A stretch of DNA of 64,000 bases from Halarcobacter sp. (GCA_030145305.1 JAQYVX010000008.1:124001-188000); one strand, 5' to 3'. Positions 1 through 64,000 are shown, counted from the stretch's first letter. Notes: a model not told the origin generated them from the sequence alone. Made by a program: numbers and translations.

Positions 1-936
1 ATCATTATATTTTTCAATTGCATAAACAGCAGCAGGAGAGTTTGTAGCTCCACCTCTAGCCACACAAGAACCAACAGGTTGAGATTTATCATTTACTCTA
101 ATTCCCCACTCATCAACAGGAAGACCATTTGGTTCACCTTTATCTCCCATTCCAGCCATAGACATCCAAGCATCAGTAAATCTCCATCCTAAAGAAGGAT
201 CTTTTTTACCATAATCCATATGTCCATATACTTTTTTACCATCAATTTCTCTACCTGTAAAGAATTCAGCTATATCTTCATATGCTGACCAGTTAACAGG
301 AACACCTAATTCATAACCATATTTTGCTTTAAAATCAGCCATGTTTTTCTTATCTGTAAACCAGTCTAATCTAAACCAATAAAGGTTAGCAAATTGTTGA
401 TCTGGTAATTGATATAATTTCCCATCAGGTGCAGTTGTAAATGAAGTTCCTATAAAGTCTTTTAAATCTAAATTAGGGTTTGTTACTTCTTTAGCTTCAC
501 CAGCCATCCAAGATGTTAGGTCTCTTGCTTGTTTATATCTCCAGTGTGTACCAATTAAATCAGAATCATTAACAAATGCATCATAAATATTTTTCCCTGT
601 TTGCATTTGAGTTTGTAGTTTTTCAACAACATCACCTTCTCCTATGATGTCATGATTAACTTTGATTCCTGTTAAATCATAAAAGGCTTTTGTTAAAGTT
701 TTACTTTCATATACATGTGTTGTAATACCTTCTGATACAACGTTAATAGTCATACCTTTATATGGCATTGCCGCTTTTTCAAACCAATCTAACTCTTTTT
801 GTTGCTCTGCTTTTGTTAAAGCTGAAGGTTGAAATTCATCTAACCATTTACTCATATCCGCTGCAGAATATGCAGAAGTACTTAAAGCTAGCATTGCAGC
901 TAGTACTGAAGTTGTTACTCTTTTTTTAATTTCCAT
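1..936 (-). CDS. glpV: Glycerol ABC transporter substrate-binding protein, 3' end beyond the window
   Basis: Reading leftward from an ATG at 936, the frame stays open to the window edge, so the C-terminal part is missing (312 codons seen). The N-terminus has a basic stretch followed by an Ala/Leu-rich hydrophobic core, a Sec signal peptide. The mature part has features of a large periplasmic extracellular solute-binding protein (aromatic-rich pieces such as LYWFRLDWF and SLGWRFTDAW). It is the last visible gene of an operon in the order S-T-P-Q-U-V, the known gene order of the rhizobial glycerol importer, so the ligand is inferred to be glycerol. AGGAGA-type Shine-Dalgarno bases precede the start. 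A gap of 63 nt separates it from glpU. Confidence 0.8.
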   Translation of the reverse strand, partial: MEIKKRVTTSVLAAMLALSTSAYSAADMSKWLDEFQPSALTKAEQQKELDWFEKAAMPYKGMTINVVSEGITTHVYESKTLTKAFYDLTGIKVNHDIIGEGDVVEKLQTQMQTGKNIYDAFVNDSDLIGTHWRYKQARDLTSWMAGEAKEVTNPNLDLKDFIGTSFTTAPDGKLYQLPDQQFANLYWFRLDWFTDKKNMADFKAKYGYELGVPVNWSAYEDIAEFFTGREIDGKKVYGHMDYGKKDPSLGWRFTDAWMSMAGMGDKGEPNGLPVDEWGIRVNDKSQPVGSCVARGGATNSPAAVYAIEKYND

Positions 937-999
937 TTTTTTCTCCAAATTTAATATCACTCTCAATAAATCTAGTAAAAATTTATTTTACTTTAAATT

Positions 1000-1278
1000 T
1001 TATACCCAACGAAAAACTGCTAAGGCATAAAAAAAACAAACAATTAATCCACCAAAAATTGGTGCTCCAAACATAGCTAACCAAGCAAGGCTTATAAACG
1101 CAGAGCCTAGTAAACTTAAGAAAAACCTATCACCAGGAGTTGTTTCAATTCGTAAAATACCAACTCTAGGTGCTTGCGGTGCTTTTATTGCCCAAATTGT
1201 CATAATAATTAGACCAATAAAAATCAAAACGAAAAATATTGCAGTTCCGTTTGTCCATGCCATCCATGATAAGTTCAT
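1000..1278 (-). CDS. glpU: Small membrane protein of glycerol ABC transporter (DUF2160-like)
   Basis: This 92-residue protein has about three hydrophobic helices (roughly residues 12-30, 52-72 and 73-90) joined by a short basic and Pro-rich loop. Size, topology and position between a permease gene and the substrate-binding protein match GlpU/DUF2160, a small membrane subunit found only with GlpSTPQV-type glycerol importers. Its biochemical role is not established. It starts 9 nt after the glpQ stop and has an AAGGAG ribosome site. Identity rests mostly on context. Confidence 0.75.
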   Translation of the reverse strand: MNLSWMAWTNGTAIFFVLIFIGLIIMTIWAIKAPQAPRVGILRIETTPGDRFFLSLLGSAFISLAWLAMFGAPIFGGLIVCFFYALAVFRWV

Positions 1279-1287
1279 AATTACTCC

Positions 1288-2115
1288 TTAAACTCTTCCA
1301 AGAGATAAACCCTTGGCAATATGATTTCGTACAAAATAAATAACTAAAGCACCTGGGATTAGTGTTAGTACACCTGCTGCTGCTAAAACTCCCCAATCAA
1401 CTCCTGAAGCTGATACAGTTTTAGTCATAGTTACAGCAATAGATTTTGCATTTACAGATGTTAATGTTCTACTTAAGAGTAATTCAACCCATGAGAATAA
1501 GAAACAAAAGAATGCTGCAACACCAATACCAGATGCAATTAGTGGAGTAAAGATTTTTGTAAAAAATCCAAAAAAACTAAAACCATCAATATATGCGGTC
1601 TCATCAATTTCTTTAGGAACTCCTCTCATAAAGCCTTCAAGAATCCAAACTGTCAAAGGAACATTGAATAATGTGTGAGCTAAAGCCACCGCTATATGTG
1701 TATCAAAAAGACCAACACTAGAATAAAGTTGAAAGAAAGGCAGCGCGAATACAGCAGGTGGTGCCATTCTATTAGTTAAAAGCCAAAAGAAGAGATGTTT
1801 ATCTCCTAAAAATGTATATCTTGAAAATGCATATGCAGCAGGAAGTGCAACCGCTAATGAAATTACAGTATTCATTAAAACATAAGTAATAGAATTTATA
1901 TATCCCCAATACCAAGAAGGATCTGTAAAAATTATTATGTAATTGTCAAAAGTTAAATTATTAGGGAATAAAGAGAAAGTTCCTAATATCTCTTCATTTG
2001 TTTTTAAACTCATATTAATAAGCCAATAAATTGGTAACATTAGAAATATAATATAAATTAACATAATAGTAGGAGATTTGCTACTAAAAAAACCTTTTTT
2101 TGTTGTTGTACTCAT
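1288..2115 (-). CDS. glpQ: Glycerol ABC transporter permease
   Basis: A 275-residue MalG-type inner-membrane permease with about six transmembrane helices. The coupling-helix (EAA) loop is visible around EGFMRGVPKEIDETAYIDG, which contacts the ATPase subunits. I place the start at ATG 2115 (MSTTTKKG), not at the upstream in-frame codon at 2172, because AGGAG sits just before 2115 and the extra residues would overlap glpP. It pairs with GlpP to form the membrane channel of the importer. It sits in the six-gene leftward operon. Confidence 0.85.
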   Translation of the reverse strand: MSTTTKKGFFSSKSPTIMLIYIIFLMLPIYWLINMSLKTNEEILGTFSLFPNNLTFDNYIIIFTDPSWYWGYINSITYVLMNTVISLAVALPAAYAFSRYTFLGDKHLFFWLLTNRMAPPAVFALPFFQLYSSVGLFDTHIAVALAHTLFNVPLTVWILEGFMRGVPKEIDETAYIDGFSFFGFFTKIFTPLIASGIGVAAFFCFLFSWVELLLSRTLTSVNAKSIAVTMTKTVSASGVDWGVLAAAGVLTLIPGALVIYFVRNHIAKGLSLGRV

Positions 2116-2116
2116 C

Positions 2117-2986
2117 TTAATTCTCCTGCTTATCAATATTTGTAATAATAGTAAAGAATGCCCAAGAAACAAGCAAAATTACTAAGAAATAAATAAGTGA
2201 AAAGGCTGCTGCTGGACCTAAATCAAACTGTCCAATAGCCATTTTAACTAAGTCTATAGAAAGAAAAGTTGTTGCATTTCCAGGACCGCCTCCTGTTACA
2301 ACCATTGGTTCTGTATAAATCATAAAACTATCCATGAATCTAAGTAAAAATGCTATTAATAGCACTCCCATCATTTTTGGAAGTTCAATATATCTAAATA
2401 CATTCCATCTTGATGCTTGGTCAATTTTTGCAGCTTGATAATAAGCTGATGGAATTGATTGTAATCCAGCATAACAAAGCAATACAACTAAAGAAGTCCA
2501 ATGCCAAACATCCATCACAATAATTGTAATCCAAGCTGATAAGACATCTTGTGAGTAATTATATTCTATTCCTAAGTTTGCTAAAGTATGTCCTAATAAT
2601 CCTATATCACTTCTTCCAAAGATTTGCCAAATTGTACCAACTACATTCCATGGAACTAATAAAGGAAGAGCAACAAGAATAAGAGAAGCTGAAGCCCAAA
2701 AGCCTTTTTTAGGCATATTTAAAGCAATAAATATTCCTAAAGGAATTTCTATTAATAAAATAATTGTTGTAAATAAAGCTTGTCTGCCTAATGCTGCGTG
2801 AATTCTTTCAGAGTGAAGAATTTCTTCGAACCACTCTAATCCAACTTCAAAAAATACATTGTTTCCAAAAGTATCTTGTACTGAATAATTGACAACTGTC
2901 ATTAAAGGGATAACAGCTGAAAATGCTACTAGCAAAATAACTGGTAAAACAAGAAACCATGCTTTTTGATTTACTGTTTTTCTCAT
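2117..2986 (-). CDS. glpP: Glycerol ABC transporter permease
   Basis: A 289-residue MalF-type permease with about six membrane helices and an EAA-like loop (SIPSAYYQAAKIDQASRWNVF) that docks on the ATPases. The start is taken at 2986 (MRKTVNQK): the codon overlaps the glpT stop as ATGA and has AAGGAGA about 10 nt upstream. The 9-residue upstream extension has no ribosome site of its own. The ATGA overlap points to translational coupling with glpT. The partner permease GlpQ follows after 1 nt. Confidence 0.85.
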   Translation of the reverse strand: MRKTVNQKAWFLVLPVILLVAFSAVIPLMTVVNYSVQDTFGNNVFFEVGLEWFEEILHSERIHAALGRQALFTTIILLIEIPLGIFIALNMPKKGFWASASLILVALPLLVPWNVVGTIWQIFGRSDIGLLGHTLANLGIEYNYSQDVLSAWITIIVMDVWHWTSLVVLLCYAGLQSIPSAYYQAAKIDQASRWNVFRYIELPKMMGVLLIAFLLRFMDSFMIYTEPMVVTGGGPGNATTFLSIDLVKMAIGQFDLGPAAAFSLIYFLVILLVSWAFFTIITNIDKQEN

Positions 2987-4065
2987 GATATTTTTTCTCC
3001 TTCTACTAACCAAGAATCTACATAAATATTAATTTTATCTTTTTCTAAACTAATATAAGTCATATCTTCTGTAACTTTTTCATCTTCAGGGACTATGATA
3101 TTGACTTTTTTACCATTTAATAAAGCTCTTACAATTTTATGATGAGCAACATCTTCAACTCTATCAATTTCAATTTTTATATCATTTGAATTATTAGTTA
3201 AAGTTACAAACTCTGGTCTAATACCTAATTCAATTTTTTTAGATGTTTTTTCATATGAATAGTTTAACTCTATTTGTTTATCATCTAATTTTGCAATATT
3301 TCCTTCAAGCTCTACATCAAAAAAGTTCATACCAGGAGATCCAATAAAATAACCTACAAAAGTATGTGCAGGTTTTTTAAATAGTTCTTCAGGTGTTCCT
3401 ATTTGTAAAACACATCCTACATTCATAACTACAACTTTATCTGCAAAAGTTAAAGCTTCGGTTTGGTCATGAGTTACAAATATCATTGTATGACCTAGTT
3501 CTTTATGCAGTGTTTTTAGTTGAGTTCTTAATTCCCATTTCATATGTGGGTCAATTACAGTTAAAGGTTCATCAAATAAAATTGCATTTACATCTTCTCT
3601 AACCATTCCTCTACCTAATGATATTTTTTGTTTAGCATCTGCTGTTAAGCCTCTTGCTTTTTTATTTAAAATATCTTCTACTTGAATTGATTTTGCAATA
3701 CTAGCAACTCTTTTTTCAATGTACTCTTTACTTGCTCCTCTATTTTTTAAAGGAAATTCAAGATTTTCTTTTACTGTCATTGTGTCATAAACTACGGGAA
3801 ATTGGAAAACTTGTGCAATATTTCTATTTGCAGTTGTTTCTGTAGTAACATCTTTCTCATCAAAAAGAATTTTTCCTTCTGAGGGTGTTAAAATTCCTGA
3901 GATAATATTTAATAGTGTTGATTTTCCACAACCAGAAGGTCCAAGTAGGGCATAGGCCTCACCATTGGTCCATTCATGGTCGATTTTTCTTAAAGCATAA
4001 TCTTCTGGTTTTGTTGGATTTTCTATATAAGAGTGTGCTAAATTTGAAAGAGTAATTTTTGCCAT
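2983..4065 (-). CDS. glpT: Glycerol ABC transporter ATPase with degenerate signature motif
   Basis: A 360-residue ABC ATPase of the MalK/UgpC type: nucleotide-binding domain to about residue 235, then an OB-fold (TOBE) C-terminal domain. Walker A is GPSGCGKST, the Q-loop Gln is present, Walker B is AILFDEP, and the switch His is present in FVTHDQTEA. The ABC signature is not LSGGQ but LTADA followed by KQKISLGRG. This is a loss of the ATP-contacting signature, seen around 3631-3655. Together with GlpS, which keeps LSGGQ but lacks the switch His, this implies one canonical and one degenerate composite ATP site. It is separated from glpS by 6 nt. Confidence 0.88.
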   Translation of the reverse strand: MAKITLSNLAHSYIENPTKPEDYALRKIDHEWTNGEAYALLGPSGCGKSTLLNIISGILTPSEGKILFDEKDVTTETTANRNIAQVFQFPVVYDTMTVKENLEFPLKNRGASKEYIEKRVASIAKSIQVEDILNKKARGLTADAKQKISLGRGMVREDVNAILFDEPLTVIDPHMKWELRTQLKTLHKELGHTMIFVTHDQTEALTFADKVVVMNVGCVLQIGTPEELFKKPAHTFVGYFIGSPGMNFFDVELEGNIAKLDDKQIELNYSYEKTSKKIELGIRPEFVTLTNNSNDIKIEIDRVEDVAHHKIVRALLNGKKVNIIVPEDEKVTEDMTYISLEKDKINIYVDSWLVEGEKIS

Positions 4066-4071
4066 TTCTTT

Positions 4072-5160
4072 CTACCTTCCTTCCGCATATGAAGCTGTAT
4101 GTAATAAATCACCATCTGTACTAAACACAAAAATATGACGAGTATTTAAATATACATTTAGCTTAGCATTGTATTCTAAATCTTGTACTCCATGAATTAA
4201 TCCAATCCAATTGTCATCACAATGGGTCATATGTAAAAAAGTCTCAGAACCTGTAATTTCAGTAACATTTAAATGTGCCTCAAATCTAATAAGATGACCG
4301 TCTTCTTGCTCAAGTTGCAAATGATTTGGTCTAAATCCTGCTAAATAATCACCATCATCAATCTTTTTTAAGGCATCATGAATTAATCTTTGTTCATTTT
4401 TACCATAATATATTTGATCGCCTTTTTTTGTAAATCTTAAAAAATTCATAGCTGGATTTGAAAATACTTTTGCTGTTATTGCATTTTTAGGATTGTGGTA
4501 AACTTGTGCAGTTTCTCCAAATTGAGTAATCTTTCCTTCCCACATAGTGGCTACATTTCCACCTAAAAGTAGGGCTTCTTCTGGTTCAGTTGTTGCATAT
4601 ACAAAAATTGCTCCAGATTCTTTAAACATTTTGGGAATTTCTTCTCTTAGTTCTTCTCTTAGTTTATAATCTAAGTTTGCAAGGGGTTCATCTAATAATA
4701 CAAGACCTGAACCTTTTACTAAAGAACGAGCAAGGGCACATCTTTGTTGTTGTCCTCCTGATAGCTCAAGAGGTTTTCTATCTAACATTTCTGATAATTT
4801 CATTAATTTTGCAGTCTTTTTAACTGCTTCATCAATCTCTTCTCTACTCTTTCCCATGATTTTTAAAGGAGCTGCAATATTATCATATACAGTCATAGTA
4901 GGGTAATTAATAAATTGCTGATAAACCATAGCAACTTTTCTATCTTGAACTCTCATGCCAGTCACATCTTTATCATTCCAAATGATTTGACCAGTTGTTG
5001 GAACATCTAATCCAGCCATAATTCTCATTAAAGTTGTTTTTCCAGATAATGTCCGACCTAAAAGAACATTCATGGTTCCTTTTTGCAAAGTTAAATTAGT
5101 ATTATAAATATATGTTTGTCCATCAACTTTCATGGAAACATTTTTTAATTCTAAGGACAT
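4072..5160 (-). CDS. glpS: Glycerol ABC transporter ATPase lacking the H-loop histidine
   Basis: First gene of the importer operon, 362 residues. Walker A is GRTLSGKT (residues 35-42), the signature LSGGQQQR is intact, and Walker B is LVLLDEP. Where other ABC ATPases have THD with the switch His, this one reads YATTEPEEA, so Thr replaces His. A MalK-like TOBE region forms the C-terminal third. The start ATG at 5160 has AAGGAG 8-9 nt upstream, and a minus-strand TATAAT lies at 5226-5221, giving a leader of about 50 nt. It heterodimerises with GlpT by family analogy. Confidence 0.88.
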   Translation of the reverse strand: MSLELKNVSMKVDGQTYIYNTNLTLQKGTMNVLLGRTLSGKTTLMRIMAGLDVPTTGQIIWNDKDVTGMRVQDRKVAMVYQQFINYPTMTVYDNIAAPLKIMGKSREEIDEAVKKTAKLMKLSEMLDRKPLELSGGQQQRCALARSLVKGSGLVLLDEPLANLDYKLREELREEIPKMFKESGAIFVYATTEPEEALLLGGNVATMWEGKITQFGETAQVYHNPKNAITAKVFSNPAMNFLRFTKKGDQIYYGKNEQRLIHDALKKIDDGDYLAGFRPNHLQLEQEDGHLIRFEAHLNVTEITGSETFLHMTHCDDNWIGLIHGVQDLEYNAKLNVYLNTRHIFVFSTDGDLLHTASYAEGR

Positions 5161-5558
5161 ATAATTTACTCCTTATATTGTCTTTTATAAATAAGTCTAT
5201 ATTTTTCTATTTTTACTTACATTATAACATTATGATGTCGTTAGTTAATACTGACGTAGTGAATTTGAAATTAAGCTTAAAAAATGAAGAAATTAACTCT
5301 TTTTTCTATAAAAACGGAAAAAAATTAAAATAGCATATACATAGCAATTCCCTTTATATAAGCCTTTTAGGGTTTAATATTAAAAATAGCTTATAAAAAA
5401 AAGTTTCAAAAGGCTATATTTTAACTAGTTATGTAATACAAATGAAATCAATTTATGATATGTAGATTAATAATTTAATATTCGTTTTATTATTATACTA
5501 TTATAATGAATCAAACATTATGACCTTATAATGAAATATGAAATATAAAGGGAACTCA
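5161..5558. promoter_or_regulatory. Divergent glpS / glpD control region
   Basis: A gene-free stretch of almost 400 bases between divergent operons. Toward glpS there is a minus-strand TATAAT (5226-5221). The 10-mer AACATTATGA occurs at 5226-5235 and again at 5514-5523, so once near each start. TTATAATGA is also repeated at 5501-5509 and 5526-5534, 25 bp apart. An 8-bp inverted repeat (5361-5368 with 5408-5415) lies in the middle. These could be sites for the nearby GntR-type regulator. An open frame at 5112-5333 looks accidental. Confidence 0.5.
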
Positions 5559-7121
5559 ATGAAAAATGAAAACTATGATCTTATAATCATTGGTGGGGGA
5601 GCAACTGGTAGTGGAATAGCTGTTGATGCAGCATCTAGAGGCCTTAAAACACTCTTATTAGAAAAAAATGATTTTTCAGAAGGAACTAGTTCAAGAAGTA
5701 CAAAATTAGTTCATGGAGGAGTTAGGTATTTAGAAAAAGCAGTAAAGCATCTTGATATAAACCAATTTAATTTAGTAAAAGAAGGATTAAAAGAGAGATC
5801 AAGACTTTTAAAAAATGCTCCTCATTTGTGTTCAAGACTAACATTAGTTACTCCTTTATATAAATGGTGGGAAATTCCTTATATGCTTGCAGGTCTAACT
5901 TTGTACGATCTTGTTTCAGGAACTAAAGGTTTAGGAAGAAGTTCTGTTGTTTCTAAATCTAAAATGATTGAAAACTTTCCTGTTATAAAAAAAGAAGGAT
6001 TAGCAGGTGGGGTTAAATATTATGATGGTACGTTTAATGATTCGCGATTAACTATATCTTTATTACAAACAGCAAAAGAGTATGGAGCAACTTGTAAAAA
6101 CTATCATGAGGTCATGGCTTTTACTTATAATGATGAAAAAAAAGTAACAGGGGTTGAAGTTCTTGATAAAATCAATAATAAAATAGAAACTATCAAAGCT
6201 AAATCAATTGTAAATGCAGCGGGAGTTTTTGCAGATAGAGTAAATAAACTTGATGAGAAATATGCTAAAAATATGCTTGATTTAAGTACAGGTATACATA
6301 TTATCTTAGATAAAAAATATTTGCCATCAAAAGAGGGATTAATGATTCCTAAAACAGAAGATGGAAGAGTTTTATTTATTTTACCTTGGCTTGGAAAATG
6401 TTTAGTAGGAACTACTGATGACCCTGCAAAATTAAAGACCCATCCTGAAGTTACAGATAAAGATATTGAATATATTTTAAGACATTTAGAAATTTATTTT
6501 GATATAAAAGTAAAAAAAGATGAAATCTTATCTTCATGGTGTGGGCTTCGACCTTTAATAGCACCAGATGAAGATGACGATACTTCAAATATTGTAAGAG
6601 AACATGAAATAAGAACAAATAATTCAGGTTTAATTGCAATTATTGGGGGAAAATGGACAACATATAGAAAAATGGCTGAACAATTAGTTGATCATGTTAT
6701 AAAAGTACAAAAAGAAGATAAAGAAGAATGTATAACAAAAAAACTAAAATTAGTAGGAAGTAAAAATTTAGATGAAAAGTTCGTTTCTTCAAAAGTAGAT
6801 GAAAAAACTAATGCTTACTTACTTTCTCAATATGGAGATAGAATTGAAAAGGTTTTAACTTCTGTTGATAAGATTGAATACTTTGTAGAAGGGAAACCTT
6901 ATACTAATGCAGAACTTATTTATACTATAAAAGAAGAGTTTGTAAAAAAACCAATGGATTATCTAGCAAGAAGATGTAATGTTGCTTTAATTGACAAAAA
7001 ACTTGCTTTTGATATTTTAGAAAAAGTTGTAAATATAATGAAAATAGAATTAGCATGGGATGAAGAAAAAGCATTAGAAGAAAAAGATGAGGCCTTTGAA
7101 TTATTAGAAAGTAATATTTAG
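5559..7121 (+). CDS. glpD: FAD-dependent glycerol-3-phosphate dehydrogenase
   Basis: A 520-residue flavoprotein that oxidises glycerol 3-phosphate to dihydroxyacetone phosphate at the inner membrane and passes electrons to quinone. The N-terminus carries the dinucleotide-binding motif IIIGGGATGSG followed by the family motif GTSSRSTKLVHGGVRYLE. Substrate-domain blocks include LPWLGKCLVGTTDD, the GLRPL block and GGKWTTYRKMAE. A GlpD C-terminal cap domain covers about the last 130 residues. I choose ATG 5559 because AAAGGGA lies 8 nt upstream; the in-frame ATG at 5538 has no ribosome site. Glycerol kinase is not in the window, so GlpK must be encoded elsewhere. Confidence 0.93.
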   Translation: MKNENYDLIIIGGGATGSGIAVDAASRGLKTLLLEKNDFSEGTSSRSTKLVHGGVRYLEKAVKHLDINQFNLVKEGLKERSRLLKNAPHLCSRLTLVTPLYKWWEIPYMLAGLTLYDLVSGTKGLGRSSVVSKSKMIENFPVIKKEGLAGGVKYYDGTFNDSRLTISLLQTAKEYGATCKNYHEVMAFTYNDEKKVTGVEVLDKINNKIETIKAKSIVNAAGVFADRVNKLDEKYAKNMLDLSTGIHIILDKKYLPSKEGLMIPKTEDGRVLFILPWLGKCLVGTTDDPAKLKTHPEVTDKDIEYILRHLEIYFDIKVKKDEILSSWCGLRPLIAPDEDDDTSNIVREHEIRTNNSGLIAIIGGKWTTYRKMAEQLVDHVIKVQKEDKEECITKKLKLVGSKNLDEKFVSSKVDEKTNAYLLSQYGDRIEKVLTSVDKIEYFVEGKPYTNAELIYTIKEEFVKKPMDYLARRCNVALIDKKLAFDILEKVVNIMKIELAWDEEKALEEKDEAFELLESNI

Positions 7122-7162
7122 TTTAAGAAAAGTGAATACTTTTAATTTATAGTTTTATTAAG

Positions 7163-7179
7163 TTCATTTTAAAAATGAA
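7163..7179. promoter_or_regulatory. Palindrome upstream of the GntR regulator gene
   Basis: An 8-1-8 perfect inverted repeat, TTCATTTT-A-AAAATGAA, lies in the 92-nt gap between glpD and the regulator, 35 nt before the latter's start. It has no G/C-rich stem or T-tail, so an operator for autoregulation is more likely than a terminator. In very AT-rich DNA such repeats also arise by chance. Confidence 0.3.
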
Positions 7180-7213
7180 TAATGTAACATATCGTATTTT
7201 AGGCATTTAAAGG

Positions 7214-7936
7214 ATGATTTTGTTTGAAAGAAATGGAATACCATTATATATTCAACTAAAAGAGAAGCTTTTAGAAGATATTGAAAAAAATTATACACCT
7301 AATGATATTATACCTCCTGAGGGTAAACTTGAAAAAGAGTATCAAGTAAGTAGAATTACTGTTAGGAAAGCAATAGAGGAACTTGAAAGAGAAAATGTAG
7401 TTGTCAAAAAGCAAGGAAAAGGAACTTATGTAAAAGAAAAAACAGTTCTTTACGATGCTAATATGATTACATCATTAACTCAAAGATTAGAGAAACAAAA
7501 TCGTATTCTAACTACAAAGTCGAAAGACTTTGTAAAAATTAAAAAAATCGAAAAACATTTTGCAAAAGAGCTATTAAACTCTGATACTTTATTATGTATG
7601 AAAAGAACAAGACTTTTAGAAGGTACTCCTTTTGCATTAATGGTAAATTATTTTGATATAAATAAAGTTCCTAATTTAGAAAAGAATTTCAATCAAGAGT
7701 CCTTATATGCTTTTATAAAAGAGGAATATGACATTGAACTTTATAGTTCTGATGAAACTGTTGAAGCTCTTGCTGCAAACTCTTTTCAAGCAGAACAATT
7801 AGAAATAGAAGTAGGAATGCCTCTTTTATCTTTAAAAAGACTTTCTTATGATAAAAAGGGAACTCCAATTGAGTTTTCTCACTTACTTATTAAAGCAAGT
7901 ATGTACAAACATAAAATTAAATTAGTTAACGATTAA
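7214..7936 (+). CDS. GntR-family (HutC/UTRA type) transcriptional regulator
   Basis: 240 residues. Residues about 8-75 form a winged helix-turn-helix with the GntR signature (PLYIQLKEKLLEDI, EKEYQVSRITVRKAIEELE, KKQGKGTYV). Residues about 95-235 resemble the UTRA effector-binding domain. Position right after glpD and opposite the glycerol importer suggests control of these genes, with a glycerol or phosphorylated metabolite as possible effector; this is inference. The start is uncertain: AAAGG abuts ATG 7214, whereas TTG at 7220 would have ideal 6-nt spacing and differs by only two residues. Confidence 0.85.
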   Translation: MILFERNGIPLYIQLKEKLLEDIEKNYTPNDIIPPEGKLEKEYQVSRITVRKAIEELERENVVVKKQGKGTYVKEKTVLYDANMITSLTQRLEKQNRILTTKSKDFVKIKKIEKHFAKELLNSDTLLCMKRTRLLEGTPFALMVNYFDINKVPNLEKNFNQESLYAFIKEEYDIELYSSDETVEALAANSFQAEQLEIEVGMPLLSLKRLSYDKKGTPIEFSHLLIKASMYKHKIKLVND

Positions 7937-7959
7937 AAGAAAGCTATTTTAGCTTTCTT
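7937..7959 (+). terminator. Terminator after the gntR gene
   Basis: Perfect 10-bp stem (7937-7946 with 7950-7959) around a TTT loop, starting at the base after the stop codon and followed by a pyrimidine-rich stretch. It should end the glpD/gntR transcript. Confidence 0.75.
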
Positions 7960-8116
7960 CCTTCTCCATTTTTATGAATACTTATTCAAAATAGCATCAG
8001 TATAGCATTTCTCTAATTTATCTATAAATTGCATAAAAAGCATACAAAAATGACTAAAATTTTAAGTTTAGATTAATTTTACTGTGAAATAATGATTAAT
8101 AAGAATTTAGAACTAC

Positions 8117-8133
8117 TTTTAGTATTACTAAAA
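8117..8133. promoter_or_regulatory. Palindrome in the promoter of the RHH-like gene
   Basis: A 7-3-7 inverted repeat, TTTTAGT-ATT-ACTAAAA, ends 22 nt before the ATG at 8156 and overlaps a TAAAAT-like -10. Small ribbon-helix-helix proteins usually bind such sites to repress their own operon, so this is a candidate operator. Confidence 0.35.
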
Positions 8134-8155
8134 TAAAATTAGAGGAAAGTGGAAA

Positions 8156-8395
8156 ATGGCTAAACAAAAAAATTCTAGAAAAGTTATCAAAAACGTGATT
8201 AGCAACCATGCTAAAAGTGGTAAAAAAGAGATTTCTCAATTAACCATTAAAATTGATAAAAAACTAGATAATGCTTTAGTTATTCTTTCTAAACAAATAA
8301 ATATTTCAAAAAACAGACTCATTGAAGATATACTTTATGAAAGTGGTATAATTGAAGAAGTTGATGAAAATTATGTGGGAATTACAAATGTATAG
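8156..8395 (+). CDS. Small ribbon-helix-helix-like protein
   Basis: 79 residues, strongly basic at the N-terminus (about residues 1-24). Then comes a pattern fitting a ribbon-helix-helix fold: a short beta strand (ISQLTIKID), helix 1 (KKLDNALVILSKQIN) and helix 2 (SKNRLIEDILYESG). This fold is used by antitoxins and small repressors to bind DNA as dimers. GAGGAAAG lies about 10 nt before the ATG. The next gene starts inside its last codons, so the two are translationally coupled. A palindrome overlaps its promoter. The fold assignment is from pattern only. Confidence 0.65.
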   Translation: MAKQKNSRKVIKNVISNHAKSGKKEISQLTIKIDKKLDNALVILSKQINISKNRLIEDILYESGIIEEVDENYVGITNV

Positions 8396-9050
8396 TTTCC
8401 CAAAACAAGATGATATTATAAATGCTGTATTAAGAGGAATTAAAACAGCAAAAACAAATTTTACATTTTGGACAGCAGATGAATTATATTTATCTTATGC
8501 TCCTCCAAAGTTTTTAACAATTCATGTTTCTCAAGAAATTGCAAAATTGCAAAATGCACCTGAAATTTTTATAGACGCAACTATTGCTGATATATTAAGA
8601 TGTTCTTTACCTAAAAGAGATGCTTTTAGAGAGTTTATGAAGAATAAATATTTAACTCAAGATGTGATGTCTTTAGCTTTAGATGAAAGATTTGAACATA
8701 AAACAGATAATGATTCTATTACAAGAGTTGTAATGAGTATAAAAAATGGTGTTAGAAATGTCCAAGAAGAGTACAAAAATGAAGTTGAGAAAATATGTAA
8801 AATGATTGATCGTGATAAAAAAGAAGATTCTACTTTAGATTATGGAATTTTTGCCTTTTATCTTGATATTTCAAATAGTGCAAGAAAAAAATCACAAAAG
8901 AGATTAAATGAAATACTTGAATCTTTTGATGAAATTATATTAAATCATAAAAGTTTAAAATCTAGTTTTAGAGGAGGAGATATTAATACTATAGAAAACA
9001 TCGGTGAATGGTGTGTGGGTTGCTATATTATTGAACCTACTTTTAATTAG
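8388..9050 (+). CDS. Unknown protein coupled to RHH-like gene
   Basis: 220 residues from ATG 8388, which overlaps the preceding gene by 8 nt; I prefer this start because the longer in-frame ORF (from 8352) would lie inside the upstream gene without a ribosome site. I do not recognise the family. The N-terminal half has a hydrophobic, aromatic-rich stretch (FTFWTADELYLSYAPPKFL); the C-terminal half is rich in charged helices and ends in Cys-containing GEWCVGCYIIEPTFN. No signal peptide or clear membrane helix. With the RHH-like partner it has the layout of a two-gene toxin-antitoxin-like or regulator/effector module, though both are unusual in order and size. Confidence 0.7.
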   Translation: MYSFPKQDDIINAVLRGIKTAKTNFTFWTADELYLSYAPPKFLTIHVSQEIAKLQNAPEIFIDATIADILRCSLPKRDAFREFMKNKYLTQDVMSLALDERFEHKTDNDSITRVVMSIKNGVRNVQEEYKNEVEKICKMIDRDKKEDSTLDYGIFAFYLDISNSARKKSQKRLNEILESFDEIILNHKSLKSSFRGGDINTIENIGEWCVGCYIIEPTFN

Positions 9051-9081
9051 ATTTAGTTTATAAAATAAATAAGGAGATTAA

Positions 9082-10203
9082 ATGAAAATAACAAAAATTG
9101 TAAGTGCTTTAGCACTAAGTGCCGCGGTATCTACTTCATTAATTGCAGCTGATACAGTGAAAATTGGTGTTCAAGCACCTATTACAGGAAAATATGCAAA
9201 TGAGGGACAAAGTATTGATAACTTTGTTAAGCTAATTGTTGATGAAAAGAATGCGGAAGGTGGTCTTTTAGGTAAACAAATTGAAGTTGTTACTTGTGAT
9301 GATGAAGCAAAAGCTCAAAAAGCAGCAGTATGTGCTAAAAAATTAGTAAATGAAGGTGTTTTTGCAGTAATTGGTTCATATACTTCAGGAGCAACACAAG
9401 CTGCTCAAACTACTTACTACAGAAATAAAGTATTACAAACTTCTGATGGTACATCTGATGATTTAATCAAGAAAAAATATTGGACATTCTTTAGAAATTC
9501 ATTTCCGAACTCATCTCAAAGTGATTTTACAGCAGAGTACATGGTAAATGTTAAAAAATATAAAAATATTGTAGTTTTATCTGATTATTCTTCGTATTCT
9601 GAAGGATTAGGAGATGCAACTGAAGCTTCAGTTAAAGCACTTGGCGGAAATGTTGTATTTAGAGGTAAACTTAAATCAGGAACTCAAAACTTTACAGCTA
9701 CTCTTACAAAAATAAAAGCAATGAACCCAGATGTAATTTATTACTCAGGTTATTATACTGATGGTGGACTTTTAAGAGCTCAACAAAAACAATTACGAAT
9801 TGATGCTGACTTTGTTGGTGGTGATTCAAATGACAACCCTGACTTTTATAAATTAGCAGGAAAATCTGCAGAAGGTACAGTTTTAATTAACTTTCCTACT
9901 CCAGAAATTTTACCATACCCAGAAGCTAAAAAATATTTAGCAGCATACAAAGCAAGATTTAAAATGGATCCTCCATCAATCTGGCCTGTTACTAATGCTG
10001 ATGGATTAAGAGCAGTTATTGAAGGTGTTGAAAAAACAAAATCTTTTGATACTAAAAAAATTGCTGAGTATGTTAGAACAATGAAAGATTTCCCAGGAAT
10101 TACTGGACCTTTTAACATTAGAGAAGATGGTGAAAGAGTAGGTGCTAAGTTTGTTGTTTATAAAATGGCAAATGATGGTACAAAAAAAGTAGTTAGCGAA
10201 TAA
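9082..10203 (+). CDS. LIV/HAAT-type amino-acid ABC transporter substrate-binding protein
   Basis: 373 residues with a Sec signal peptide (basic MKITK, hydrophobic core, cleavage near SLIAA|D). The mature protein is a type I periplasmic-binding fold of the LivJ/LivK (Peripla_BP_6) family: KIGVQAPITGKYANEGQS, an AVIGSYTSGAT ligand-pocket loop, and two lobes around DVIYYSGYYTDG. AAGGAG precedes the ATG. It heads a five-gene importer operon (SBP, two permeases, two ATPases) directly followed by proline-catabolic putA. The ligand could be proline or another amino acid rather than Leu/Ile/Val; the sequence alone cannot tell. Confidence 0.88.
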   Translation: MKITKIVSALALSAAVSTSLIAADTVKIGVQAPITGKYANEGQSIDNFVKLIVDEKNAEGGLLGKQIEVVTCDDEAKAQKAAVCAKKLVNEGVFAVIGSYTSGATQAAQTTYYRNKVLQTSDGTSDDLIKKKYWTFFRNSFPNSSQSDFTAEYMVNVKKYKNIVVLSDYSSYSEGLGDATEASVKALGGNVVFRGKLKSGTQNFTATLTKIKAMNPDVIYYSGYYTDGGLLRAQQKQLRIDADFVGGDSNDNPDFYKLAGKSAEGTVLINFPTPEILPYPEAKKYLAAYKARFKMDPPSIWPVTNADGLRAVIEGVEKTKSFDTKKIAEYVRTMKDFPGITGPFNIREDGERVGAKFVVYKMANDGTKKVVSE

Positions 10204-10219
10204 TAAAAGGCAATAAAGA

Positions 10220-11122
10220 ATGGATACTTTTCTTCAACAGTTAATAAATGGTTTAACAGTAGGAAGTTTATATGCATTAGTGGCTTTAGGTTATACGATG
10301 GTTTACGGTGTGATGAAGTTAATAAACTTCGCACACGGTGACCTTGTTGCCTTTTCTGCTTATGTAGGACTTACTATTTTTACTCAATTTTATGGTTCAA
10401 ATGCCTTGTCTTTAGTGAATATTGTAATAGTATTTTCTCTAACAGCAATTATTGTGGCTTTTATAGGTGTTCTTCTTGAGCGTCTGGCTTATAGGCCTTT
10501 AAGAACGGCACCAAGACTTAGTGCTGTAGTTTCAGCACTTGGAGCTTCATTAGTAATTCAAAATGGAATTATGTTAATTTGGGGTCCAAATATGGAAATT
10601 TTTCCAGCTAACGTATTCCCAAGTACATCTTGGAATTTTGGTGGAGTGATTATTTCTTTTACGCAATTGGTAATTTTAGCATTATCAGCTGTTTTAATGG
10701 TTTCTCTTTATATTTTTATTAATAAAACAAAAATGGGTACAGCAATAAGAGCAACTGCAATAGATCAAGATGCAGCAAAACTTATGGGTATTAATGTAAA
10801 TAGAATTATTATGATTATCTTTATTGTAGGTTCTATGCTTGGAGCAATTGGTGGATTATTCATTGGTATGTACTATAGAGGTCTTACTTTTGATATGGGT
10901 TGGCTTTATGGTTTAAATGCTTTTATTGCAGCAATTATTGGTGGAATTGGTTCTATTCCAGGAGCAATGCTTGGTGGACTTTTACTTGGATTATTTAATG
11001 CAATGATTTCAGGTTATATATCAACAGAATGGGCTGAAACATTTACATTTATATTATTGATTATAATTTTAATTGTAAAACCTACAGGTCTTCTTGGTGA
11101 AAAAACGGCGGAGAAAGTATAA
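10220..11122 (+). CDS. livH: HAAT-family ABC permease, LivH type
   Basis: 300 residues with about eight membrane helices and the LivH landmark near the N-terminus (INGLTVGSLYALVALGYTMVYG followed by KLINFAHGDL). The conserved coupling segment is TAIDQDAAKLMGINVNRI. It forms the channel with the next gene product, which starts inside its stop (TAATG). It lies 16 nt after the binding-protein gene. Confidence 0.9.
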   Translation: MDTFLQQLINGLTVGSLYALVALGYTMVYGVMKLINFAHGDLVAFSAYVGLTIFTQFYGSNALSLVNIVIVFSLTAIIVAFIGVLLERLAYRPLRTAPRLSAVVSALGASLVIQNGIMLIWGPNMEIFPANVFPSTSWNFGGVIISFTQLVILALSAVLMVSLYIFINKTKMGTAIRATAIDQDAAKLMGINVNRIIMIIFIVGSMLGAIGGLFIGMYYRGLTFDMGWLYGLNAFIAAIIGGIGSIPGAMLGGLLLGLFNAMISGYISTEWAETFTFILLIIILIVKPTGLLGEKTAEKV

Positions 11123-12087
11123 TGAATAAAACTACAATAATCGCTACATTATTTATAGTAGTAATGGCAGTTTTTCCATTTATTGTTGATTCTGCTTGGT
11201 TAAGTATTGGTATTACATTTTTAGTATTTGCAGTTGTTGCTTTTTCACAAGATATTATTTTAGGTCGTGCTGGTATTTTTAATATGGGGCACGCAATATT
11301 CTTTGGAATGGGAGCTTATACAACAGCAATTTTAAATGTACATTTTGGATTAGAAATTATTGCAACAATTCCCTTTGCAATTATTATTCCAGTGATATTT
11401 TCAATATTACTTGCAGGTCCAATAATTCACCTAAGAGGTGATTATTTATTAGTGGCAACAATTGGATTTAATATTATTTTTGAACAAGTTTTATCAAATG
11501 ATGTATTTGGTTTAACAGGTGGCCCAAATGGTATTTTTGGTATTGATGTATTTAGAGTATTTGGTTATGAATTATTTTCTGATACTTCAATTTATTATTT
11601 AGCATATGGTTTATTAGTTGTTACATTATTGATTATTAGAAATTTAGATACGTCAGCTTATGGTAGAGCTTTATATTATATTCATAAAGATGAAATAGCT
11701 GCTAAATCTATGGGAATAAATGTTTCATATTACAAACTATTTGCCTTTGCTTTAGGAGCTGCTATTGCAGGTGCTGCTGGTTCAGTTTTTGCTATTCAGT
11801 ATTCAGCTGTAAGTCCAGAGTCATTTAACTTTATGCAATCAGTTATGTTCTTTGCTATTGTTCTTGTTGGTGGGTCAGCTTCATTACCTGGAATTATTAT
11901 AGGAACATTTGTAATGTTTGTATTACCAGAGTTATTTACCGAATTTAAAGAATCAAGATACTTAATCTTTGGTGCTGCTATGGTATTAACTATGATTTTA
12001 AGACCAAATGGTGTTTGGCCAGTAAAATTTGGAAATATCCCACGATTCTTGAAAAAGAAAGCGGCTAAAGAAAGAGAGGCGAAATAA
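11122..12087 (+). CDS. livM: HAAT-family ABC permease, LivM type
   Basis: 321 residues, about nine membrane helices, with LivM landmarks DIILGRAGIFNMGHAIFFGMGAY and the coupling loop IHKDEIAAKSMGINVSYYK. A basic C-terminal tail (PRFLKKKAAKEREAK) follows the last helix. Start and stop both share bases with their neighbours as TAATG, indicating strict co-translation with livH and livG. Confidence 0.9.
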   Translation: MNKTTIIATLFIVVMAVFPFIVDSAWLSIGITFLVFAVVAFSQDIILGRAGIFNMGHAIFFGMGAYTTAILNVHFGLEIIATIPFAIIIPVIFSILLAGPIIHLRGDYLLVATIGFNIIFEQVLSNDVFGLTGGPNGIFGIDVFRVFGYELFSDTSIYYLAYGLLVVTLLIIRNLDTSAYGRALYYIHKDEIAAKSMGINVSYYKLFAFALGAAIAGAAGSVFAIQYSAVSPESFNFMQSVMFFAIVLVGGSASLPGIIIGTFVMFVLPELFTEFKESRYLIFGAAMVLTMILRPNGVWPVKFGNIPRFLKKKAAKEREAK

Positions 12088-12872
12088 TGGAATATGTATT
12101 AGAAATTGAAAATGTTTCAAAGTTTTTCCATGGTTTGGTTGCAATTGATGATTTAACTATTAAAGTTAAACCTGGTCAAATTTATGGAATCATTGGTCCA
12201 AATGGAGCAGGGAAAACGACATTATTTAACTGTGTGACAGGTATTTATACTCCTGAGGAAGGAACTATTAAATACAAAGGTGAAAATATTACGGGAATGG
12301 AACCTCATAAAATTGCTCAAAGAGGAGTTTTAAGAACATTTCAAAATATTAGACTTTTTAAAGAGATGAGTGTTGCTGAAAATATTATTGCAGGAACGCA
12401 CACCAAATCGAATCAAAAATGGTACCACTCGATTGTCCATACTCCTGCATATAGAGCAGATGAGAAAAAGCATTGGAAAAAAGTAGAAGAGTTAATGGAT
12501 TTTTTTAGTTTAACAAAATATGCGGCAACTCCAGCAGGAGATTTATCATATGGAAACCAACGAAAAATTGAGATGGCAAGAGCGCTTGCAGCGGATCCTG
12601 AAATTTTAATTTTAGATGAACCAGCTGCTGGGCTTAATGAAAATGAAACAATTGAGTTAACAAATATCATTTTAAAGATTAAAGAAATGGGTCTTGGAAT
12701 TATGATGATTGAACATGATATGGATATGGTTATGAAATTAACTGATTATATCACTGTTATCAATTTTGGTAAAGAAATTTCACAAGGACTTCCTTCTTTT
12801 GTACAAAGTGATCCAAAAGTTATTGAAGCTTATATTGGAACAGATGACGATGATGAAGAAGAGGATAAATAA
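12087..12872 (+). CDS. livG: HAAT-family ABC ATPase, LivG type
   Basis: 261 residues. Walker A GPNGAGKTT, Q-loop in TFQNIRLFKEMSV, signature LSYGNQRK (the usual LivG variant of LSGGQ), Walker B ILILDEPAAGLN and switch His in IEHDMD. The C-terminus is strongly acidic (IGTDDDDEEEDK). It works with LivF on the two permeases. It overlaps livM and livF by one base each. Confidence 0.92.
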   Translation: MEYVLEIENVSKFFHGLVAIDDLTIKVKPGQIYGIIGPNGAGKTTLFNCVTGIYTPEEGTIKYKGENITGMEPHKIAQRGVLRTFQNIRLFKEMSVAENIIAGTHTKSNQKWYHSIVHTPAYRADEKKHWKKVEELMDFFSLTKYAATPAGDLSYGNQRKIEMARALAADPEILILDEPAAGLNENETIELTNIILKIKEMGLGIMMIEHDMDMVMKLTDYITVINFGKEISQGLPSFVQSDPKVIEAYIGTDDDDEEEDK

Positions 12873-13594
12873 TGATTAATAATGAAATATTATTGGATAT
12901 AAAAGACCTTCATGTATCATATGGAGCAATTGAGGCTATTAAAGGTATCTCTTTACATGTTAAAAGAGGTGAAGTTGTAACAATATTAGGTGCAAATGGT
13001 TCAGGTAAAACAACTACTTTACAGACTATTTCTGGACTTTTAAAAGCAAAAGAAGGAAGTATTATTTTTGATAAAAATGATATTACAAAATGCGAAGCAC
13101 ATGATATTGTAAGTTTAGGTATGTCTCATTCTCCTGAAGGAAGACGAGTTTTTGGAATTTTAACAGTAGAAGAAAACCTTATGATGGGAGCTTATACTCT
13201 AAAAGATCATGACAAAGAGACTTTAGCTTGGATTTATGACATTTTACCAAGATTGGAAGAGAGAAAAAAACAATTAGCTGGTACATTATCAGGTGGTGAG
13301 CAACAAATGCTTGCAATTGGAAGAGCTATTATGTCAAAACCAAAGCTTCTAATTTTGGATGAGCCAAGTTTAGGTTTAGCACCAATTTTAATAAAAGCTA
13401 TATTTAAAGCGGTAAAAACAATTGCACAAAGTGGAGTTACAGTTTTATTAGTAGAACAAAATGCCAAAGCAGCACTTAAACTTGCTGACCGTGCATATGT
13501 GCTAGAAGTTGGAAAAATAACACATGAGGGAACAGCAGAAGAATTGTTAAATTCAGAAACAATTCAAGAAGCTTATTTAGGTAAAAAACACTAA
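12872..13594 (+). CDS. livF: HAAT-family ABC ATPase, LivF type
   Basis: 240 residues with Walker A GANGSGKTT, signature LSGGEQQM, Walker B LLILDEPSLGLAP and a VEQNAK motif where the switch His region lies, as is normal for LivF (Gln in place of the His-Asp pair). Last gene of the importer operon; putA starts 135 nt downstream on the same strand. Confidence 0.92.
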   Translation: MINNEILLDIKDLHVSYGAIEAIKGISLHVKRGEVVTILGANGSGKTTTLQTISGLLKAKEGSIIFDKNDITKCEAHDIVSLGMSHSPEGRRVFGILTVEENLMMGAYTLKDHDKETLAWIYDILPRLEERKKQLAGTLSGGEQQMLAIGRAIMSKPKLLILDEPSLGLAPILIKAIFKAVKTIAQSGVTVLLVEQNAKAALKLADRAYVLEVGKITHEGTAEELLNSETIQEAYLGKKH

Positions 13595-13729
13595 CTAAAG
13601 TGTAAAACAAAGTTGAAAAAGTAGCATGAGAGGTCTTTTTATAATTATTCCTTTCATGTTCAGACATGCAACGCCTGTTTGTTAATCTACTTTATATTTA
13701 TTTAAAACAATTTAATTGAAGGACGAGAT
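13595..13729 (+). promoter_or_regulatory. putA leader with long-range inverted repeat
   Basis: The gap between livF and putA holds AAAGTAG (13618-13624) matched by CTACTTT (13687-13693). Inside it are GCATG (13624-13628) with CATGC (13665-13669), and a competing CATGT-TCAG-ACATG hairpin (13655-13668 region). No T-tailed terminator is obvious, so livF-putA readthrough is possible. The nested and competing pairings could form a regulatory leader, but none is strong. Confidence 0.3.
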
Positions 13730-16700
13730 ATGAGAAATGAAGAAGAATTAGTAGATTCATCAATAAAGTTAGCAGAAAAATGGCAAAATAGAGCAACCCA
13801 GCTTGTGAGTGATTGGGATAAAGAATTTTATATTAAAATGAATAAAATGTTAGACCATCCAAAAGATAAAGCCTTGTTAATTGAATTAATGGATCAATGT
13901 TTTAGATGTGATTCAAATGCAAGAATTGCTGACCAAATTATTTTTCTTTTAGAAAAACATGGAATGGCTCATTTTTTCACTACAAAAGATAAGACACTTT
14001 TATGGTTATTCCAAAATTTTGGAAAGTTTTTACCAAATTTATCAGTACCTATTTTTGTAGATCAAATAAGAGAAGATACAAAAACAGTAGTTATTAAAGG
14101 AGAAGAAGAGCCTTTTAATAAACACTTAATTATGAGAAAAGAAGAAGGTACTAGAGTAAATATTAATTTAATTGGTGAAGTTGTTCTTGGGGAAGAAGAA
14201 GCAAGTGAACGAATGGAAAAATATTTAAAAGCCTTATCTAATCCAAACATTGATTATATTTCTATTAAAATATCAACTATATATTCTCAAATAAGTGCAT
14301 TAGACTTTGAACATACGGTAGAAGTTTTAGTTGAAAAATTAAGTAAAATTTATGCCCAAGCTGTAAAATATCCTTACATTAAACCAGATGGCACAAAAAC
14401 AAATAAGTTTATAAATCTTGATATGGAAGAGTATAGAGATTTAGCTATTACAGTTGAAGTATTTAAAAGAACATTATCAAAGCCTGAATTTAGAGATTTT
14501 TATGCTGGAATTGTACTTCAAGCTTATATTCCTGATTCATTTATTTGGCAAAAAGATTTATGTGATTGGGCAAAAACAAGAGTTGAAAATGGTGGCAGTC
14601 CAATTAAATTTAGACTTGTAAAAGGTGCTAACATGGAAATGGAAGAAACCGAAGCTAGTCAAAAACATTGGGAAATGGTAACTTATACAGATAAAAGTGA
14701 TACTGATTCAAACTATAAAAGAATGACAAGATACGCATTACAACCTGAAAATGCACCATTTATGCACATAGGAACAGCCTCTCATAATTTATTTGAATTA
14801 GCATATGCTACAACTTTAGCACAAACTAATAAAACTAGTGAATTCCATACTTTAGAAATGCTTGAAGGAATGAGTGAATCTGCTAGACTTGCAATTAATG
14901 AAATTTCAAAATCTGTTATTTTATATGCTCCAACTGCTGCTAAAGAACAGTTTACAAATGCAATTGCATATCTTGTAAGACGTTTAGATGAAAACACAGG
15001 ACCTGATAATTTTATTAGATACTCTTTTGGTTTAAGTGTTGGTTCATCTGATTGGAAAATGCAAAAAGAATTATTTGTAAAATCTTTTGAAAATGAAAAA
15101 ACTTCATATGTGGGTGCAAAAAGAAAACAAAATAGACTTGAAGAAAAGTGGGATGATTTCTTAAAATCTGCTTATGATACAGGAAATTATCATGCTGAAG
15201 CTGATACAGATTTTATTTTACCAAAAAATCAAGAATGGGCTAGAAACATTATAAAAAAATGGAAGTTTACAAAACATACAGAACATAAAATCACTCCAAT
15301 TGTTGTAGGTGGAGTTGATATTGTAGAAGAAAGAAAAGTAGTAGAAGCACTTGATAAATCACAATTAAAAGATAATGTTCTTGCAGGAAAATTTGCAAAT
15401 GCAAATGCAGAAGATTTACTAAAAGCTGTTGAAGTAGCACGAGAAGATGTTGATGGTTGGAGAAGTAAAACTCATAAACAAAGACATGAAATATTAAAAC
15501 AAGTTGCAATTAAAGTAAGAGAGAGAAGAGATGATTTAATAGGAGTAGCAGCTGCTGAAGTTGGAAAAGTATTTACAGAAACTGATGTTGAAGTATCTGA
15601 AGCAGTTGACTTTTTAGAGTTTTATCCATACTCAGCAAATTACTTTGAAAAATATGAAAATTTAGAATTTACAGGAAAAGGAGTTGGGGTTGTTGTTCCT
15701 CCTTGGAATTTCCCTGTTGCTATTCCATTAGGTGGAATTGCAGCTGCTCTTGCTGCTGGAAATACAGTAATTATAAAGCCAGCTTCTGTTGCAGCTTTAA
15801 CTTCATATGAAATGTGTAAATGTTTTTGGGATGCTGGGATTTCTAAAAATGTATTACAATTCACTCCTTGTCCAGGAGCTCTTGCTGGTGAACATTTGAT
15901 TTCTAATAAAGATGTAGATTTTGTAATTTTAACAGGTGGAGAAGATACAGCTTCTTCAATGCTTAAAACTAGACCAGATTTATTTTTGACTGCGGAAACA
16001 GGTGGAAAAGATGCAACTATAGTTACAAATATGGCAGACCGTGAACAAGCTGTTAAAAATGTATGTCAAAGTGCTTTTGCAAACTCAGGACAAAAATGTT
16101 CTGCTACTTCACTTCTTGTATTAGAAGAGGAAGTTTATAACGATGAAGCCTTTAAAAAAGCCTTGGTTGATACAGCACGTTCTATGAGTGTTGGTTCTGT
16201 TTGGGATTTTAAAAATAGAATAGGAACTTTAGCAAATCCAGTTTCAGGAAATCTAAAAAGAGCAATTGAAAATTTAGAGAAAAAAGAGACTTGGTTATTA
16301 AAACCTGAATATGCATTTAAAAATGAATATATGCTAAAACCAGCAATTAAATGGGGAGTAGAAGAGGGTAATTTTATTCATATGAATGAATTATTTGGAC
16401 CTGTATTAGCTGTTATCAAAGCAGATGACTTAAAACATGCAGTAAAAATTGTAAATGATACAGGATATGGATTAACCTCTGGAATTGAGTCTTTGGATGA
16501 AAGAGAAGTGTCTTATTGGAGAGAAAACTTAAAAGCTGGAAATCTATATATAAATAGAGGAACAACTGGTGCGATTGTTCTTAGACAACCTTTTGGTGGT
16601 ATGGGAAAATCTGCAATTGGTGCAGGTAGAAAAGTAGGAATCTTTAATTATATAACTCAATTTGTTGATTTTAAAGAGCTTTCAAATCCAAGATTATCAA

Positions 16701-17308
16701 AAACATATAGTAATACTTTGACAAGATTTATTGAAGAGTGTAAATTATCTAGTAAAGATGAAGAAAAAGAAGAATTTGAAAAATTAGAAGTAGCCTTACA
16801 ATCTTATATTGAAAATTATGAAAATGAATTTTCACAAGAAAAAGATTATTGTAATGTTAGAGGGGAAGATAATCACTTTAGATATAAACCTTTAAAGAAT
16901 GTATTAATTAGAGTTTCTCCAAATGATTCTTTATTTGAATCTGTTTCTAGAATTTTAGCTGCAAAAGTTGCAGGAGTTGCATTTAAAGTTTCTATTTTAT
17001 CTAATGATAAGATTCAAACATTTTTAGAAAAACATAAAACTGTTTTATTCTCAAAAAAGGATTCTTTAGTTTTAGAAGAAGATTCTGAGTTTATAAAATC
17101 AATTGTAAATTTTGATAGAGTAATTTATTCAAATATTGCAAAAGTACCAAAAATAACATTTGAAAAAGCAGCAAAAAGTTTAACTTTTGTTATTAGACAA
17201 CCCGCTTTAATGGAAGGGCGTTTAGAACTTCTAAACTACTTTATTGAACAATCAATCTCACACTCTTTTCATAGATATGGAAATATCGGTGCAAGAGAAA
17301 TTAAATAA
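13730..17308 (+). CDS. putA: Bifunctional proline dehydrogenase / L-glutamate gamma-semialdehyde dehydrogenase
   Basis: 1192 residues. It oxidises proline to pyrroline-5-carboxylate with FAD (reducing quinone) and then to glutamate with NAD. Residues about 1-490 contain the proline dehydrogenase barrel, with the flavin/substrate motif RLVKGANME near residue 295. The aldehyde dehydrogenase domain follows: GKGVGVVVPPWNFPVAIPLGG, Glu756 in TAETGGKDA and catalytic Cys790 in NSGQKCSA. A C-terminal region of about 170 residues follows, as in other campylobacterial PutA. No N-terminal ribbon-helix-helix repressor domain, so it is not autoregulatory like E. coli PutA. AAGGACGAG precedes the ATG. The amino-acid importer upstream may feed it. 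Confidence 0.95.
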   Translation: MRNEEELVDSSIKLAEKWQNRATQLVSDWDKEFYIKMNKMLDHPKDKALLIELMDQCFRCDSNARIADQIIFLLEKHGMAHFFTTKDKTLLWLFQNFGKFLPNLSVPIFVDQIREDTKTVVIKGEEEPFNKHLIMRKEEGTRVNINLIGEVVLGEEEASERMEKYLKALSNPNIDYISIKISTIYSQISALDFEHTVEVLVEKLSKIYAQAVKYPYIKPDGTKTNKFINLDMEEYRDLAITVEVFKRTLSKPEFRDFYAGIVLQAYIPDSFIWQKDLCDWAKTRVENGGSPIKFRLVKGANMEMEETEASQKHWEMVTYTDKSDTDSNYKRMTRYALQPENAPFMHIGTASHNLFELAYATTLAQTNKTSEFHTLEMLEGMSESARLAINEISKSVILYAPTAAKEQFTNAIAYLVRRLDENTGPDNFIRYSFGLSVGSSDWKMQKELFVKSFENEKTSYVGAKRKQNRLEEKWDDFLKSAYDTGNYHAEADTDFILPKNQEWARNIIKKWKFTKHTEHKITPIVVGGVDIVEERKVVEALDKSQLKDNVLAGKFANANAEDLLKAVEVAREDVDGWRSKTHKQRHEILKQVAIKVRERRDDLIGVAAAEVGKVFTETDVEVSEAVDFLEFYPYSANYFEKYENLEFTGKGVGVVVPPWNFPVAIPLGGIAAALAAGNTVIIKPASVAALTSYEMCKCFWDAGISKNVLQFTPCPGALAGEHLISNKDVDFVILTGGEDTASSMLKTRPDLFLTAETGGKDATIVTNMADREQAVKNVCQSAFANSGQKCSATSLLVLEEEVYNDEAFKKALVDTARSMSVGSVWDFKNRIGTLANPVSGNLKRAIENLEKKETWLLKPEYAFKNEYMLKPAIKWGVEEGNFIHMNELFGPVLAVIKADDLKHAVKIVNDTGYGLTSGIESLDEREVSYWRENLKAGNLYINRGTTGAIVLRQPFGGMGKSAIGAGRKVGIFNYITQFVDFKELSNPRLSKTYSNTLTRFIEECKLSSKDEEKEEFEKLEVALQSYIENYENEFSQEKDYCNVRGEDNHFRYKPLKNVLIRVSPNDSLFESVSRILAAKVAGVAFKVSILSNDKIQTFLEKHKTVLFSKKDSLVLEEDSEFIKSIVNFDRVIYSNIAKVPKITFEKAAKSLTFVIRQPALMEGRLELLNYFIEQSISHSFHRYGNIGAREIK

Positions 17309-17332
17309 GAAGGCACAGGCCTTCTTATTTTT
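17304..17332 (+). terminator. putA terminator
   Basis: Perfect 11-bp stem (17304-17314 with 17319-17329), ACAG loop and T-tail; the left arm includes the putA stop codon. Confidence 0.9.
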
Positions 17333-17378
17333 AAACATTTATAATAATTTTAATAATTAAATCACTTAGGAAAATAAA

Positions 17379-19076
17379 ATGCAAACTTGGATTATAATCT
17401 TAATAGGTTTCTCTTTTTTAATCTTCGCTTGGTATATTCATGATAAATATGTACAAAGAAGACACCAGATTTTAGTAAATTATCCGATAATTGGAAGACT
17501 TAGATTTGTTTTTCAAGAGTTCAGAGAACCTTTTAGACAATATTTTGGTGATGAAAAGTTCTATGAATCAATGGATAAATTGGATTGGGTTTATAGTGCG
17601 TCAAGAGATAAAATAAACTTTTCATCTTTCTCTCCTTCTCAACCTTTACCCAAACCGAAATTTATGTTAAGACATACAAATATCGTATTAAATGACAATG
17701 AAGTTGAAAATGATTTTTCTATCACTTTTGGAGAGAAACAAAATAATCCTTTTGTTACAAAATCAATAATTGGGCGAGCTCCTATGAGTGACGGTTCAAT
17801 TTCTCCTGAAGGAACTAGAGCTTTTGTCTATGGGGCAAAAGATGGAAATTTTCCTATAAATTCAGGGGAGGGTGGTTTAACATCTAACTTTTTTGTAACT
17901 CATTGCAATTATGATGGTTCTTATATGAAAGAAGTAAGAGGGAGTTCTTTTGAACATAAAATATTTAAATTGTCAAAGGTTTTATTTAATATTCCTGTAG
18001 CCATTGATATTTACAGAAAAATAATATTTAAAAAAGATTTAGAGGCAGATACTTATGTTTTCAATAAAGAAAAAGAGTCTTTTTTTAGACCAAATTGGGA
18101 TGCACCTTTAGAAAATTTCCCAAAAGAAGTTCCTTTGGATATGCCTGATGTTATTTTACAAATTAGCTCAGGATTATATGGAGTTAGAACAAAAGATGGT
18201 AAATTTGATATTGAACGTTATAAAAAACAAATGAGTTTTTGTAAAATGACTGAAATTAAAATTGCCCAAGGTGCAAAACAAACAGGAGGAAAGTTAATTG
18301 CGGCAAAAGTTACTCCGGCAATCGCATATTATAGAAATATAGAGCCATATAAAGATGCTTTTTCTCCTAATAGATTTCCTTATGGAAATACAACTGAAGA
18401 GTTATTTGATTTTATCGGAAAACTTCAAGAAGCTTCAGAAAAGCCTGTGGGAATAAAAATAGTAATTTCAGATTACAATAATATCGTTCCTATAGCAAAA
18501 GAGATTAAAAGAAGAGTAGAATTAAATCTACCTTATCCTGATTATATCTCAATTGATGGGGGAAGTGGTGGAAGTGCAACAGCCCCTTTAGATATGATGG
18601 AAAGAATAGGAATGGATATTAGAGATGCTATATACTTAGTTGATAAAGTATTAACAGAGCATGGAGTTAGAGATAAAGTAAAAATAAGTGCAAGTGGAAA
18701 AATCCTTACTCCTGATGATGTGGTTATCACTTTATCGATAGGTGCAGACTTTGTTCAAATTGCCCGTGGTTTTATGATGAGTGCAGGTTGTATTAGAGCT
18801 AGATATTGTTCAGGTGCAGGAAAACATCAATGTCCTGTTGGACTTGCTACTCAAGATATTAAAAAAAGAAAATACTATTTTGTTAAAAAACATTCTACAA
18901 ATGTTAAAAATTATCATAAGAATATTTTAAATAGTATAAAAAGTTTACTAGCTGTAATGGGTTTAAAAAATATAAAAGAATTAGATAAAAGTAAATTGAT
19001 ATTCTTAGATAGAGATGGAATTATCCATGATGATATGGATGAATTATTTGAAAGAAGGATTTCTTTAAAAAATTAA
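17379..19076 (+). CDS. Membrane-anchored FMN-binding glutamate synthase-like protein
   Basis: 565 residues. An N-terminal membrane helix (about 3-19) is followed by a GOGAT central FMN barrel: substrate motif FPINSGEGGLTSNF, IDGGSGGSATAPLDMMERIG, KISASGKILTPDDV and the [3Fe-4S]-type cysteines C471, C477 and C485 (CIRARYC, HQCPVG). It lacks the amidotransferase and GXGXG helix domains of full glutamate synthase, so it belongs to the stand-alone GltB-like family whose physiological reaction is uncertain. A TATAAT at 17340-17345 gives a short leader, and TAGGAAAA precedes the ATG. It follows putA, which produces glutamate, but has its own promoter. Confidence 0.85.
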   Translation: MQTWIIILIGFSFLIFAWYIHDKYVQRRHQILVNYPIIGRLRFVFQEFREPFRQYFGDEKFYESMDKLDWVYSASRDKINFSSFSPSQPLPKPKFMLRHTNIVLNDNEVENDFSITFGEKQNNPFVTKSIIGRAPMSDGSISPEGTRAFVYGAKDGNFPINSGEGGLTSNFFVTHCNYDGSYMKEVRGSSFEHKIFKLSKVLFNIPVAIDIYRKIIFKKDLEADTYVFNKEKESFFRPNWDAPLENFPKEVPLDMPDVILQISSGLYGVRTKDGKFDIERYKKQMSFCKMTEIKIAQGAKQTGGKLIAAKVTPAIAYYRNIEPYKDAFSPNRFPYGNTTEELFDFIGKLQEASEKPVGIKIVISDYNNIVPIAKEIKRRVELNLPYPDYISIDGGSGGSATAPLDMMERIGMDIRDAIYLVDKVLTEHGVRDKVKISASGKILTPDDVVITLSIGADFVQIARGFMMSAGCIRARYCSGAGKHQCPVGLATQDIKKRKYYFVKKHSTNVKNYHKNILNSIKSLLAVMGLKNIKELDKSKLIFLDRDGIIHDDMDELFERRISLKN

Positions 19077-19119
19077 AAAAAAGGGAGAATATTAAAATTA
19101 AAATATTCTTCCCTTTTTT
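19077..19119. terminator. Bidirectional terminator
   Basis: A-rich arm plus GGGAGAATATT (to 19093) pairs with AATATTCTTCCC plus T-run (19102-19119), with one bulged base. It serves the GltB-like gene and the converging nnrS gene. Confidence 0.85.
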
Positions 19120-19122
19120 ATT

Positions 19123-20391
19123 TTAACCTTTTATCCCATCTGCTCGGGGATTTAATAAAAAGCTATAAAATACTTTTATATATATAATAAATGGAAGCGA
19201 CCAAAATATAGAAGAGTAAAGATATAGTTCACTTGTGTAACTCTCAAAAAATGGTATTAAACTTCTCATTAATGTAGCAAGAACTATAAAGAAAACCATC
19301 ATATTTGTATAGATATTTACAGTTAAATGCCTTCCTGAATGAATATATCCAATTATTATCATAATAATTAAATAAGATAATCCTATTCCTCCACTAGTAA
19401 TAAAGTGTCTAAAATGATTAAGTCCGTAAATATTATCATTTAATATATCCCAAGCCATTAATCCATATCCTAAACTTAACATAATTGGAATTAGTGCTAA
19501 ATATATTACATAAGCTTGATTTAGTATGAATTTTTCTTTTAGAATATAATCACTTGTAAGTGCTAATATTGAAGCAGCCGTTGCAAGTCCAATCCAGCCT
19601 AAAGCACTATTTTGTGGATATAAAAATTCAACAATTGTAAAAATGCTTACACAAAAAATAGCTAAATTTGTTAAAGGCGGTCTTGATATATAAATATCAT
19701 CAATCCCTTTATCTTCCATAAGTTCATTTACAGCTTCCATATTTACTCGTCTTAAGGCTAATAAAATTAAGATAACTATTGTACCAACTGCTACTGTTAG
19801 TATTGAAAGTCCATCAGTACTTGCATATCCTAGTTTTGATGCAAAAAACCATACTTCTACTGCTAAAATTATAATAAGGCTATAACCTAAACTAGCATGT
19901 CTTTGAAGTGGATCTAATACTGCATCTTTTGCAAACCATAATAACCAAAGAAGCATTCCAATATTTAAAATTGCAGTTAGCCAAATACCTGTTATATCAA
20001 TTGTCCAAAAACTAATACGACTTAGAATCCATAATATAACTATAATTTTTAATCTTCGTCCAACAAAAGGAACCATTCCTGGAAAAAGCTCAGGTATTCC
20101 TGTTGTTAAAAATGCCATAACACCAGCTGTTAATATACCAAATAACATTTCATAAATATGCCAAGTTAATATGTCATTCATAAAAGGAATTGCTAAAATT
20201 CCACTCCAAACTAATCCCCATAATATCATCGAAATAACCATATAAGGAGCTAACAATAAAAAAATAGGTCTAAATCCATATGCTAAATAAGGAGGTATAT
20301 CTTTTTCATCAGGATAATACATATAGTGATTTGTTGCATGTAAAGGCTGTTCTTTATTTTCTATATTATTTTTATGTAATTCATTTGCCAT
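19123..20391 (-). CDS. NnrS-family multi-pass membrane protein
   Basis: 422 residues with about twelve membrane helices. NnrS landmarks are visible: GFRPIFLLL near the N-terminus, WHIYEMLFG after helix 2, FLTTGIPELFPG, and a C-terminal HFRHFITSGGIG ... HSGRHL. NnrS proteins are haem/copper membrane proteins linked to nitric oxide tolerance and nitrogen-oxide respiration. The usual WHxHE motif here has Tyr in place of the second His, so metal ligation may differ. Its ATG shares one base with the stop of the ABC ATPase gene (TAATG). It is therefore the last gene of an ABC operon whose permease start carries a Fur-like box, an unusual context for NnrS. Confidence 0.85.
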   Translation of the reverse strand: MANELHKNNIENKEQPLHATNHYMYYPDEKDIPPYLAYGFRPIFLLLAPYMVISMILWGLVWSGILAIPFMNDILTWHIYEMLFGILTAGVMAFLTTGIPELFPGMVPFVGRRLKIIVILWILSRISFWTIDITGIWLTAILNIGMLLWLLWFAKDAVLDPLQRHASLGYSLIIILAVEVWFFASKLGYASTDGLSILTVAVGTIVILILLALRRVNMEAVNELMEDKGIDDIYISRPPLTNLAIFCVSIFTIVEFLYPQNSALGWIGLATAASILALTSDYILKEKFILNQAYVIYLALIPIMLSLGYGLMAWDILNDNIYGLNHFRHFITSGGIGLSYLIIMIIIGYIHSGRHLTVNIYTNMMVFFIVLATLMRSLIPFFESYTSELYLYSSIFWSLPFIIYIKVFYSFLLNPRADGIKG

Positions 20392-21155
20392 TATTTAAAT
20401 CCTATTCCTTGTAATTCAAAAGTATTTATTATTGTTTCATCTTGTAATATTTTTGCAGTTTCATTATAAACAAATTTATCATCTCTATTTTCTTGTGTTA
20501 AATCAAAAGTAAATTCTTTTATTATGTGTCCCGGGTCCGCTTCAAGTAAAAGTATTTTATCACTTAGTCTAATTGCTTCCATTAAATCATGAGTAATAAA
20601 TAAAATAGTTAGATTTTTTTCTTTTACCATTTTTATTAGATGTGTTTGTAACTCCATTTTAAGTCCAATATCTAAAGCAGAAAAAGGCTCATCTAAAAAA
20701 AGTAGAGAGGGTTCAACTACTAAAGCTCTTGCAAAGCTAACTCTTTGTTTCATCCCGCCACTTAAATCTTTTGGAAACTTAGTAAAATCTTCTTTTTCTA
20801 AACCAAACTTAAGAGCAATATCTTCTGACATTTTTCTTGCAATATTTTTTGTAATCCCTTTTGCTAATAGTCCAAGTGCGATATTATCTATAACATTTTT
20901 CCAAGGTAAAAGTCTTGCTTCTTGAAAAGCAAAAGCTGCGCTTGTAAAACTGTTTTTAATATTGCCTTCTTCTACATCAAGAAGATTTGCACATAAATGC
21001 ATCAAAGTAGTTTTTCCACCACCTGAAGGCCCAACTACTGACAAAACTTCACCTTTGTTTATAGAAAAATTTATATTTTTTAGTATTTGTGTAAAACCAA
21101 AGCTATGATTTAATCTTTCTACTTCTAGACTTTCTACTTCTTCTAGCTTCGCCAT
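20391..21155 (-). CDS. ABC transporter ATPase, nitrate/sulfonate/taurine (NrtCD/SsuB/TauB) type
   Basis: 254 residues. Walker A GPSGGGKTT, Q-loop FAFQEARLLPWKNV (the LLPW motif is typical of this subfamily), signature LSGGMKQR, Walker B LLFLDEPFSALD and switch His in FITHDLMEA. It overlaps the permease gene by 13 nt and shares a base with nnrS. The family imports anions, thiamine-pyrimidine-like molecules and some metal chelates; the substrate here is unknown. Confidence 0.9.
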   Translation of the reverse strand: MAKLEEVESLEVERLNHSFGFTQILKNINFSINKGEVLSVVGPSGGGKTTLMHLCANLLDVEEGNIKNSFTSAAFAFQEARLLPWKNVIDNIALGLLAKGITKNIARKMSEDIALKFGLEKEDFTKFPKDLSGGMKQRVSFARALVVEPSLLFLDEPFSALDIGLKMELQTHLIKMVKEKNLTILFITHDLMEAIRLSDKILLLEADPGHIIKEFTFDLTQENRDDKFVYNETAKILQDETIINTFELQGIGFK

Positions 21156-21925
21156 AATTCAACCTCTCTTTTAATTGGTTCTAAAATAATATATTCGATA
21201 AACATTAAAGAGCCAATCATAATTGTAACCAAGGCTAAAGCTGTAGGCGTATCTAACTGACTTCTAGCAACGGCTAGAGAAGCACCAATTCCATTAGAAG
21301 TTGCAAGTAATTCAGCCATAATAACTATCTTCCAAGCCATGCCAAGTGCACTTACCCAAGCTGGAAAAATATAAGAAAAAATATGTGGGAAATATATATC
21401 TATAAATTTCATATGCCAAGGTAGATTAAAACTTTTAGCCATCTCTTGCAAATCACCCTCTAAAGTTCTTGTTCCTTGTAAAGCCCCTACAAAAATGATA
21501 GGAAAAGAAGCTATTATAACTGTAAAGATAACTGTTTCATCTCCCATTCCAAACCAAATCATTGCTAAAACTATCCAAGCAATTGGTGGCATACCCATTA
21601 AAATTGTAACAATAGGGCGACTCATCATTGAAGCAGTTGCAAAGAAACCTGCAAGAAGTCCTAAAATAGAACCAAAAAGCAAGGAACTTCCAAATCCAAC
21701 TGCGGCACGATATAAAGTAGTTTTTATTTCTTGGATTACTAACTCATCTTGAAGCATCAAAAATAATGTCTGAAAAGTTTCTAAAGGTGAAGGGAGTACT
21801 AAGTTTCCATAAATTTGGTTTCCTACATCCCATGTAGCAATAAATAAAAAGATTGAAGCAATTGCTCCCCATCCACTCCATAAATATGCGGGAAAATCTT
21901 TTAATATTTTTAATATAAAATTCAC
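21143..21925 (-). CDS. ABC transporter permease, SsuC/TauC type
   Basis: 260 residues, about six membrane helices. The conserved coupling loop of the family reads EGDLQEMAKSFNLPWHMKFIDIYFPHIFSY-like (split here to its key part EMAKSFNLPW). The start is GTG 21925 with AAGGA 6-7 nt upstream. A near-perfect Fur box lies 34-46 nt before the start. It is first of the permease-ATPase-NnrS transcription unit. Confidence 0.9.
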   Translation of the reverse strand: MNFILKILKDFPAYLWSGWGAIASIFLFIATWDVGNQIYGNLVLPSPLETFQTLFLMLQDELVIQEIKTTLYRAAVGFGSSLLFGSILGLLAGFFATASMMSRPIVTILMGMPPIAWIVLAMIWFGMGDETVIFTVIIASFPIIFVGALQGTRTLEGDLQEMAKSFNLPWHMKFIDIYFPHIFSYIFPAWVSALGMAWKIVIMAELLATSNGIGASLAVARSQLDTPTALALVTIMIGSLMFIEYIILEPIKREVELWRS

Positions 21926-21958
21926 TAAAAATCCTTAGTTTAAAGTTTAATAATTATT

Positions 21959-21971
21959 AATGATAATCATT
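21959..21971. promoter_or_regulatory. Fur box before the ABC permease / NnrS operon
   Basis: AATGATAATCATT is a perfect 6-1-6 palindrome and identical to the central 13 bases of the classic 19-bp Fur consensus. It lies just upstream of the GTG start at 21925, where bound Fur would block transcription. This predicts iron repression of permease, ATPase and nnrS. Confidence 0.75.
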
Positions 21972-22029
21972 CTTATAATCTTATCTAAAGATTTTATTTC
22001 ATTCCTTGATTAAAATCAATATAATATTA

Positions 22030-22443
22030 TTATGAATAAAACATAATTTGAGAAAGTATAACAATAGAAATCATCAAACTAAAATACATATAATGGAAAA
22101 GAGGTGAAAACCAAGAAAAATGATTAAATTTATTCATAATTATTGGTACAAAATAAAAAGTAAGAGCAACTATTAATCCCATAAGAGCTTTAATACTCAA
22201 TAATAGGATAGACTTTTCAATATAGAAACTAAATAAATAAAGACCAGTAAATATAAGAAAAATATTATTAATTTTTATAATATTTCTTGCTTTTGTTCCT
22301 ATCAAAATATCTATATTTTTATAAACACCTTTACTATAGGTATTTTTTAATACAGGCATTATGAATGTTCTAAAACTCACAACACCTATAAAAAATATAG
22401 CTGATAAAATATGTATAATTTTGGCTGTAATGAATAATGACAT
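22030..22443 (-). CDS. Small four-helix membrane protein
   Basis: 137 residues with four hydrophobic helices (about 5-25, 52-72, 78-99, 112-134). The N-terminal IIHILSAIFFIGVVSF resembles CopD-like and DUF2269-like membrane proteins, several of which bind haem or copper through a His at the start of helix 1; this resemblance is weak. It starts 3 nt after the substrate-binding-protein stop without a clear ribosome site, so it is probably coupled to it. A role as accessory membrane subunit of the importer is inferred. Confidence 0.6.
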   Translation of the reverse strand: MSLFITAKIIHILSAIFFIGVVSFRTFIMPVLKNTYSKGVYKNIDILIGTKARNIIKINNIFLIFTGLYLFSFYIEKSILLLSIKALMGLIVALTFYFVPIIMNKFNHFSWFSPLFHYMYFSLMISIVILSQIMFYS

Positions 22444-22446
22444 AAT

Positions 22447-23424
22447 TTAAAAATAAAAGTTATTCTTAGGTAGTTTCCCACCTATTGTTTTAGGATTATT
22501 CTTTTCTAATAATTTATAAAAAAATTCCAAATCTTTTTTCGCATCTTTTGCTTGTACTGTATTAAGTTGTACATATTTAATACTTTCTTCTACTCCTTGT
22601 TCATCAAGCATTGGTATTTTTTCTACAACAATTTTAGCAGCTTTTTTAGGATTATTTTTATACCAATTTAATGATTTTTTATACTCTTCATTAAATCTTT
22701 TAATTACTTTTTCATTTGAAATCATTTTTCCAATAACTGCAATTCCTGCTTGTGGAATTTTTGATTCAACTTTAAATGTTTTTCCCCATTCTTTTTGTAA
22801 ATCAGTGCTTCTATATAAATCTGGGGCAAGAAGTTTTAGAGGAAAAGAACCTGTTTTTTTTAAAGCAATTGAAATTGCTGGTTCTGCTAATAAAGCATGA
22901 TCTACTTGTCTTAAAATTAAATTTTGCATTGCGTCAAATGGATTACTCATATATTTTAATTTAAAATCTTTTTTAGGATCCATGCCTTGCGCCTTTACAA
23001 GTTCTTCAAATATAATATCTGGCATATCAGCACGAAAAGGCATTGCTATTTCTTTCCCTTTAAAATCAGCAAGTGTTTTAAGTGTTTTGTCTCTTGTTAT
23101 CATTCCTAAAATTCCCCAAACTGAAACATTTAAAAGTTTTATATCCACCCCTTTATTATGAAGGTTTGCAGCTACATTTGTAGGGACTGCTATGAAATCT
23201 GCTCTATTTCTTAATGTTAAAGCTCTTAATTCATCTGGATTTTTCCATAATTTAAATTCGACTTTTTTAGCGACATCATTTAAAGCACCTGATTCGACCA
23301 TATGTATAAGAGGATGAGATACTGATGCTACTGGACCACTTAATATTATTTTTTCTAATTTTTCTTCTGCATTTATATTTATGCAAAAAAGTAAAGCACT
23401 TAAAGTTAATACAATTTTTACCAT
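22447..23424 (-). CDS. NrtA/SsuA/ThiY-like ABC substrate-binding protein
   Basis: 325 residues with a signal peptide (MVKIVLTLSALLFCININAEE). The mature part is a type II binding-protein fold: KIILSGPVASVSHPLIHMVESG, RADFIAVPTNVAANLHNKG, LADFKGKEIAMPFRADMPD and LLAEPAIS are segments typical of the nitrate/sulfonate/thiamine-precursor class. AAAGGA precedes the start. Two Fur-like palindromes lie in the upstream intergenic region. The ligand is unknown; iron control hints at a metal chelate or a haem/iron-related small molecule. Confidence 0.85.
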   Translation of the reverse strand: MVKIVLTLSALLFCININAEEKLEKIILSGPVASVSHPLIHMVESGALNDVAKKVEFKLWKNPDELRALTLRNRADFIAVPTNVAANLHNKGVDIKLLNVSVWGILGMITRDKTLKTLADFKGKEIAMPFRADMPDIIFEELVKAQGMDPKKDFKLKYMSNPFDAMQNLILRQVDHALLAEPAISIALKKTGSFPLKLLAPDLYRSTDLQKEWGKTFKVESKIPQAGIAVIGKMISNEKVIKRFNEEYKKSLNWYKNNPKKAAKIVVEKIPMLDEQGVEESIKYVQLNTVQAKDAKKDLEFFYKLLEKNNPKTIGGKLPKNNFYF

Positions 23425-23482
23425 TTTTTAATCCTTTGTTTTTGAATACTAATACAAAACATCTTAATTTATATTTAATTCT

Positions 23483-23495
23483 AATAATGATTATT
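23483..23495. promoter_or_regulatory. Fur-like palindrome upstream of the binding-protein gene
   Basis: AATAAT-G-ATTATT, a perfect 6-1-6 inverted repeat, 59-71 nt before the start at 23424. It matches 10 of 13 core Fur positions. Weaker than the box at 21959. Confidence 0.5.
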
Positions 23496-23541
23496 GAAAT
23501 TATATAGAATTAAGTAAACTATTGTTAATATTCATTTTGAG

Positions 23542-23554
23542 ATTGATTATCAAT
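23542..23554. promoter_or_regulatory. Fur-like palindrome upstream of the small rightward genes
   Basis: ATTGAT-T-ATCAAT, a perfect 6-1-6 inverted repeat, 28-40 nt before the ATG at 23582. With the box at 23483 it would allow coordinated control of the divergent genes. Confidence 0.5.
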
Positions 23555-23581
23555 AAAATGCTCAATTAGAAGGACTTTTAA

Positions 23582-23671
23582 ATGTATAAATATGAGATTA
23601 TTAATATGGATGAGTTACAAAAGAAATGGAATATTATTAGAGAAAAAGAGAAATTAAAGGATAAAAAATGA
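23582..23671 (+). CDS. 29-residue small protein
   Basis: A short frame with a good ribosome site (AGAAGGA, 6 nt spacing) and an ATGA overlap with the following gene at 23668. The product is charged and predicted helical (DELQKKWNIIREKEK), with no signal or membrane segment. Function unknown; it may be a leader that couples translation of the next gene or a small regulatory protein. The Fur-like box upstream suggests iron control. Confidence 0.55.
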   Translation: MYKYEIINMDELQKKWNIIREKEKLKDKK

Positions 23672-24000
23672 TTTTAGTAAATATAAATACAATCTTCACA
23701 AATGCAGTTTATGATAGAAAAATAGATGTTCTTGAAAAGATTTTAGCTTCGTCAGATTCAAGAATTGACTTACTTGAAGAATTTGCAGAAAAAGAAGATT
23801 TAAATTTAATTATAAAAGTATTACCAAAGTTCAAGAGTAAAGGTTTAATATTGAATATAGAAAACAACTGCAATTTAATTTTAAATAGGAATTCTTGTAA
23901 AGAAAATAAAAACAAAAACTTTAAACCTTTTATAAAAAAGCATATTCATTATGAAAATATTGAGAAAAATAAGAATAATTATTTAAGAGAAGTTAAATAG
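23668..24000 (+). CDS. Unknown 110-residue protein
   Basis: AAAGGA lies 6 nt before the ATG, which overlaps the stop of the 29-residue ORF. The first 60 residues form alternating hydrophobic and acidic helices (IDLLEEFAEKEDLNLIIKVLPKF) resembling the N-terminal part of short helical regulatory proteins. The rest is basic and Asn-rich, with two Cys and HIHYE. I do not recognise a family. It is divergent from the Fur-boxed binding-protein gene. Confidence 0.6.
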   Translation: MILVNINTIFTNAVYDRKIDVLEKILASSDSRIDLLEEFAEKEDLNLIIKVLPKFKSKGLILNIENNCNLILNRNSCKENKNKNFKPFIKKHIHYENIEKNKNNYLREVK

Positions 24001-24098
24001 ATGGAATTGAAGTTACGGTAAAATTGGTGTATCTTAGTTCAAAATCAAAAGTAGCAAACTCAATTAAGAAATTGCTATCTTTAAAGGTGATTTTTAAC

Positions 24099-24296
24099 TT
24101 AAGATATTCTTCCGTTATATTTCATAATTAAAACTTGTTCATAAACCATATTAGAAAATCCTTCTGGTAATTCAGGATTATCTTTTGCAACATTATCAAT
24201 AATAATTTTGATTTGTTCGCCTGTCATATTTTGAGCTAAGGGCATAATAGTCTTAGCAATTGTTTCTTTAAATTCTTGTATTTCTTCTTGGGTCAT
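24099..24296 (-). CDS. Unknown 65-residue protein
   Basis: Acidic, predicted helical small protein (EEIQEFKETIAKTIMPLAQ, GEQIKIIIDNVAKDNPELPEG). It has sensible composition for a real cytoplasmic protein but a weak ribosome site (AAAGAT). It stands alone between two rightward genes. Family not recognised. Confidence 0.5.
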   Translation of the reverse strand: MTQEEIQEFKETIAKTIMPLAQNMTGEQIKIIIDNVAKDNPELPEGFSNMVYEQVLIMKYNGRIS

Positions 24297-24430
24297 TTGT
24301 TAAATCTTTATTCTTAAATTGGAATGAAAGTATAGTGATATTTTCTAAAAAACTAGTTAATATAGTAAGAAATAAGCAAAATAAGAGTAGTTTAATTTTT
24401 ATTGAAATGGACTAATTGTGCTTTTTTTGA

Positions 24431-24436
24431 TATAAT
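24431..24436 (+). promoter_or_regulatory. -10 element of the ttcA promoter
   Basis: TATAAT preceded by a T-run and TGA, the style of housekeeping promoters in this phylum, 31 nt upstream of the TTG start of ttcA. Confidence 0.6.
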
Positions 24437-24466
24437 CGCGAAAATATATAAATAGGATAGATAATT

Positions 24467-25225
24467 TTGATAGAATTAAGTAAAAAAATATCTAAGTTAG
24501 TTGGTAAAACAAATGCTGATTATGGATTAATTAAGCAAGGTGATAGAGTTTTAGTTGGGTTTTCAGGTGGAAAAGATTCAACAACACTTCTACATGCCTT
24601 AAAACATTTAAAAAGAGTTGCTCCTTATGATTTTGAATTTAAAGCAGTAACTGTAACATATGGAATGGGAGAACAAGTACAATTTTTAGCTGATCATTGT
24701 AAAGAACATGGAATTGAACATGAAATTATTGATACAGAGATTTATGAACTTGCTGGTGAAAAGATTAGAAAAAACTCTTCATTTTGTTCATTCTTTTCAC
24801 GAATGAGAAGAGGATATTTGTATTCAACAGCACAAGAACAAGGATATAATAAATTAGCTCTTGGACATCATTTAGACGATGCAATAGAATCATTTTTTAT
24901 GAACTTTTTATATAATGGTGCATTAAGATCTATGCCTCCAATATATACAGCTGAAAATGGTTTAAAAGTTATACGGCCTCTTATCTTTTGTAGAGAGAGA
25001 CAATTAAGAGCCTTTGCTGATTCAAATGAGATTATGGTTATTGGTGATGAAGCTTGTCCTGCTATGAGATTTGATATAAAAATGCCGCATGCTAGAGAAA
25101 CAACAAAAAAACTTTTAGCACAAATGGAAGAAGATAATCCACAAATGTTTATTTCAATGAAAGCAGCATTTAATAATATTCAAACTTCAACTTTTTTTTC
25201 AGAAGAATTGTTAGATAGGGATTAA
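24467..25225 (+). CDS. ttcA: tRNA 2-thiocytidine(32) synthetase-like PP-loop protein
   Basis: 252 residues. The PP-loop ATP motif is SGGKDSTT, followed by the TtcA landmarks SRMRRGYLY and LGHHLDDAIESFF. TtcA holds a [4Fe-4S] cluster by three Cys (CxxC plus a distal Cys). Here the CxxC reads CSFF, so the second Cys is Phe, while the distal Cys is likely the one in DEACPAMRF. This could alter cluster binding or mark a divergent subfamily. The start is TTG at 24467 with AGGAT upstream. A DUF523 gene follows after 3 nt. Confidence 0.82.
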   Translation: MIELSKKISKLVGKTNADYGLIKQGDRVLVGFSGGKDSTTLLHALKHLKRVAPYDFEFKAVTVTYGMGEQVQFLADHCKEHGIEHEIIDTEIYELAGEKIRKNSSFCSFFSRMRRGYLYSTAQEQGYNKLALGHHLDDAIESFFMNFLYNGALRSMPPIYTAENGLKVIRPLIFCRERQLRAFADSNEIMVIGDEACPAMRFDIKMPHARETTKKLLAQMEEDNPQMFISMKAAFNNIQTSTFFSEELLDRD

Positions 25226-25228
25226 GAT

Positions 25229-25720
25229 ATGAGAATTCTAATTTCATCTTGTCTTCTAGGTGAAGACGTTAAATATGATGGTAGTAATAATTCAATAGCT
25301 TATGGAAACTCCTATACTTTTAATCAAAAAGAGACTTTTATGGATATCCTTTGTGAAAATGAAATATACTCTTTTTGTCCAGAAGTCTCAGGAGGATTGG
25401 GAATACCAAGAGTTCCTTGTGAAATAACATCTACTACTAAACCTTTTATAGTAAAGAATAAAGATGGAGAAGATGTTACAATTAACTTTTTAGTAGGAGC
25501 AAGAAATGCTCTTGAACTTTGTCAAACTGAAAATATATCTGTAGCTCTTCTAAAAGCAAACTCTCCTTCTTGTGGAAATAATTCAATTTATGATGGAACT
25601 TTTAGTTCAACATTAATAGAAGGTCAAGGCTTAACAGCTAAACTTTTAAGTGAAAATGGAATAAAAATCTTTAATGAAAAAGAGATACTAGAATTAAAAA
25701 AATGGATTAAAAATCAATAA
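25229..25720 (+). CDS. DUF523 family protein
   Basis: 163 residues with the family's hallmark SSCLLGEDVKYDG at the N-terminus, CPEVSGGLGIPRVPCEI and a SPSCGNNSIYDGTF block, all Cys-containing. Function of the family is not established; the conserved Cys suggest metal or cluster binding. Three nucleotides after ttcA, so co-transcribed, and possibly linked to tRNA thiolation or sulfur chemistry. Confidence 0.88.
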   Translation: MRILISSCLLGEDVKYDGSNNSIAYGNSYTFNQKETFMDILCENEIYSFCPEVSGGLGIPRVPCEITSTTKPFIVKNKDGEDVTINFLVGARNALELCQTENISVALLKANSPSCGNNSIYDGTFSSTLIEGQGLTAKLLSENGIKIFNEKEILELKKWIKNQ

Positions 25721-25744
25721 ATAATAATTTAATGAGAATCTAGA

Positions 25745-25772
25745 AGAAGACTTTAAATTATATAAGTCTTCT
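25745..25772. terminator. Bidirectional terminator
   Basis: AGAAGACTT (25745-25753) pairs perfectly with AAGTCTTCT (25764-25772) and is followed by T's. It lies between the converging DUF523 and trxC genes. Confidence 0.85.
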
Positions 25773-25773
25773 T

Positions 25774-26205
25774 TTATAAATTTTCATTCACTAAATTTGA
25801 AAGTTTTAAAGGATCTAATGCTCCTGTGACTCTTTTTATTTCATTTCCATTTTTATAAACTATTAAAGTAGGAATTGATTTAATAACATATTTAGAAGCT
25901 AAGTTTTGTTGATCTTCTGTGTTTACTTTTACAAATAATGCTTTTAAGGGGTATTTTTGTGCAACCTCATTAAATATTGGTGCCATCATTTTACACGGTC
26001 CACACCAAGGCGCCCAAAAATCTACTATTACTAGTATTTCAGAATTTACAATAACATGATCAAAATTTGATTCATTTAAATCAATTGGACTTGTATCTAA
26101 AAGTGAATTTTTACAGCTTCCACAATTTGCTTTTGAATAAGAATCTTTTTTAGGGATTGCATTTACTTTTTGACAATGGGGACAAACAATATTTATTTTT
26201 GACAT
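25774..26205 (-). CDS. trxC: Thioredoxin 2
   Basis: 143 residues. The N-terminal zinc ribbon (CPHC ... CGSC) distinguishes TrxC from TrxA. The thioredoxin domain has the active site WAPWCGPCK and the cis-Pro loop KSIPTLIVYKNG. A cytoplasmic disulfide reductase with a role in oxidative stress by family knowledge. It follows a gene with a flagellar rod/hook-like product by 4 nt, but the functional link is unclear. Confidence 0.93.
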   Translation of the reverse strand: MSKINIVCPHCQKVNAIPKKDSYSKANCGSCKNSLLDTSPIDLNESNFDHVIVNSEILVIVDFWAPWCGPCKMMAPIFNEVAQKYPLKALFVKVNTEDQQNLASKYVIKSIPTLIVYKNGNEIKRVTGALDPLKLSNLVNENL

Positions 26206-26209
26206 TTTT

Positions 26210-26458
26210 CTAAGCCTTTATATTTAATAAAATATCTGAAACTGCATTTTGAGTCTCTATACCTTGTGCATTTGCTTTGTAGGAAATTATTTCAGGTATT
26301 TGTCCTACAATTGAATTTATTAAGTCTTGAGTTACTTCTTGATTTTGTGGTTCACCTATAGTATTCGTAATATTTGCTAAGTTTTGTGCTGATTGGTTTA
26401 TTTGCATTTGTGCAGCTAACATTCCATCTAGACCACCTAAATTATTATCAATTCGCAT
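26210..26458 (-). CDS. Minimal flagellar rod/hook-like protein
   Basis: 82 residues from ATG 26458 (AAGGAG 6 nt upstream); an upstream in-frame TTG is less likely. The N-terminus (LAAQMQINQSAQNLANITNT) resembles the conserved start of FlgB/FlgC/FlgE-type proteins. The C-terminus (DLINSIVGQIPEIISYKANAQ then IETQNAVSDILLNIKA) resembles their conserved C-terminal helix, with almost nothing between. Such mini rod-like proteins may act in flagellar or secretion assembly. It overlaps the HEQSH-protein gene by 11 nt. Confidence 0.65.
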   Translation of the reverse strand: MRIDNNLGGLDGMLAAQMQINQSAQNLANITNTIGEPQNQEVTQDLINSIVGQIPEIISYKANAQGIETQNAVSDILLNIKA

Positions 26459-26969
26459 TATCAACTCCTTTATTAAGAGAATTGTTTTCTATACTTTGTA
26501 ATAACATCTTGTTTAGATTTGCAGTACGTGCAATACTTGCATCTGCACCACTTAATTCATTTGCTGCACTTGCAGCATCTTTTAATTGTTCTAATTTAAC
26601 ATTTGCACTTGCTTCGTTTTTGGGAATTGAAGTATCAAATCTAACAGATCCACCTGAGGCATATAGTTTTCCATCTGGGCCTACTTGATAGTTATATTGT
26701 ATTGGGGCAGTTGTAGGTGCACCCGAGGCATGACTTTGTTCATGCGTTTTTGTTTGGGCATCAAGAGTTTTAAATTTATTTAAGACTCTTTCGTAATCTT
26801 TCTCATCATATTTATTTGCATATTTATTATCGCTAATGTCTACTTTATCATATGATTCTTGGGTGGATTTTTCTAAGTCTTTTTTATCAATATTAGAAAG
26901 TTCTGCTCTTTTTTGAGCAATTTGTTGATAGATTAGTGATGCTGATTGAGAAAAGTTATTTATTTCCAT
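26448..26969 (-). CDS. SprA-related putative metallopeptidase
   Basis: 173 residues. The central KTHEQSHASGA contains an HExxH zinc-peptidase signature, followed by Gly- and Tyr-rich YNYQVGPDGKLYASGG, the pattern of the SprA-related family. The N-terminal 60 residues are Lys/Asp/Tyr-rich and probably disordered; the C-terminal part is helical and Ala-rich. No signal peptide seen. It overlaps a rod/hook-like gene, which may point to a role in flagellar or surface-protein processing. Peptidase activity is inferred only from the motif. Confidence 0.75.
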   Translation of the reverse strand: MEINNFSQSASLIYQQIAQKRAELSNIDKKDLEKSTQESYDKVDISDNKYANKYDEKDYERVLNKFKTLDAQTKTHEQSHASGAPTTAPIQYNYQVGPDGKLYASGGSVRFDTSIPKNEASANVKLEQLKDAASAANELSGADASIARTANLNKMLLQSIENNSLNKGVDNAN

Positions 26970-27029
26970 ACCAAACCTATTTCTAACTTTTTATAAATTA
27001 TATCTAAGAAAGAAATAAAAGTAAATAAA

Positions 27030-27053
27030 GGGATAAGTATAAGAACTTATCCC
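27030..27053 (-). terminator. Terminator-like hairpin after sulP
   Basis: GGGATAAGT (27030-27038) pairs with ACTTATCCC (27045-27053) across a 6-nt loop. In the leftward direction it is followed by an interrupted T-rich stretch. Confidence 0.65.
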
Positions 27054-27059
27054 CAAAGA

Positions 27060-28601
27060 TTAGTAGTTTATGGCAACTTTATATTTAGGATCATCTTCTT
27101 CATAAGTACAAAATGGTCCAGCATCTTTAAGAATTTTTTTACAATCTTCGCTTAAGTGTCTAATTGTAAGTTTTTTGCCAGCTTCAGCATATTTTTTTGT
27201 AATGGCATCAATAGCTTCAACTCCTGAAATATCCATAACTCTAGCATCTTTAAAATCTAAAATTACATTATCCGGATCATGTTTGATATCAAAATTTTCG
27301 TTAAAAGCTGTTACACTTCCAAAAAATAAGGGTCCATCAAAATTATATATTTTTGTTCCATCATCTTCCCTATGTGTTCTAGCTGTTACTCTTGCGTGTT
27401 TCCAAGCAAATACTAGTGCAGAAATAATTACACCTGCAATAACAGCAATTGCTAAATCTTCAACAATAGTAATTATAGTTACTGTTAGAAGCACAAAGGC
27501 ATCACTTTTTGGCATTTTTGTAATTCTAGCAAATGAACTCCATTCAAAAGTCCCAATTGCCACCATGAACATAATTCCAACTAGAATTGCAACAGGAATA
27601 ATATTTAAAAGGTCTGTAAGCGTAGCAACTAATAAAATCAATCCTACAGAAGCTACAATCCCTGAAAGTCTTCCCAATCCACCTGAGGTATAATTAATAA
27701 TTGATTGTCCAATCATTACACATCCTGGCATTGCTCCAAAGAACCCACAAGTAATATTTCCTGTTCCTTGTGCTATACACTCTTGATTTGCACTTCCTCT
27801 TTTCCCGCTTATTTCATCTAATACTGAAAGAGTTAGAAGTGATTCAATTACACCAACAAGTGCTACTATAACTGCATAAGGAAACACTAATTTTAATGCT
27901 TCAAAATCTAAAATTACATCTGGAATATGAAAAGAAGGAAGTAATCCTTTAAATTCAGAAAGATTCGCCAAGTCTCCTACAAGTTTTGTATCAGCTCCTG
28001 TCATATAAACACCAAGTGTAAATATAATAATAGCAACAAGCCCTGCTGGAATTGCACTTGTGAACTTTGGTAAAAAGTACATAATTGCCATTGTTCCAAT
28101 AATGACTGAATACATTATAATACCAGCACCATCTAAGAATTTAATTTGACTTGTTGCAATTACAACAGCAAGACCGTTAACAAATCCATGAAGGGCAGGT
28201 TGAGGAACTAAACGAATAAATTTACCCATTTTTAAAACACCAATTGATATTTGTATTGCTCCTGCAATAATTGCAGTTAGTGTAATATATTGAACTATTC
28301 CAAAAGAGAGAGCTTCTCCACTTAATCCTTGTGCTATTAATATTTCTTTTGAAGCAAGACTAACTCCTACTAAAACAATAGCAACCGCACCAGTTGCTCC
28401 TGAAATCATTCCTGGCTTTCCACCAATAAGAGCTGTAATTAATCCTAAAATAAATGCAGCATATAATCCAACAATTGGACTAACTTGTGCAATAAATGAA
28501 AATGCAATAGCTTCAGGAACAAGTGCAACTGCAACTACGAGTCCTGATAAAATATCACTTTTTGCATCTTTTCCTATAAAAGTTTCTTTTATGTTTAACA
28601 A
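27060..28601 (-). CDS. SulP-family anion permease with STAS domain
   Basis: 513 residues: about ten to twelve membrane helices to about residue 395, including the SulP start motif SGLVVAVALVPEAIAFSF and GKPGMISGATGAVA, then a cytoplasmic STAS domain (NVILDFKDARVMDISGVEAIDAI). The family moves sulfate, bicarbonate or dicarboxylates; the substrate is not evident. The start is TTG 28601 with AAAGG 7 nt upstream. Minus-strand TATAAT copies lie at 28634-28629 and 28648-28643. A second, diverged SulP gene lies at 39921. Confidence 0.9.
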   Translation of the reverse strand: MLNIKETFIGKDAKSDILSGLVVAVALVPEAIAFSFIAQVSPIVGLYAAFILGLITALIGGKPGMISGATGAVAIVLVGVSLASKEILIAQGLSGEALSFGIVQYITLTAIIAGAIQISIGVLKMGKFIRLVPQPALHGFVNGLAVVIATSQIKFLDGAGIIMYSVIIGTMAIMYFLPKFTSAIPAGLVAIIIFTLGVYMTGADTKLVGDLANLSEFKGLLPSFHIPDVILDFEALKLVFPYAVIVALVGVIESLLTLSVLDEISGKRGSANQECIAQGTGNITCGFFGAMPGCVMIGQSIINYTSGGLGRLSGIVASVGLILLVATLTDLLNIIPVAILVGIMFMVAIGTFEWSSFARITKMPKSDAFVLLTVTIITIVEDLAIAVIAGVIISALVFAWKHARVTARTHREDDGTKIYNFDGPLFFGSVTAFNENFDIKHDPDNVILDFKDARVMDISGVEAIDAITKKYAEAGKKLTIRHLSEDCKKILKDAGPFCTYEEDDPKYKVAINY

Positions 28602-28695
28602 ATTATAACCTTTCTATAATAAGTCGCGATTATATCTAAGCTATTATAAAGAGAAAATTAAGTTTAGATTTATGAATGTTTTCATTATTTGTAGT

Positions 28696-28701
28696 TATAA
28701 T
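28696..28701 (+). promoter_or_regulatory. -10 element abutting the diguanylate cyclase start
   Basis: TATAAT ends only 5 nt before the ATG at 28707, and no ribosome site is visible. Transcription would begin at or near the ATG, suggesting a leaderless or nearly leaderless message. Confidence 0.5.
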
Positions 28702-28706
28702 AGCAC

Positions 28707-29822
28707 ATGAAAAATGAGTTTTATAAAAGTCTTAGTTTTAAATTAGCGATTCTTAGTGTAATCATTATTATTTCTTTGCTTGCTTCAAGTATATTATTTA
28801 ATTCACAAATTGATAAATTAAAAGATAGAATAGATTATATATATTTTGGGAATTATGTTCCGGTATTAAAACTTCATAGTATTGAAGAAAATTATGATGA
28901 TTTAATTACTTGTATGAAGACTCATAAAAAATGTAATAGAGATCCTTTTTTTAAAAATATCAAAAGTGATTGGGAATATTATAATAATTCTTACAAGAAT
29001 TTAAAAGAGAGAAAAATTGTAAATAATATTGACTCTTTTGTAAAAGATTCTTTTAATTATAAATCTAAAATCTCAACATATAAAAATCTTATAAAAAAAA
29101 TAGATTTTTTAAAAGAGCATGAAAAAAAAGTTGCATATAAACAAAGAAAAGCTTTTTTAAAAGAGTACACTCAAATGAAAGATTATCTCTTTTACAATAT
29201 GATTATTTTACTTCTCGTTTCTTTTCTTTTTATTTCTGTAATTATATATTCAATTATTAAAAAAGACAATCAATTAAAAATCTTAACAAAAAAATATAAA
29301 ATAGATTCAATAACAGATTCTATGACAAAATTATATAATAGAAAATATTTTGATAAAATTTTTGATAATATGCCTTTTATCTCTAACTCAAAGCATTGGA
29401 GAACAGCTTTTGTAATGCTTGATATTGACTTTTTTAAACAATATAATGATACTTATGGCCATGATATGGGAGATATAGCTCTTAAAAAAGTTGCAAGTGA
29501 ACTTAAATTATATTTTGACAAAGAATATGAGTATGTTTTTAGATTAGGTGGCGAAGAGTTTGGAGTGATTTTATTTGATACTAATACTGATATTTTAAAA
29601 GAGTGCTTAAAAGAAGTTAATAAAAATATAGAATCATTAAATATTGAGCATAAAAATAGTAAAATATCTCAAGTCTTAACTATTTCAATTGGAGCTGTTA
29701 TATATGAAGCTAATTCATATATTTCTTGTAACCAAGTTTACAAAATAGCGGATGAATGTTTATATAAATCAAAACAAAATGGTAGAAATCAATTTACTAT
29801 TTACAACGAAGGGAATCAATGA
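28707..29822 (+). CDS. Membrane-bound GGDEF diguanylate cyclase
   Basis: 371 residues: membrane helix about 10-28, a periplasmic helical sensor region (about 30-155, with Cys-containing CMKTHKKC), a second helix about 158-182 and a C-terminal GGDEF domain. The metal/GTP motif FVMLDIDFFKQYNDTYGHDMGD and active site RLGGEEFGVIL are intact, so it should make cyclic di-GMP. The RxxD inhibitory site five residues before GGEEF is absent, so product inhibition there is unlikely. The next gene overlaps its end as ATGA. Confidence 0.9.
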   Translation: MKNEFYKSLSFKLAILSVIIIISLLASSILFNSQIDKLKDRIDYIYFGNYVPVLKLHSIEENYDDLITCMKTHKKCNRDPFFKNIKSDWEYYNNSYKNLKERKIVNNIDSFVKDSFNYKSKISTYKNLIKKIDFLKEHEKKVAYKQRKAFLKEYTQMKDYLFYNMIILLLVSFLFISVIIYSIIKKDNQLKILTKKYKIDSITDSMTKLYNRKYFDKIFDNMPFISNSKHWRTAFVMLDIDFFKQYNDTYGHDMGDIALKKVASELKLYFDKEYEYVFRLGGEEFGVILFDTNTDILKECLKEVNKNIESLNIEHKNSKISQVLTISIGAVIYEANSYISCNQVYKIADECLYKSKQNGRNQFTIYNEGNQ

Positions 29823-30376
29823 CATTTTTATACAATAAAAACAGTCACTTTAATTTAGCTAATTTAGCAACATTTCTTAATATAACTGCTGGTGTTTTAG
29901 CAATATATTTTTTAACACACGATAGTTTTTTTGCTGCGGCGCTTTTTGCATGGGTTGCGGGAGCTTTTGATATAGTTGATGGGAAAATTGCTAGAAAATA
30001 CAATTTATCAACTGAATTTGGTATTCAACTTGATTCTTTTGCAGATTTTTTATCATTTGTAATTGTTCCAACTATGTTTATTTATTTTGCAATAATTGAT
30101 GGGAAAGAGTTAATGCTTTTTACTCCTTTGGTTGCTTTTGCATTTATTTATTATGTTATAGCAGGACTTAGAAGATTAATACAGTTTAATATAAATGCAG
30201 AAGAAGGTGAAGTAGCAAAATACTTTATAGGCGTTCCAACACCTTTAGGTGCAATTTTATTATGGCTTGTTTATTTAGTTTGGTTAACTGGTATGATAAA
30301 TGAAAATATTGTTTTAATTTCTACAATTATAATAGGTTTTTCACTTAACTCAAAAATTAAAATTCCACATCCATAG
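29819..30376 (+). CDS. pssA: CDP-alcohol phosphatidyltransferase, phosphatidylserine synthase-like
   Basis: 185 residues with about five to six membrane helices. The CDP-alcohol phosphotransferase signature DG-x2-AR-x8-G-x3-D-x3-D is complete (starting in DIVDGKIARKYNLS, ending FGIQLDSFADF). The overall look is that of PssA, which joins serine to CDP-diacylglycerol in phosphatidylethanolamine synthesis. It is shorter than typical PssA (about 230-250 residues), ending soon after the last helix. It overlaps the cyclase gene by 4 nt and precedes ppx by 1 nt. Confidence 0.8.
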   Translation: MTFLYNKNSHFNLANLATFLNITAGVLAIYFLTHDSFFAAALFAWVAGAFDIVDGKIARKYNLSTEFGIQLDSFADFLSFVIVPTMFIYFAIIDGKELMLFTPLVAFAFIYYVIAGLRRLIQFNINAEEGEVAKYFIGVPTPLGAILLWLVYLVWLTGMINENIVLISTIIIGFSLNSKIKIPHP

Positions 30377-30377
30377 T

Positions 30378-31295
30378 ATGAATAAAGTTACAACTATTGA
30401 CTTAGGTTCAAACTCCTTTAGAGTATTGATTTATGATTGTTTAAATAATGAAATCATAAATGAATATAATGAAGTTACAGGAATGGCTGATGGTTTAAAT
30501 AATACAGGACTTATTTCAAAAGAAGCACAAGATAGAGTTATTAAAGCTATTTTAGAATCTTCTACAAAACTTGAATATAAAGCAAGTGAGGCTATTTGTG
30601 TTACAACAGCTGCTATGCGTCTTGCAAATAATAGTGAGGAAGTATTAAAAAACTTTGAAAAAAGTACTGGTGCAAGATTTAAGATTATTGATGCAAAAGA
30701 AGAGGCTAGATTAACTTTACTTGCTGTTAAATATGCATTAAAAAGAGAAAAAATCGATTCTTCAAAATTTATTTTATTAGATATTGGAGGAGGTTCTGTT
30801 GAAATTATTGTAAACAACTACAATAACAATGATAACTTTGAATCTCAAAGTTTTAATTTTGGAATTGTAACTTTAACTCAAAAATATCTTGAACATTCTT
30901 CCCTTTTAGAAGAATTGGAATCTCATAAAAAAGATATTAAAAACTTTTTAGTTGGATTAGAAATCGATATATCTGAATATACTTTTGTCGCAACAGCTGG
31001 AACTCCAACAACAATTGCTGCTATAAAACTTAATCAAGATTTTTTCCATTATGATAAAAATCAAGTAAATGGGACAATTGTGGATTTAAAAGATATTGAA
31101 AACTCTTTAGATATTTTTAGAAATTCAGATAAACGAACTATCACAAAACTTGTAGGTCGTGGAAAAGTTGAATTTATTGAAGTTGGGATTTATATTTATA
31201 GAGCAATTTTTGAAGTTCTTGAAAAAAAAGATTCAATAGTCCTTGATGATGGACTAAGAGAAGGTGTTGCAATAAATCATTGTCTTTTAAGATAA
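30378..31295 (+). CDS. Ppx/GppA family exopolyphosphatase / pppGpp phosphatase
   Basis: 305 residues of the actin-like ASKHA fold: phosphate-1 motif TIDLGSNSFRVLIYD, phosphate-2 motif LLDIGGGSVEIIV and an ATAGTPTTIAA adenosine-type motif. It contains only the two N-terminal subdomains (no HD domain), the short form common in this phylum. The likely substrates are polyphosphate and/or pppGpp; which cannot be told from the sequence. Confidence 0.9.
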   Translation: MNKVTTIDLGSNSFRVLIYDCLNNEIINEYNEVTGMADGLNNTGLISKEAQDRVIKAILESSTKLEYKASEAICVTTAAMRLANNSEEVLKNFEKSTGARFKIIDAKEEARLTLLAVKYALKREKIDSSKFILLDIGGGSVEIIVNNYNNNDNFESQSFNFGIVTLTQKYLEHSSLLEELESHKKDIKNFLVGLEIDISEYTFVATAGTPTTIAAIKLNQDFFHYDKNQVNGTIVDLKDIENSLDIFRNSDKRTITKLVGRGKVEFIEVGIYIYRAIFEVLEKKDSIVLDDGLREGVAINHCLLR

Positions 31296-31304
31296 TGATT
31301 TATT
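31271..31304. terminator. Bidirectional terminator-like inverted repeat
   Basis: AATAAATCATT (31271-31281) pairs with AATGATTTATT (31294-31304), a perfect 11-bp stem with a 12-nt loop at the end of ppx, between converging genes. Confidence 0.6.
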
Positions 31305-31318
31305 GCTGTAGCTTATTT

Positions 31319-32122
31319 TTAAGATAAAAGCCTTACACTTTGAGCTTGCACAATATTTGCTTGAGAAACAGCCAAATATCCAAGGTTTGCATTTACATTA
31401 GATTTTGAAAAATCCATTACTTCATTCCCAAAATTAATCCCTTTGTTTGCTCTATTTGTATTTGAAAGTTCTATTTGTTCTTGAATAGAAGTAATTGCAC
31501 TAGATTCAAGTTTGTTCCCTAAATCAGTAAATTGATCACTTAAATTTTGTAATAAATTTGTACTGTTTTCTACAACGTTTATTGTAGCTTGAAGGGCATC
31601 AGTATTATTAAAATCTGCCTTACTTACAGTTTGTGCAATCTGTGAAGCAATTTGAGGTGTATTTGGTTTATCTATTGCAAAATGAGATTCTTTTGTTGAT
31701 ATAGTAATTGATAAGTTTTCTTCATAATCATCAACTGCAAGTAGATTTTCATTTTTGTATTTACTTTGAAAAGCTTCTTCTTTAAAATTTAGAAGTTCTT
31801 TATTTATTTCATTTTTTGCTTCATTTTTATTTATTTCTGATGAATTGTTTTCTTGAAGATTTTTCAGGATATTTTTTACATTTGTTAGGATTTCTTTTTG
31901 ACTTTCTAGACCATTCTTTGCGGTTGCTGAAATGCCAATACCTTCGTTAAATGCTTGTAAAGAGGCTGATAATTCATCTCTTTTATTGTTATAGTCATTT
32001 ATTGAAATTCGTAAGAACTCGTCTTTATCTTGTACTTTTGCACTAGAATCAACTCTTTGTGCTTGCCGTTGTGGAATATTGTTTAAATTCGATATATTGT
32101 TGTTAATACTATTTACATCCAT
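31319..32122 (-). CDS. Short flagellin-like protein (FlaC-like)
   Basis: 267 residues without signal peptide. The C-terminus (NVNANLGYLAVSQANIVQAQSVRLL) matches the conserved flagellin D0 helix. Residues about 50-115 resemble the N-terminal flagellin helices (ELSASLQAFNEGIGISATAKNGLESQ), and the variable surface domain is nearly absent. Campylobacter FlaC is a similarly short, flagellum-secreted non-filament flagellin. The first 45 residues are Asn/Gln-rich and unlike normal flagellin, so it may instead be a hook-associated or secreted relative. AAGGAG precedes the ATG; I saw no sigma-28 promoter. Confidence 0.6.
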   Translation of the reverse strand: MDVNSINNNISNLNNIPQRQAQRVDSSAKVQDKDEFLRISINDYNNKRDELSASLQAFNEGIGISATAKNGLESQKEILTNVKNILKNLQENNSSEINKNEAKNEINKELLNFKEEAFQSKYKNENLLAVDDYEENLSITISTKESHFAIDKPNTPQIASQIAQTVSKADFNNTDALQATINVVENSTNLLQNLSDQFTDLGNKLESSAITSIQEQIELSNTNRANKGINFGNEVMDFSKSNVNANLGYLAVSQANIVQAQSVRLLS

Positions 32123-32166
32123 TTTATACTCCTTAATTTCTCTCTTATATCCATTTTACTTAATTT

Positions 32167-32227
32167 AAGATTAATTTAATATAAACCATGTTTAATTAGA
32201 GGACTTTATTAAACCCAGATTAATCTT
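32167..32227. promoter_or_regulatory. Split inverted repeat and promoter upstream of ilvB
   Basis: AAGATTAAT (32167-32175) and ATTAATCTT (32219-32227) are perfect inverted copies 43 nt apart. They lie just upstream of a TACAAT -10 at 32236-32241, which would give a leader of about 24 nt to the ilvB ATG. They might be paired operator half-sites; no leader peptide was found. Confidence 0.35.
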
Positions 32228-32271
32228 TACTTTTGTACAATATCGGACTTAATTTACAATAGGGAGAGACA

Positions 32272-33966
32272 ATGAAAATAAGTGGCGCAAAAATGGTTAC
32301 TGAATCATTAAGGGAAGAAGGGGTAGAAGTAGTTTTCGGATATCCTGGTGGCGCTATTATGAATGTCTATGATGAAATTTATAAACAAAGTTTTTTTCAA
32401 CATATTTTAACTAGGCACGAACAAGCAGCTATCCATGCTGCGGAGGGATATGCAAAATCTACTGGAAAAGTAGGTGTTGCAATTGTAACAAGTGGGCCTG
32501 GATTTACTAATGCCGTTACAGGATTAGCTGATGCATACATGGATTCAATTCCATTAGTTGTTATTTCAGGACAAGTTCCTACTACAATTATTGGTACTGA
32601 CGGTTTTCAAGAAATTGATGCGGTTGGAATTAGTAGACCTTGTACGAAACATAATTATTTAGTTAATAAAATTGAAGATTTACCAAGAATTATAAAAGAG
32701 GCATTTTATATAGCAAACTCTGGAAGACCCGGACCTGTTCATATTGATATTCCAAAAGATATCACGGCAGAACTAGGGAGTTTTGTGTATCCAGAAGAGG
32801 TGAATTTACCAACATATAAGCCAACAGTTAAATACAATAAAAGGCAATTAAAAAAAGCTATGGAAGCTATTTCTAAAGCTAAAAAACCACTACTTTACGT
32901 AGGTGGTGGAGCAATTTTGTCAAATTGTGCTTATGAAATTAGAGAATTTGCTGAGAAAGTGAATATTCCTGTAGTTGAAACTTTAATGGCTAGAGGTGTT
33001 ATGGGTGATAGCCATAACTTATTCATGGGAATGCTAGGGATGCATGGAGAATTTTCTGCTAATATGGCGGCCCATGACACAGATTTGCTTATTTCGCTTG
33101 GAGCTAGATTTGATGATAGAGTTACTGGAAGACTTGATGAATTTGCTAAAAAAGCAAAAGTAATCCATGTTGATATTGATCCAGCCTCAATTGCAAAACT
33201 TGTACATACAAATTATCCAATTGTTGGAGATTTAAAAGTTACAGTTCAAGGAATGATTGAGTCAGCTTCAAATATGGAGTTTAATGATTATTCAAATTGG
33301 GTTTCACTTTTAAGAGACTATAAAGAGAAAGAGCCTTTAAAATATAATGATTCAGATTCTGTAATTAAGCCACAATGGGTTATTCAAAGAGTTGGACAAA
33401 TATTAGGTGAGAATGCAATTATTTCGACTGATGTTGGACAACATCAAATGTGGGCTGCACAGTTTTATCCATTTTCATTTCCAAGACAATGGAATACTTC
33501 AGGTGGTTTAGGAACTATGGGATTTGGACTTCCTGGGGCTTTAGGTGTTGCAAGAGGAAACAAAGATAAGGTTTCAATTAACTTTACAGGTGATGGTTCT
33601 ATTTTAATGAATATCCAAGAGTTAATGACTTGTGTTGAATATAACTTACCTGTAATTAATATTATTTTAAATAATAATTACTTAGGAATGGTTAGACAAT
33701 GGCAAACACTATTTTATGAAAATAGAATTTCAGAAACTGACCTTTCTGCACAACCTGATTTTAAAATGTTGTGTGAATCTTTTGGAGGACTTGGGTATAA
33801 AGTCTCTACAAAAGCAGAGTTTGATGCAGCATTAAATGATGCCATTTTAAAGAAAAGACCAGCAATGATTGAAGTAATTGTAACACGAGAGGAAATAGTA
33901 TTGCCAATGGTTCCAAATGGACATGCCTTAAATGAAATGACACTTCTAGGAGATAGTAATGAATAA
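32272..33966 (+). CDS. ilvB: Acetolactate synthase, large catalytic subunit
   Basis: 564 residues. A thiamine diphosphate enzyme that condenses pyruvate (or pyruvate and 2-ketobutyrate) in valine/leucine/isoleucine synthesis. Landmarks: VVFGYPGGAIMNVYDEI, the catalytic Glu in LTRHEQAAIHAAEGYA, central FAD-binding domain, and the ThDP motif GDGSILMNIQELMT ... NNNYLGMVRQWQ. GGGAGAG precedes the ATG. It overlaps ilvH by 8 nt. Confidence 0.96.
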   Translation: MKISGAKMVTESLREEGVEVVFGYPGGAIMNVYDEIYKQSFFQHILTRHEQAAIHAAEGYAKSTGKVGVAIVTSGPGFTNAVTGLADAYMDSIPLVVISGQVPTTIIGTDGFQEIDAVGISRPCTKHNYLVNKIEDLPRIIKEAFYIANSGRPGPVHIDIPKDITAELGSFVYPEEVNLPTYKPTVKYNKRQLKKAMEAISKAKKPLLYVGGGAILSNCAYEIREFAEKVNIPVVETLMARGVMGDSHNLFMGMLGMHGEFSANMAAHDTDLLISLGARFDDRVTGRLDEFAKKAKVIHVDIDPASIAKLVHTNYPIVGDLKVTVQGMIESASNMEFNDYSNWVSLLRDYKEKEPLKYNDSDSVIKPQWVIQRVGQILGENAIISTDVGQHQMWAAQFYPFSFPRQWNTSGGLGTMGFGLPGALGVARGNKDKVSINFTGDGSILMNIQELMTCVEYNLPVINIILNNNYLGMVRQWQTLFYENRISETDLSAQPDFKMLCESFGGLGYKVSTKAEFDAALNDAILKKRPAMIEVIVTREEIVLPMVPNGHALNEMTLLGDSNE

Positions 33967-34456
33967 TTTTAACCACTATTATGACAGTGAGACTACAAGA
34001 AGAGTTGTTTCAGTTATTGTTATCAACGAACATAATGTTTTATCAAGAATTGTAGGACTTTTTTCTGCTCGTGGATATAATATTGATTCTTTAACAGTTT
34101 CTCCAATAGTAGGAACTGAATATTCTAGAATGACTATTGTTACAACAGGAGACAAAAGAGTTATTGATCAAATTGTTAAACAATTGAATAAGCTAATCCC
34201 TGTATTAAGAGTTAACGAACACTTAAATGTAATAGAAAAAGAGACCGTTTTAATTAAAATTCCAATTGATCAGCCTTTGAGTGAAATTGAAGTAATTGCT
34301 CGGGCTTATAATGGACATATTCAACATGTGACTGAAAATGCAATTGTAATTTCAGCAACAGATGCTCCAAGTAGAATTGCAAATTTAACTAATATTATGA
34401 ATAAATTCAAACCACTAGAAGTTGTACGAAGTGGTGTTGTAGCTATGGAAAGATAG
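33959..34456 (+). CDS. ilvH: Acetolactate synthase, small regulatory subunit
   Basis: 165 residues with an N-terminal ACT domain (VVSVIVINEHNVLSRIVGLFSARGYNIDSLTV, shown by its ends VVSVIVIN and RGYNIDSLTV) and the conserved C-terminal ALS small-subunit domain. It stimulates IlvB and confers valine feedback in homologues. Overlap with ilvB supports fixed stoichiometry. The order ilvB-ilvH-lpxD is also found in Campylobacter. Confidence 0.95.
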   Translation: MNNFNHYYDSETTRRVVSVIVINEHNVLSRIVGLFSARGYNIDSLTVSPIVGTEYSRMTIVTTGDKRVIDQIVKQLNKLIPVLRVNEHLNVIEKETVLIKIPIDQPLSEIEVIARAYNGHIQHVTENAIVISATDAPSRIANLTNIMNKFKPLEVVRSGVVAMER

Positions 34457-34477
34457 AAAATCTTTAGATTTCTATCT
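34451..34477 (+). terminator. Hairpin between ilvH and lpxD
   Basis: AGATAGAAA (34451-34459) pairs with TTTCTATCT (34469-34477), extendable inward with one bulge. No T-run follows, so it may trim or attenuate rather than fully stop transcription into lpxD. Confidence 0.5.
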
Positions 34478-34502
34478 TCACTTACAAAAATAAGGACAAT
34501 AC

Positions 34503-35450
34503 TTGACATTAAATCAAATAACAGAATCTTTAGATATTAAATGCGAAAGCAATATTGAAATCTCTGGACTAAATACTCTTTTAGATGCAAATAATTCTGA
34601 ATTGACTTTCTTAGAAAATAAAAAATATATAAAAGATTTAGAAAATACAAAAGCAGCAGCGATACTAGTAAAAGAAGATTTTGTAAAAATGGTTCCAAAA
34701 AATACTATTGCTTTAGTTTGCGATGAACCTTATTTGAAACTTGCTTATGCATCAAAACTATTTGCTTCAAAAATTATTGAAGAAGACGGGCTTGAGTGTA
34801 AAGTTGGGGAAAATACTACAATTATGGAAAATGTATCTTTAGGTAAAAATTCAAAAATTGGCTCAAATTGTACTATTTTATCAGGGGCTTTTATAGGTGA
34901 TAATGTAAAAATAGGAAATAATACGATTATTTATCCAAATGTGACAATTTATAGAGATTGTATTATTGGAGACGATTGTATTATTCATGCAGGAACTGTA
35001 ATTGGTAGTGATGGTTTTGGTTTTGCAAATACTAAAGATGGAAAATATATTAAGATATATCAAAATGGAAATGTAGTTATTGGCGATGATGTAGAAATTG
35101 GAGCTAATAGTTCTATTGATAGAGCTGTTTTTCAATCAACTGTAATATCAAATGGTGTAAGAATTGATAATTTAGTTCACATAGCACATAACTGTAAATT
35201 GGGTGCTGGGTGTATTTTAACAGGACAAGTAGGTCTTTCAGGTTCGACTATTTTACATGAATATGTTATTATGGGTGGACAAAGTGCAACAGCTGGACAT
35301 TTAGAAATTGCACCATTTACAACAATAGCAGCACGAGGTGGAGTTACAAAGACAATTGATGAGCCTAAAAAACAATGGGCAGGATTTCCCTTAATGCAAC
35401 ATAGACCTTGGTTAAAACTTCAAGGTAAGATTGCTAAATTACTTAAATAA
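34503..35450 (+). CDS. lpxD: UDP-3-O-acylglucosamine N-acyltransferase
   Basis: 315 residues. It adds the N-linked acyl chain in lipid A synthesis. The N-terminal uridine-binding domain (LTFLENKKYIKDLENTKAAAILV) is followed by left-handed beta-helix hexapeptide repeats (IGSNCTILSGAFIGDNVKIG and on) and the catalytic-His segment LVHIAHNCKLG. The start is TTG 34503 with AAGGA upstream. Its end overlaps the probable ribosome site of ftsK. Confidence 0.95.
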   Translation: MTLNQITESLDIKCESNIEISGLNTLLDANNSELTFLENKKYIKDLENTKAAAILVKEDFVKMVPKNTIALVCDEPYLKLAYASKLFASKIIEEDGLECKVGENTTIMENVSLGKNSKIGSNCTILSGAFIGDNVKIGNNTIIYPNVTIYRDCIIGDDCIIHAGTVIGSDGFGFANTKDGKYIKIYQNGNVVIGDDVEIGANSSIDRAVFQSTVISNGVRIDNLVHIAHNCKLGAGCILTGQVGLSGSTILHEYVIMGGQSATAGHLEIAPFTTIAARGGVTKTIDEPKKQWAGFPLMQHRPWLKLQGKIAKLLK

Positions 35451-35461
35451 AAGGCTATAAA

Positions 35462-37708
35462 ATACTTAAAAAAATATTATCACTAATCTTTCTTTTTATA
35501 ATAATTTATTTTGAATATGCTACATTTGTAACAGATAAGCAAAGTGTTGGACAAATAGGTTCTGTGTTTGCAAATTATTCTCATGAATATTTTGGCTTTT
35601 TATCTTATGTATATTTATTTTTATTTTTATATCCTTTATATATTTTAAATTTTAAAAAAGAATTTGAATGGAAAGATTTTTCGATTAAATCTATTGCAGT
35701 TTTATTATTGTTAATAACACTTCTTACTTTTCAATCTTTGCTCTTAGGAAAAGGCATATATAGCGGAAACATAGGGAATTTTATAGTTGATTCTATGTAT
35801 TCTTTTATAGGGCTTGCTGGACTTTGGATTTTTGTTATTATTGGATTTATAATTTCTTGTTTAATTATATTTGAGGATAGTGATATTAATATTGATACAA
35901 AAAAAATTGTTTCAAAATTTAAAAAAATAGATACTTCAACAAAAGCTAGAAGAATAGAAAATAAAAAAAAACCACGAAGAGTTCAAAATACTGAAAATAA
36001 ATCAAATGAAGATAATGTTGTTGTAAGAGAAGTTGGTGATGTTGCGCAAATAGTTATTGAAGAATTTGAAGATAGTAATATCGCTAATATTGAAGTTGAT
36101 AATTTAAATATAATAGACTTAAATCAGGCACAAGAAAACAATATTGAAGAAAAAAGCTTTGAAGAAAGTATAGAAGAAATAGAAATAATATCTAGTGAAA
36201 AAGAAGAGCATTCTTCTCATGCTTTAATAGTTGATGAACTTGAAGAGAATAAAAAATTACAAGATGAAATTGAATTAGGAAATACTGAAAAGCCAAAAGA
36301 TTTTGAACTTCCATCTGTAAAATTTTTTCAATCAGCTCCAAAAGAAAAGAAATCAAGAATCTCAGAAGCCCAAATTGATAAAAAAATAGAAGACTTATTA
36401 GAAAAACTATCAATGTTTAAAATTGAAGGTGATGTGGTAAGAACATATACGGGACCGGTTGTTACAACATTTGAGTTTAAGCCAGCACCAAATGTAAAAG
36501 TATCTAAAATTCTAAATTTACAAGATGATTTAGCAATGGCGTTAAAAGCTCAAACAATTAGAATTCAAGCACCGATTCCTGGAAAAGATGTTGTTGGTAT
36601 TGAAGTTCCAAATGAAGAAACTCAAACTATTTATATAAAAGAACTTTTAGATAGTGATATATTTAAAAATGCAAAATCACCTTTAACAATGGTTCTAGGG
36701 AAAGATATTGTAGGTAAACCTTTTATTACAGATTTAAAAAAGCTTCCTCATCTTTTAATTGCAGGGACTACAGGTTCAGGAAAGTCAGTTGGTATTAATG
36801 CCATGATTTTATCTTTATTATATAAGAATTCTCCGGATAATTTAAGACTTGTAATGATTGATCCTAAAATGCTAGAGTTTTCAATGTATAATGATATTCC
36901 ACATCTTTTGACTCCTGTTATTACAAAACCAATGGACGCTATTAATGCTTTATCAAATATGGTAGCAGAGATGGAAAGACGATATACTTTGATGTCTCAA
37001 ACAAAAACAAAAAATATTGAAAATTATAATGAAAAAGCAAAAAAAGAGAAATATCCAAAAATACCTTATATCGTTGTTGTAATTGATGAGTTAGCTGATT
37101 TAATGATGACAAGTGGAAAAGAAGTTGAGCTTTCTATTGCAAGACTTGCCCAAATGGCAAGAGCTTCAGGAATTCACTTAATAGTTGCAACACAAAGACC
37201 TTCTGTAGATGTTGTTACAGGACTTATTAAAGCAAATTTACCAAGTAGACTTTCATATAAAGTAGGGCAAAAAGTTGATTCTAAAATTATATTAGATTCT
37301 ATGGGAGCTGAGTCCTTATTAGGTCGGGGAGATATGTTATTTACTCCTCCTGGAACTTCAGGACTTGTTAGAATTCATGCCCCTTGGTCAACAGAAACTG
37401 AAATTGAAAGTGTAGTTGATTTTCTAATCTCTCAAAGAGAAGTATCTTATGATATGAATTTTGTAAAAGATAGAAATAACTCATCTTTAAGTGGAAAGTC
37501 ATCAGATTCAAATGAAATTGGTGAATTAGATGAACTTTTTGAAGATGCAAAAGAAGTTGTTTTAATGGATAAAAAAACATCAATCTCTTATATACAAAGA
37601 AAACTTAGAATTGGTTACAATAGAGCAGCTACAATTGTAGAACAATTAGAAAAAACTGGTGTCTTATCAGAACCAAATACGAAAGGTAATAGAGAAATAT
37701 TAGTATAA
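35462..37708 (+). CDS. ftsK: DNA translocase FtsK, probable ATA start codon
   Basis: 748 residues if started at ATA 35462. The first conventional codon, GTG 35564, has no ribosome site and would drop a strong first membrane helix (KKILSLIFLFIII) that is open in frame. AAAAGG lies 7 nt before the ATA, and no ATG/GTG/TTG occurs between the upstream stop and 35564. About four N-terminal helices, an acidic linker (residues about 130-300), then the motor: beta/alpha domains with Walker A GTTGSGKS near residue 435, Walker B YIVVVIDELADLMM, and a C-terminal winged-helix gamma domain for KOPS-type DNA sites. It moves chromosome ends at the division septum. Confidence 0.92.
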   Translation: MLKKILSLIFLFIIIYFEYATFVTDKQSVGQIGSVFANYSHEYFGFLSYVYLFLFLYPLYILNFKKEFEWKDFSIKSIAVLLLLITLLTFQSLLLGKGIYSGNIGNFIVDSMYSFIGLAGLWIFVIIGFIISCLIIFEDSDINIDTKKIVSKFKKIDTSTKARRIENKKKPRRVQNTENKSNEDNVVVREVGDVAQIVIEEFEDSNIANIEVDNLNIIDLNQAQENNIEEKSFEESIEEIEIISSEKEEHSSHALIVDELEENKKLQDEIELGNTEKPKDFELPSVKFFQSAPKEKKSRISEAQIDKKIEDLLEKLSMFKIEGDVVRTYTGPVVTTFEFKPAPNVKVSKILNLQDDLAMALKAQTIRIQAPIPGKDVVGIEVPNEETQTIYIKELLDSDIFKNAKSPLTMVLGKDIVGKPFITDLKKLPHLLIAGTTGSGKSVGINAMILSLLYKNSPDNLRLVMIDPKMLEFSMYNDIPHLLTPVITKPMDAINALSNMVAEMERRYTLMSQTKTKNIENYNEKAKKEKYPKIPYIVVVIDELADLMMTSGKEVELSIARLAQMARASGIHLIVATQRPSVDVVTGLIKANLPSRLSYKVGQKVDSKIILDSMGAESLLGRGDMLFTPPGTSGLVRIHAPWSTETEIESVVDFLISQREVSYDMNFVKDRNNSSLSGKSSDSNEIGELDELFEDAKEVVLMDKKTSISYIQRKLRIGYNRAATIVEQLEKTGVLSEPNTKGNREILV

Positions 37709-37720
37709 TATTTCTCTATT
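37688..37720 (+). terminator. ftsK terminator
   Basis: Perfect 15-bp stem (37688-37702 with 37706-37720) with a GTA loop, its arms spanning the ftsK stop codon. No long T-run on the + strand. Confidence 0.75.
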
Positions 37721-37844
37721 ACACTCATTTCTCTTCTATTATTTAGTAATTTATAATTTTATTTGAAATCTTTTTCTACACTGTGTATTTCTTAATCAAT
37801 AATATGTTAAAATAATCTCTTATATAAAGCAAAAGGAGTATGTT

Positions 37845-38387
37845 ATGAATACAGGAATTGTAGGAAGACACATAGAATTAACTGAACCTATTAAAGAGTA
37901 TGTTAATAGTTCAATTGAAATTTTTAAAAAATATAATTTAGATATTATATCAGTAAACGCAATTATTGATCAAGAAGAGAAAAATGGAAGAAAAGCTTTC
38001 ACGTTTGAATTTACTTTAAATATTGCTCACATAGACACTGTTGTTGTTAAACAAAAAGATAAAGACTTATATGCTGCAATTGATATTGCTGTAGATAGAG
38101 TTTCTAAAGTATTAAGACGACATCATGACAAAATAACTGGTCATAAAGCTACTAAACTTACAGAAGTTGTAGCAAGTGAAATTGAAGATAAGATTGCTAA
38201 TGAACTAACTAAATTAGATTCAGAAGTTTTCCCAGTTAGATTAACTTCATATAAACCAATAGATATTGAAGAAGCATTAACTGATTTAAAAGCTAGTGAT
38301 GCTACATTCAAAGTATTCTATGACAAAGACGATAATATGAGAGTATTATACAAAGCAGCTGAAGAAGGTAAATTTGGATTATACTAA
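37845..38387 (+). CDS. hpf: Ribosome hibernation promoting factor, long form
   Basis: 180 residues: N-terminal S30AE/YfiA domain (GIVGRHIELTEPIKEYV, DLYAAIDIAVDRVSKVLRRH) that binds the 30S decoding region. A linker is followed by the C-terminal dimerisation domain (FPVRLTSYKPIDIEEALTDL, ATFKVFYDKDDNMRVLYK) that pairs ribosomes into 100S particles. AAAGGAG precedes the ATG. Flanked by terminators, so a single-gene unit with a TAAAAT-type -10 near 37808. Confidence 0.94.
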   Translation: MNTGIVGRHIELTEPIKEYVNSSIEIFKKYNLDIISVNAIIDQEEKNGRKAFTFEFTLNIAHIDTVVVKQKDKDLYAAIDIAVDRVSKVLRRHHDKITGHKATKLTEVVASEIEDKIANELTKLDSEVFPVRLTSYKPIDIEEALTDLKASDATFKVFYDKDDNMRVLYKAAEEGKFGLY

Positions 38388-38408
38388 TAGTATACTCTAA
38401 ATTTTTTT

Positions 38409-38441
38409 AAAGGTATTAGCTTTTACGCTAATGCCTTTTTT
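38409..38441 (+). terminator. hpf terminator
   Basis: AAAGGTATTAGC (38409-38420) pairs with GCTAATGCCTTT (38427-38438) with one G-T wobble, followed by a T-run. Confidence 0.9.
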
Positions 38442-38466
38442 AATTTTATAGGAAAACAAAACTTTT

Positions 38467-39897
38467 ATGGATAATACACTTAAAAAAATTGCACTTATTG
38501 GGCAACCAAATGTTGGTAAATCATCACTATTTAATAGAATTGCAAAAAAAAGAATTGCTATTGTTTCTGATATGGCTGGGACTACTAGAGATATTAGAAG
38601 ACACGAAGTAGAAATATTAGATAAAGACGCACTTATGTTAGATACAGGTGGAATTGATGATACAAATGATGCAATATTTTCAAATGTAAAAAGAAAAGCA
38701 GTTGAGTGTGCAAAAGAGGCTGATATAATACTTTTTATGGTTGATGGTAAAAAAATACCAGATGAAAAAGATAAAGAACTATTTTATGAGCTTCAATCTT
38801 TAGGTAAAAAACTTGCACTTGTTGTAAATAAGATTGATAATGATAAAGAAAAAGATGAAAGACTTTGGTCTTTTTTTGAATTTGGAATAAATGAAGCCGA
38901 TCTTTTTGGAATTTCAGTCTCTCATAATAGAGGAACAAAGTCACTTTTAGAATGGGTTTGGACGGAACTTCCTGCTCGTGAAGTTGAACCTTTACTTGTC
39001 TTAGAAGAAGATGACGATGAATCTTTAGAAGATTTTTTAAATCCAGTTAAAGATATTAATGAGATAGAAGAAGAGGATGATGGCCATATAAAAGTTGCTA
39101 TTATTGGACGGGTAAATGTTGGAAAATCTTCTATTTTAAATGCTCTTGTAGGAGAAGAACGTTCTGTTGTATCTCCAATTGCTGGAACTACTATTGACCC
39201 TGTTGATGAAACATTTGAATACAAAGATAAAAGTATTACTTTTGTTGATACAGCAGGATTACGTAGACGTGGAAGAATCGAAGGAATTGAAAAATTTGCT
39301 TTAAATAGAACTAGAGAGATGCTTGAAGTTGCGAATTTAGCTTTACTTATTTTAGATGCTTCAGAAGAACTTGTAGATTTAGATGAAAAAATTGCTGGAC
39401 TTGTTGATGAATATGGTCTTGGGACAATTATTGTTTTAAATAAATGGGATATAAATAGAGACGATTTTAAAGAAGTTGAAGAAAAAATAAGAAATAAATT
39501 TAAATTTTTATATTTTGCGCCTATTATTGCAGTATCTGCAAAAACTGGGAGAGGTATTGATAGATTAAAAGAAAAACTTGTTGAAATTTATGAAAATTAT
39601 GCACAAAGAATTTCTACTTCAGTATTAAATAAAGCTATTGAGACTGCAACTATTAGGCATTCACTTCCTAGTCCAAATGGAACATTTTTGAAAATATATT
39701 ATACAACACAATTTGAGACAAAACCCCCAAGAATTGCTTTAATTATGAACAAACCTAGGCTTTTGCATTTCTCTTATAAAAGATATTTGATAAACTTCTT
39801 ACGAAATAACATTAATTTTGAAGGAACACCTATTCACATAGTTGCAAGAGGAAAAGGTGAAAGAGAAAATAATGAGGAAGATATAGAAGTTATTTAA
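38467..39897 (+). CDS. der: Ribosome assembly GTPase Der (EngA)
   Basis: 476 residues with two consecutive Era-like G domains, each complete. G1 motifs are GQPNVGKSS (near residue 12) and GRVNVGKSS (near residue 215), G3 motifs DTGG and DTAG, and G4 motifs NKID and NKWD. An acidic linker (LEEDDDESLEDF) separates them and a KH-like domain ends the protein. Essential for 50S subunit maturation in homologues. Start ATG at 38467 with AGGAAAA upstream. Confidence 0.96.
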   Translation: MDNTLKKIALIGQPNVGKSSLFNRIAKKRIAIVSDMAGTTRDIRRHEVEILDKDALMLDTGGIDDTNDAIFSNVKRKAVECAKEADIILFMVDGKKIPDEKDKELFYELQSLGKKLALVVNKIDNDKEKDERLWSFFEFGINEADLFGISVSHNRGTKSLLEWVWTELPAREVEPLLVLEEDDDESLEDFLNPVKDINEIEEEDDGHIKVAIIGRVNVGKSSILNALVGEERSVVSPIAGTTIDPVDETFEYKDKSITFVDTAGLRRRGRIEGIEKFALNRTREMLEVANLALLILDASEELVDLDEKIAGLVDEYGLGTIIVLNKWDINRDDFKEVEEKIRNKFKFLYFAPIIAVSAKTGRGIDRLKEKLVEIYENYAQRISTSVLNKAIETATIRHSLPSPNGTFLKIYYTTQFETKPPRIALIMNKPRLLHFSYKRYLINFLRNNINFEGTPIHIVARGKGERENNEEDIEVI

Positions 39898-39920
39898 TAT
39901 AAAAAAACAGGAGGAGTCTT

Positions 39921-41507
39921 TTGATAAAACTTAATACCATAAAAAATGATTTGTTTGGTGGTGTTACTGCTGCTGTTGTTGCCTTACCTTTAGCTCTAGC
40001 TTTTGGAGTTGCAAGTGGTGCTGGAGCAACAGCTGGTTTATATGGTGCAATTATCTTAGGCTTTTTTGCTTCTTTATTTGGGGGAACAAATACCCAGATT
40101 TCAGGTCCAACTGGACCAATGACTGTAATTGTAGCTTCCGCTGTAGTTATGTTTGAAAATGATTTTCAATCTGTTATAACAATTATCTTTTTTGCAGGGT
40201 TAATTCAAATTTCTTTTGGACTTATAAAAATTGGAAAATGGATTAAATATATACCTTATCCTGTGATTTCTGGTTTTATGAGTGGTATTGGAATTATTAT
40301 TATAATTCTACAAATAAATCCTTTTTTAGGTGTTGCCTCTTATGGTTCAGTTATACAAACAATTGTTGAACTTCCAAATACTTTACATTTAGCTAATGAT
40401 CACTCTTTAATTTTAGCTTATATTACACTTATAATTATGTTTATGACTCCAAAAGTTGTCTCAAAATATGTTCCACCTGCACTTATTGCTTTAGTTTTTG
40501 TTACGTACTTTACAATTTTTATGAATTTTGATGTTTCTGTAATTGGTGAAATTCCAATGGGTTTACCTGAGTTTTCATTTCCTACTAAATTTGATATATT
40601 AAAGCTTGATACAATTATTTCTTTATCCATAACTTTAGCATTATTAGGATCTATTGATACTCTTTTAACTTCTTTAGTAGCAGATTCAATGACAAAAACT
40701 AAACATCAACCAAATAAAGAGCTAATAGCACAAGGAATTGGTAACTCTTTATGTTCCTTTGTAGGAGCAATTCCTGGTGCAGGGGCTACCATGAGAACTG
40801 TAATTAATATTAAAAGTGGAGGAACGACAAGAATTTCAGGGATGGTTCATTCTCTTATGCTTTTACTTATAGTGTTGTTTTTAGCTCCTTTAGCTTCAGA
40901 AATACCATTATCAGTACTTTCTGGAATTTTGATAAAAGTTGGTTTTGATATTTTAGATTATAAGTTTCTGAATATATTAAGAAAAGTTTCTAGACATGAC
41001 TTATTGATTATGCTTACAGTTTTTTTATTAACTATTTTTGTGGATCTGATTATGGCAGTTGGAGCAGGGATTACTTTTGCCTCAATTTTAGCTATTTATA
41101 AAATATCCAAAAATACAAGAATTCAAACAAGTAGTGCCTCAAATAAAGTAGACTTTGATATTAATATTGAAGACGATATAACAGAAATCTTAAAAATTGA
41201 TGGTTCTTTATTTTTTGGAACAGCTTCTGTTTTAGATAGAAAAATTGACAAAATTAAAACTAGAACAAAATTTGTAATATTAGATTGTTTAAAAGTCTCT
41301 TTTTTAGATATTTCAGCAATTTTTATGATTGAAGAAATTATTAATAAATTAGAAGATAAAAATGTAAAAGTTTTACTTTTATTAAAACAAACACATAAAA
41401 GAAAAATCTTAAGTGTTGATACAAATAAAGTATTTGAAAGTACTATGATTTATAATAATATTGATGAAGCTGTAAATTGTATTCAAAAAGAAAATATAAG
41501 GAAATAA
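39921..41507 (+). CDS. SulP-family anion permease with STAS domain
   Basis: 528 residues: SulP membrane domain (AAVVALPLALAFGVASG, GTNTQISGPTGPMTV, LLGSIDTLLTSLVADS) then a STAS domain after about residue 410 (FVILDCLKVSFLDISAIFMIEEI). The GPTGPMT variant differs from the paralogue at 27060 and is frequent among bicarbonate/sulfate-type SulP members. GGAGGAG precedes the TTG start. It lies 23 nt after der and 10 nt before hemD. Confidence 0.9.
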   Translation: MIKLNTIKNDLFGGVTAAVVALPLALAFGVASGAGATAGLYGAIILGFFASLFGGTNTQISGPTGPMTVIVASAVVMFENDFQSVITIIFFAGLIQISFGLIKIGKWIKYIPYPVISGFMSGIGIIIIILQINPFLGVASYGSVIQTIVELPNTLHLANDHSLILAYITLIIMFMTPKVVSKYVPPALIALVFVTYFTIFMNFDVSVIGEIPMGLPEFSFPTKFDILKLDTIISLSITLALLGSIDTLLTSLVADSMTKTKHQPNKELIAQGIGNSLCSFVGAIPGAGATMRTVINIKSGGTTRISGMVHSLMLLLIVLFLAPLASEIPLSVLSGILIKVGFDILDYKFLNILRKVSRHDLLIMLTVFLLTIFVDLIMAVGAGITFASILAIYKISKNTRIQTSSASNKVDFDINIEDDITEILKIDGSLFFGTASVLDRKIDKIKTRTKFVILDCLKVSFLDISAIFMIEEIINKLEDKNVKVLLLLKQTHKRKILSVDTNKVFESTMIYNNIDEAVNCIQKENIRK

Positions 41508-41517
41508 AAGAAATAAA

Positions 41518-42153
41518 ATGAGCAAAATTTATTTATTAAGTAATCAAAAATATGATGCTGTAGAAAATTTGGAAGTTTTCAAAATAGAATATATTCCCTC
41601 TGAAATCGATTTTAGTATATATGATGCATTAATTATTAGTTCTAAAAATGCTATTTATTCATTAAATAGTTTTACAAAAGATTGGAAAAAGATTCCTTGT
41701 TATGCAATTGCTGAGAAAACAGCAAAAGTTATAAAAGAGGAGGGTGGTCTTATTGAATTTGTAGGTTCAAGTGGACATGGTAACGATTTTGCAAAAGAGA
41801 TTCTGCCTTTAGTGAAAAATAAAAAAGTTTTATATGTAAGAGCATTAAAAGTAGTTTCTAATATTTTTCAAATTCTTAAAGATAATGATATTAGTATTAA
41901 TCAAGCGATTACTTATAAAACAGTTTGTAATGAAAGTTTAAATAAAATAATTGAAAACAATTCAGTTATTATTTTTACTTCTCCTTCTAGCATTCAATGT
42001 TTTTTTAATAAATATACTTGGGATTCTTCTTATAAAGCAATTGTTATTGGGAATACTAGTGCTAAATATATGCCAAAAAATATTAAATTTGAAGTTAGTT
42101 CTAAAACTTCTATAGAAGAGTGCATAAAACTTGCTAAGAAGTGGACTTTTTAA
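41518..42153 (+). CDS. hemD: Uroporphyrinogen-III synthase
   Basis: 211 residues of the two-lobed HemD fold. The sequence is weakly conserved in this family, but ALIISSKNAIYSL, CYAIAEKTAKVI, VLYVRALKVVSNI and VIIFTSPSSIQCFF ... AIVIGNTSAKYM match its typical blocks. It cyclises hydroxymethylbilane in haem synthesis. It is the last gene before the 6S-like RNA. Confidence 0.85.
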   Translation: MSKIYLLSNQKYDAVENLEVFKIEYIPSEIDFSIYDALIISSKNAIYSLNSFTKDWKKIPCYAIAEKTAKVIKEEGGLIEFVGSSGHGNDFAKEILPLVKNKKVLYVRALKVVSNIFQILKDNDISINQAITYKTVCNESLNKIIENNSVIIFTSPSSIQCFFNKYTWDSSYKAIVIGNTSAKYMPKNIKFEVSSKTSIEECIKLAKKWTF

Positions 42154-42188
42154 TGTTTAATTTAAATATTATTAGATAAAATAAAATC

Positions 42189-42362
42189 GTCTAAGTAGTA
42201 CGGGATTTCCATTGTTGAGGGTCCGATACTATATTTTTGCGTGTAATCGTAATTAGGTGGTGTGCAGCGTTTACTTTTGTATTTCCGCTCCTAAAACTTA
42301 ATTCTTATATGCTATCGTTGGCTTTTCTGGGCCATTTAATGGTTAACGGCTACTTGGATAAT
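42189..42362 (+). ncRNA. ssrS: 6S RNA (RNA polymerase regulator)
   Basis: The hemD-purD gap holds a more GC-containing non-coding stretch. CTAAGTAG (42191-42198) pairs with CTACTTGG (42350-42357, one wobble). Further in, CCATT (42209-42213) pairs with AATGG (42338-42342), CGATA (42224-42228) with TATCG (42313-42317), and AGCG with CGCT near the tip, giving the long interrupted rod of 6S RNA of about 175 nt. From memory, 6S RNA lies before purD in this phylum. A TAAAAT -10 at 42177-42182 fits a 5' end near 42189. Exact ends are estimates. Confidence 0.75.
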
Positions 42363-42390
42363 TATTATTACTCATTTTAAGGACAATCTA

Positions 42391-43659
42391 GTGAACATTT
42401 TAATTCTTGGTAGTGGTGGAAGAGAATACTCTATAGGTTTATCTATATCTAAAGAGAAAGAAAAACATAATATATTTTTTATGCCAGGTAATGGTGCTAC
42501 AGATAATTTGGGTACAAATATTAATATAAAAGATTATAATAAATTAGCTCAATGGGCAATAACAAACTCTATAGAATTGACAATTGTAGGGCCAGAAGCT
42601 CCTTTAGTAGATGGTGTTGTTGATATTTTTAAAGAAAATGGATTAACTATATTTGGACCAAGTGCCGCAGCTGCACAACTTGAAGGTTCAAAAGTTTATA
42701 TGAAAAATATATTAAAAAAATATAATATACCAACAGCAGCATTTTGTGAAACTTCGAATGAAAAAGAAGCTCATGAATTTATTGATACTATGACAATTCC
42801 AATTGTTGTAAAAGCAGATGGATTATGTGGAGGTAAAGGCGTAATTATTGCACAAAGTATTGAAGAAGCTAAAGAAGCGGCATCTGATATGCTTAAAGGT
42901 ACTTCCTTTGGTGATGCTGGAACCTCAATAGTTGTTGAAGAATTTTTAGATGGTTATGAACTTTCAATTTTTGCTATTTGTGATGGTGAAAATTATAAAG
43001 TATTGCCAGCAGCTCAAGATCATAAAAGAATAGGCGATGGAGATACAGGACCAAATACAGGAGGAATGGGTGCATATGCTCCAACTCCACTAGTAAATGA
43101 TGAAATATATAAAAAAGTTGAAGATAGAGTTATTAAACCAACTTTAGAAGGAATGAAAAAAGAAGGCGCTCCTTTTGAAGGTGTTCTTTTTATAGGAGTT
43201 ATGGTAGTTAAAGGTGAACCAATTATCTTAGAATATAATGTAAGATTTGGTGATCCTGAGTGTGAGATTTTAATGCCATTACTTGAAACTCCTGTATCAG
43301 AGCTTTTTTATAAAGGGGCTACCAAACAACTTGATAAGTTAGATATTAAAATTAAAAATGAATTTGGAGTTGCTGTTGTAATGGCTAGTGCAAATTATCC
43401 ATATTCTTCAAGCGCTCCTGCTGAAATAATTGTAGATAATATAGTAGATGAAGATATTTTAAATAATACTCATATTTCTTATGCAGGAGTTGAGAAAGAG
43501 GGTGATAAACTTTTTGCAACAGGTGGAAGAGTATTACTATGTGTAGGTTTTGGAACTAGCATTAAGCAAGCGAGAGATAGAGCCTATGCCTTATGTGGAC
43601 AAGTTCATTTTGTTGGTAAAAAAATTAGAACTGATATTGCATATCAAGCATTGAATTAG
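42391..43659 (+). CDS. purD: Phosphoribosylamine-glycine ligase
   Basis: 422 residues, ATP-grasp enzyme of purine synthesis. Landmarks: NILILGSGGREYSIGLSI, the family block RFGDPECEILMPLL, PIVVKADGLCGGKGV and GPNTGGMGAYAPTP. The start is GTG 42391 with AAGGA 7 nt upstream. It lies directly after 6S RNA and may share its transcript. First of a same-strand run to pnp. Confidence 0.95.
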   Translation: MNILILGSGGREYSIGLSISKEKEKHNIFFMPGNGATDNLGTNINIKDYNKLAQWAITNSIELTIVGPEAPLVDGVVDIFKENGLTIFGPSAAAAQLEGSKVYMKNILKKYNIPTAAFCETSNEKEAHEFIDTMTIPIVVKADGLCGGKGVIIAQSIEEAKEAASDMLKGTSFGDAGTSIVVEEFLDGYELSIFAICDGENYKVLPAAQDHKRIGDGDTGPNTGGMGAYAPTPLVNDEIYKKVEDRVIKPTLEGMKKEGAPFEGVLFIGVMVVKGEPIILEYNVRFGDPECEILMPLLETPVSELFYKGATKQLDKLDIKIKNEFGVAVVMASANYPYSSSAPAEIIVDNIVDEDILNNTHISYAGVEKEGDKLFATGGRVLLCVGFGTSIKQARDRAYALCGQVHFVGKKIRTDIAYQALN

Positions 43660-43667
43660 TATTAAAT

Positions 43668-44096
43668 ATGAATAAAAATAACCTAGAATTAGCCACGACA
43701 AGAGCTAGAATGTTAGCTTTCGTAATAGATGACTTTTTAATTACTTTTATTATAATAGCTATATATTGGAGTAATATTACTGCAAGTGGAAATGATTTAG
43801 TATCAATTTTGATTGTTATGAATGAATTTGTATGGCAAATATTAATTTTAAAATTTATATATCAATCATTCTTCGTATGGTATTATGGTGCAACAATTGG
43901 TAAGATTATTACTAAAATTCGTATTATAGATTATAATGATTTAGGTAGCGTATCACTTTCTAATTCACTTGTAAGATCAATGCTTAGAATAATTAGTGAA
44001 ATGTTCTTTTATATTGGTTTTATTTTTGCTTTTTTCACTGAAGGAAGACAAACTTTTCATGATAAATTAGCTAGAACATTGGTTGTAAATGTTTAG
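43668..44096 (+). CDS. RDD-family membrane protein
   Basis: 142 residues with three membrane helices. The RDD motif is partly visible (RARMLAFVIDDFLI, with R, D, D), and GATIGKIITKIRIID is the typical middle block. Function in this context is unknown; some relatives affect ion tolerance. It overlaps lptD by 8 nt, so it is probably co-expressed with LPS export. Confidence 0.85.
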   Translation: MNKNNLELATTRARMLAFVIDDFLITFIIIAIYWSNITASGNDLVSILIVMNEFVWQILILKFIYQSFFVWYYGATIGKIITKIRIIDYNDLGSVSLSNSLVRSMLRIISEMFFYIGFIFAFFTEGRQTFHDKLARTLVVNV

Positions 44097-46197
44097 AAAA
44101 ATCTTTGCAACTGTAATTTTAATAACTTTTTTACATGCTGATGTCGAAAAGTTTCAAGTAATAGCAACAAATGTAAAATCTGAGAACAATATAATGGTTG
44201 CAAAAGGTAATGTTGTAATTTTTTCACCTACTTATTATATTACGGCACAAAAAGTTATATATGATAAAAACAAGGGTACTTTTGAACTTTTTGATGATGT
44301 AATTGTTTTAAAAAATAACAATGTTCAAACAAAAAGTGATTATGCATTTTTAGATGTGAATACTGATGATTTATATCAAAAACCCAACATGTTTTTTGAG
44401 CAAACTAGTTCAGTATGGATAAATTCTAAAGATTCAGATAAAAAAAATGATCTAATTACTTTAGATGAAGCAATACTCTCTTCTTGTGATTGTGTTGATC
44501 CTGATTGGAGTATTAGAGTATCAAGTGCAGATTATGACACTGAAGATAAATGGATAAATGCATATAACACAAGATTATATTTAAAAGATATTCCTTTGTT
44601 TTACACTCCTTATATAGGCTTTTCTACAGATAAAAGAAGAAGAACAGGACTTTTGATACCAACAATTGGATACTCAAAAACTGAAGGTGGAAGTTACTCT
44701 CAACCACTCTTTATAGCACCAAAACCTAATTATGATATTGAATTAATTCCTCAATATAGAGCAAAAAGAGGTTCAGGAATGTATGCATATTTAAGATATG
44801 CAGATAGTATTGATTCAGTATTAAAGATAAGTGGTGGATATTTTAAAGAAGATAAAAAATACAATGATATATATAATGATGAAAATAGAGTAAACTTTAG
44901 AGATGAAGAACACTATGGTTTTGATATTGACTATACAAGAAAAAATCTTTTTACAAAAAAAGGAAATGATTATAATGATGGTCTTTTTGTAGAAATTAAT
45001 TATTTAAATGATATTGAATATAAAACTTTAGAAGATAAATCAAATGACGATGATACCGAGCGTTATGTTGAGTCACGAATTAATTATGTTTTTGATACTC
45101 CAAATTATTTTTTAGGTTCATATTTTAGGTATTATATTGATACTGAGAAAAAAACTAATGCGGAAACTATGCAAGAGTTACCAAAACTTCAAGCTCATAC
45201 ATATTCAAGACCATTTATCTTAGATAAATTACTTTATTCAAGTGATTTAAAATATACTAATCATAAAATAAGAGAAGGTATTAGTGCAGATCAATATGAA
45301 TTAAATATACCTTTATCTTATTCATTTTCACTTTTTGATGATTATTTGCAATTAATTGCTAAACAAGAATTGATATTAAATAAATATAAGTATTCAAATT
45401 TTGATTCGACAAAATATAAAGATGGAACATATATAGAAAGTAATACAACTTTATCTTTAAGTACAGATTTAATTAAACCATATGAAGATTATCTTCATAC
45501 AATGAATTTAAGTGTTGATTATAATAAATCAAATACTGTAGAAGAAGATGGTGATTTATATTTTGATAAAAAAAGTAGTCATAGTGATTTGGATTCTTTT
45601 GCCGTTACAAGAAGTTCTGATAGTATAAAATTAGGAATAAACCAATCTTTATATGATAGTGAAAATTTAACGCAAATAATAAACCATAAATTAACACAAT
45701 CAATATTGTATGATAATTTTGATAATCCAAAACTTCAAAATATGGAAAATGAGATTTTATATAATTATATTTTAGGTTCAGTCAAAAATAGACTTGTATA
45801 TAATCATCAAGATAAAGAATTAACCGAAAGTTCTTCAAGTTTTTCTTTAACTTATAGTAATTTCTACTTAACCCTAGGTCATTATATGTCTAAAGATACC
45901 CCAAATTCTGGGAAAGAAGATTTGGAGTCATATCAAATAAGTGCAAGATATAAGATTTCAAATGATTATTCAATAGGATATTATACAAATTATAATATTG
46001 AAGAAAAATTAAGAAGTAAACAAGCTTTTACTTTTGGAATATCAGATAAATGTTGGAATTTAGACATAAGATATGAAAAAGAAATTACTGCCTCTTCAGG
46101 AGATGATCCGGTTAAACAAGATATTGTTTACTTAGAACTTTTTTTAAAACCTCTTGGTGGGATAATACAAGAGTATGAAATTGAGCAAGACCAATGA
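44089..46197 (+). CDS. lptD: LPS-assembly outer-membrane protein LptD
   Basis: 702 residues: short signal peptide (MFRKIFATVILITFLHA), an OstA/LptA-like periplasmic jellyroll (VIATNVKSENNIMVAKGNVVIFSPTYYIT in part), a Cys pair region SSCDCVDPDWS, then a C-terminal beta-barrel of alternating aromatic strands. It inserts LPS in the outer leaflet. It overlaps both neighbours (8 nt and 4 nt). Confidence 0.92.
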   Translation: MFRKIFATVILITFLHADVEKFQVIATNVKSENNIMVAKGNVVIFSPTYYITAQKVIYDKNKGTFELFDDVIVLKNNNVQTKSDYAFLDVNTDDLYQKPNMFFEQTSSVWINSKDSDKKNDLITLDEAILSSCDCVDPDWSIRVSSADYDTEDKWINAYNTRLYLKDIPLFYTPYIGFSTDKRRRTGLLIPTIGYSKTEGGSYSQPLFIAPKPNYDIELIPQYRAKRGSGMYAYLRYADSIDSVLKISGGYFKEDKKYNDIYNDENRVNFRDEEHYGFDIDYTRKNLFTKKGNDYNDGLFVEINYLNDIEYKTLEDKSNDDDTERYVESRINYVFDTPNYFLGSYFRYYIDTEKKTNAETMQELPKLQAHTYSRPFILDKLLYSSDLKYTNHKIREGISADQYELNIPLSYSFSLFDDYLQLIAKQELILNKYKYSNFDSTKYKDGTYIESNTTLSLSTDLIKPYEDYLHTMNLSVDYNKSNTVEEDGDLYFDKKSSHSDLDSFAVTRSSDSIKLGINQSLYDSENLTQIINHKLTQSILYDNFDNPKLQNMENEILYNYILGSVKNRLVYNHQDKELTESSSSFSLTYSNFYLTLGHYMSKDTPNSGKEDLESYQISARYKISNDYSIGYYTNYNIEEKLRSKQAFTFGISDKCWNLDIRYEKEITASSGDDPVKQDIVYLELFLKPLGGIIQEYEIEQDQ

Positions 46198-46841
46198 TTC
46201 CTGACAAAATATATTTTAAAAATAGGGACGTAGCAGCTTATAGATTAATAGATGTTTTACCTATGGATAAAATGAAGTTAGAAGAATGGTTAGTTATTTC
46301 TGCATCTTATGGTGGATATCCAATAGCTAAAATAATTGCAAAGGAGTTAGATGCTACTCCTGATATCATGTTTTCAAGAAAAATATATGCTCCAAATAAT
46401 GAAGAGTGTGAAGTAGCAATTGTTACGGAGAGCGAAGAAGTGGTTATTCATGAAGAACTTGTAAAGGCTTTTGATATTAGTTTAGATTTTGTATTTTCTA
46501 AATCTAGATATATTTTTCAAAATGAACTTTCATCTTGTGTGAATAAATATAGAAAAGGTAAGAAGTTAGATAATTTTCATAATAAAAATGTGTTGCTAAT
46601 TGATGAAGGATTAAATACTAGTTTAACAATGATGGCTTGTATTAAAACGGCAATTAATCTTGGTGCTAAATCTGTATCTGTTGCAACTCCAATTCTTCCA
46701 ACAGCAAGCATATGTACAATTGAATCAATAGCCGATGATTTATACTATGTAAAGAATTTAGATCATTTTATAACAATAGATTTTTATTATGATGAACTTG
46801 AAACAATTACCTATGAACAAATTAAAAAAGACAAAGGATAA
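46194..46841 (+). CDS. Phosphoribosyltransferase-domain protein
   Basis: 215 residues with a type I phosphoribosyltransferase fold. The PRPP-binding loop reads NVLLIDEGLNTSLTMMACI, where the usual second Asp and Thr are replaced by Glu-Gly-Leu-Asn-Thr, followed by GAKSVSVATPILP. The substrate is unknown. In Campylobacter a similar gene also lies between lptD and pnp. The ATG overlaps the lptD stop (ATGA). Confidence 0.8.
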   Translation: MIPDKIYFKNRDVAAYRLIDVLPMDKMKLEEWLVISASYGGYPIAKIIAKELDATPDIMFSRKIYAPNNEECEVAIVTESEEVVIHEELVKAFDISLDFVFSKSRYIFQNELSSCVNKYRKGKKLDNFHNKNVLLIDEGLNTSLTMMACIKTAINLGAKSVSVATPILPTASICTIESIADDLYYVKNLDHFITIDFYYDELETITYEQIKKDKG

Positions 46842-46846
46842 ATTTT

Positions 46847-49030
46847 ATGTCAACAGTATGTGGATTTGAATTAAATGGAAAAGAAGAAATATTTGAGTTT
46901 GGTAAAGTAGCCAAACAAGCTAATGGTTCAGTATTAGCAAGATTAGGTAAAGCAGTAGTATTAGCGACAGTAGTTAGTGAATTTGATAATCCTGTTGAAG
47001 AAGATTTCACACCTTTAACTGTGCAATATATAGAAAAAACTTATGCAGCAGCTAAGCTTCCTGGTGGTTTTTTCAAAAGAGAAGCAAAACCTGGTGAGTT
47101 TGAAACATTAACTTCTCGAGTTATTGATAGAAGTTTAAGACCACTTTTCCCAAAAGGTTATGTGTATCCTACAACAATTACAGTTATTGTATTAAGTGCT
47201 GATAAAGATGTAGATTTACAAGCACTAGCTTTAAATGCGGCGAGTGCAGCTATGTATTCTTCAAATTTACCAATTAAAAAATCAGTTGCTGGTGTTAGAG
47301 TTGCAAAAATTGAGAGTGAATATATTGTAAACCCACCACTTACAAGAATGAGTGAATCAACTTTAGATTTATATGTAGCTGGTACTAAAGATGAGCTATT
47401 AATGATTGAAATGAAAGCAATTTCATCTGAAGAAATGGTTGAAGTTGATATTGAAGCTTTCTCTAAAGTTCATAAAACAAATGAAATGACTGAATCAAAC
47501 TTAGTTGAAGCTATTGGAATAGCACAAGAGGCATTAAAAGAAGCAAACTCTGCATATGAAATAGGCTTCAAAGAAGTTTGCAAAGAGATTATGGATGTTA
47601 AATTAGTAGAATTTTCAATTGAAGAAAGTGTAATTTCATATATTAGAGATAATTTTGCTGATGATGTCAAAAATGCAATTAAAAAATTAGCAAAAAGTGA
47701 GAGAGCAACTGAATTAAAAGATCTTGCTAAATCAATTGCCCTAAATGAATATTGTACTGAAAATGAAATAACTTTTTCTACAATTTATGAAGCAGTTTCA
47801 ATTGTAAAAAGAGAAGCTGTTAGAGAAATGATTGTAAATGATAAAGTTAGAGCAGATGGAAGAGGGCTTAGAGATGTAAGACCTATTTCAATTGAAACAA
47901 ATCTTTTACCATCAACTCATTCTTCTTGTTTATTTACAAGAGGTGAAACACAAGCTTTAGTTGTAGGAACTCTTGCAGGCCCTAAAGATGGACAAATGTA
48001 TGAAGTATTAACTGAAAAATCAGCTACTATTGATAATTTCATGCTTCATTATAATTTTCCTGGTTTCTCAGTTGGTGAAGCAAAACCAATGTTTAACGTA
48101 GGACGTCGTGAATTAGGACATGGAAACTTAGGAAAAAGAGCTTTAGAAGCTACTATTGATAAAGATTTCTCAGATACTATTAGATTAGTTTCTGAAATTT
48201 TAGAATCAAATGGTTCTTCTTCTATGGCAACTGTATGTGGAGGTTCTTTAGCTTTAAAAGCAGCAGGAGTTCCAGTTTCTGCTTTAGTTGCGGGTGTTGC
48301 AATGGGAATGGTTGTAGAAGGTGATAATTATTCAGTTTTAACTGATATTATGGGATTAGAAGATCATGATGGAGATATGGATTTTAAAGTTGCTGGTACT
48401 AAAGATGGAATTACAGCCTTACAAATGGATATTAAACTTGGTGGTATAGAACTATCTGTATTACAAGAAGCTTTACTTCAAGCAAAAGAAGGAAGAGAAC
48501 ATATTTTAGTGCTTATGGAAGAAGCAGCAGCTGAAATTATTCCAAGTGATGCTTTACCTTTAATGGAACAATTTGTAATAGATCCTAGTAAAATTGGAAT
48601 GATTATTGGAAAAGCAGGAGCTACAATAAAAGAAATCATTGAAAAATTCTCTGTTTCTATTGATACTGATAGAGATACAGGAAATGTAAAAGTTACAGGT
48701 GAAAATAAACAAAATATATTGGATGCTTGTGAACATATTAAAACAATTTCAAATAATGCACCTGCAAGAAGAGATCATGGAAAGAAAAATATTGATTTTG
48801 AAAAGCTTTACCAAGTAGATGATATTTTAACAGGAAAAGTGGTTAGAACAGCAGATTTTGGCGCTTTTGTTGAGCTTCCAAAAGGTGGAGAAGGATTATT
48901 ACATATTTCTAAAATATCTAAACAAAGAGTAAAAAGAGTTGAAGATGTTTTAAATGTAGATGATAGTGTTGAAATAAAAGTTCTAAAAGTGACAAAAGAT
49001 AGAATTGAATTAGCTTCGAGTAGTATTTAA
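46847..49030 (+). CDS. pnp: Polynucleotide phosphorylase
   Basis: 727 residues: two RNase PH domains (first ending about residue 230, second starting KVRADGRGLRDVRPI near 335), KH domain with IGKAGATIKEIIEKF, and C-terminal S1 domain (GKVVRTADFGAFVELPKGGEGLLHIS, shown by TADFGAFVELP). 3'-5' RNA degradation and tailing with phosphate. No leader hairpin of the E. coli type was seen because the gene follows the PRT gene by only 5 nt. Confidence 0.96.
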   Translation: MSTVCGFELNGKEEIFEFGKVAKQANGSVLARLGKAVVLATVVSEFDNPVEEDFTPLTVQYIEKTYAAAKLPGGFFKREAKPGEFETLTSRVIDRSLRPLFPKGYVYPTTITVIVLSADKDVDLQALALNAASAAMYSSNLPIKKSVAGVRVAKIESEYIVNPPLTRMSESTLDLYVAGTKDELLMIEMKAISSEEMVEVDIEAFSKVHKTNEMTESNLVEAIGIAQEALKEANSAYEIGFKEVCKEIMDVKLVEFSIEESVISYIRDNFADDVKNAIKKLAKSERATELKDLAKSIALNEYCTENEITFSTIYEAVSIVKREAVREMIVNDKVRADGRGLRDVRPISIETNLLPSTHSSCLFTRGETQALVVGTLAGPKDGQMYEVLTEKSATIDNFMLHYNFPGFSVGEAKPMFNVGRRELGHGNLGKRALEATIDKDFSDTIRLVSEILESNGSSSMATVCGGSLALKAAGVPVSALVAGVAMGMVVEGDNYSVLTDIMGLEDHDGDMDFKVAGTKDGITALQMDIKLGGIELSVLQEALLQAKEGREHILVLMEEAAAEIIPSDALPLMEQFVIDPSKIGMIIGKAGATIKEIIEKFSVSIDTDRDTGNVKVTGENKQNILDACEHIKTISNNAPARRDHGKKNIDFEKLYQVDDILTGKVVRTADFGAFVELPKGGEGLLHISKISKQRVKRVEDVLNVDDSVEIKVLKVTKDRIELASSSI

Positions 49031-49292
49031 AGTATTATAATAGACTTCGTTAAGAAGTCTATTATTTCTCCTTCTTCTCGTTTAAATAGAATTTTAAACG
49101 AAATAATAAAACATCAAATAATTTTTCTATAAAACAATTCCTTATGTATAAATAATCTAGAAAAGTATCTTACTTTTACTCCTAAGTCTGAGTATATTTC
49201 CCTATAATAAATTATTTTACTAAACTTAAATTAATATTGCTTTAGTTAAGATATTAAAAATAATATTTTATTATAAAATAAAAGGGGTTTTT
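49031..49292 (+). promoter_or_regulatory. pnp terminator and che promoter region
   Basis: 262 nt between pnp and cheY. A perfect 11-bp terminator stem (49038-49048 with 49054-49064) follows pnp, then a second hairpin (TCGTTTAAA 49078-49086 with TTTAAACGA 49093-49101). The rest is AT-rich and should hold the cheY promoter; no sigma-28 or sigma-54 consensus is evident. AAAAGGGG precedes the cheY ATG. Confidence 0.6.
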
Positions 49293-49661
49293 ATGGCTAA
49301 GCTTTTAATCGTCGATGATTCTACAATGTTAAGAGATATGTTAAATTATGCACTTAACGAAGGTGGATATACAGATGTTACAGAAGCCGTTGATGGTGTA
49401 GATGGATTAGAAAAAGCAAAATCTGCAACATTTGATTTAATTATCACAGATGTTAATATGCCTAATATGGATGGTTTAACATTAATAGGTGAATTAAGAA
49501 AAATTCCTACGTATGCAAGTAGACCTATTTTAGTTTTAACTACTGAAAGAAGTGATGAAATGAAAGCAAAAGGAAAAGCTGCCGGAGCTACAGGATGGAT
49601 TGTAAAGCCATTTGTTCCAGAACAATTGTTAAAAGCAGTAAATATAGTATTAAGTAGATAA
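49293..49661 (+). CDS. cheY: CheY-like response regulator
   Basis: 122 residues, a single receiver domain with phospho-acceptor Asp in LIITDVNMPNMDG, acidic pair VDDS, Thr in LVLTTE and Lys in WIVKPF. No output domain. It lies 14 nt before cheA and is its likely substrate. By family it signals to the flagellar switch. Confidence 0.9.
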   Translation: MAKLLIVDDSTMLRDMLNYALNEGGYTDVTEAVDGVDGLEKAKSATFDLIITDVNMPNMDGLTLIGELRKIPTYASRPILVLTTERSDEMKAKGKAAGATGWIVKPFVPEQLLKAVNIVLSR

Positions 49662-49675
49662 AAAAAGGTTTTAAT

Positions 49676-51745
49676 ATGTCTGGTTTTGATATTTCAAAGT
49701 ATAGAGAGATGTTCGTAGAAGAAGCTGAAGAGCTTTTTGAATCAGCTGATAATGTTTTATTAGAAGCTGAAAACAATGGAACATTAACTGATGAAGAAAT
49801 GGGTCAACTTTTTAGAGATGTACATACCCTAAAAGGTAGTGGAGCATCTGTTGAACTTGCATTATTTGCTGAGTTTACTCATGATGTAGAGAATATGATG
49901 GATAAGCTTAGAAATCATCAAATTGAGTTTATCCCAGAAATGGCAGGAACTTTGATTGATGGTCTTGATGTTATGAAAGAACTTCTTGATTTAGAAGTTT
50001 CAGAAAAACTAACAAGAGAAGTTTTTACTGAAATGACAAGTGAATTGTTAGTTATCATTAGAGCGTATATCAATGGAGAAAATGTTGTTACTGCGGAAGT
50101 AGAAGAAAAACATGTAGAGTCTAAAGATATAGGTTTTTATGATGAAGATTTAGATAATAGTGGTTTTAATATTACTTATGGATTTTTTAATGATGATGAG
50201 ATAGGAAAAGATAATGATAGTTATGGCTTTTTTGATGATGCATTAAATAAAAAATCAGAATCTGCAGTTACTCCTGTTTTTGCTCATGAAGATAGTGATG
50301 ATTTTGGTTTCTTTGATGATATGCCAGAAATAACTGCAGAGACTGAAATAAAAGCAAACACAGAAGATCAAGAGGAGAAATTATTAAATACTCCTATGGA
50401 TAAAACTGCTGAAGTTAAAGAAGTAGCAAAAACTGCTCTTTCTAAAGCAGCTAGCCCAACTCCTGAAGTTAAAAAAACTATGCAGTCAAGAGTATCAAAA
50501 GATGAAAAAGAGACAAGTAAAAAGTCTTCTGCCTCAAATAATATTAGAGTTAATCTTGATAAAATTGATTTACTTATGAATAATGTTGGAGATTTAGTAA
50601 TTACAAATGCAATGCTTACTCAGTTTTCAACTTCAATAGAAGACACAAAAACAAGAAATTCAGTTTTAGAAAGACTTGAATTATTGGAAAGACATATTAG
50701 AGATATGCAAGATTCAATTATGAGTATCAGAATGGTACCTATGGAATCTATTTATTCTAAGTTTCCAAAAGTTGTAAGAGATATTTCTAAAAAACTTGGG
50801 AAAAAAGTAGAGTTTAAACATTATGGAGATAATGTTGAAATTGATAAAGCAATGATTGAAGGATTAACAGATCCTTTAATGCATATTATCAGAAATTCTC
50901 TAGATCATGGACTTGAAACTCCTGATGTAAGAGTTGCAAATGATAAAAGTGAAATTGGTTCAATTATTATTTCAGCTGAACAAGCAAATGGGCAGATGAT
51001 TATTACAATTGAAGATGATGGAAAAGGAATTGATTGTGATAAAGTTGCTCTTAAAGCTTTAGATCAAGGTCAAATTGATGAGAACCAATACAATTCAATG
51101 AATGATAATGAAAAAGCAATGCTAGTATTTGGTGCTGGTGTTTCTACTGCTGAAGAAGTTACTTCAATTTCAGGTCGTGGAGTTGGTATGGATGTTGTAA
51201 AAACTAATATTCATAAACTTGGTGGAGCACTTAAGCTTGATACTAATATAGGGGAAGGTACAATAATTACTATTATGCTACCACTTACTCTTGCAATTCT
51301 TGATGGACTTGATATTGCAGTTGGGGATCAAAAATATATTTTACCTTTAAGTGCTATTGTTGAGTCTTTACAACCGACATCTGACATGATTAAAAAGATT
51401 GGTGATGGATCACAAGATTTATTAATGCTTAGAGAAGAATTTATTCCAGTGGTTAGATTGCATCAATTATTTGGAGTAGAACCAACTTTTGTAAACCTAG
51501 AAGATGGAATGTTAATTGTTGTAAAATCGGGTAACACTAAAGTAGCTATTTCTATTGACGAATTCTTAAATCAACATCAAGTTGTTGTAAAACCTTTAGA
51601 TAAAAACTTTAGAAGTGTACAAGGAATAGGGGCTGCAACAGTTAGAGGTGACGGTAGTATTGGACTAATTCTTGATATTTTGGGTATTATTAATGCACAA
51701 ATAAAAATAGAAAAAAATATGTCATATACTCAAAGAGTTTCGTAG
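49676..51745 (+). CDS. cheA: Chemotaxis histidine kinase CheA with repeat-bearing linker
   Basis: 689 residues: Hpt domain with His50 (DVHTLKGSGA), long linker (about 125-300), dimerisation helices (about 295-360), ATPase domain (HIIRNSLDHGLETP, ITIEDDGKGID, GRGVGMDVVKTNI) and C-terminal CheW-like domain from about 535. The linker holds four copies of a short motif [IYF]GF[FY][DN][DE]x at residues 152, 168, 183 and 210, where a CheY/CheB-binding P2 domain would normally sit. No receiver domain is fused. It is followed by cheR after 5 nt. Confidence 0.93.
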   Translation: MSGFDISKYREMFVEEAEELFESADNVLLEAENNGTLTDEEMGQLFRDVHTLKGSGASVELALFAEFTHDVENMMDKLRNHQIEFIPEMAGTLIDGLDVMKELLDLEVSEKLTREVFTEMTSELLVIIRAYINGENVVTAEVEEKHVESKDIGFYDEDLDNSGFNITYGFFNDDEIGKDNDSYGFFDDALNKKSESAVTPVFAHEDSDDFGFFDDMPEITAETEIKANTEDQEEKLLNTPMDKTAEVKEVAKTALSKAASPTPEVKKTMQSRVSKDEKETSKKSSASNNIRVNLDKIDLLMNNVGDLVITNAMLTQFSTSIEDTKTRNSVLERLELLERHIRDMQDSIMSIRMVPMESIYSKFPKVVRDISKKLGKKVEFKHYGDNVEIDKAMIEGLTDPLMHIIRNSLDHGLETPDVRVANDKSEIGSIIISAEQANGQMIITIEDDGKGIDCDKVALKALDQGQIDENQYNSMNDNEKAMLVFGAGVSTAEEVTSISGRGVGMDVVKTNIHKLGGALKLDTNIGEGTIITIMLPLTLAILDGLDIAVGDQKYILPLSAIVESLQPTSDMIKKIGDGSQDLLMLREEFIPVVRLHQLFGVEPTFVNLEDGMLIVVKSGNTKVAISIDEFLNQHQVVVKPLDKNFRSVQGIGAATVRGDGSIGLILDILGIINAQIKIEKNMSYTQRVS

Positions 51746-51750
51746 CTAAA

Positions 51751-52593
51751 ATGTTAGATAACAATGTATTATACGAAAAAGTGAAAAATATACTTTATTC
51801 TTTGACTGGTATTACACTAGCTCAGAATAAAGATATTATGATTTCAAATAGACTACATAAATTAAAACGTAATGCAAATTATACGGGAGAAATTGAGGAT
51901 TTATTAAAGGCTATTGAAAATGGTTCTTATACAATGGAATTTATTAATTCTTTTACAACTAATAAAACTCACTTTTTTAGAGAAGATTTTCATTTTACAG
52001 ATTTAAAAAATAGAGTCTTAGTTGATCATGCAAAAAAAGGACAAGAAATTAAAATGTATTGTTCTGCTTCTTCTACAGGAGAAGAACCTTATTCTATGGC
52101 TATGACAGTGTTAGAAGCTCAAGAAGAGTTAGGGAAAAAGATTAATGCATCGATTTTGGCAACAGATATTGATACAAATGTCCTTCAGTATGCTGCAAAT
52201 GGAATATATAGATATTCTAAATCATCAAAAGAATTTCCTGAGTGGATTAAACCACAAAAATATTTTAAAAAAAGAGTTAAAAAAAATCTAGCTTCTGAAG
52301 AAATATTAATAAAAGTTAAACCAGAATTACAAAAAATGATTACATTTCAAGTTAATAATTTAAATGATTCAAGTTATCCTTTTGAGAAGAACTATTTTGA
52401 TGTAATTTTTTGTAGAAATGTACTCATTTATTTTTCTAGTACGGACCAAAATAAAATATTAAAAAAACTTTTTTCTCATTTAAAAATGGATGGTACACTT
52501 TATTTGGGACATTCTGAAAATCCTCATGATTTGATAAATTATGTGCAAAGAGCAGGGCAAAATATTTTCATTAAGAAAAAGGAATTGTCTTGA
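51751..52593 (+). CDS. cheR: Chemoreceptor methyltransferase CheR
   Basis: 280 residues: N-terminal helical domain with TNKTHFFRE, then a SAM-binding domain (KMYCSASSTGEEPYSMAM, ILATDIDTNVLQYA, FDVIFCRNVLIYF). It methylates glutamates of chemoreceptors for adaptation. It overlaps cheD by 4 nt. Confidence 0.95.
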   Translation: MLDNNVLYEKVKNILYSLTGITLAQNKDIMISNRLHKLKRNANYTGEIEDLLKAIENGSYTMEFINSFTTNKTHFFREDFHFTDLKNRVLVDHAKKGQEIKMYCSASSTGEEPYSMAMTVLEAQEELGKKINASILATDIDTNVLQYAANGIYRYSKSSKEFPEWIKPQKYFKKRVKKNLASEEILIKVKPELQKMITFQVNNLNDSSYPFEKNYFDVIFCRNVLIYFSSTDQNKILKKLFSHLKMDGTLYLGHSENPHDLINYVQRAGQNIFIKKKELS

Positions 52594-53264
52594 TTGTAAT
52601 TGGACATAAAGATGGAAGTATTGAAAAAGCCTCAATTTCAAGATTTACTCAAAAAACAAAAGGTTATAATACTCATACAATAATTGGTGGAGAGTTTGCT
52701 GTTGGAGAAGATACCAACAATATTGCCTTTAAAACACTGTTAGGTTCATGTGTTGCTATCATGTTTTATGATGAAGTTAAGAGAGTTAAAGGTATGAATC
52801 ATTTTTTATTACCAACCTCAAATAGTACTAATGATGATATGAAATATGGACTATATTCGGTTGAAGCTATGTTAAATGAGATGTATAAGTTAGGATGTAG
52901 TAAACAAAATATGAAGGCAAAAATATCTGGTGGTGCTGATATAATGCAATTAACTGTTGCAAATAATTCAATAGGTGAGAGAAATGTTGAATTTGCAAAG
53001 GAATTTTGTTCTTCTGAAGGGTTTAAGTTAATTAGTGAGCATACAAGAGGTAAGCATGGTAGATTAATACTGCTTACTGAAACTTTTCAAACTTTTATAA
53101 AAGTAACACAAAAGAGCGAAACTGATAATAAAATTCTTAAAGAGGAAAAAGCTCTACAAACTGAAATTACAAAAGCACCTGTTCTTAAAGAATACGTTGG
53201 TGGAGTTGATTTATTTGGTACTGATGAAATTGTAAAACCTGAAATGGAAATAGAATTATTTTAA
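52590..53264 (+). CDS. cheD: Chemoreceptor deamidase CheD
   Basis: 224 residues. The CheD core holds the catalytic Cys in LLGSCVAIMFYD, the His in RVKGMNHFLLP and the KISGGADIMQ block. A C-terminal extension of about 55 residues ends in DLFGTDEIVKPEMEIELF, reminiscent of a tail that may bind CheY/CheC-type partners (inference). The start is TTG at 52590 overlapping cheR. Confidence 0.92.
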   Translation: MIVIGHKDGSIEKASISRFTQKTKGYNTHTIIGGEFAVGEDTNNIAFKTLLGSCVAIMFYDEVKRVKGMNHFLLPTSNSTNDDMKYGLYSVEAMLNEMYKLGCSKQNMKAKISGGADIMQLTVANNSIGERNVEFAKEFCSSEGFKLISEHTRGKHGRLILLTETFQTFIKVTQKSETDNKILKEEKALQTEITKAPVLKEYVGGVDLFGTDEIVKPEMEIELF

Positions 53265-53285
53265 AAATATAAGAATAGGGTAGAA

Positions 53286-54368
53286 ATGTATACTGTATTA
53301 GTAATTGATGATTCACCTTCAATGAGAAGAATCATAAAAGATATGATTAATGATTTAGATGACTTCGAAGTAGTAGCACAAGCAATTGATGCTTACGATG
53401 CTAGAGAGAAGATTAAACAGTATGAACCTGATTTGGTTACTATTGATATTAATATGCCAAAAATGAATGGTGTAGTATTCTTAAGGAACCTTATGCGTTT
53501 ACATCCAATGCCTGCTGTTGTAATTTCAGGTGAGGGTGTTAGAGGAAATGATATTTTTGATGATGGCGCTGTAGGATTTATTTCTAAGCCTGAGAATGGT
53601 GAGTCTATGATTTCCTTCTCAAAAAGAATAAAAGAAAATCTACTTAATTTGACATTTTTATTAAAAAGGTATACTCTAAAAAAACCAAAACCTTTAAAAA
53701 TCGTTGTTTCACAAAAAGCTAAAGAAGTTGATAGAAAAGTACATCCTGATGAAATCATACCATTAAGAGCAGCTCCTTTTGGAGGGAAAAAAGTTATAGC
53801 AATAGGTTCTTCTACAGGTGGAGTTGAATCGCTATTAAAGGTCTTTAAAGGCTTAACAAATGATTTACCACCAATCTTAATTACTCAACATATTCCTTAC
53901 GGTTTTTCTAAATCTTTTGCTGACAGATTAAATGATAACTCTGATTTAAAAGTTTGTGAAGCAACGAGTGGTTTAATACTTGAACCTGGACATGCTTATT
54001 TAGCACCTGGTAATATGCATTTGACAATAGAAAAAACTGGTAGAGGTGAACTTAAGACAAAACTTTTAGATACATTAAAAGTGAGTCATCATAAACCAAG
54101 CGTCGATGTTCTTTTTAGATCAGTTAACAATACAGTTGGAGGGAGTGCTATGGCTGTAATGATGACAGGAATGGGAGATGATGGAAGTATTGCAATGAAA
54201 GAACTTTTTGATAATGGAGCTTATACCATTGCACAAAATGAGGCAACTTGTGTGGTGTTTGGAATGCCTGCAAAAGCAATTGCAAAAGGAGCAGTAAAAG
54301 ATATTGTTGCTTTAGAAGAAATTTCTAAATATATAATTGATTTTGCAAAAAACAAAAGGAAACGTTAG
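53286..54368 (+). CDS. cheB: Chemoreceptor methylesterase CheB
   Basis: 360 residues: receiver domain with Asp in DLVTIDINMPKMNG, linker, and C-terminal methylesterase with Ser-His-Asp triad (GSSTGGVES, ITQHIPYGFS, MTGMGDDG). It reverses CheR methylation. Last gene of the cluster; no cheW or chemoreceptor gene lies in the window, so these come from elsewhere. Confidence 0.95.
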   Translation: MYTVLVIDDSPSMRRIIKDMINDLDDFEVVAQAIDAYDAREKIKQYEPDLVTIDINMPKMNGVVFLRNLMRLHPMPAVVISGEGVRGNDIFDDGAVGFISKPENGESMISFSKRIKENLLNLTFLLKRYTLKKPKPLKIVVSQKAKEVDRKVHPDEIIPLRAAPFGGKKVIAIGSSTGGVESLLKVFKGLTNDLPPILITQHIPYGFSKSFADRLNDNSDLKVCEATSGLILEPGHAYLAPGNMHLTIEKTGRGELKTKLLDTLKVSHHKPSVDVLFRSVNNTVGGSAMAVMMTGMGDDGSIAMKELFDNGAYTIAQNEATCVVFGMPAKAIAKGAVKDIVALEEISKYIIDFAKNKRKR

Positions 54369-54436
54369 CTTCTATCAATATGGATTAAAGTTTGAAAATT
54401 ATAGTTTTCAATACTAATTTTAATAAAAGAAAATAT

Positions 54437-55063
54437 TTACATAAATTCTTTTAAGATTGTACATTCTTTTGTAATTGAATTTACTTGTAATATAAATTCA
54501 AATCTATTAGAATATAGTTTTCCTTTTATCTCTACTGTGTATGGAATTTTAAAGGTGTCTTGTTCCCCCTTACAAGTATATTGAGTACCTTTACGAATAA
54601 TTGGCTTAATTTCTTGGTAGTTCTTATCTTCTTCAAAAGCTACTATACTTTGATCCTTGAAAGACAATATATCATCAGTTGATTTTTCTTCAAAAGTATC
54701 TTCGATTTTAGATTCAATTACTGTAGTATTTTTAGGTTTTTCTTCAACTAGATTCTCTATAACTATTTCTTCTTTAGGTTTTTCATCTAATTTACTACTA
54801 TCGCCATTACTACTACTTGTAAAAGAGATAAATAGCAATAAAAGTGTATTAAACAATAAAATTATTATTATAGCTATAAAAAATTTCTTATTACTTTCAT
54901 TGTTAAGACTATTAGAATTATTATTTTCTATTTTCTCTTCAATATTATTAATCTTTTGTGTTATTTGTTCTACTTTTTCATTTTCATTTAACATTATATT
55001 TCTATTTAATTCATGTAATTGAGTTAATAGATTTTTATATTTTTCTTCATCACTAAACATCAT
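54437..55063 (-). CDS. Bitopic membrane protein with coiled coil, unknown
   Basis: 208 residues: N-terminal cytoplasmic coiled coil (about 8-50), one membrane helix (61-81), a Ser/Glu/Lys-rich linker, and a periplasmic C-terminal domain of about 65 residues with a Cys pair (YTCKGEQ ... KECTIL) that could form a disulfide. Not a known family to me. It overlaps the M23 peptidase gene by 4 nt and is last in a leftward operon of envelope proteins. Confidence 0.7.
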   Translation of the reverse strand: MMFSDEEKYKNLLTQLHELNRNIMLNENEKVEQITQKINNIEEKIENNNSNSLNNESNKKFFIAIIIILLFNTLLLLFISFTSSSNGDSSKLDEKPKEEIVIENLVEEKPKNTTVIESKIEDTFEEKSTDDILSFKDQSIVAFEEDKNYQEIKPIIRKGTQYTCKGEQDTFKIPYTVEIKGKLYSNRFEFILQVNSITKECTILKEFM

Positions 55064-55881
55064 TTTCCTTGTGAATCATTTCTTCTTTCTTTAATTAACA
55101 AAATTAATTTTTCCCAATCTAAACTTAATCCCTTTGTAAAGATTGTATTAAACGTTTTTTTATTCCAATATACAAAATCTAAGGGTTCTACAAAATTTCC
55201 AGCAAATTTAACTTCATAATGTAAATGAGGTCCAGTACTTAATCCTGTATTTCCAGTTGTTCCAATTACTCTACCTTTTTGAATAACCTGCCCTTCTTTT
55301 ACATAAATATCATCCATGTGTGCATATAAAGTTTTAAAGCCATAATTGTGTACAAGTTTAATCATTTTGCCATATCCACCTGGATCAGTGGTTCTAGCTC
55401 TTACAACTATACCGTCAGCTGGCGAATAAATATTAGTTCCTATTTTTGCTTTAAAATCAACTCCTGCATGTAATCTTCTTCTTTTTGTAATAGGATGTAT
55501 TCTATATCCATATTTTGAAGTAATAAATGTTTCTTCAAGTGGTGAACCACTAGGAATAGAACTTAGTATAAATCTTTTATCTTTTTCAGTTAATTTTGTA
55601 TTTAAATAGACATTATCATTTTTTGAAAGATCTAATCCTATATTAAGTATTTTTTGTAAATCTATAAGTTGATCATTTAAAAGAGTTATCTCATTAAATC
55701 TATTGTTTAGTTGTATTTTATACAATTCATCTTTAGATGCTATTTTATCTTTTAAGGTAAAAATATAGAGATTTAAATAAACTATATACCCACCAAAGAT
55801 ACAAAATATAAATAAAAAGAAAAGAATATTTTTTTTATTTAATATTAAGATACTTATTTTTTGCAATTTATTATGTAACAT
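55060..55881 (-). CDS. Membrane-anchored M23 (LytM) peptidase
   Basis: 273 residues: N-terminal membrane helix (about 18-42), short coiled coil, then an intact M23 domain with zinc ligands H138 and D142 (HAGVDF) and H221 (HLHYE), plus catalytic H188 (AHMDD). It should cut peptidoglycan cross-bridges or stem peptides from the periplasmic face. Campylobacterota use several M23 enzymes for cell shape and for machines crossing the wall. Operon context suggests a local role in opening the wall for the neighbouring assembly. Confidence 0.9.
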   Translation of the reverse strand: MLHNKLQKISILILNKKNILFFLFIFCIFGGYIVYLNLYIFTLKDKIASKDELYKIQLNNRFNEITLLNDQLIDLQKILNIGLDLSKNDNVYLNTKLTEKDKRFILSSIPSGSPLEETFITSKYGYRIHPITKRRRLHAGVDFKAKIGTNIYSPADGIVVRARTTDPGGYGKMIKLVHNYGFKTLYAHMDDIYVKEGQVIQKGRVIGTTGNTGLSTGPHLHYEVKFAGNFVEPLDFVYWNKKTFNTIFTKGLSLDWEKLILLIKERRNDSQGK

Positions 55882-55900
55882 GTAATAGTGGATTTTTATA

Positions 55901-55932
55901 ATAAATATAGTGCAAAATCACACTATATTTAT
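55901..55932 (-). terminator. Hairpin inside the envelope operon
   Basis: ATAAATATAGTG (55901-55912) pairs perfectly with CACTATATTTAT (55921-55932) around an 8-nt loop, between the lipoprotein and M23 genes. No clear T-run follows, so it may attenuate or stabilise the upstream message. Confidence 0.5.
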
Positions 55933-55936
55933 AGGC

Positions 55937-56335
55937 TTATTTTTTTGTATGAGTTGCAAGATCGTCCATTGATACAAATAGATTTTTACCTGCAATCTTT
56001 CCATATCTCTCCCCTATTGTTGATTCATAAATATTTTCTATTTTAATTAAATTACCTTTAATATAGAAAGGTCTTACAAGTTTTTTTTCATTAATTAAAG
56101 AGTTATTATTTAATTTACCTTTGTAAGAAAAAACTTCTATACTCTTTGTAACGATACGATAATAAGTACCTGGGAAAACTCTTTGTTTTACAATCTTTTT
56201 TTCAACTGCAACTGGTTCTATTTCAATTGTTTCAACTTCAATTTCTTTTACTTGTTTTTCAGGTTGAGGATCTTTATTTACATTACATCCTGCAAGCATA
56301 AATATAGAGCATACTAATAAAATATATTTTCTCAT
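55937..56335 (-). CDS. Lipoprotein, unknown
   Basis: 132 residues with a lipoprotein signal peptide ending LAGC (lipidated Cys17). A Pro/Glu/Val-rich spacer follows, then a C-terminal beta-rich domain (about 52-120: GTYYRIVTKSIEVFSYKG, GNLIKIENIYES, ERYGKIAGKNLFVSMDDL) that looks SH3-like by pattern. It may link the inner-membrane proteins of the operon to the outer membrane or cell wall. AGGAAAC-type bases precede the ATG. Confidence 0.75.
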   Translation of the reverse strand: MRKYILLVCSIFMLAGCNVNKDPQPEKQVKEIEVETIEIEPVAVEKKIVKQRVFPGTYYRIVTKSIEVFSYKGKLNNNSLINEKKLVRPFYIKGNLIKIENIYESTIGERYGKIAGKNLFVSMDDLATHTKK

Positions 56336-56349
56336 TTGTTTCCTTTTTG

Positions 56350-57288
56350 CTATTTGATTAAATATCTTTTTCTAATATTTTTATTTATATCTTCAAATTT
56401 TATATAATATGGAGTAATTTTAAAGATTTTAAATCCAAATAAATTATCATTTTCAGAATATGAATTACCTTCAAAAAAAAGTTTGTTATCTTTAACTTGA
56501 AATTCATTTACGTAATTACTAATTTCATTAAGTGATTTAAGTTGTGGTGTTTCTATCTTATTCTTTTGCTTTTCTTCTAATGATGTTTCTATTTTATCTA
56601 ATGTATCTTCTGAATTTGAATTAATTTCTTCTGTTTTAATAACAGAAGGAGAAATAGGAGTTGAAGTAGGTATCTCTTCTTTTATTATATTTTCAGAAGT
56701 AGGAAGCACTATTTCCTCATTCTTTGCATCAATTGCAAGATTTGATTCCTCTATCTTTGTTTTATTCTCTTCAATTTTATTCTCTTCTATGATTTTTGTA
56801 TTTTCAACTTCTGAAATAGGAATTACTTTTTCTTCTTCTCCAGAATTTAAAAAGAAAAATATTGATATTATTATGATAAGAATTATTAAAGAAAATAAAA
56901 TATAAGTTTTATTACTCTTTGTTTTATTGATAATCTCTTGGCTTTTTTCAGATTTGTCTTTTATAATAGCATTTGTTTCGATATTCTGATTTTCTTCGTA
57001 GTTTTCATACTGAAAATTTAAATTTTCAGTATCAATTACTTTATCTTTTATATTTATAATCTCATTTATATCTAAGGAGTTATCATTTTCATCTAGTTCA
57101 CTAATTAGCTTACTAATTACTTTATTATCACTACTTATGTATTCATTTTTTTTTATTTGATTCAAAATATTTAGTAATTCTTCATCATGTTTAATTTCGT
57201 ACTTATTTAATAAATAGTTAGCAGATAAATCTCCAATTTCATCATCCAATATTTCTTTATAAATATTATTATAGTTTTCAAAATTCAA
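56350..57288 (-). CDS. Bitopic membrane protein with GspC/PilP-like periplasmic tail
   Basis: 312 residues: an acidic cytoplasmic N-terminal region (1-125), membrane helix 128-148, a long Glu/Ile/Pro/Ser-rich periplasmic linker (150-245), and a compact C-terminal domain (about 260-312). The tail LFFEGNSYSENDNLFGFKIF and KITPYYIKFEDINKNIRKRYLI has the beta pattern of the homology region found in GspC and PilP of secretion/pilus machines. The match is by pattern only. It is the first gene of the leftward operon, with a 155-nt divergent region shared with a ParA-like gene. Confidence 0.7.
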   Translation of the reverse strand: MNFENYNNIYKEILDDEIGDLSANYLLNKYEIKHDEELLNILNQIKKNEYISSDNKVISKLISELDENDNSLDINEIINIKDKVIDTENLNFQYENYEENQNIETNAIIKDKSEKSQEIINKTKSNKTYILFSLIILIIIISIFFFLNSGEEEKVIPISEVENTKIIEENKIEENKTKIEESNLAIDAKNEEIVLPTSENIIKEEIPTSTPISPSVIKTEEINSNSEDTLDKIETSLEEKQKNKIETPQLKSLNEISNYVNEFQVKDNKLFFEGNSYSENDNLFGFKIFKITPYYIKFEDINKNIRKRYLIK

Positions 57289-57443
57289 GTTTAAATGCCC
57301 TCTCAGTAGTCTTTCGTGGTTTTTAATAAATAATCGTTTGTATTATTACAGAATAATTATTAAAGTTAGTTTAAAATAACTTATGTATAATCATTCATTA
57401 ATAAATAATCGATAATCATATTATATAAATAAGCAGGTAAATT
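57289..57443. promoter_or_regulatory. Divergent region with exact 14-nt direct repeat
   Basis: TTAATAAATAATCG occurs at 57323-57336 and 57398-57411, exactly 75 bp apart, one copy near each divergent start. GATAATCAT follows the second copy. These could be operator sites or DNA-binding sites linked to the ParA-like protein. Confidence 0.5.
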
Positions 57444-58124
57444 ATGGACATTTTTAAACTTAATAAGTTGTTGTTAAACTCACTTGAAGGTAAGTTTATA
57501 ATATTTGGTGCAGGATATAAAGGAGGGATTGGGAAATCTGTATTATCTTTAGGTTTAGCAAAAGAATTTAACATTCCATATATTACGAATGACCAAGGCT
57601 CGGCTATTTCTGGGAATGTTAATTTTTATGACAATACATATTTAACATATGATTTTAAATCCGATGAAAAACTGAAAGAAGCTAAGGTAGTTATAATAGA
57701 TTTAGCTGGTTGTTTTGTATTAGATAAAACAATTTTACGGTTAATAAAAAAATCAAATTTAATAATATTGCCTACTGGTGAAAATCCTTATCTTGATCAT
57801 ACTGGATGTTTAATAACTGCAAGCAATTTATTTGAATTGAATAATAATCTTTTATTTGTAACAACAGGGGTAGAAGAAGATAAATTGAAAGATACAATCT
57901 TTTCATTTAATAGAGTAAAAAGTAAATATCCTGACTTCGAAAAACTTAAAGTTTTTGGATTATCAAAATGCAATGAAATAATTCATGATTCAATAGCAAA
58001 AAAGAGAAGTTATATCCGAACATATTTATCACTTGATGAAGAAAAAAAAGCTAAATATAAACCTTTTATTAAAGATTGGTCAAAAATAATTAAAGAAATT
58101 AATAACAGAATAGAAACTTTCTAA
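57444..58124 (+). CDS. ParA/MinD-like ATPase
   Basis: 226 residues with the deviant Walker A KGGIGKS (residues 26-32), which includes the signature Lys of the ParA/MinD class, and Walker B VVIIDLAG. A few segments follow the ParA fold (SNLIILPTGENPYLDHTG, LLFVTTGVEEDKL). It is shorter than chromosomal ParA, has no ParB next to it and no membrane-targeting helix typical of MinD. Orphan ParA proteins often place a large complex at a cell position; here the divergent envelope operon is the obvious candidate cargo (inference). Confidence 0.8.
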   Translation: MDIFKLNKLLLNSLEGKFIIFGAGYKGGIGKSVLSLGLAKEFNIPYITNDQGSAISGNVNFYDNTYLTYDFKSDEKLKEAKVVIIDLAGCFVLDKTILRLIKKSNLIILPTGENPYLDHTGCLITASNLFELNNNLLFVTTGVEEDKLKDTIFSFNRVKSKYPDFEKLKVFGLSKCNEIIHDSIAKKRSYIRTYLSLDEEKKAKYKPFIKDWSKIIKEINNRIETF

Positions 58125-58148
58125 AATTTATTTTAGAAAGTTTCTATT
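58109..58148. terminator. Bidirectional terminator, 19-bp stem
   Basis: 58109-58127 pairs perfectly with 58130-58148 around a TT loop; the left arm includes the parA-like stop codon. It separates the converging ParA-like and KAP genes. Confidence 0.85.
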
Positions 58149-58156
58149 GTTGCTAT

Positions 58157-60265
58157 TTATTTCTTAGTTCTTACACAAAAAAATCCAATATCATAGTACT
58201 GAAAACTAGGGTTATTATAAAATGTCATTTTGTTATTTGATACTTTAAAGTATGAAGAATCAGAAAAATTCCAAGAGCCACCTTTTAAATAATTATATTC
58301 ATTCTTTTCCAAAGTAGAGGTCCAAGACCAAACATTTCCAACCATATCACTTATCCCAAATTTTGAATTTCCTTGAGGAAAGGCACCTATCTCTGAGGTT
58401 TTATGTAATTGGTTTGAAGAATTATTGCAATAATTCTTATTCCAAGTATTCCCCCATGGAAATGACCTTTCTTCCTCCCCTGCTTTGGCAACATAATCCC
58501 ATTGTTCTTTTGTTGGTATATCATAAGTATATGTATCATCAAGACTAGTTAAATAGTTACAAAATGCTTTTGCTTCATAATATGTAACGTATACTACTGG
58601 TTGTAAGTCTTTATTAAAATTCTCTTTTAAAAGGTTTTGTTTATATTTTTTCTTGTAATAATTTTTTTCTTTTTCTACCATGACTTCGTATTTCTCATCT
58701 AATGAATTTATTTTGTGATTCATTAACCATATTTTTGATGCAATTTCAAGCCAATATTTTGTTTCAAGATAACCATTTGAATTAACAAATTCATTAAACC
58801 ATTTATTTGTAACAACATATTTACTCATCTCAAAATTTTGATTTGGAATTTTTATAAATTCTTTTTCATTTACATCTTTATCTTCGATTAGTACGATTGT
58901 ATCTTCAAAATCTGTTTTATATATTGGTATTTTATTTTCAGAAGATTCTTCAAGAATATTTGAATGTAAGAACTCAAAGGTTTCTACTCTTAGTTTTCTA
59001 TGTTCTAACCAAAACTTGCCCTGCTCTGTGCTAAAAATCATTCTTAAAGCATCATAATCATTTTCTAAAACTTTTAATAATTCTTCTTTTTGTGTTTTAT
59101 TTATATTTAAATAAAAGCTTGAATCTTCTCTTATATAAGTTTCATGTTGAATTGTCTTAATAAGATATTTAACTACGGAATCATTTTTAACTAATATTTG
59201 ATAAATATCATTATAAAGTTCTTCAAGGGTTGTTGAAACTGCAAATAATGAATATATAGTATTTATATCTAAATTTGTGTTTGGGTTTATTTTCATAAAA
59301 ATTTTTGAGCTAACTTTTATGCGATTTATTAATCTTATAATAAATCTAGGTGTGATATTGTCTAATGATGATATTGAAAGGATAACATTTTTAATAGAAT
59401 CTTCTAATATATCACTAGTATTTGTTTTTGAATAAATATTATCAATTAAATTAGAAATCTTTCCATTATTTGTTGGGATATAAAAAGGTAATTGCACCAT
59501 CTTATCTAGATATACTTTTCCTGTTTCTTCATTAGACTCTGAATATTTACTTTTTCGTCTATTTTCTAAAAAATCTTCAATAGTATCTCTATTAGCTGCA
59601 ATTACAAAAGAAAGACCTTTTAAATCAAGTATCAAATTGATACTTTCAAGTAATTTTACAGCATTTTTTGCTAAGCATTTATCTAAGTCATCGATGAATA
59701 TTATAATTTTAAAATTTTCTTCATTTAAAATTTTTTCAAGACCTTTTAAAAGTTCAAAAATCTGGAAAAAAGTACTTTGATTTAAGAGTTGTTTTTCAAG
59801 ATTTTCGTCTATTGTATTTTCATTGTTATTATCTATCTTAAATGCATCCACTTGAATTTTTATATTTGCAACAGCATACTTCAAGTATTTAATATAATCT
59901 AAAATATTAAGTACAATATCTTCTTCAAAAATACTTCTATTTTTTTGAATACCTCTTTCTATAGCACTACACAAATCTAATAATGGATGTTCATCATTTT
60001 CAAACTTCCAGGCATTGAAAAATACACTTATAATTTTTTCGTCACTTTTTTTTGTTAATACAATTTGTTTTTTAATAAACTTCATTAATGAAGTTTTACC
60101 TTTTCCTGAATCTGCAAAAATACCAACAGTAAAAGGTGTTGGTGTTTTTAATATTGCTTCTGCTATTACTTCTGAATAAGTATTGAAATCTAAACTATCA
60201 TGTTCAAAATCAATAATAGCTTCATCTGCAATAAGATTTAGGTCTAAGTTAATACTTGTTGACAT
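58157..60265 (-). CDS. KAP P-loop NTPase fused to an FGE/SUMF1-like domain
   Basis: 702 residues. Residues about 1-360 are a KAP-family NTPase: Walker A ADSGKGKTS (51-59, with Ala at the first Gly position) and Walker B IIIFIDDLDKC followed by the KAP block VKLLESINLIL, ANRDTIEDFL and VYLDKMVQLPF. The usual KAP membrane insert is not evident. Residues about 475-702 match an FGE-sulfatase (SUMF1/EgtB/PvdO) fold: YVVTNKWFNEFVNS, PVVYVTYYEAKAFCNYL, IPTKEQWDYVAKAG, FPWGN, GISDMVGNVWSWT, YLKGGSWNF and a final IGFFCVR. The catalytic Cys pair of true formylglycine enzymes is not seen, so it may bind ligands rather than oxidise Cys. Confidence 0.85.
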   Translation of the reverse strand: MSTSINLDLNLIADEAIIDFEHDSLDFNTYSEVIAEAILKTPTPFTVGIFADSGKGKTSLMKFIKKQIVLTKKSDEKIISVFFNAWKFENDEHPLLDLCSAIERGIQKNRSIFEEDIVLNILDYIKYLKYAVANIKIQVDAFKIDNNNENTIDENLEKQLLNQSTFFQIFELLKGLEKILNEENFKIIIFIDDLDKCLAKNAVKLLESINLILDLKGLSFVIAANRDTIEDFLENRRKSKYSESNEETGKVYLDKMVQLPFYIPTNNGKISNLIDNIYSKTNTSDILEDSIKNVILSISSLDNITPRFIIRLINRIKVSSKIFMKINPNTNLDINTIYSLFAVSTTLEELYNDIYQILVKNDSVVKYLIKTIQHETYIREDSSFYLNINKTQKEELLKVLENDYDALRMIFSTEQGKFWLEHRKLRVETFEFLHSNILEESSENKIPIYKTDFEDTIVLIEDKDVNEKEFIKIPNQNFEMSKYVVTNKWFNEFVNSNGYLETKYWLEIASKIWLMNHKINSLDEKYEVMVEKEKNYYKKKYKQNLLKENFNKDLQPVVYVTYYEAKAFCNYLTSLDDTYTYDIPTKEQWDYVAKAGEEERSFPWGNTWNKNYCNNSSNQLHKTSEIGAFPQGNSKFGISDMVGNVWSWTSTLEKNEYNYLKGGSWNFSDSSYFKVSNNKMTFYNNPSFQYYDIGFFCVRTKK

Positions 60266-60395
60266 TATAACTACCTTTGTTATGATAAATTAGTAAATAA
60301 TATCAAATAGTTTATTAAAATATTATTTATTTTTTATAAATAAGTAGATTATTTTATAAAAGAATAAATAAATAAGGAAAGGTAGTTGGTCTTTT
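60266..60395 (-). promoter_or_regulatory. Leader of the KAP-FGE gene with SD-pairing inverted repeat
   Basis: AACTACCTTT (60269-60278) and AAAGGTAGTT (60378-60387) are perfect 10-bp inverted copies. In the leftward transcript the 3' copy supplies the AAAGG ribosome site of the KAP gene, so the 5' copy could mask it. Between them is another 10-bp stem (60294-60303 with 60320-60329). Confidence 0.4.
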
Positions 60396-60518
60396 TTAAT
60401 TTGATGTAAAAATATCACCTGTTATTCCATAAACAACTCTTTTTCCATAAAAGTTAGATTTGGATTTATTTTCCATTGAAGGTTTATTTACAAAAATAAA
60501 CAAGTTCTGATTCTTCAT
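60396..60518 (-). CDS. 40-residue ORF overlapping the end of the lipase gene
   Basis: A frame of 40 codons from ATG 60518, overlapping the last 35 nt of the DUF2235 gene in another frame. The product (starting MKNQNLFIFVNKPS, ending YGITGDIFTSN) has normal-looking composition. It may be a small gene, or the true tail of the lipase displaced by a frameshift. AGGTGG about 8-13 nt upstream is a weak ribosome site. Confidence 0.3.
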   Translation of the reverse strand: MKNQNLFIFVNKPSMENKSKSNFYGKRVVYGITGDIFTSN

Positions 60519-62499
60519 TGTATCCACCACCTACATCGGCATGAGCTCCAGGAATAATAAACTCTTCTAAGTTTCCTTTATCATTTGTATGATGGTGATT
60601 ATTATAGTTTGTTCCAAAAATAGAGTAGGCATCAAAGTTATAACGATATTCATCCTCAGCCATGATATGTACAACATGTCCAAGTTTTTTATCATTTTTA
60701 TCTTTTGAGAAATCTATGTTTAAATCTTCATAGTCATTTGACTGTTTAGCTCCATAGTGTGTAACAGTGTCATAGATACCTACAAATCTAAAAGAGATAG
60801 ATTCTATGTTTATTTGTTCTTTTTTATAGTATGGATTTTCAACGATTTCTTGAGTTTGACCTTTTTTTATAGTGATTTGTTTTTTATCTACTCTTAGAGG
60901 ATTAAAATATACTTTATTTCCAATTCTAGTATATAGTCCATTTTCTTTTTCAAAGAAAACTGAGAAAATATCTTTTTTATTTTTTGTATCTAAAGTGTAT
61001 TTTCTTTTATTTTCTTCTTTTGTTATTTCAAAATTATCGATAATAGAACAAACAAAATGCCTAGCACTAGCAGCACCTCTTGAAAAACCAAAAGTATCAA
61101 GTACTAACTCCTCTATATTAAAAATAGAAGCAGTTCGTAGTTGTTTTGCCATTTTGGTACAAGTATAGACTATATGGGCTTTTACTCCTGTATCTCCTAC
61201 TCCTAAACCTAATCCTACAATTGAATCCGAATCGTAGTTTTCCTTTTCAAAGACATCACTAGTTCCTGAACCACTAGCATATACTTTAAATCTAGTTACA
61301 GGAGGTACATCTGTTTTTGTTTTTAAATCATCACCATTGTAAAGTTTGTAAAGTCTGTTTATATTTGTTTTACCATTTGTGAAACTTCCCTCTCCTTCAT
61401 CATTAGGTAAAATCTTTTTATATAAAAATTTGTTTTGTTCAGAGTCGGAACCTAAAGTGTCTTTTTCTTCATTTTTTACATCTACTAAATAATCAAAGAC
61501 TTTGTCTGCATGGTCTGAAATTTTTGCTTGCCACCAAAAAACTGAATCATCATACTCTTTTGTTTCATTTGATTTTTTATCAAAATATCTAATATTACTT
61601 GACAATATCTGTTTTTGAAGCATTTTCATGATGACTTGATTTTTCTTTGGGTCTGGTTCTGCTGCTATGTATTCTTGGATTGTTTTATAGTCTTTGTCTT
61701 CAGGTTTTTGTTTAGGTGGATCTTCTTTCTTACTAATAATATAATCACAAGGCTTTTCCAAAAACTTCTTATAATTTCTATAAAAGTCTATATTGTACAT
61801 ATTGTTTTTTGTACCATCAAAGAAGACTCCATACTCTACTTTTACTTCTGGCATATATGAAGCTTGAATTCTATTTTCATAAGGTGTAGCTTTTAGTTCT
61901 TCATTTGAGCCTTTTTTATAGTTATATACATAAGGCATAGAGACTATGATATAAGAACTATTTTCTTCTTTTGAGATATTTGATTTGTTTTTATCTTCTT
62001 CTTTATCTAAAACTTTTTGAGAACTTTGTTTTGTGTAGTCTAAGGTAGAAGTTGTTTTTTCTTTTGAATTTATTTTATTTTTTTGCGATAGTTCATTATT
62101 ATAAGCATAGGTATATTTTTTATCTTTTAAAACTGTACCATAGGATTTTGAACCATATAAAGAGGCTGATTGAGTTTTAACTAATTTTTTTTCTATTTCT
62201 ATTTCATTTGAGCCTTTTAGATTTGAAAAGACTAACAATTGATTATTTGGGTTAGCTTCTTTTTTTACAGCTTTTAATAAATATGAAGAGTACTTATTTA
62301 AAACATTTTCTAATATTATTTGTTTATTAGTTTCATCTGCAGATAAATCTTTAGTCTCTTTTTTATTTATAATTATAAAGGCCCACCTAGTACGGTTTGT
62401 ATCGGCACAAGGTTTGCCCTCTTTTGTAAGAAACTCTGCTAGGTGTAAAGCATTATTTCCTTGAAAATATACTGCGCCTATTTTACAATCATTGCTCAC
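60484..62499 (-). CDS. DUF2235 / Tle1-type phospholipase-like effector
   Basis: 671 residues from GTG 62499 (AGGAG 6 nt upstream). The first 220 residues are Lys/Asn/Ser-rich and specific. From about residue 225 the DUF2235 alpha/beta-hydrolase motifs appear in order: YGVFFDGTKNNM, nucleophile Ser in LDTFGFSRGAA, an Asp in VGIYDTVTHYG and His in IPGAHADVGGGY. Tle1 relatives are type VI secretion lipases that attack membranes of rival cells. It stops only 10 residues after GGGY, short for the family. It overlaps a Sel1-repeat lipoprotein gene, like many effector-immunity pairs. No VgrG or T6SS structural gene lies in the window. Confidence 0.82.
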   Translation of the reverse strand: MSNDCKIGAVYFQGNNALHLAEFLTKEGKPCADTNRTRWAFIIINKKETKDLSADETNKQIILENVLNKYSSYLLKAVKKEANPNNQLLVFSNLKGSNEIEIEKKLVKTQSASLYGSKSYGTVLKDKKYTYAYNNELSQKNKINSKEKTTSTLDYTKQSSQKVLDKEEDKNKSNISKEENSSYIIVSMPYVYNYKKGSNEELKATPYENRIQASYMPEVKVEYGVFFDGTKNNMYNIDFYRNYKKFLEKPCDYIISKKEDPPKQKPEDKDYKTIQEYIAAEPDPKKNQVIMKMLQKQILSSNIRYFDKKSNETKEYDDSVFWWQAKISDHADKVFDYLVDVKNEEKDTLGSDSEQNKFLYKKILPNDEGEGSFTNGKTNINRLYKLYNGDDLKTKTDVPPVTRFKVYASGSGTSDVFEKENYDSDSIVGLGLGVGDTGVKAHIVYTCTKMAKQLRTASIFNIEELVLDTFGFSRGAASARHFVCSIIDNFEITKEENKRKYTLDTKNKKDIFSVFFEKENGLYTRIGNKVYFNPLRVDKKQITIKKGQTQEIVENPYYKKEQINIESISFRFVGIYDTVTHYGAKQSNDYEDLNIDFSKDKNDKKLGHVVHIMAEDEYRYNFDAYSIFGTNYNNHHHTNDKGNLEEFIIPGAHADVGGGYNEESELVYFCK

Positions 62500-63637
62500 T
62501 TAAAACTCCTAATTTCTTTAGTCTTTTTAGTCCTCTTTTTGCTCTTTTATCATTTTTTTTAGTACCTAGTGCTTTTTTAAACCATATTTCAGCATTTTTA
62601 TAATCTTTTAAATATCTTTCATAAACTCTAGCAGTTTTAAGTGTCCCATCACTATCCCCTTTTTCATGAACTAATTTGAACCATTTTAAAGCATTTTTAT
62701 AATCTTTGATGTCTTCATATACATATCCTAGGTTAAATGCGCAACTTAAACAATTAATCTCTTCATAACCTTTTTTATTCCAAAAAATAGCCTTATCATA
62801 ATCTTTTAAAATATCGCTATAGAGAAGGCCAAGTCTTGTTGTCGCATTTTTACTTCCAGACTCAAAACCTTTTTTATACCAAATTTCTGCATTGCCATAA
62901 TCTTTTTCATCTTCTTCATACACTTGTCCAATGGATGAATAACAATTTGTATATCCAAGCTCTGCACACTTTAAAAAATACTCTTTTGACTTTTTTAAAT
63001 CTTTATAACCTTCATCTTTAGTATAAAATACGCCAAGATTAAAATACCCTTGTGGGTCTTTTCTCTCAACTGCTAGTTTTAGATAAGTCTCTTTTGCTTT
63101 TTCTAAATCACCTTTCATCCTATAGGTATGTCCTAGGCCTTCAAGGGAATAGTTATCTCCACTATTTGCTGATTTGGTATACCATTTTATTGCTTCATTA
63201 AATTTTGCTTGATTGAAGTATTGAACCCCTAGGTTATGCATAGCTAGGGTATGACCTTTTAAAGCTGCTTTTTTATATTCTTTTATTGCATATTTAGAAT
63301 CTTTATTCATAAAGGCTGAATATAAACTTCCTAATTGATAGTATGATTCTACACTTCCAGCTTTTATTCCTTTTTTAAAGTACTTTTCTGCTTTTTTATA
63401 ATCTTTTGTAGTTTTTATATAATAAATTCCTACACAGTTATATCCTTGTATCTCTCCACTTTCTATAAGAGACTCAAACTTTTTTAAATCTTCTTTTGTA
63501 TAGGCCTCTTTTTTACATTGTTCTATATCATAGTTTGTTTTTACTATTTTTATATTCTCTTGTTTTATAGTTGAGCAAGAAGTTAAAGTAATAACTATTA
63601 AAACTAAACTACTAATTATTTTAAATATTTTTTCCAA
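62489..63637 (-). CDS. Sel1/TPR-repeat lipoprotein, candidate immunity protein
   Basis: 382 residues with a lipoprotein signal ending LTSC (Cys21). The rest is a run of about eight to nine Sel1-like helical repeats (AEKYFKKGIKAGSVESYYQLGSLYS, ALKGHTLAMHNLGVQYF and so on). It is predicted to sit in the periplasm on a membrane. Known Tle immunity proteins are often periplasmic or lipid-anchored, and its gene overlaps the DUF2235 gene by 11 nt, so an anti-lipase role is likely but not proven. Confidence 0.8.
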   Translation of the reverse strand: MEKIFKIISSLVLIVITLTSCSTIKQENIKIVKTNYDIEQCKKEAYTKEDLKKFESLIESGEIQGYNCVGIYYIKTTKDYKKAEKYFKKGIKAGSVESYYQLGSLYSAFMNKDSKYAIKEYKKAALKGHTLAMHNLGVQYFNQAKFNEAIKWYTKSANSGDNYSLEGLGHTYRMKGDLEKAKETYLKLAVERKDPQGYFNLGVFYTKDEGYKDLKKSKEYFLKCAELGYTNCYSSIGQVYEEDEKDYGNAEIWYKKGFESGSKNATTRLGLLYSDILKDYDKAIFWNKKGYEEINCLSCAFNLGYVYEDIKDYKNALKWFKLVHEKGDSDGTLKTARVYERYLKDYKNAEIWFKKALGTKKNDKRAKRGLKRLKKLGVLSEQ

Positions 63638-63649
63638 TTTGCATTTTCC

Positions 63650-63994
63650 TTAATATTCAAATCTACGTTTTACATTCCTTAGTTCTCCTAAGGTGTCTTT
63701 TAAATACAAATATTCAATATAATTATAGTTATCATAAATATCTGCTGATTTTTCTAATTCAATTAGTTTTATATCAAACTCATCTTTTTTAATTTGTATA
63801 ATATTAGAACAATTTTTTATATGAGATTTAATTTCATCTAAGTTTTTTCTCTTGGTAACATTATCAATAAAATTAGATTTATTATCTTTATTTAATAAAT
63901 TAACAAATATTTCCATCTCTTTTTTTGTGTAGTAAGGTCTATCTATTCGTGTACTATAAGCATTATCTAACTCTTTATTAAAATTTATATTCAT
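63650..63994 (-). CDS. Unknown helical protein at the window edge
   Basis: 114 residues if started at ATG 63994; the upstream context is cut by the window end, so the true start could be further out. Charged, mostly helical (KKEMEIFVNLLNKDNKS, KKDEFDIKLIELEKSADIYDNYN), without signal peptide. It lies 12 nt upstream of the Sel1 lipoprotein gene on the same strand and so is probably in the same operon. Family not recognised. Confidence 0.55.
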   Translation of the reverse strand: MNINFNKELDNAYSTRIDRPYYTKKEMEIFVNLLNKDNKSNFIDNVTKRKNLDEIKSHIKNCSNIIQIKKDEFDIKLIELEKSADIYDNYNYIEYLYLKDTLGELRNVKRRFEY

Positions 63995-64000
63995 ATAAGC

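Follow-up and report, generated by a model that had tools for sequence, protein, structure and literature searches.

An NMT1-type ABC importer operon with its own NnrS clade and Fur-type and FNR/DNR-type promoter boxes: a candidate iron-uptake system of Campylobacterota

In the 64,000-nt stretch of Halarcobacter sp. DNA considered here (the window), genes for a periplasmic binding protein (SBP), a four-helix membrane protein (4TM), an ABC permease, an ABC ATPase and NnrS form an arrangement that, judging from these sequences and those of their relatives, probably encodes an iron-chelate importer, repressed by Fur and activated by a Crp/Fnr-family regulator, for iron-poor conditions with nitrate, low oxygen or NO, in which NnrS would serve as the haem partner. 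Across the loci compared, the SBP gene keeps company with those for permease, ATPase and NnrS, with a Fur-type box before the unit and, at about half of the promoters, an FNR/DNR-type box as well; an outer-membrane partner, if present, is predicted from its sequence to be either a dedicated CirA/FepA-like TonB receptor or, within the Fur-type-boxed unit, a 315-aa barrel. The first-pass annotation had read the locus as a system, not characterised so far, for iron-related uptake or for NO-sensitive handling of iron or haem, and the boxes, the iron-related neighbour genes, the dedicated TonB receptor and an FNR/DNR-type box all point in that direction. We know of no iron importer with this class of SBP and permease, and a search of the open-licence literature returned no paper that describes the operon or that places NnrS and an ABC importer jointly under Fur.

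The five ORFs lie on the minus strand and run from 23424 to 19123, in agreement with the first-pass annotation, which had placed five genes on one strand here. The SBP (22447-23424, 325 aa; NMT1 2e-7) has a signal peptide and the NMT1/SsuA fold, and is followed by the 4TM protein (22030-22443, 137 aa), an optional member of the set, the permease (21143-21925, 260 aa, GTG start; BPD_transp_1 3e-16), the ATPase (20391-21155, 254 aa; ABC_tran 3e-25) and NnrS (19123-20391, 422 aa; PF05940, 7e-66), which belongs to what we call the operon-type clade. The presence of all three NMT1, BPD_transp_1 and ABC_tran parts agrees with the importer class named earlier, which usually carries nitrate, sulfonates or thiamine precursors. 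The ATPase motifs, read from the sequence, are intact (Walker A GPSGGGKTT, signature LSGGMKQ, Walker B LLFLDEP). The permease gene shares 13 nt with the ATPase gene, and the stop codon of the latter falls together with the NnrS start in TAATG, so that translation of NnrS is probably coupled to that of the ATPase. Between NnrS and the convergent gene lies a hairpin terminator (19083-19112, z = -3.7). Two candidate promoters, with one Fur-type box each, divide the genes into SBP-4TM and permease-ATPase-NnrS units. The best promoter of its region is a sigma-70-like TTAACA-18-TATAAT on the minus strand before the SBP (23499-23528, 11/12), with the Fur-type box directly upstream; at the permease promoter the candidate -10 (TATCAT) lies inside the box.

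The set is present in 56 of 104 Arcobacteraceae genomes and, at a looser profile threshold, in 96 of 397 genomes of a phylum sample; one collection holds 373 relatives, including those of Poseidonibacter, Aliarcobacter, Malaciobacter, Sulfurimonas, Sulfurovum, Thiotrichaceae and Candidatus Thiomargarita. Gene orders within Arcobacteraceae are SBP-permease-ATPase-NnrS, permease-ATPase-NnrS-SBP, and TonB receptor-SBP-permease-ATPase-NnrS, and the 4TM gene occurs in a minority of the loci, 11 in number. The first-pass annotation had proposed looking for the same five-gene order with Fur boxes in relatives; the set and its box are indeed widespread, but the order as framed is too narrow, because the 4TM is optional and the order varies. 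The relatives fall into two clades, the close ones and a distant group (clade 2) at about 35% identity, mostly from family f3, which we infer to be Campylobacter; SBP-permease-ATPase-NnrS is kept in both. Some Sulfurimonas loci have the SBP without ABC genes nearby.

The Fur-type box of the permease promoter (21960-21976) ranks first in the 64 kb (15.2 bits, 0.1 expected) and that upstream of the SBP promoter (23537-23553) ranks second (14.3 bits, 0.2 expected), by a 17-position matrix built from 51 distinct boxes of relatives with the window and Poseidonibacter left out. The first-pass annotation had reported an exact match to the Fur-consensus 13-mer at the permease start, and AATGATAATCATT at 21959-21971 is in fact the sole exact copy in the window (0.03 expected), at the very site that ranks first out of sample. 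It had also noted two palindromes at the divergent region: that at 23537-23553 is the second-ranked box, and the other (23481-23497), which adjoins the candidate -10 of the SBP promoter, was rejected as a Fur box, its matrix score of 8.5 bits being at chance level (6.5 expected). The box is of the TGATAAT-n-ATTATCA type and lies at the promoter, as for members of a Fur regulon; its TGATA...TATCA ends we take to point to Fur itself among the family, not to PerR or Zur. The window genome encodes four Fur-family proteins. Near-matches with two mismatches are in no excess in the window (16 found, 14.7 expected), nor are near-matches to the 17-mer in the whole genome (18 compared with 16 in the control), and because these counts equal chance the box evidence from a single genome would by itself be only moderate. 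We therefore relied on conservation and on the out-of-sample matrix instead.

In Arcobacteraceae a Fur-type box precedes whichever gene comes first, though the gene order varies. Boxes with at least 13 of 16 matches occur in 56% of 124 first-gene promoters and 13% of 546 control promoters from the same loci, figures that overstate independence, since the loci are related, and that count some iron-gene promoters among the controls; the share is 24% for the A+T-rich ones of these controls and 14% for internal genes. A strong box also precedes the 315-aa barrel in 8 of the 10 loci in which the barrel comes before the SBP. The first-pass annotation had allowed that its iron reading would fail if relatives lacked iron control; what their sequences suggest is the opposite, in that Arcobacteraceae, Sulfurimonas and further groups keep a Fur-type box ahead of the first gene. 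In clade 2 a clear Fur-type box is missing from most loci.

Scanning for other operators, we found beside the Fur-type box a putative FNR/DNR-type (Crp/Fnr family) box that is new here and absent from the first reading. This site, TTGATTTTAATCAA at 22006-22019 in minus-strand reading, is the sole exact TTGAT-N4-ATCAA in the 64 kb (0.45 expected). The more permissive TTGAY-N4-RTCAA is found in 43 of 94 operon promoters compared with 14 of 587 controls; among the same 94 promoters, half-sites one base closer occur once and one base wider not at all. Start to start, the 14-nt FNR/DNR-type box precedes the Fur-type box by exactly 13 nt in 30 promoters, where the two abut and have one base in common; this distance grows by about three helical turns, to 42-44 nt, in the window and in its relatives from Poseidonibacter. 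A TTGA-N6-TCAA box occupies a fixed promoter place, as for members of a Crp/Fnr regulon. We considered whether the Fur-type box might be a misread CRP/FNR site and rejected the idea, the half-site spacing being 7 as opposed to 4 and both boxes occurring side by side. Elsewhere in the window genome, napA has an FNR/DNR-type box (TTGACTAAAGTCAA) 51 nt before its open frame, and the cbb3-type oxidase gene has no such box; separate NnrS promoters carry one in 5 of 20 cases. In six genomes a dedicated Crp/Fnr gene adjoins the operon, with orthologues (at least 67% identity) nowhere else in the family. Its product has DNR as best bacterial-regulator PDB match and the recognition helix ETLSR, of the FNR-type ExxSR motif, and lacks the FNR cysteine cluster. 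The window genome holds no orthologue of it.

The outer-membrane side adds a further association. A CirA/FepA-like TonB receptor is found in 36 genomes of the family, all within the 56 carrying the SBP (hypergeometric 7e-14, kinship ignored), and since in one genome (G028) it lies about 1 Mb from the SBP, the co-occurrence is more than adjacency. Its best PDB matches are CirA and FepA. In Sulfurimonas it is the 315-aa outer-membrane barrel that adjoins the SBP, and a homologue of this barrel lies inside the window genome's own FeoB locus, which also holds an LTXXQ-like protein, a Fur-family gene and a DUF2202-like gene (all by reading). Neighbours of the operon in relatives, some of them named from sequence reading rather than from a library run, include FeoA/FeoB and ferritin (L035-L037), FeoB (L083, L180), a TonB-like gene (L084), imelysin and dihaem-oxidoreductase genes (L063, L069, L073, L078), ferritin (L133, L162, L181) and a DUF2202 ferritin-like protein (L164). 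Among the receptor neighbours read, there was no siderophore esterase or other clue to the ligand. Clade 2 has a plug-less barrel with OprC and the TonB-copper family as best matches, below cut-off. Because of this OprC-like barrel and the mostly missing Fur-type box, the cargo may differ between the clades, the distant relatives perhaps carrying another metal.

The SBP keeps H37, M134, D136, E181 and P182 invariant in both clades, and the distant SBP of locus L088 retains R131, M134, D136, H37 and E181. In the AF2 model (pLDDT 92.6), whose best folds are 3hn0 (ligand unknown) and then PqqT (9b1v) with PQQ and Gd3+, the invariant S36/H37, N83, R131/D133/M134 and E181 are predicted to sit at strand-to-helix turns, from which we infer that they form the cleft. 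PqqT shares the fold (TM 0.74/0.81) at 17% identity and, as far as found, differs in not belonging to an NnrS operon with a Fur box. No family in Pfam or NCBIfam matches the window's 4TM protein at E<=0.1. Its homologues have invariant H11, R25, R53, K85 and H117 and a HemJ (UPF0093)-like similarity, for which none reaches the gathering score (best 28.6 compared with 34.2 bits).

NnrS itself is a full-length match to PF05940 (223.6 bits, gathering cut-off 28, profile 1-371), the family of haem- and copper-type membrane proteins connected with denitrification and NO stress. NnrS proteins are present in 94 of the 104 genomes of the family; operon-type, stand-alone and clade-2 NnrS form separate clades (one change each, support 98-100), in a tree whose long branches meet at the clade join and leave that join unsure. 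The operon type occurs only with the importer, and the window genome holds both an operon-type and a stand-alone NnrS. H78, H329 and H351 are invariant across all NnrS compared, stand-alone ones included, and H22 and H165 mark the operon type, which differs from known NnrS in its probable translational coupling with an ABC ATPase and in the Fur-type box at its promoter. The AF2 model (pLDDT 88.4) is closest to chain E of 8smr, the cbb3 oxidase subunit CcoN (TM 0.55, probability 1.00, E 0.037), and also matches another respiratory oxidase chain, 6adq (TM 0.52), which is suggestive of a predicted fold close to that of CcoN.

Taken together, these features would fit the following scenario. Iron-loaded Fur would repress the unit, and upon iron shortage Fur would leave the box, while a Crp/Fnr activator sensing anoxia or NO would turn transcription on. 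A ferric chelate would then cross the outer membrane through the receptor, be caught by the NMT1-type SBP, with H37, R131, M134, D136 and E181 as candidate cleft residues, and be taken in by permease and ATPase. The 12-helix, haem-type membrane protein NnrS might keep the iron in a usable state: it would either reduce the chelate or stop dinitrosyl-iron from forming. As the cognate receptor is absent from its genome, the window strain would need another outer-membrane route. This absence counts against the scenario, as do the want of the dedicated Crp/Fnr protein in the same genome, the Sulfurimonas SBPs apart from ABC genes, and the clade-2 loci with their OprC-like barrel and mostly no clear Fur-type box.

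The relation of NnrS to the transport machine can be read in more than one way. NnrS has been reported not to remove NO but to keep the iron pool from being turned into dinitrosyl-iron (PMC9246220; PMC11526790), and one can well imagine, although we do not favour it, that two functions merely share a transcript, with NnrS as an ordinary NO-protection protein under the iron importer's promoter and outside the machine. The published role (PMC9246220) and the FNR/DNR-type box speak for such an arrangement; against it, operon-type NnrS is a clade found only with the importer in a genome that keeps another NnrS elsewhere, and its translation appears coupled to that of the ATPase. At the other extreme, operon NnrS might be an inner-membrane haem-based ferric-chelate reductase with the heme-copper-oxidase fold, an integral part of the NMT1-type importer under a composite Fur and FNR/DNR switch that allows expression only at low iron together with anoxia or NO. 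This full version we hold to be unlikely, and we place the NO-shield role of NnrS somewhat above the reductase role.

The nature of the cargo can also be read otherwise. A copper chelate, PQQ or a similar multi-carboxylate, imported under Fur control and used by NnrS, is suggested by PqqT with its PQQ and Gd3+ as the closest fold with known ligand, by the clade-2 barrel and its sub-cut-off resemblance to OprC and the TonB-copper family, and by papers describing NnrS as a haem- and copper-containing protein; the CirA/FepA-like receptor, the Fur-type boxes and the Feo, ferritin and imelysin neighbours of clade 1 make it a rather improbable choice. Import of a porphyrin-type compound, with NnrS and a HemJ-like 4TM binding or processing haem or its precursors, seems to us still harder to sustain: the sub-threshold UPF0093 similarity, the haem-copper oxidase fold with three invariant histidines, and the presence of haem-receptor families in the receptor's better NCBIfam scores, every one of them short of its cut-off, would be accommodated, but haem receptors are far weaker PDB matches to the receptor than CirA and FepA, and the 4TM is missing from most loci. 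Least credible, indeed very improbable, is a plain nitrate, sulfonate or thiamine-precursor importer with a Fur-like promoter by accident. It is true that the NMT1-fold SBP, BPD_transp_1 permease and ATPase are all shared with NitT/TauT importers (SsuABC, TauABC, NrtABC, ThiY type) and that the FNR/DNR-type box is shared with napA. However, the proteins score far below every equivalog cut-off of that class, those for nitrate, sulfonate and taurine included (SsuC 69/347 bits, NtrB 66/209, SsuA_fam 42/163.5), the Fur-type box moves with the first gene and ranks first by an independent model, and the locus differs from NitT/TauT importers in these Fur-type and FNR/DNR-type boxes and in its NnrS and dedicated TonB receptor partners.

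Siderophore importers of the CirA/FepA plus FepBCDG kind resemble the present system in Fur-type control and, in the 36 of the 56 SBP-carrying family genomes that have one, in a CirA/FepA-like receptor. The inner-membrane parts are not Peripla_BP_2/FecCD but NMT1 and BPD_transp_1, and the receptor is absent in the window genome. The system would work like a TonB/ABC iron importer, yet is not of the FepBCDG type.

NnrS has, to our knowledge, no settled biochemical role. Gene linkage across the phylum and the promoters tie one NnrS clade to an iron-type importer, making that role directly testable. What appears to be new here, from comparison of the loci, is the importer-restricted TonB receptor, the iron-related neighbours, the FNR/DNR-type box and the operon NnrS clade standing apart. 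Sulfidic and vent habitats are rich in Campylobacterota, and in these bacteria a composite Fur and FNR/DNR operator would tie the supply of iron to nitrate respiration. Should iron chelates be what the SBP carries, the known designs of iron uptake would gain an NMT1-type importer, and if the reductase reading is true, this would be a new design of iron-uptake machine.

Lastly, the history of the window copy deserves mention. It shows 85% DNA identity to Poseidonibacter ostreae over exactly 19118-23555, and the copy known from the window's own genus has another gene order and only about 65% SBP identity, on which grounds the window copy was probably exchanged horizontally. Of the four TonB receptors in the window genome, none is more than about 28% identical to the operon-type receptor, and no receptor remnant was found in the window. 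A small divergent ORF (23668-24000, plus strand, 110 aa, no family) has the look of a receptor-side orphan, because its homologue in two related loci (L034, L046) sits between the SBP and TonB receptor genes.

Across the operon (window 19118-23555), DNA identity to Poseidonibacter ostreae is 85% and is limited to exactly this stretch, whereas the operon copies in the window's own genus reach only about 50-65% protein identity and have a different gene order. On this comparison, the operon was probably exchanged horizontally as a cassette.

Binding proteins of this type are also encoded without ABC genes, at Sulfurimonas-type loci L107, L109, L110, L114, L115, L120, L122 and L127, where they often follow a Fur-boxed gene for an outer-membrane barrel of 315 aa; possibly, they act as extra binding proteins using one common transporter. 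At the distant copies of family f3 (L186-L190, L192), a TonB-receptor-like protein of roughly 540-640 aa is encoded upstream of the binding protein; those scanned have a barrel, lack a plug domain, and are kin of the copper receptor OprC/NosA. In one Poseidonibacter genome (L033:1-3319), an ORF of about 276 aa has been inserted into the TonB receptor gene, leaving it as two halves; in L082 the receptor is likewise in two pieces.

Elsewhere in the window genome, an iron island (L213:4500-13600, contig C4) carries several Fur-type boxes and FeoB, DUF4198-like, LTXXQ-like, 314-aa outer-membrane barrel, Fur-family and DUF2202-like genes. A second NnrS gene (L216:3438-4691, contig C77), neighbored by MsrPQ-like and peroxiredoxin-like genes, belongs to another clade than the operon NnrS and has no FNR/DNR-type box. 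Within the window, five successive plus-strand genes (9082-13594) have sizes that fit a putative branched-chain/urea-type ABC importer, and are followed by a proline-dehydrogenase-like gene.
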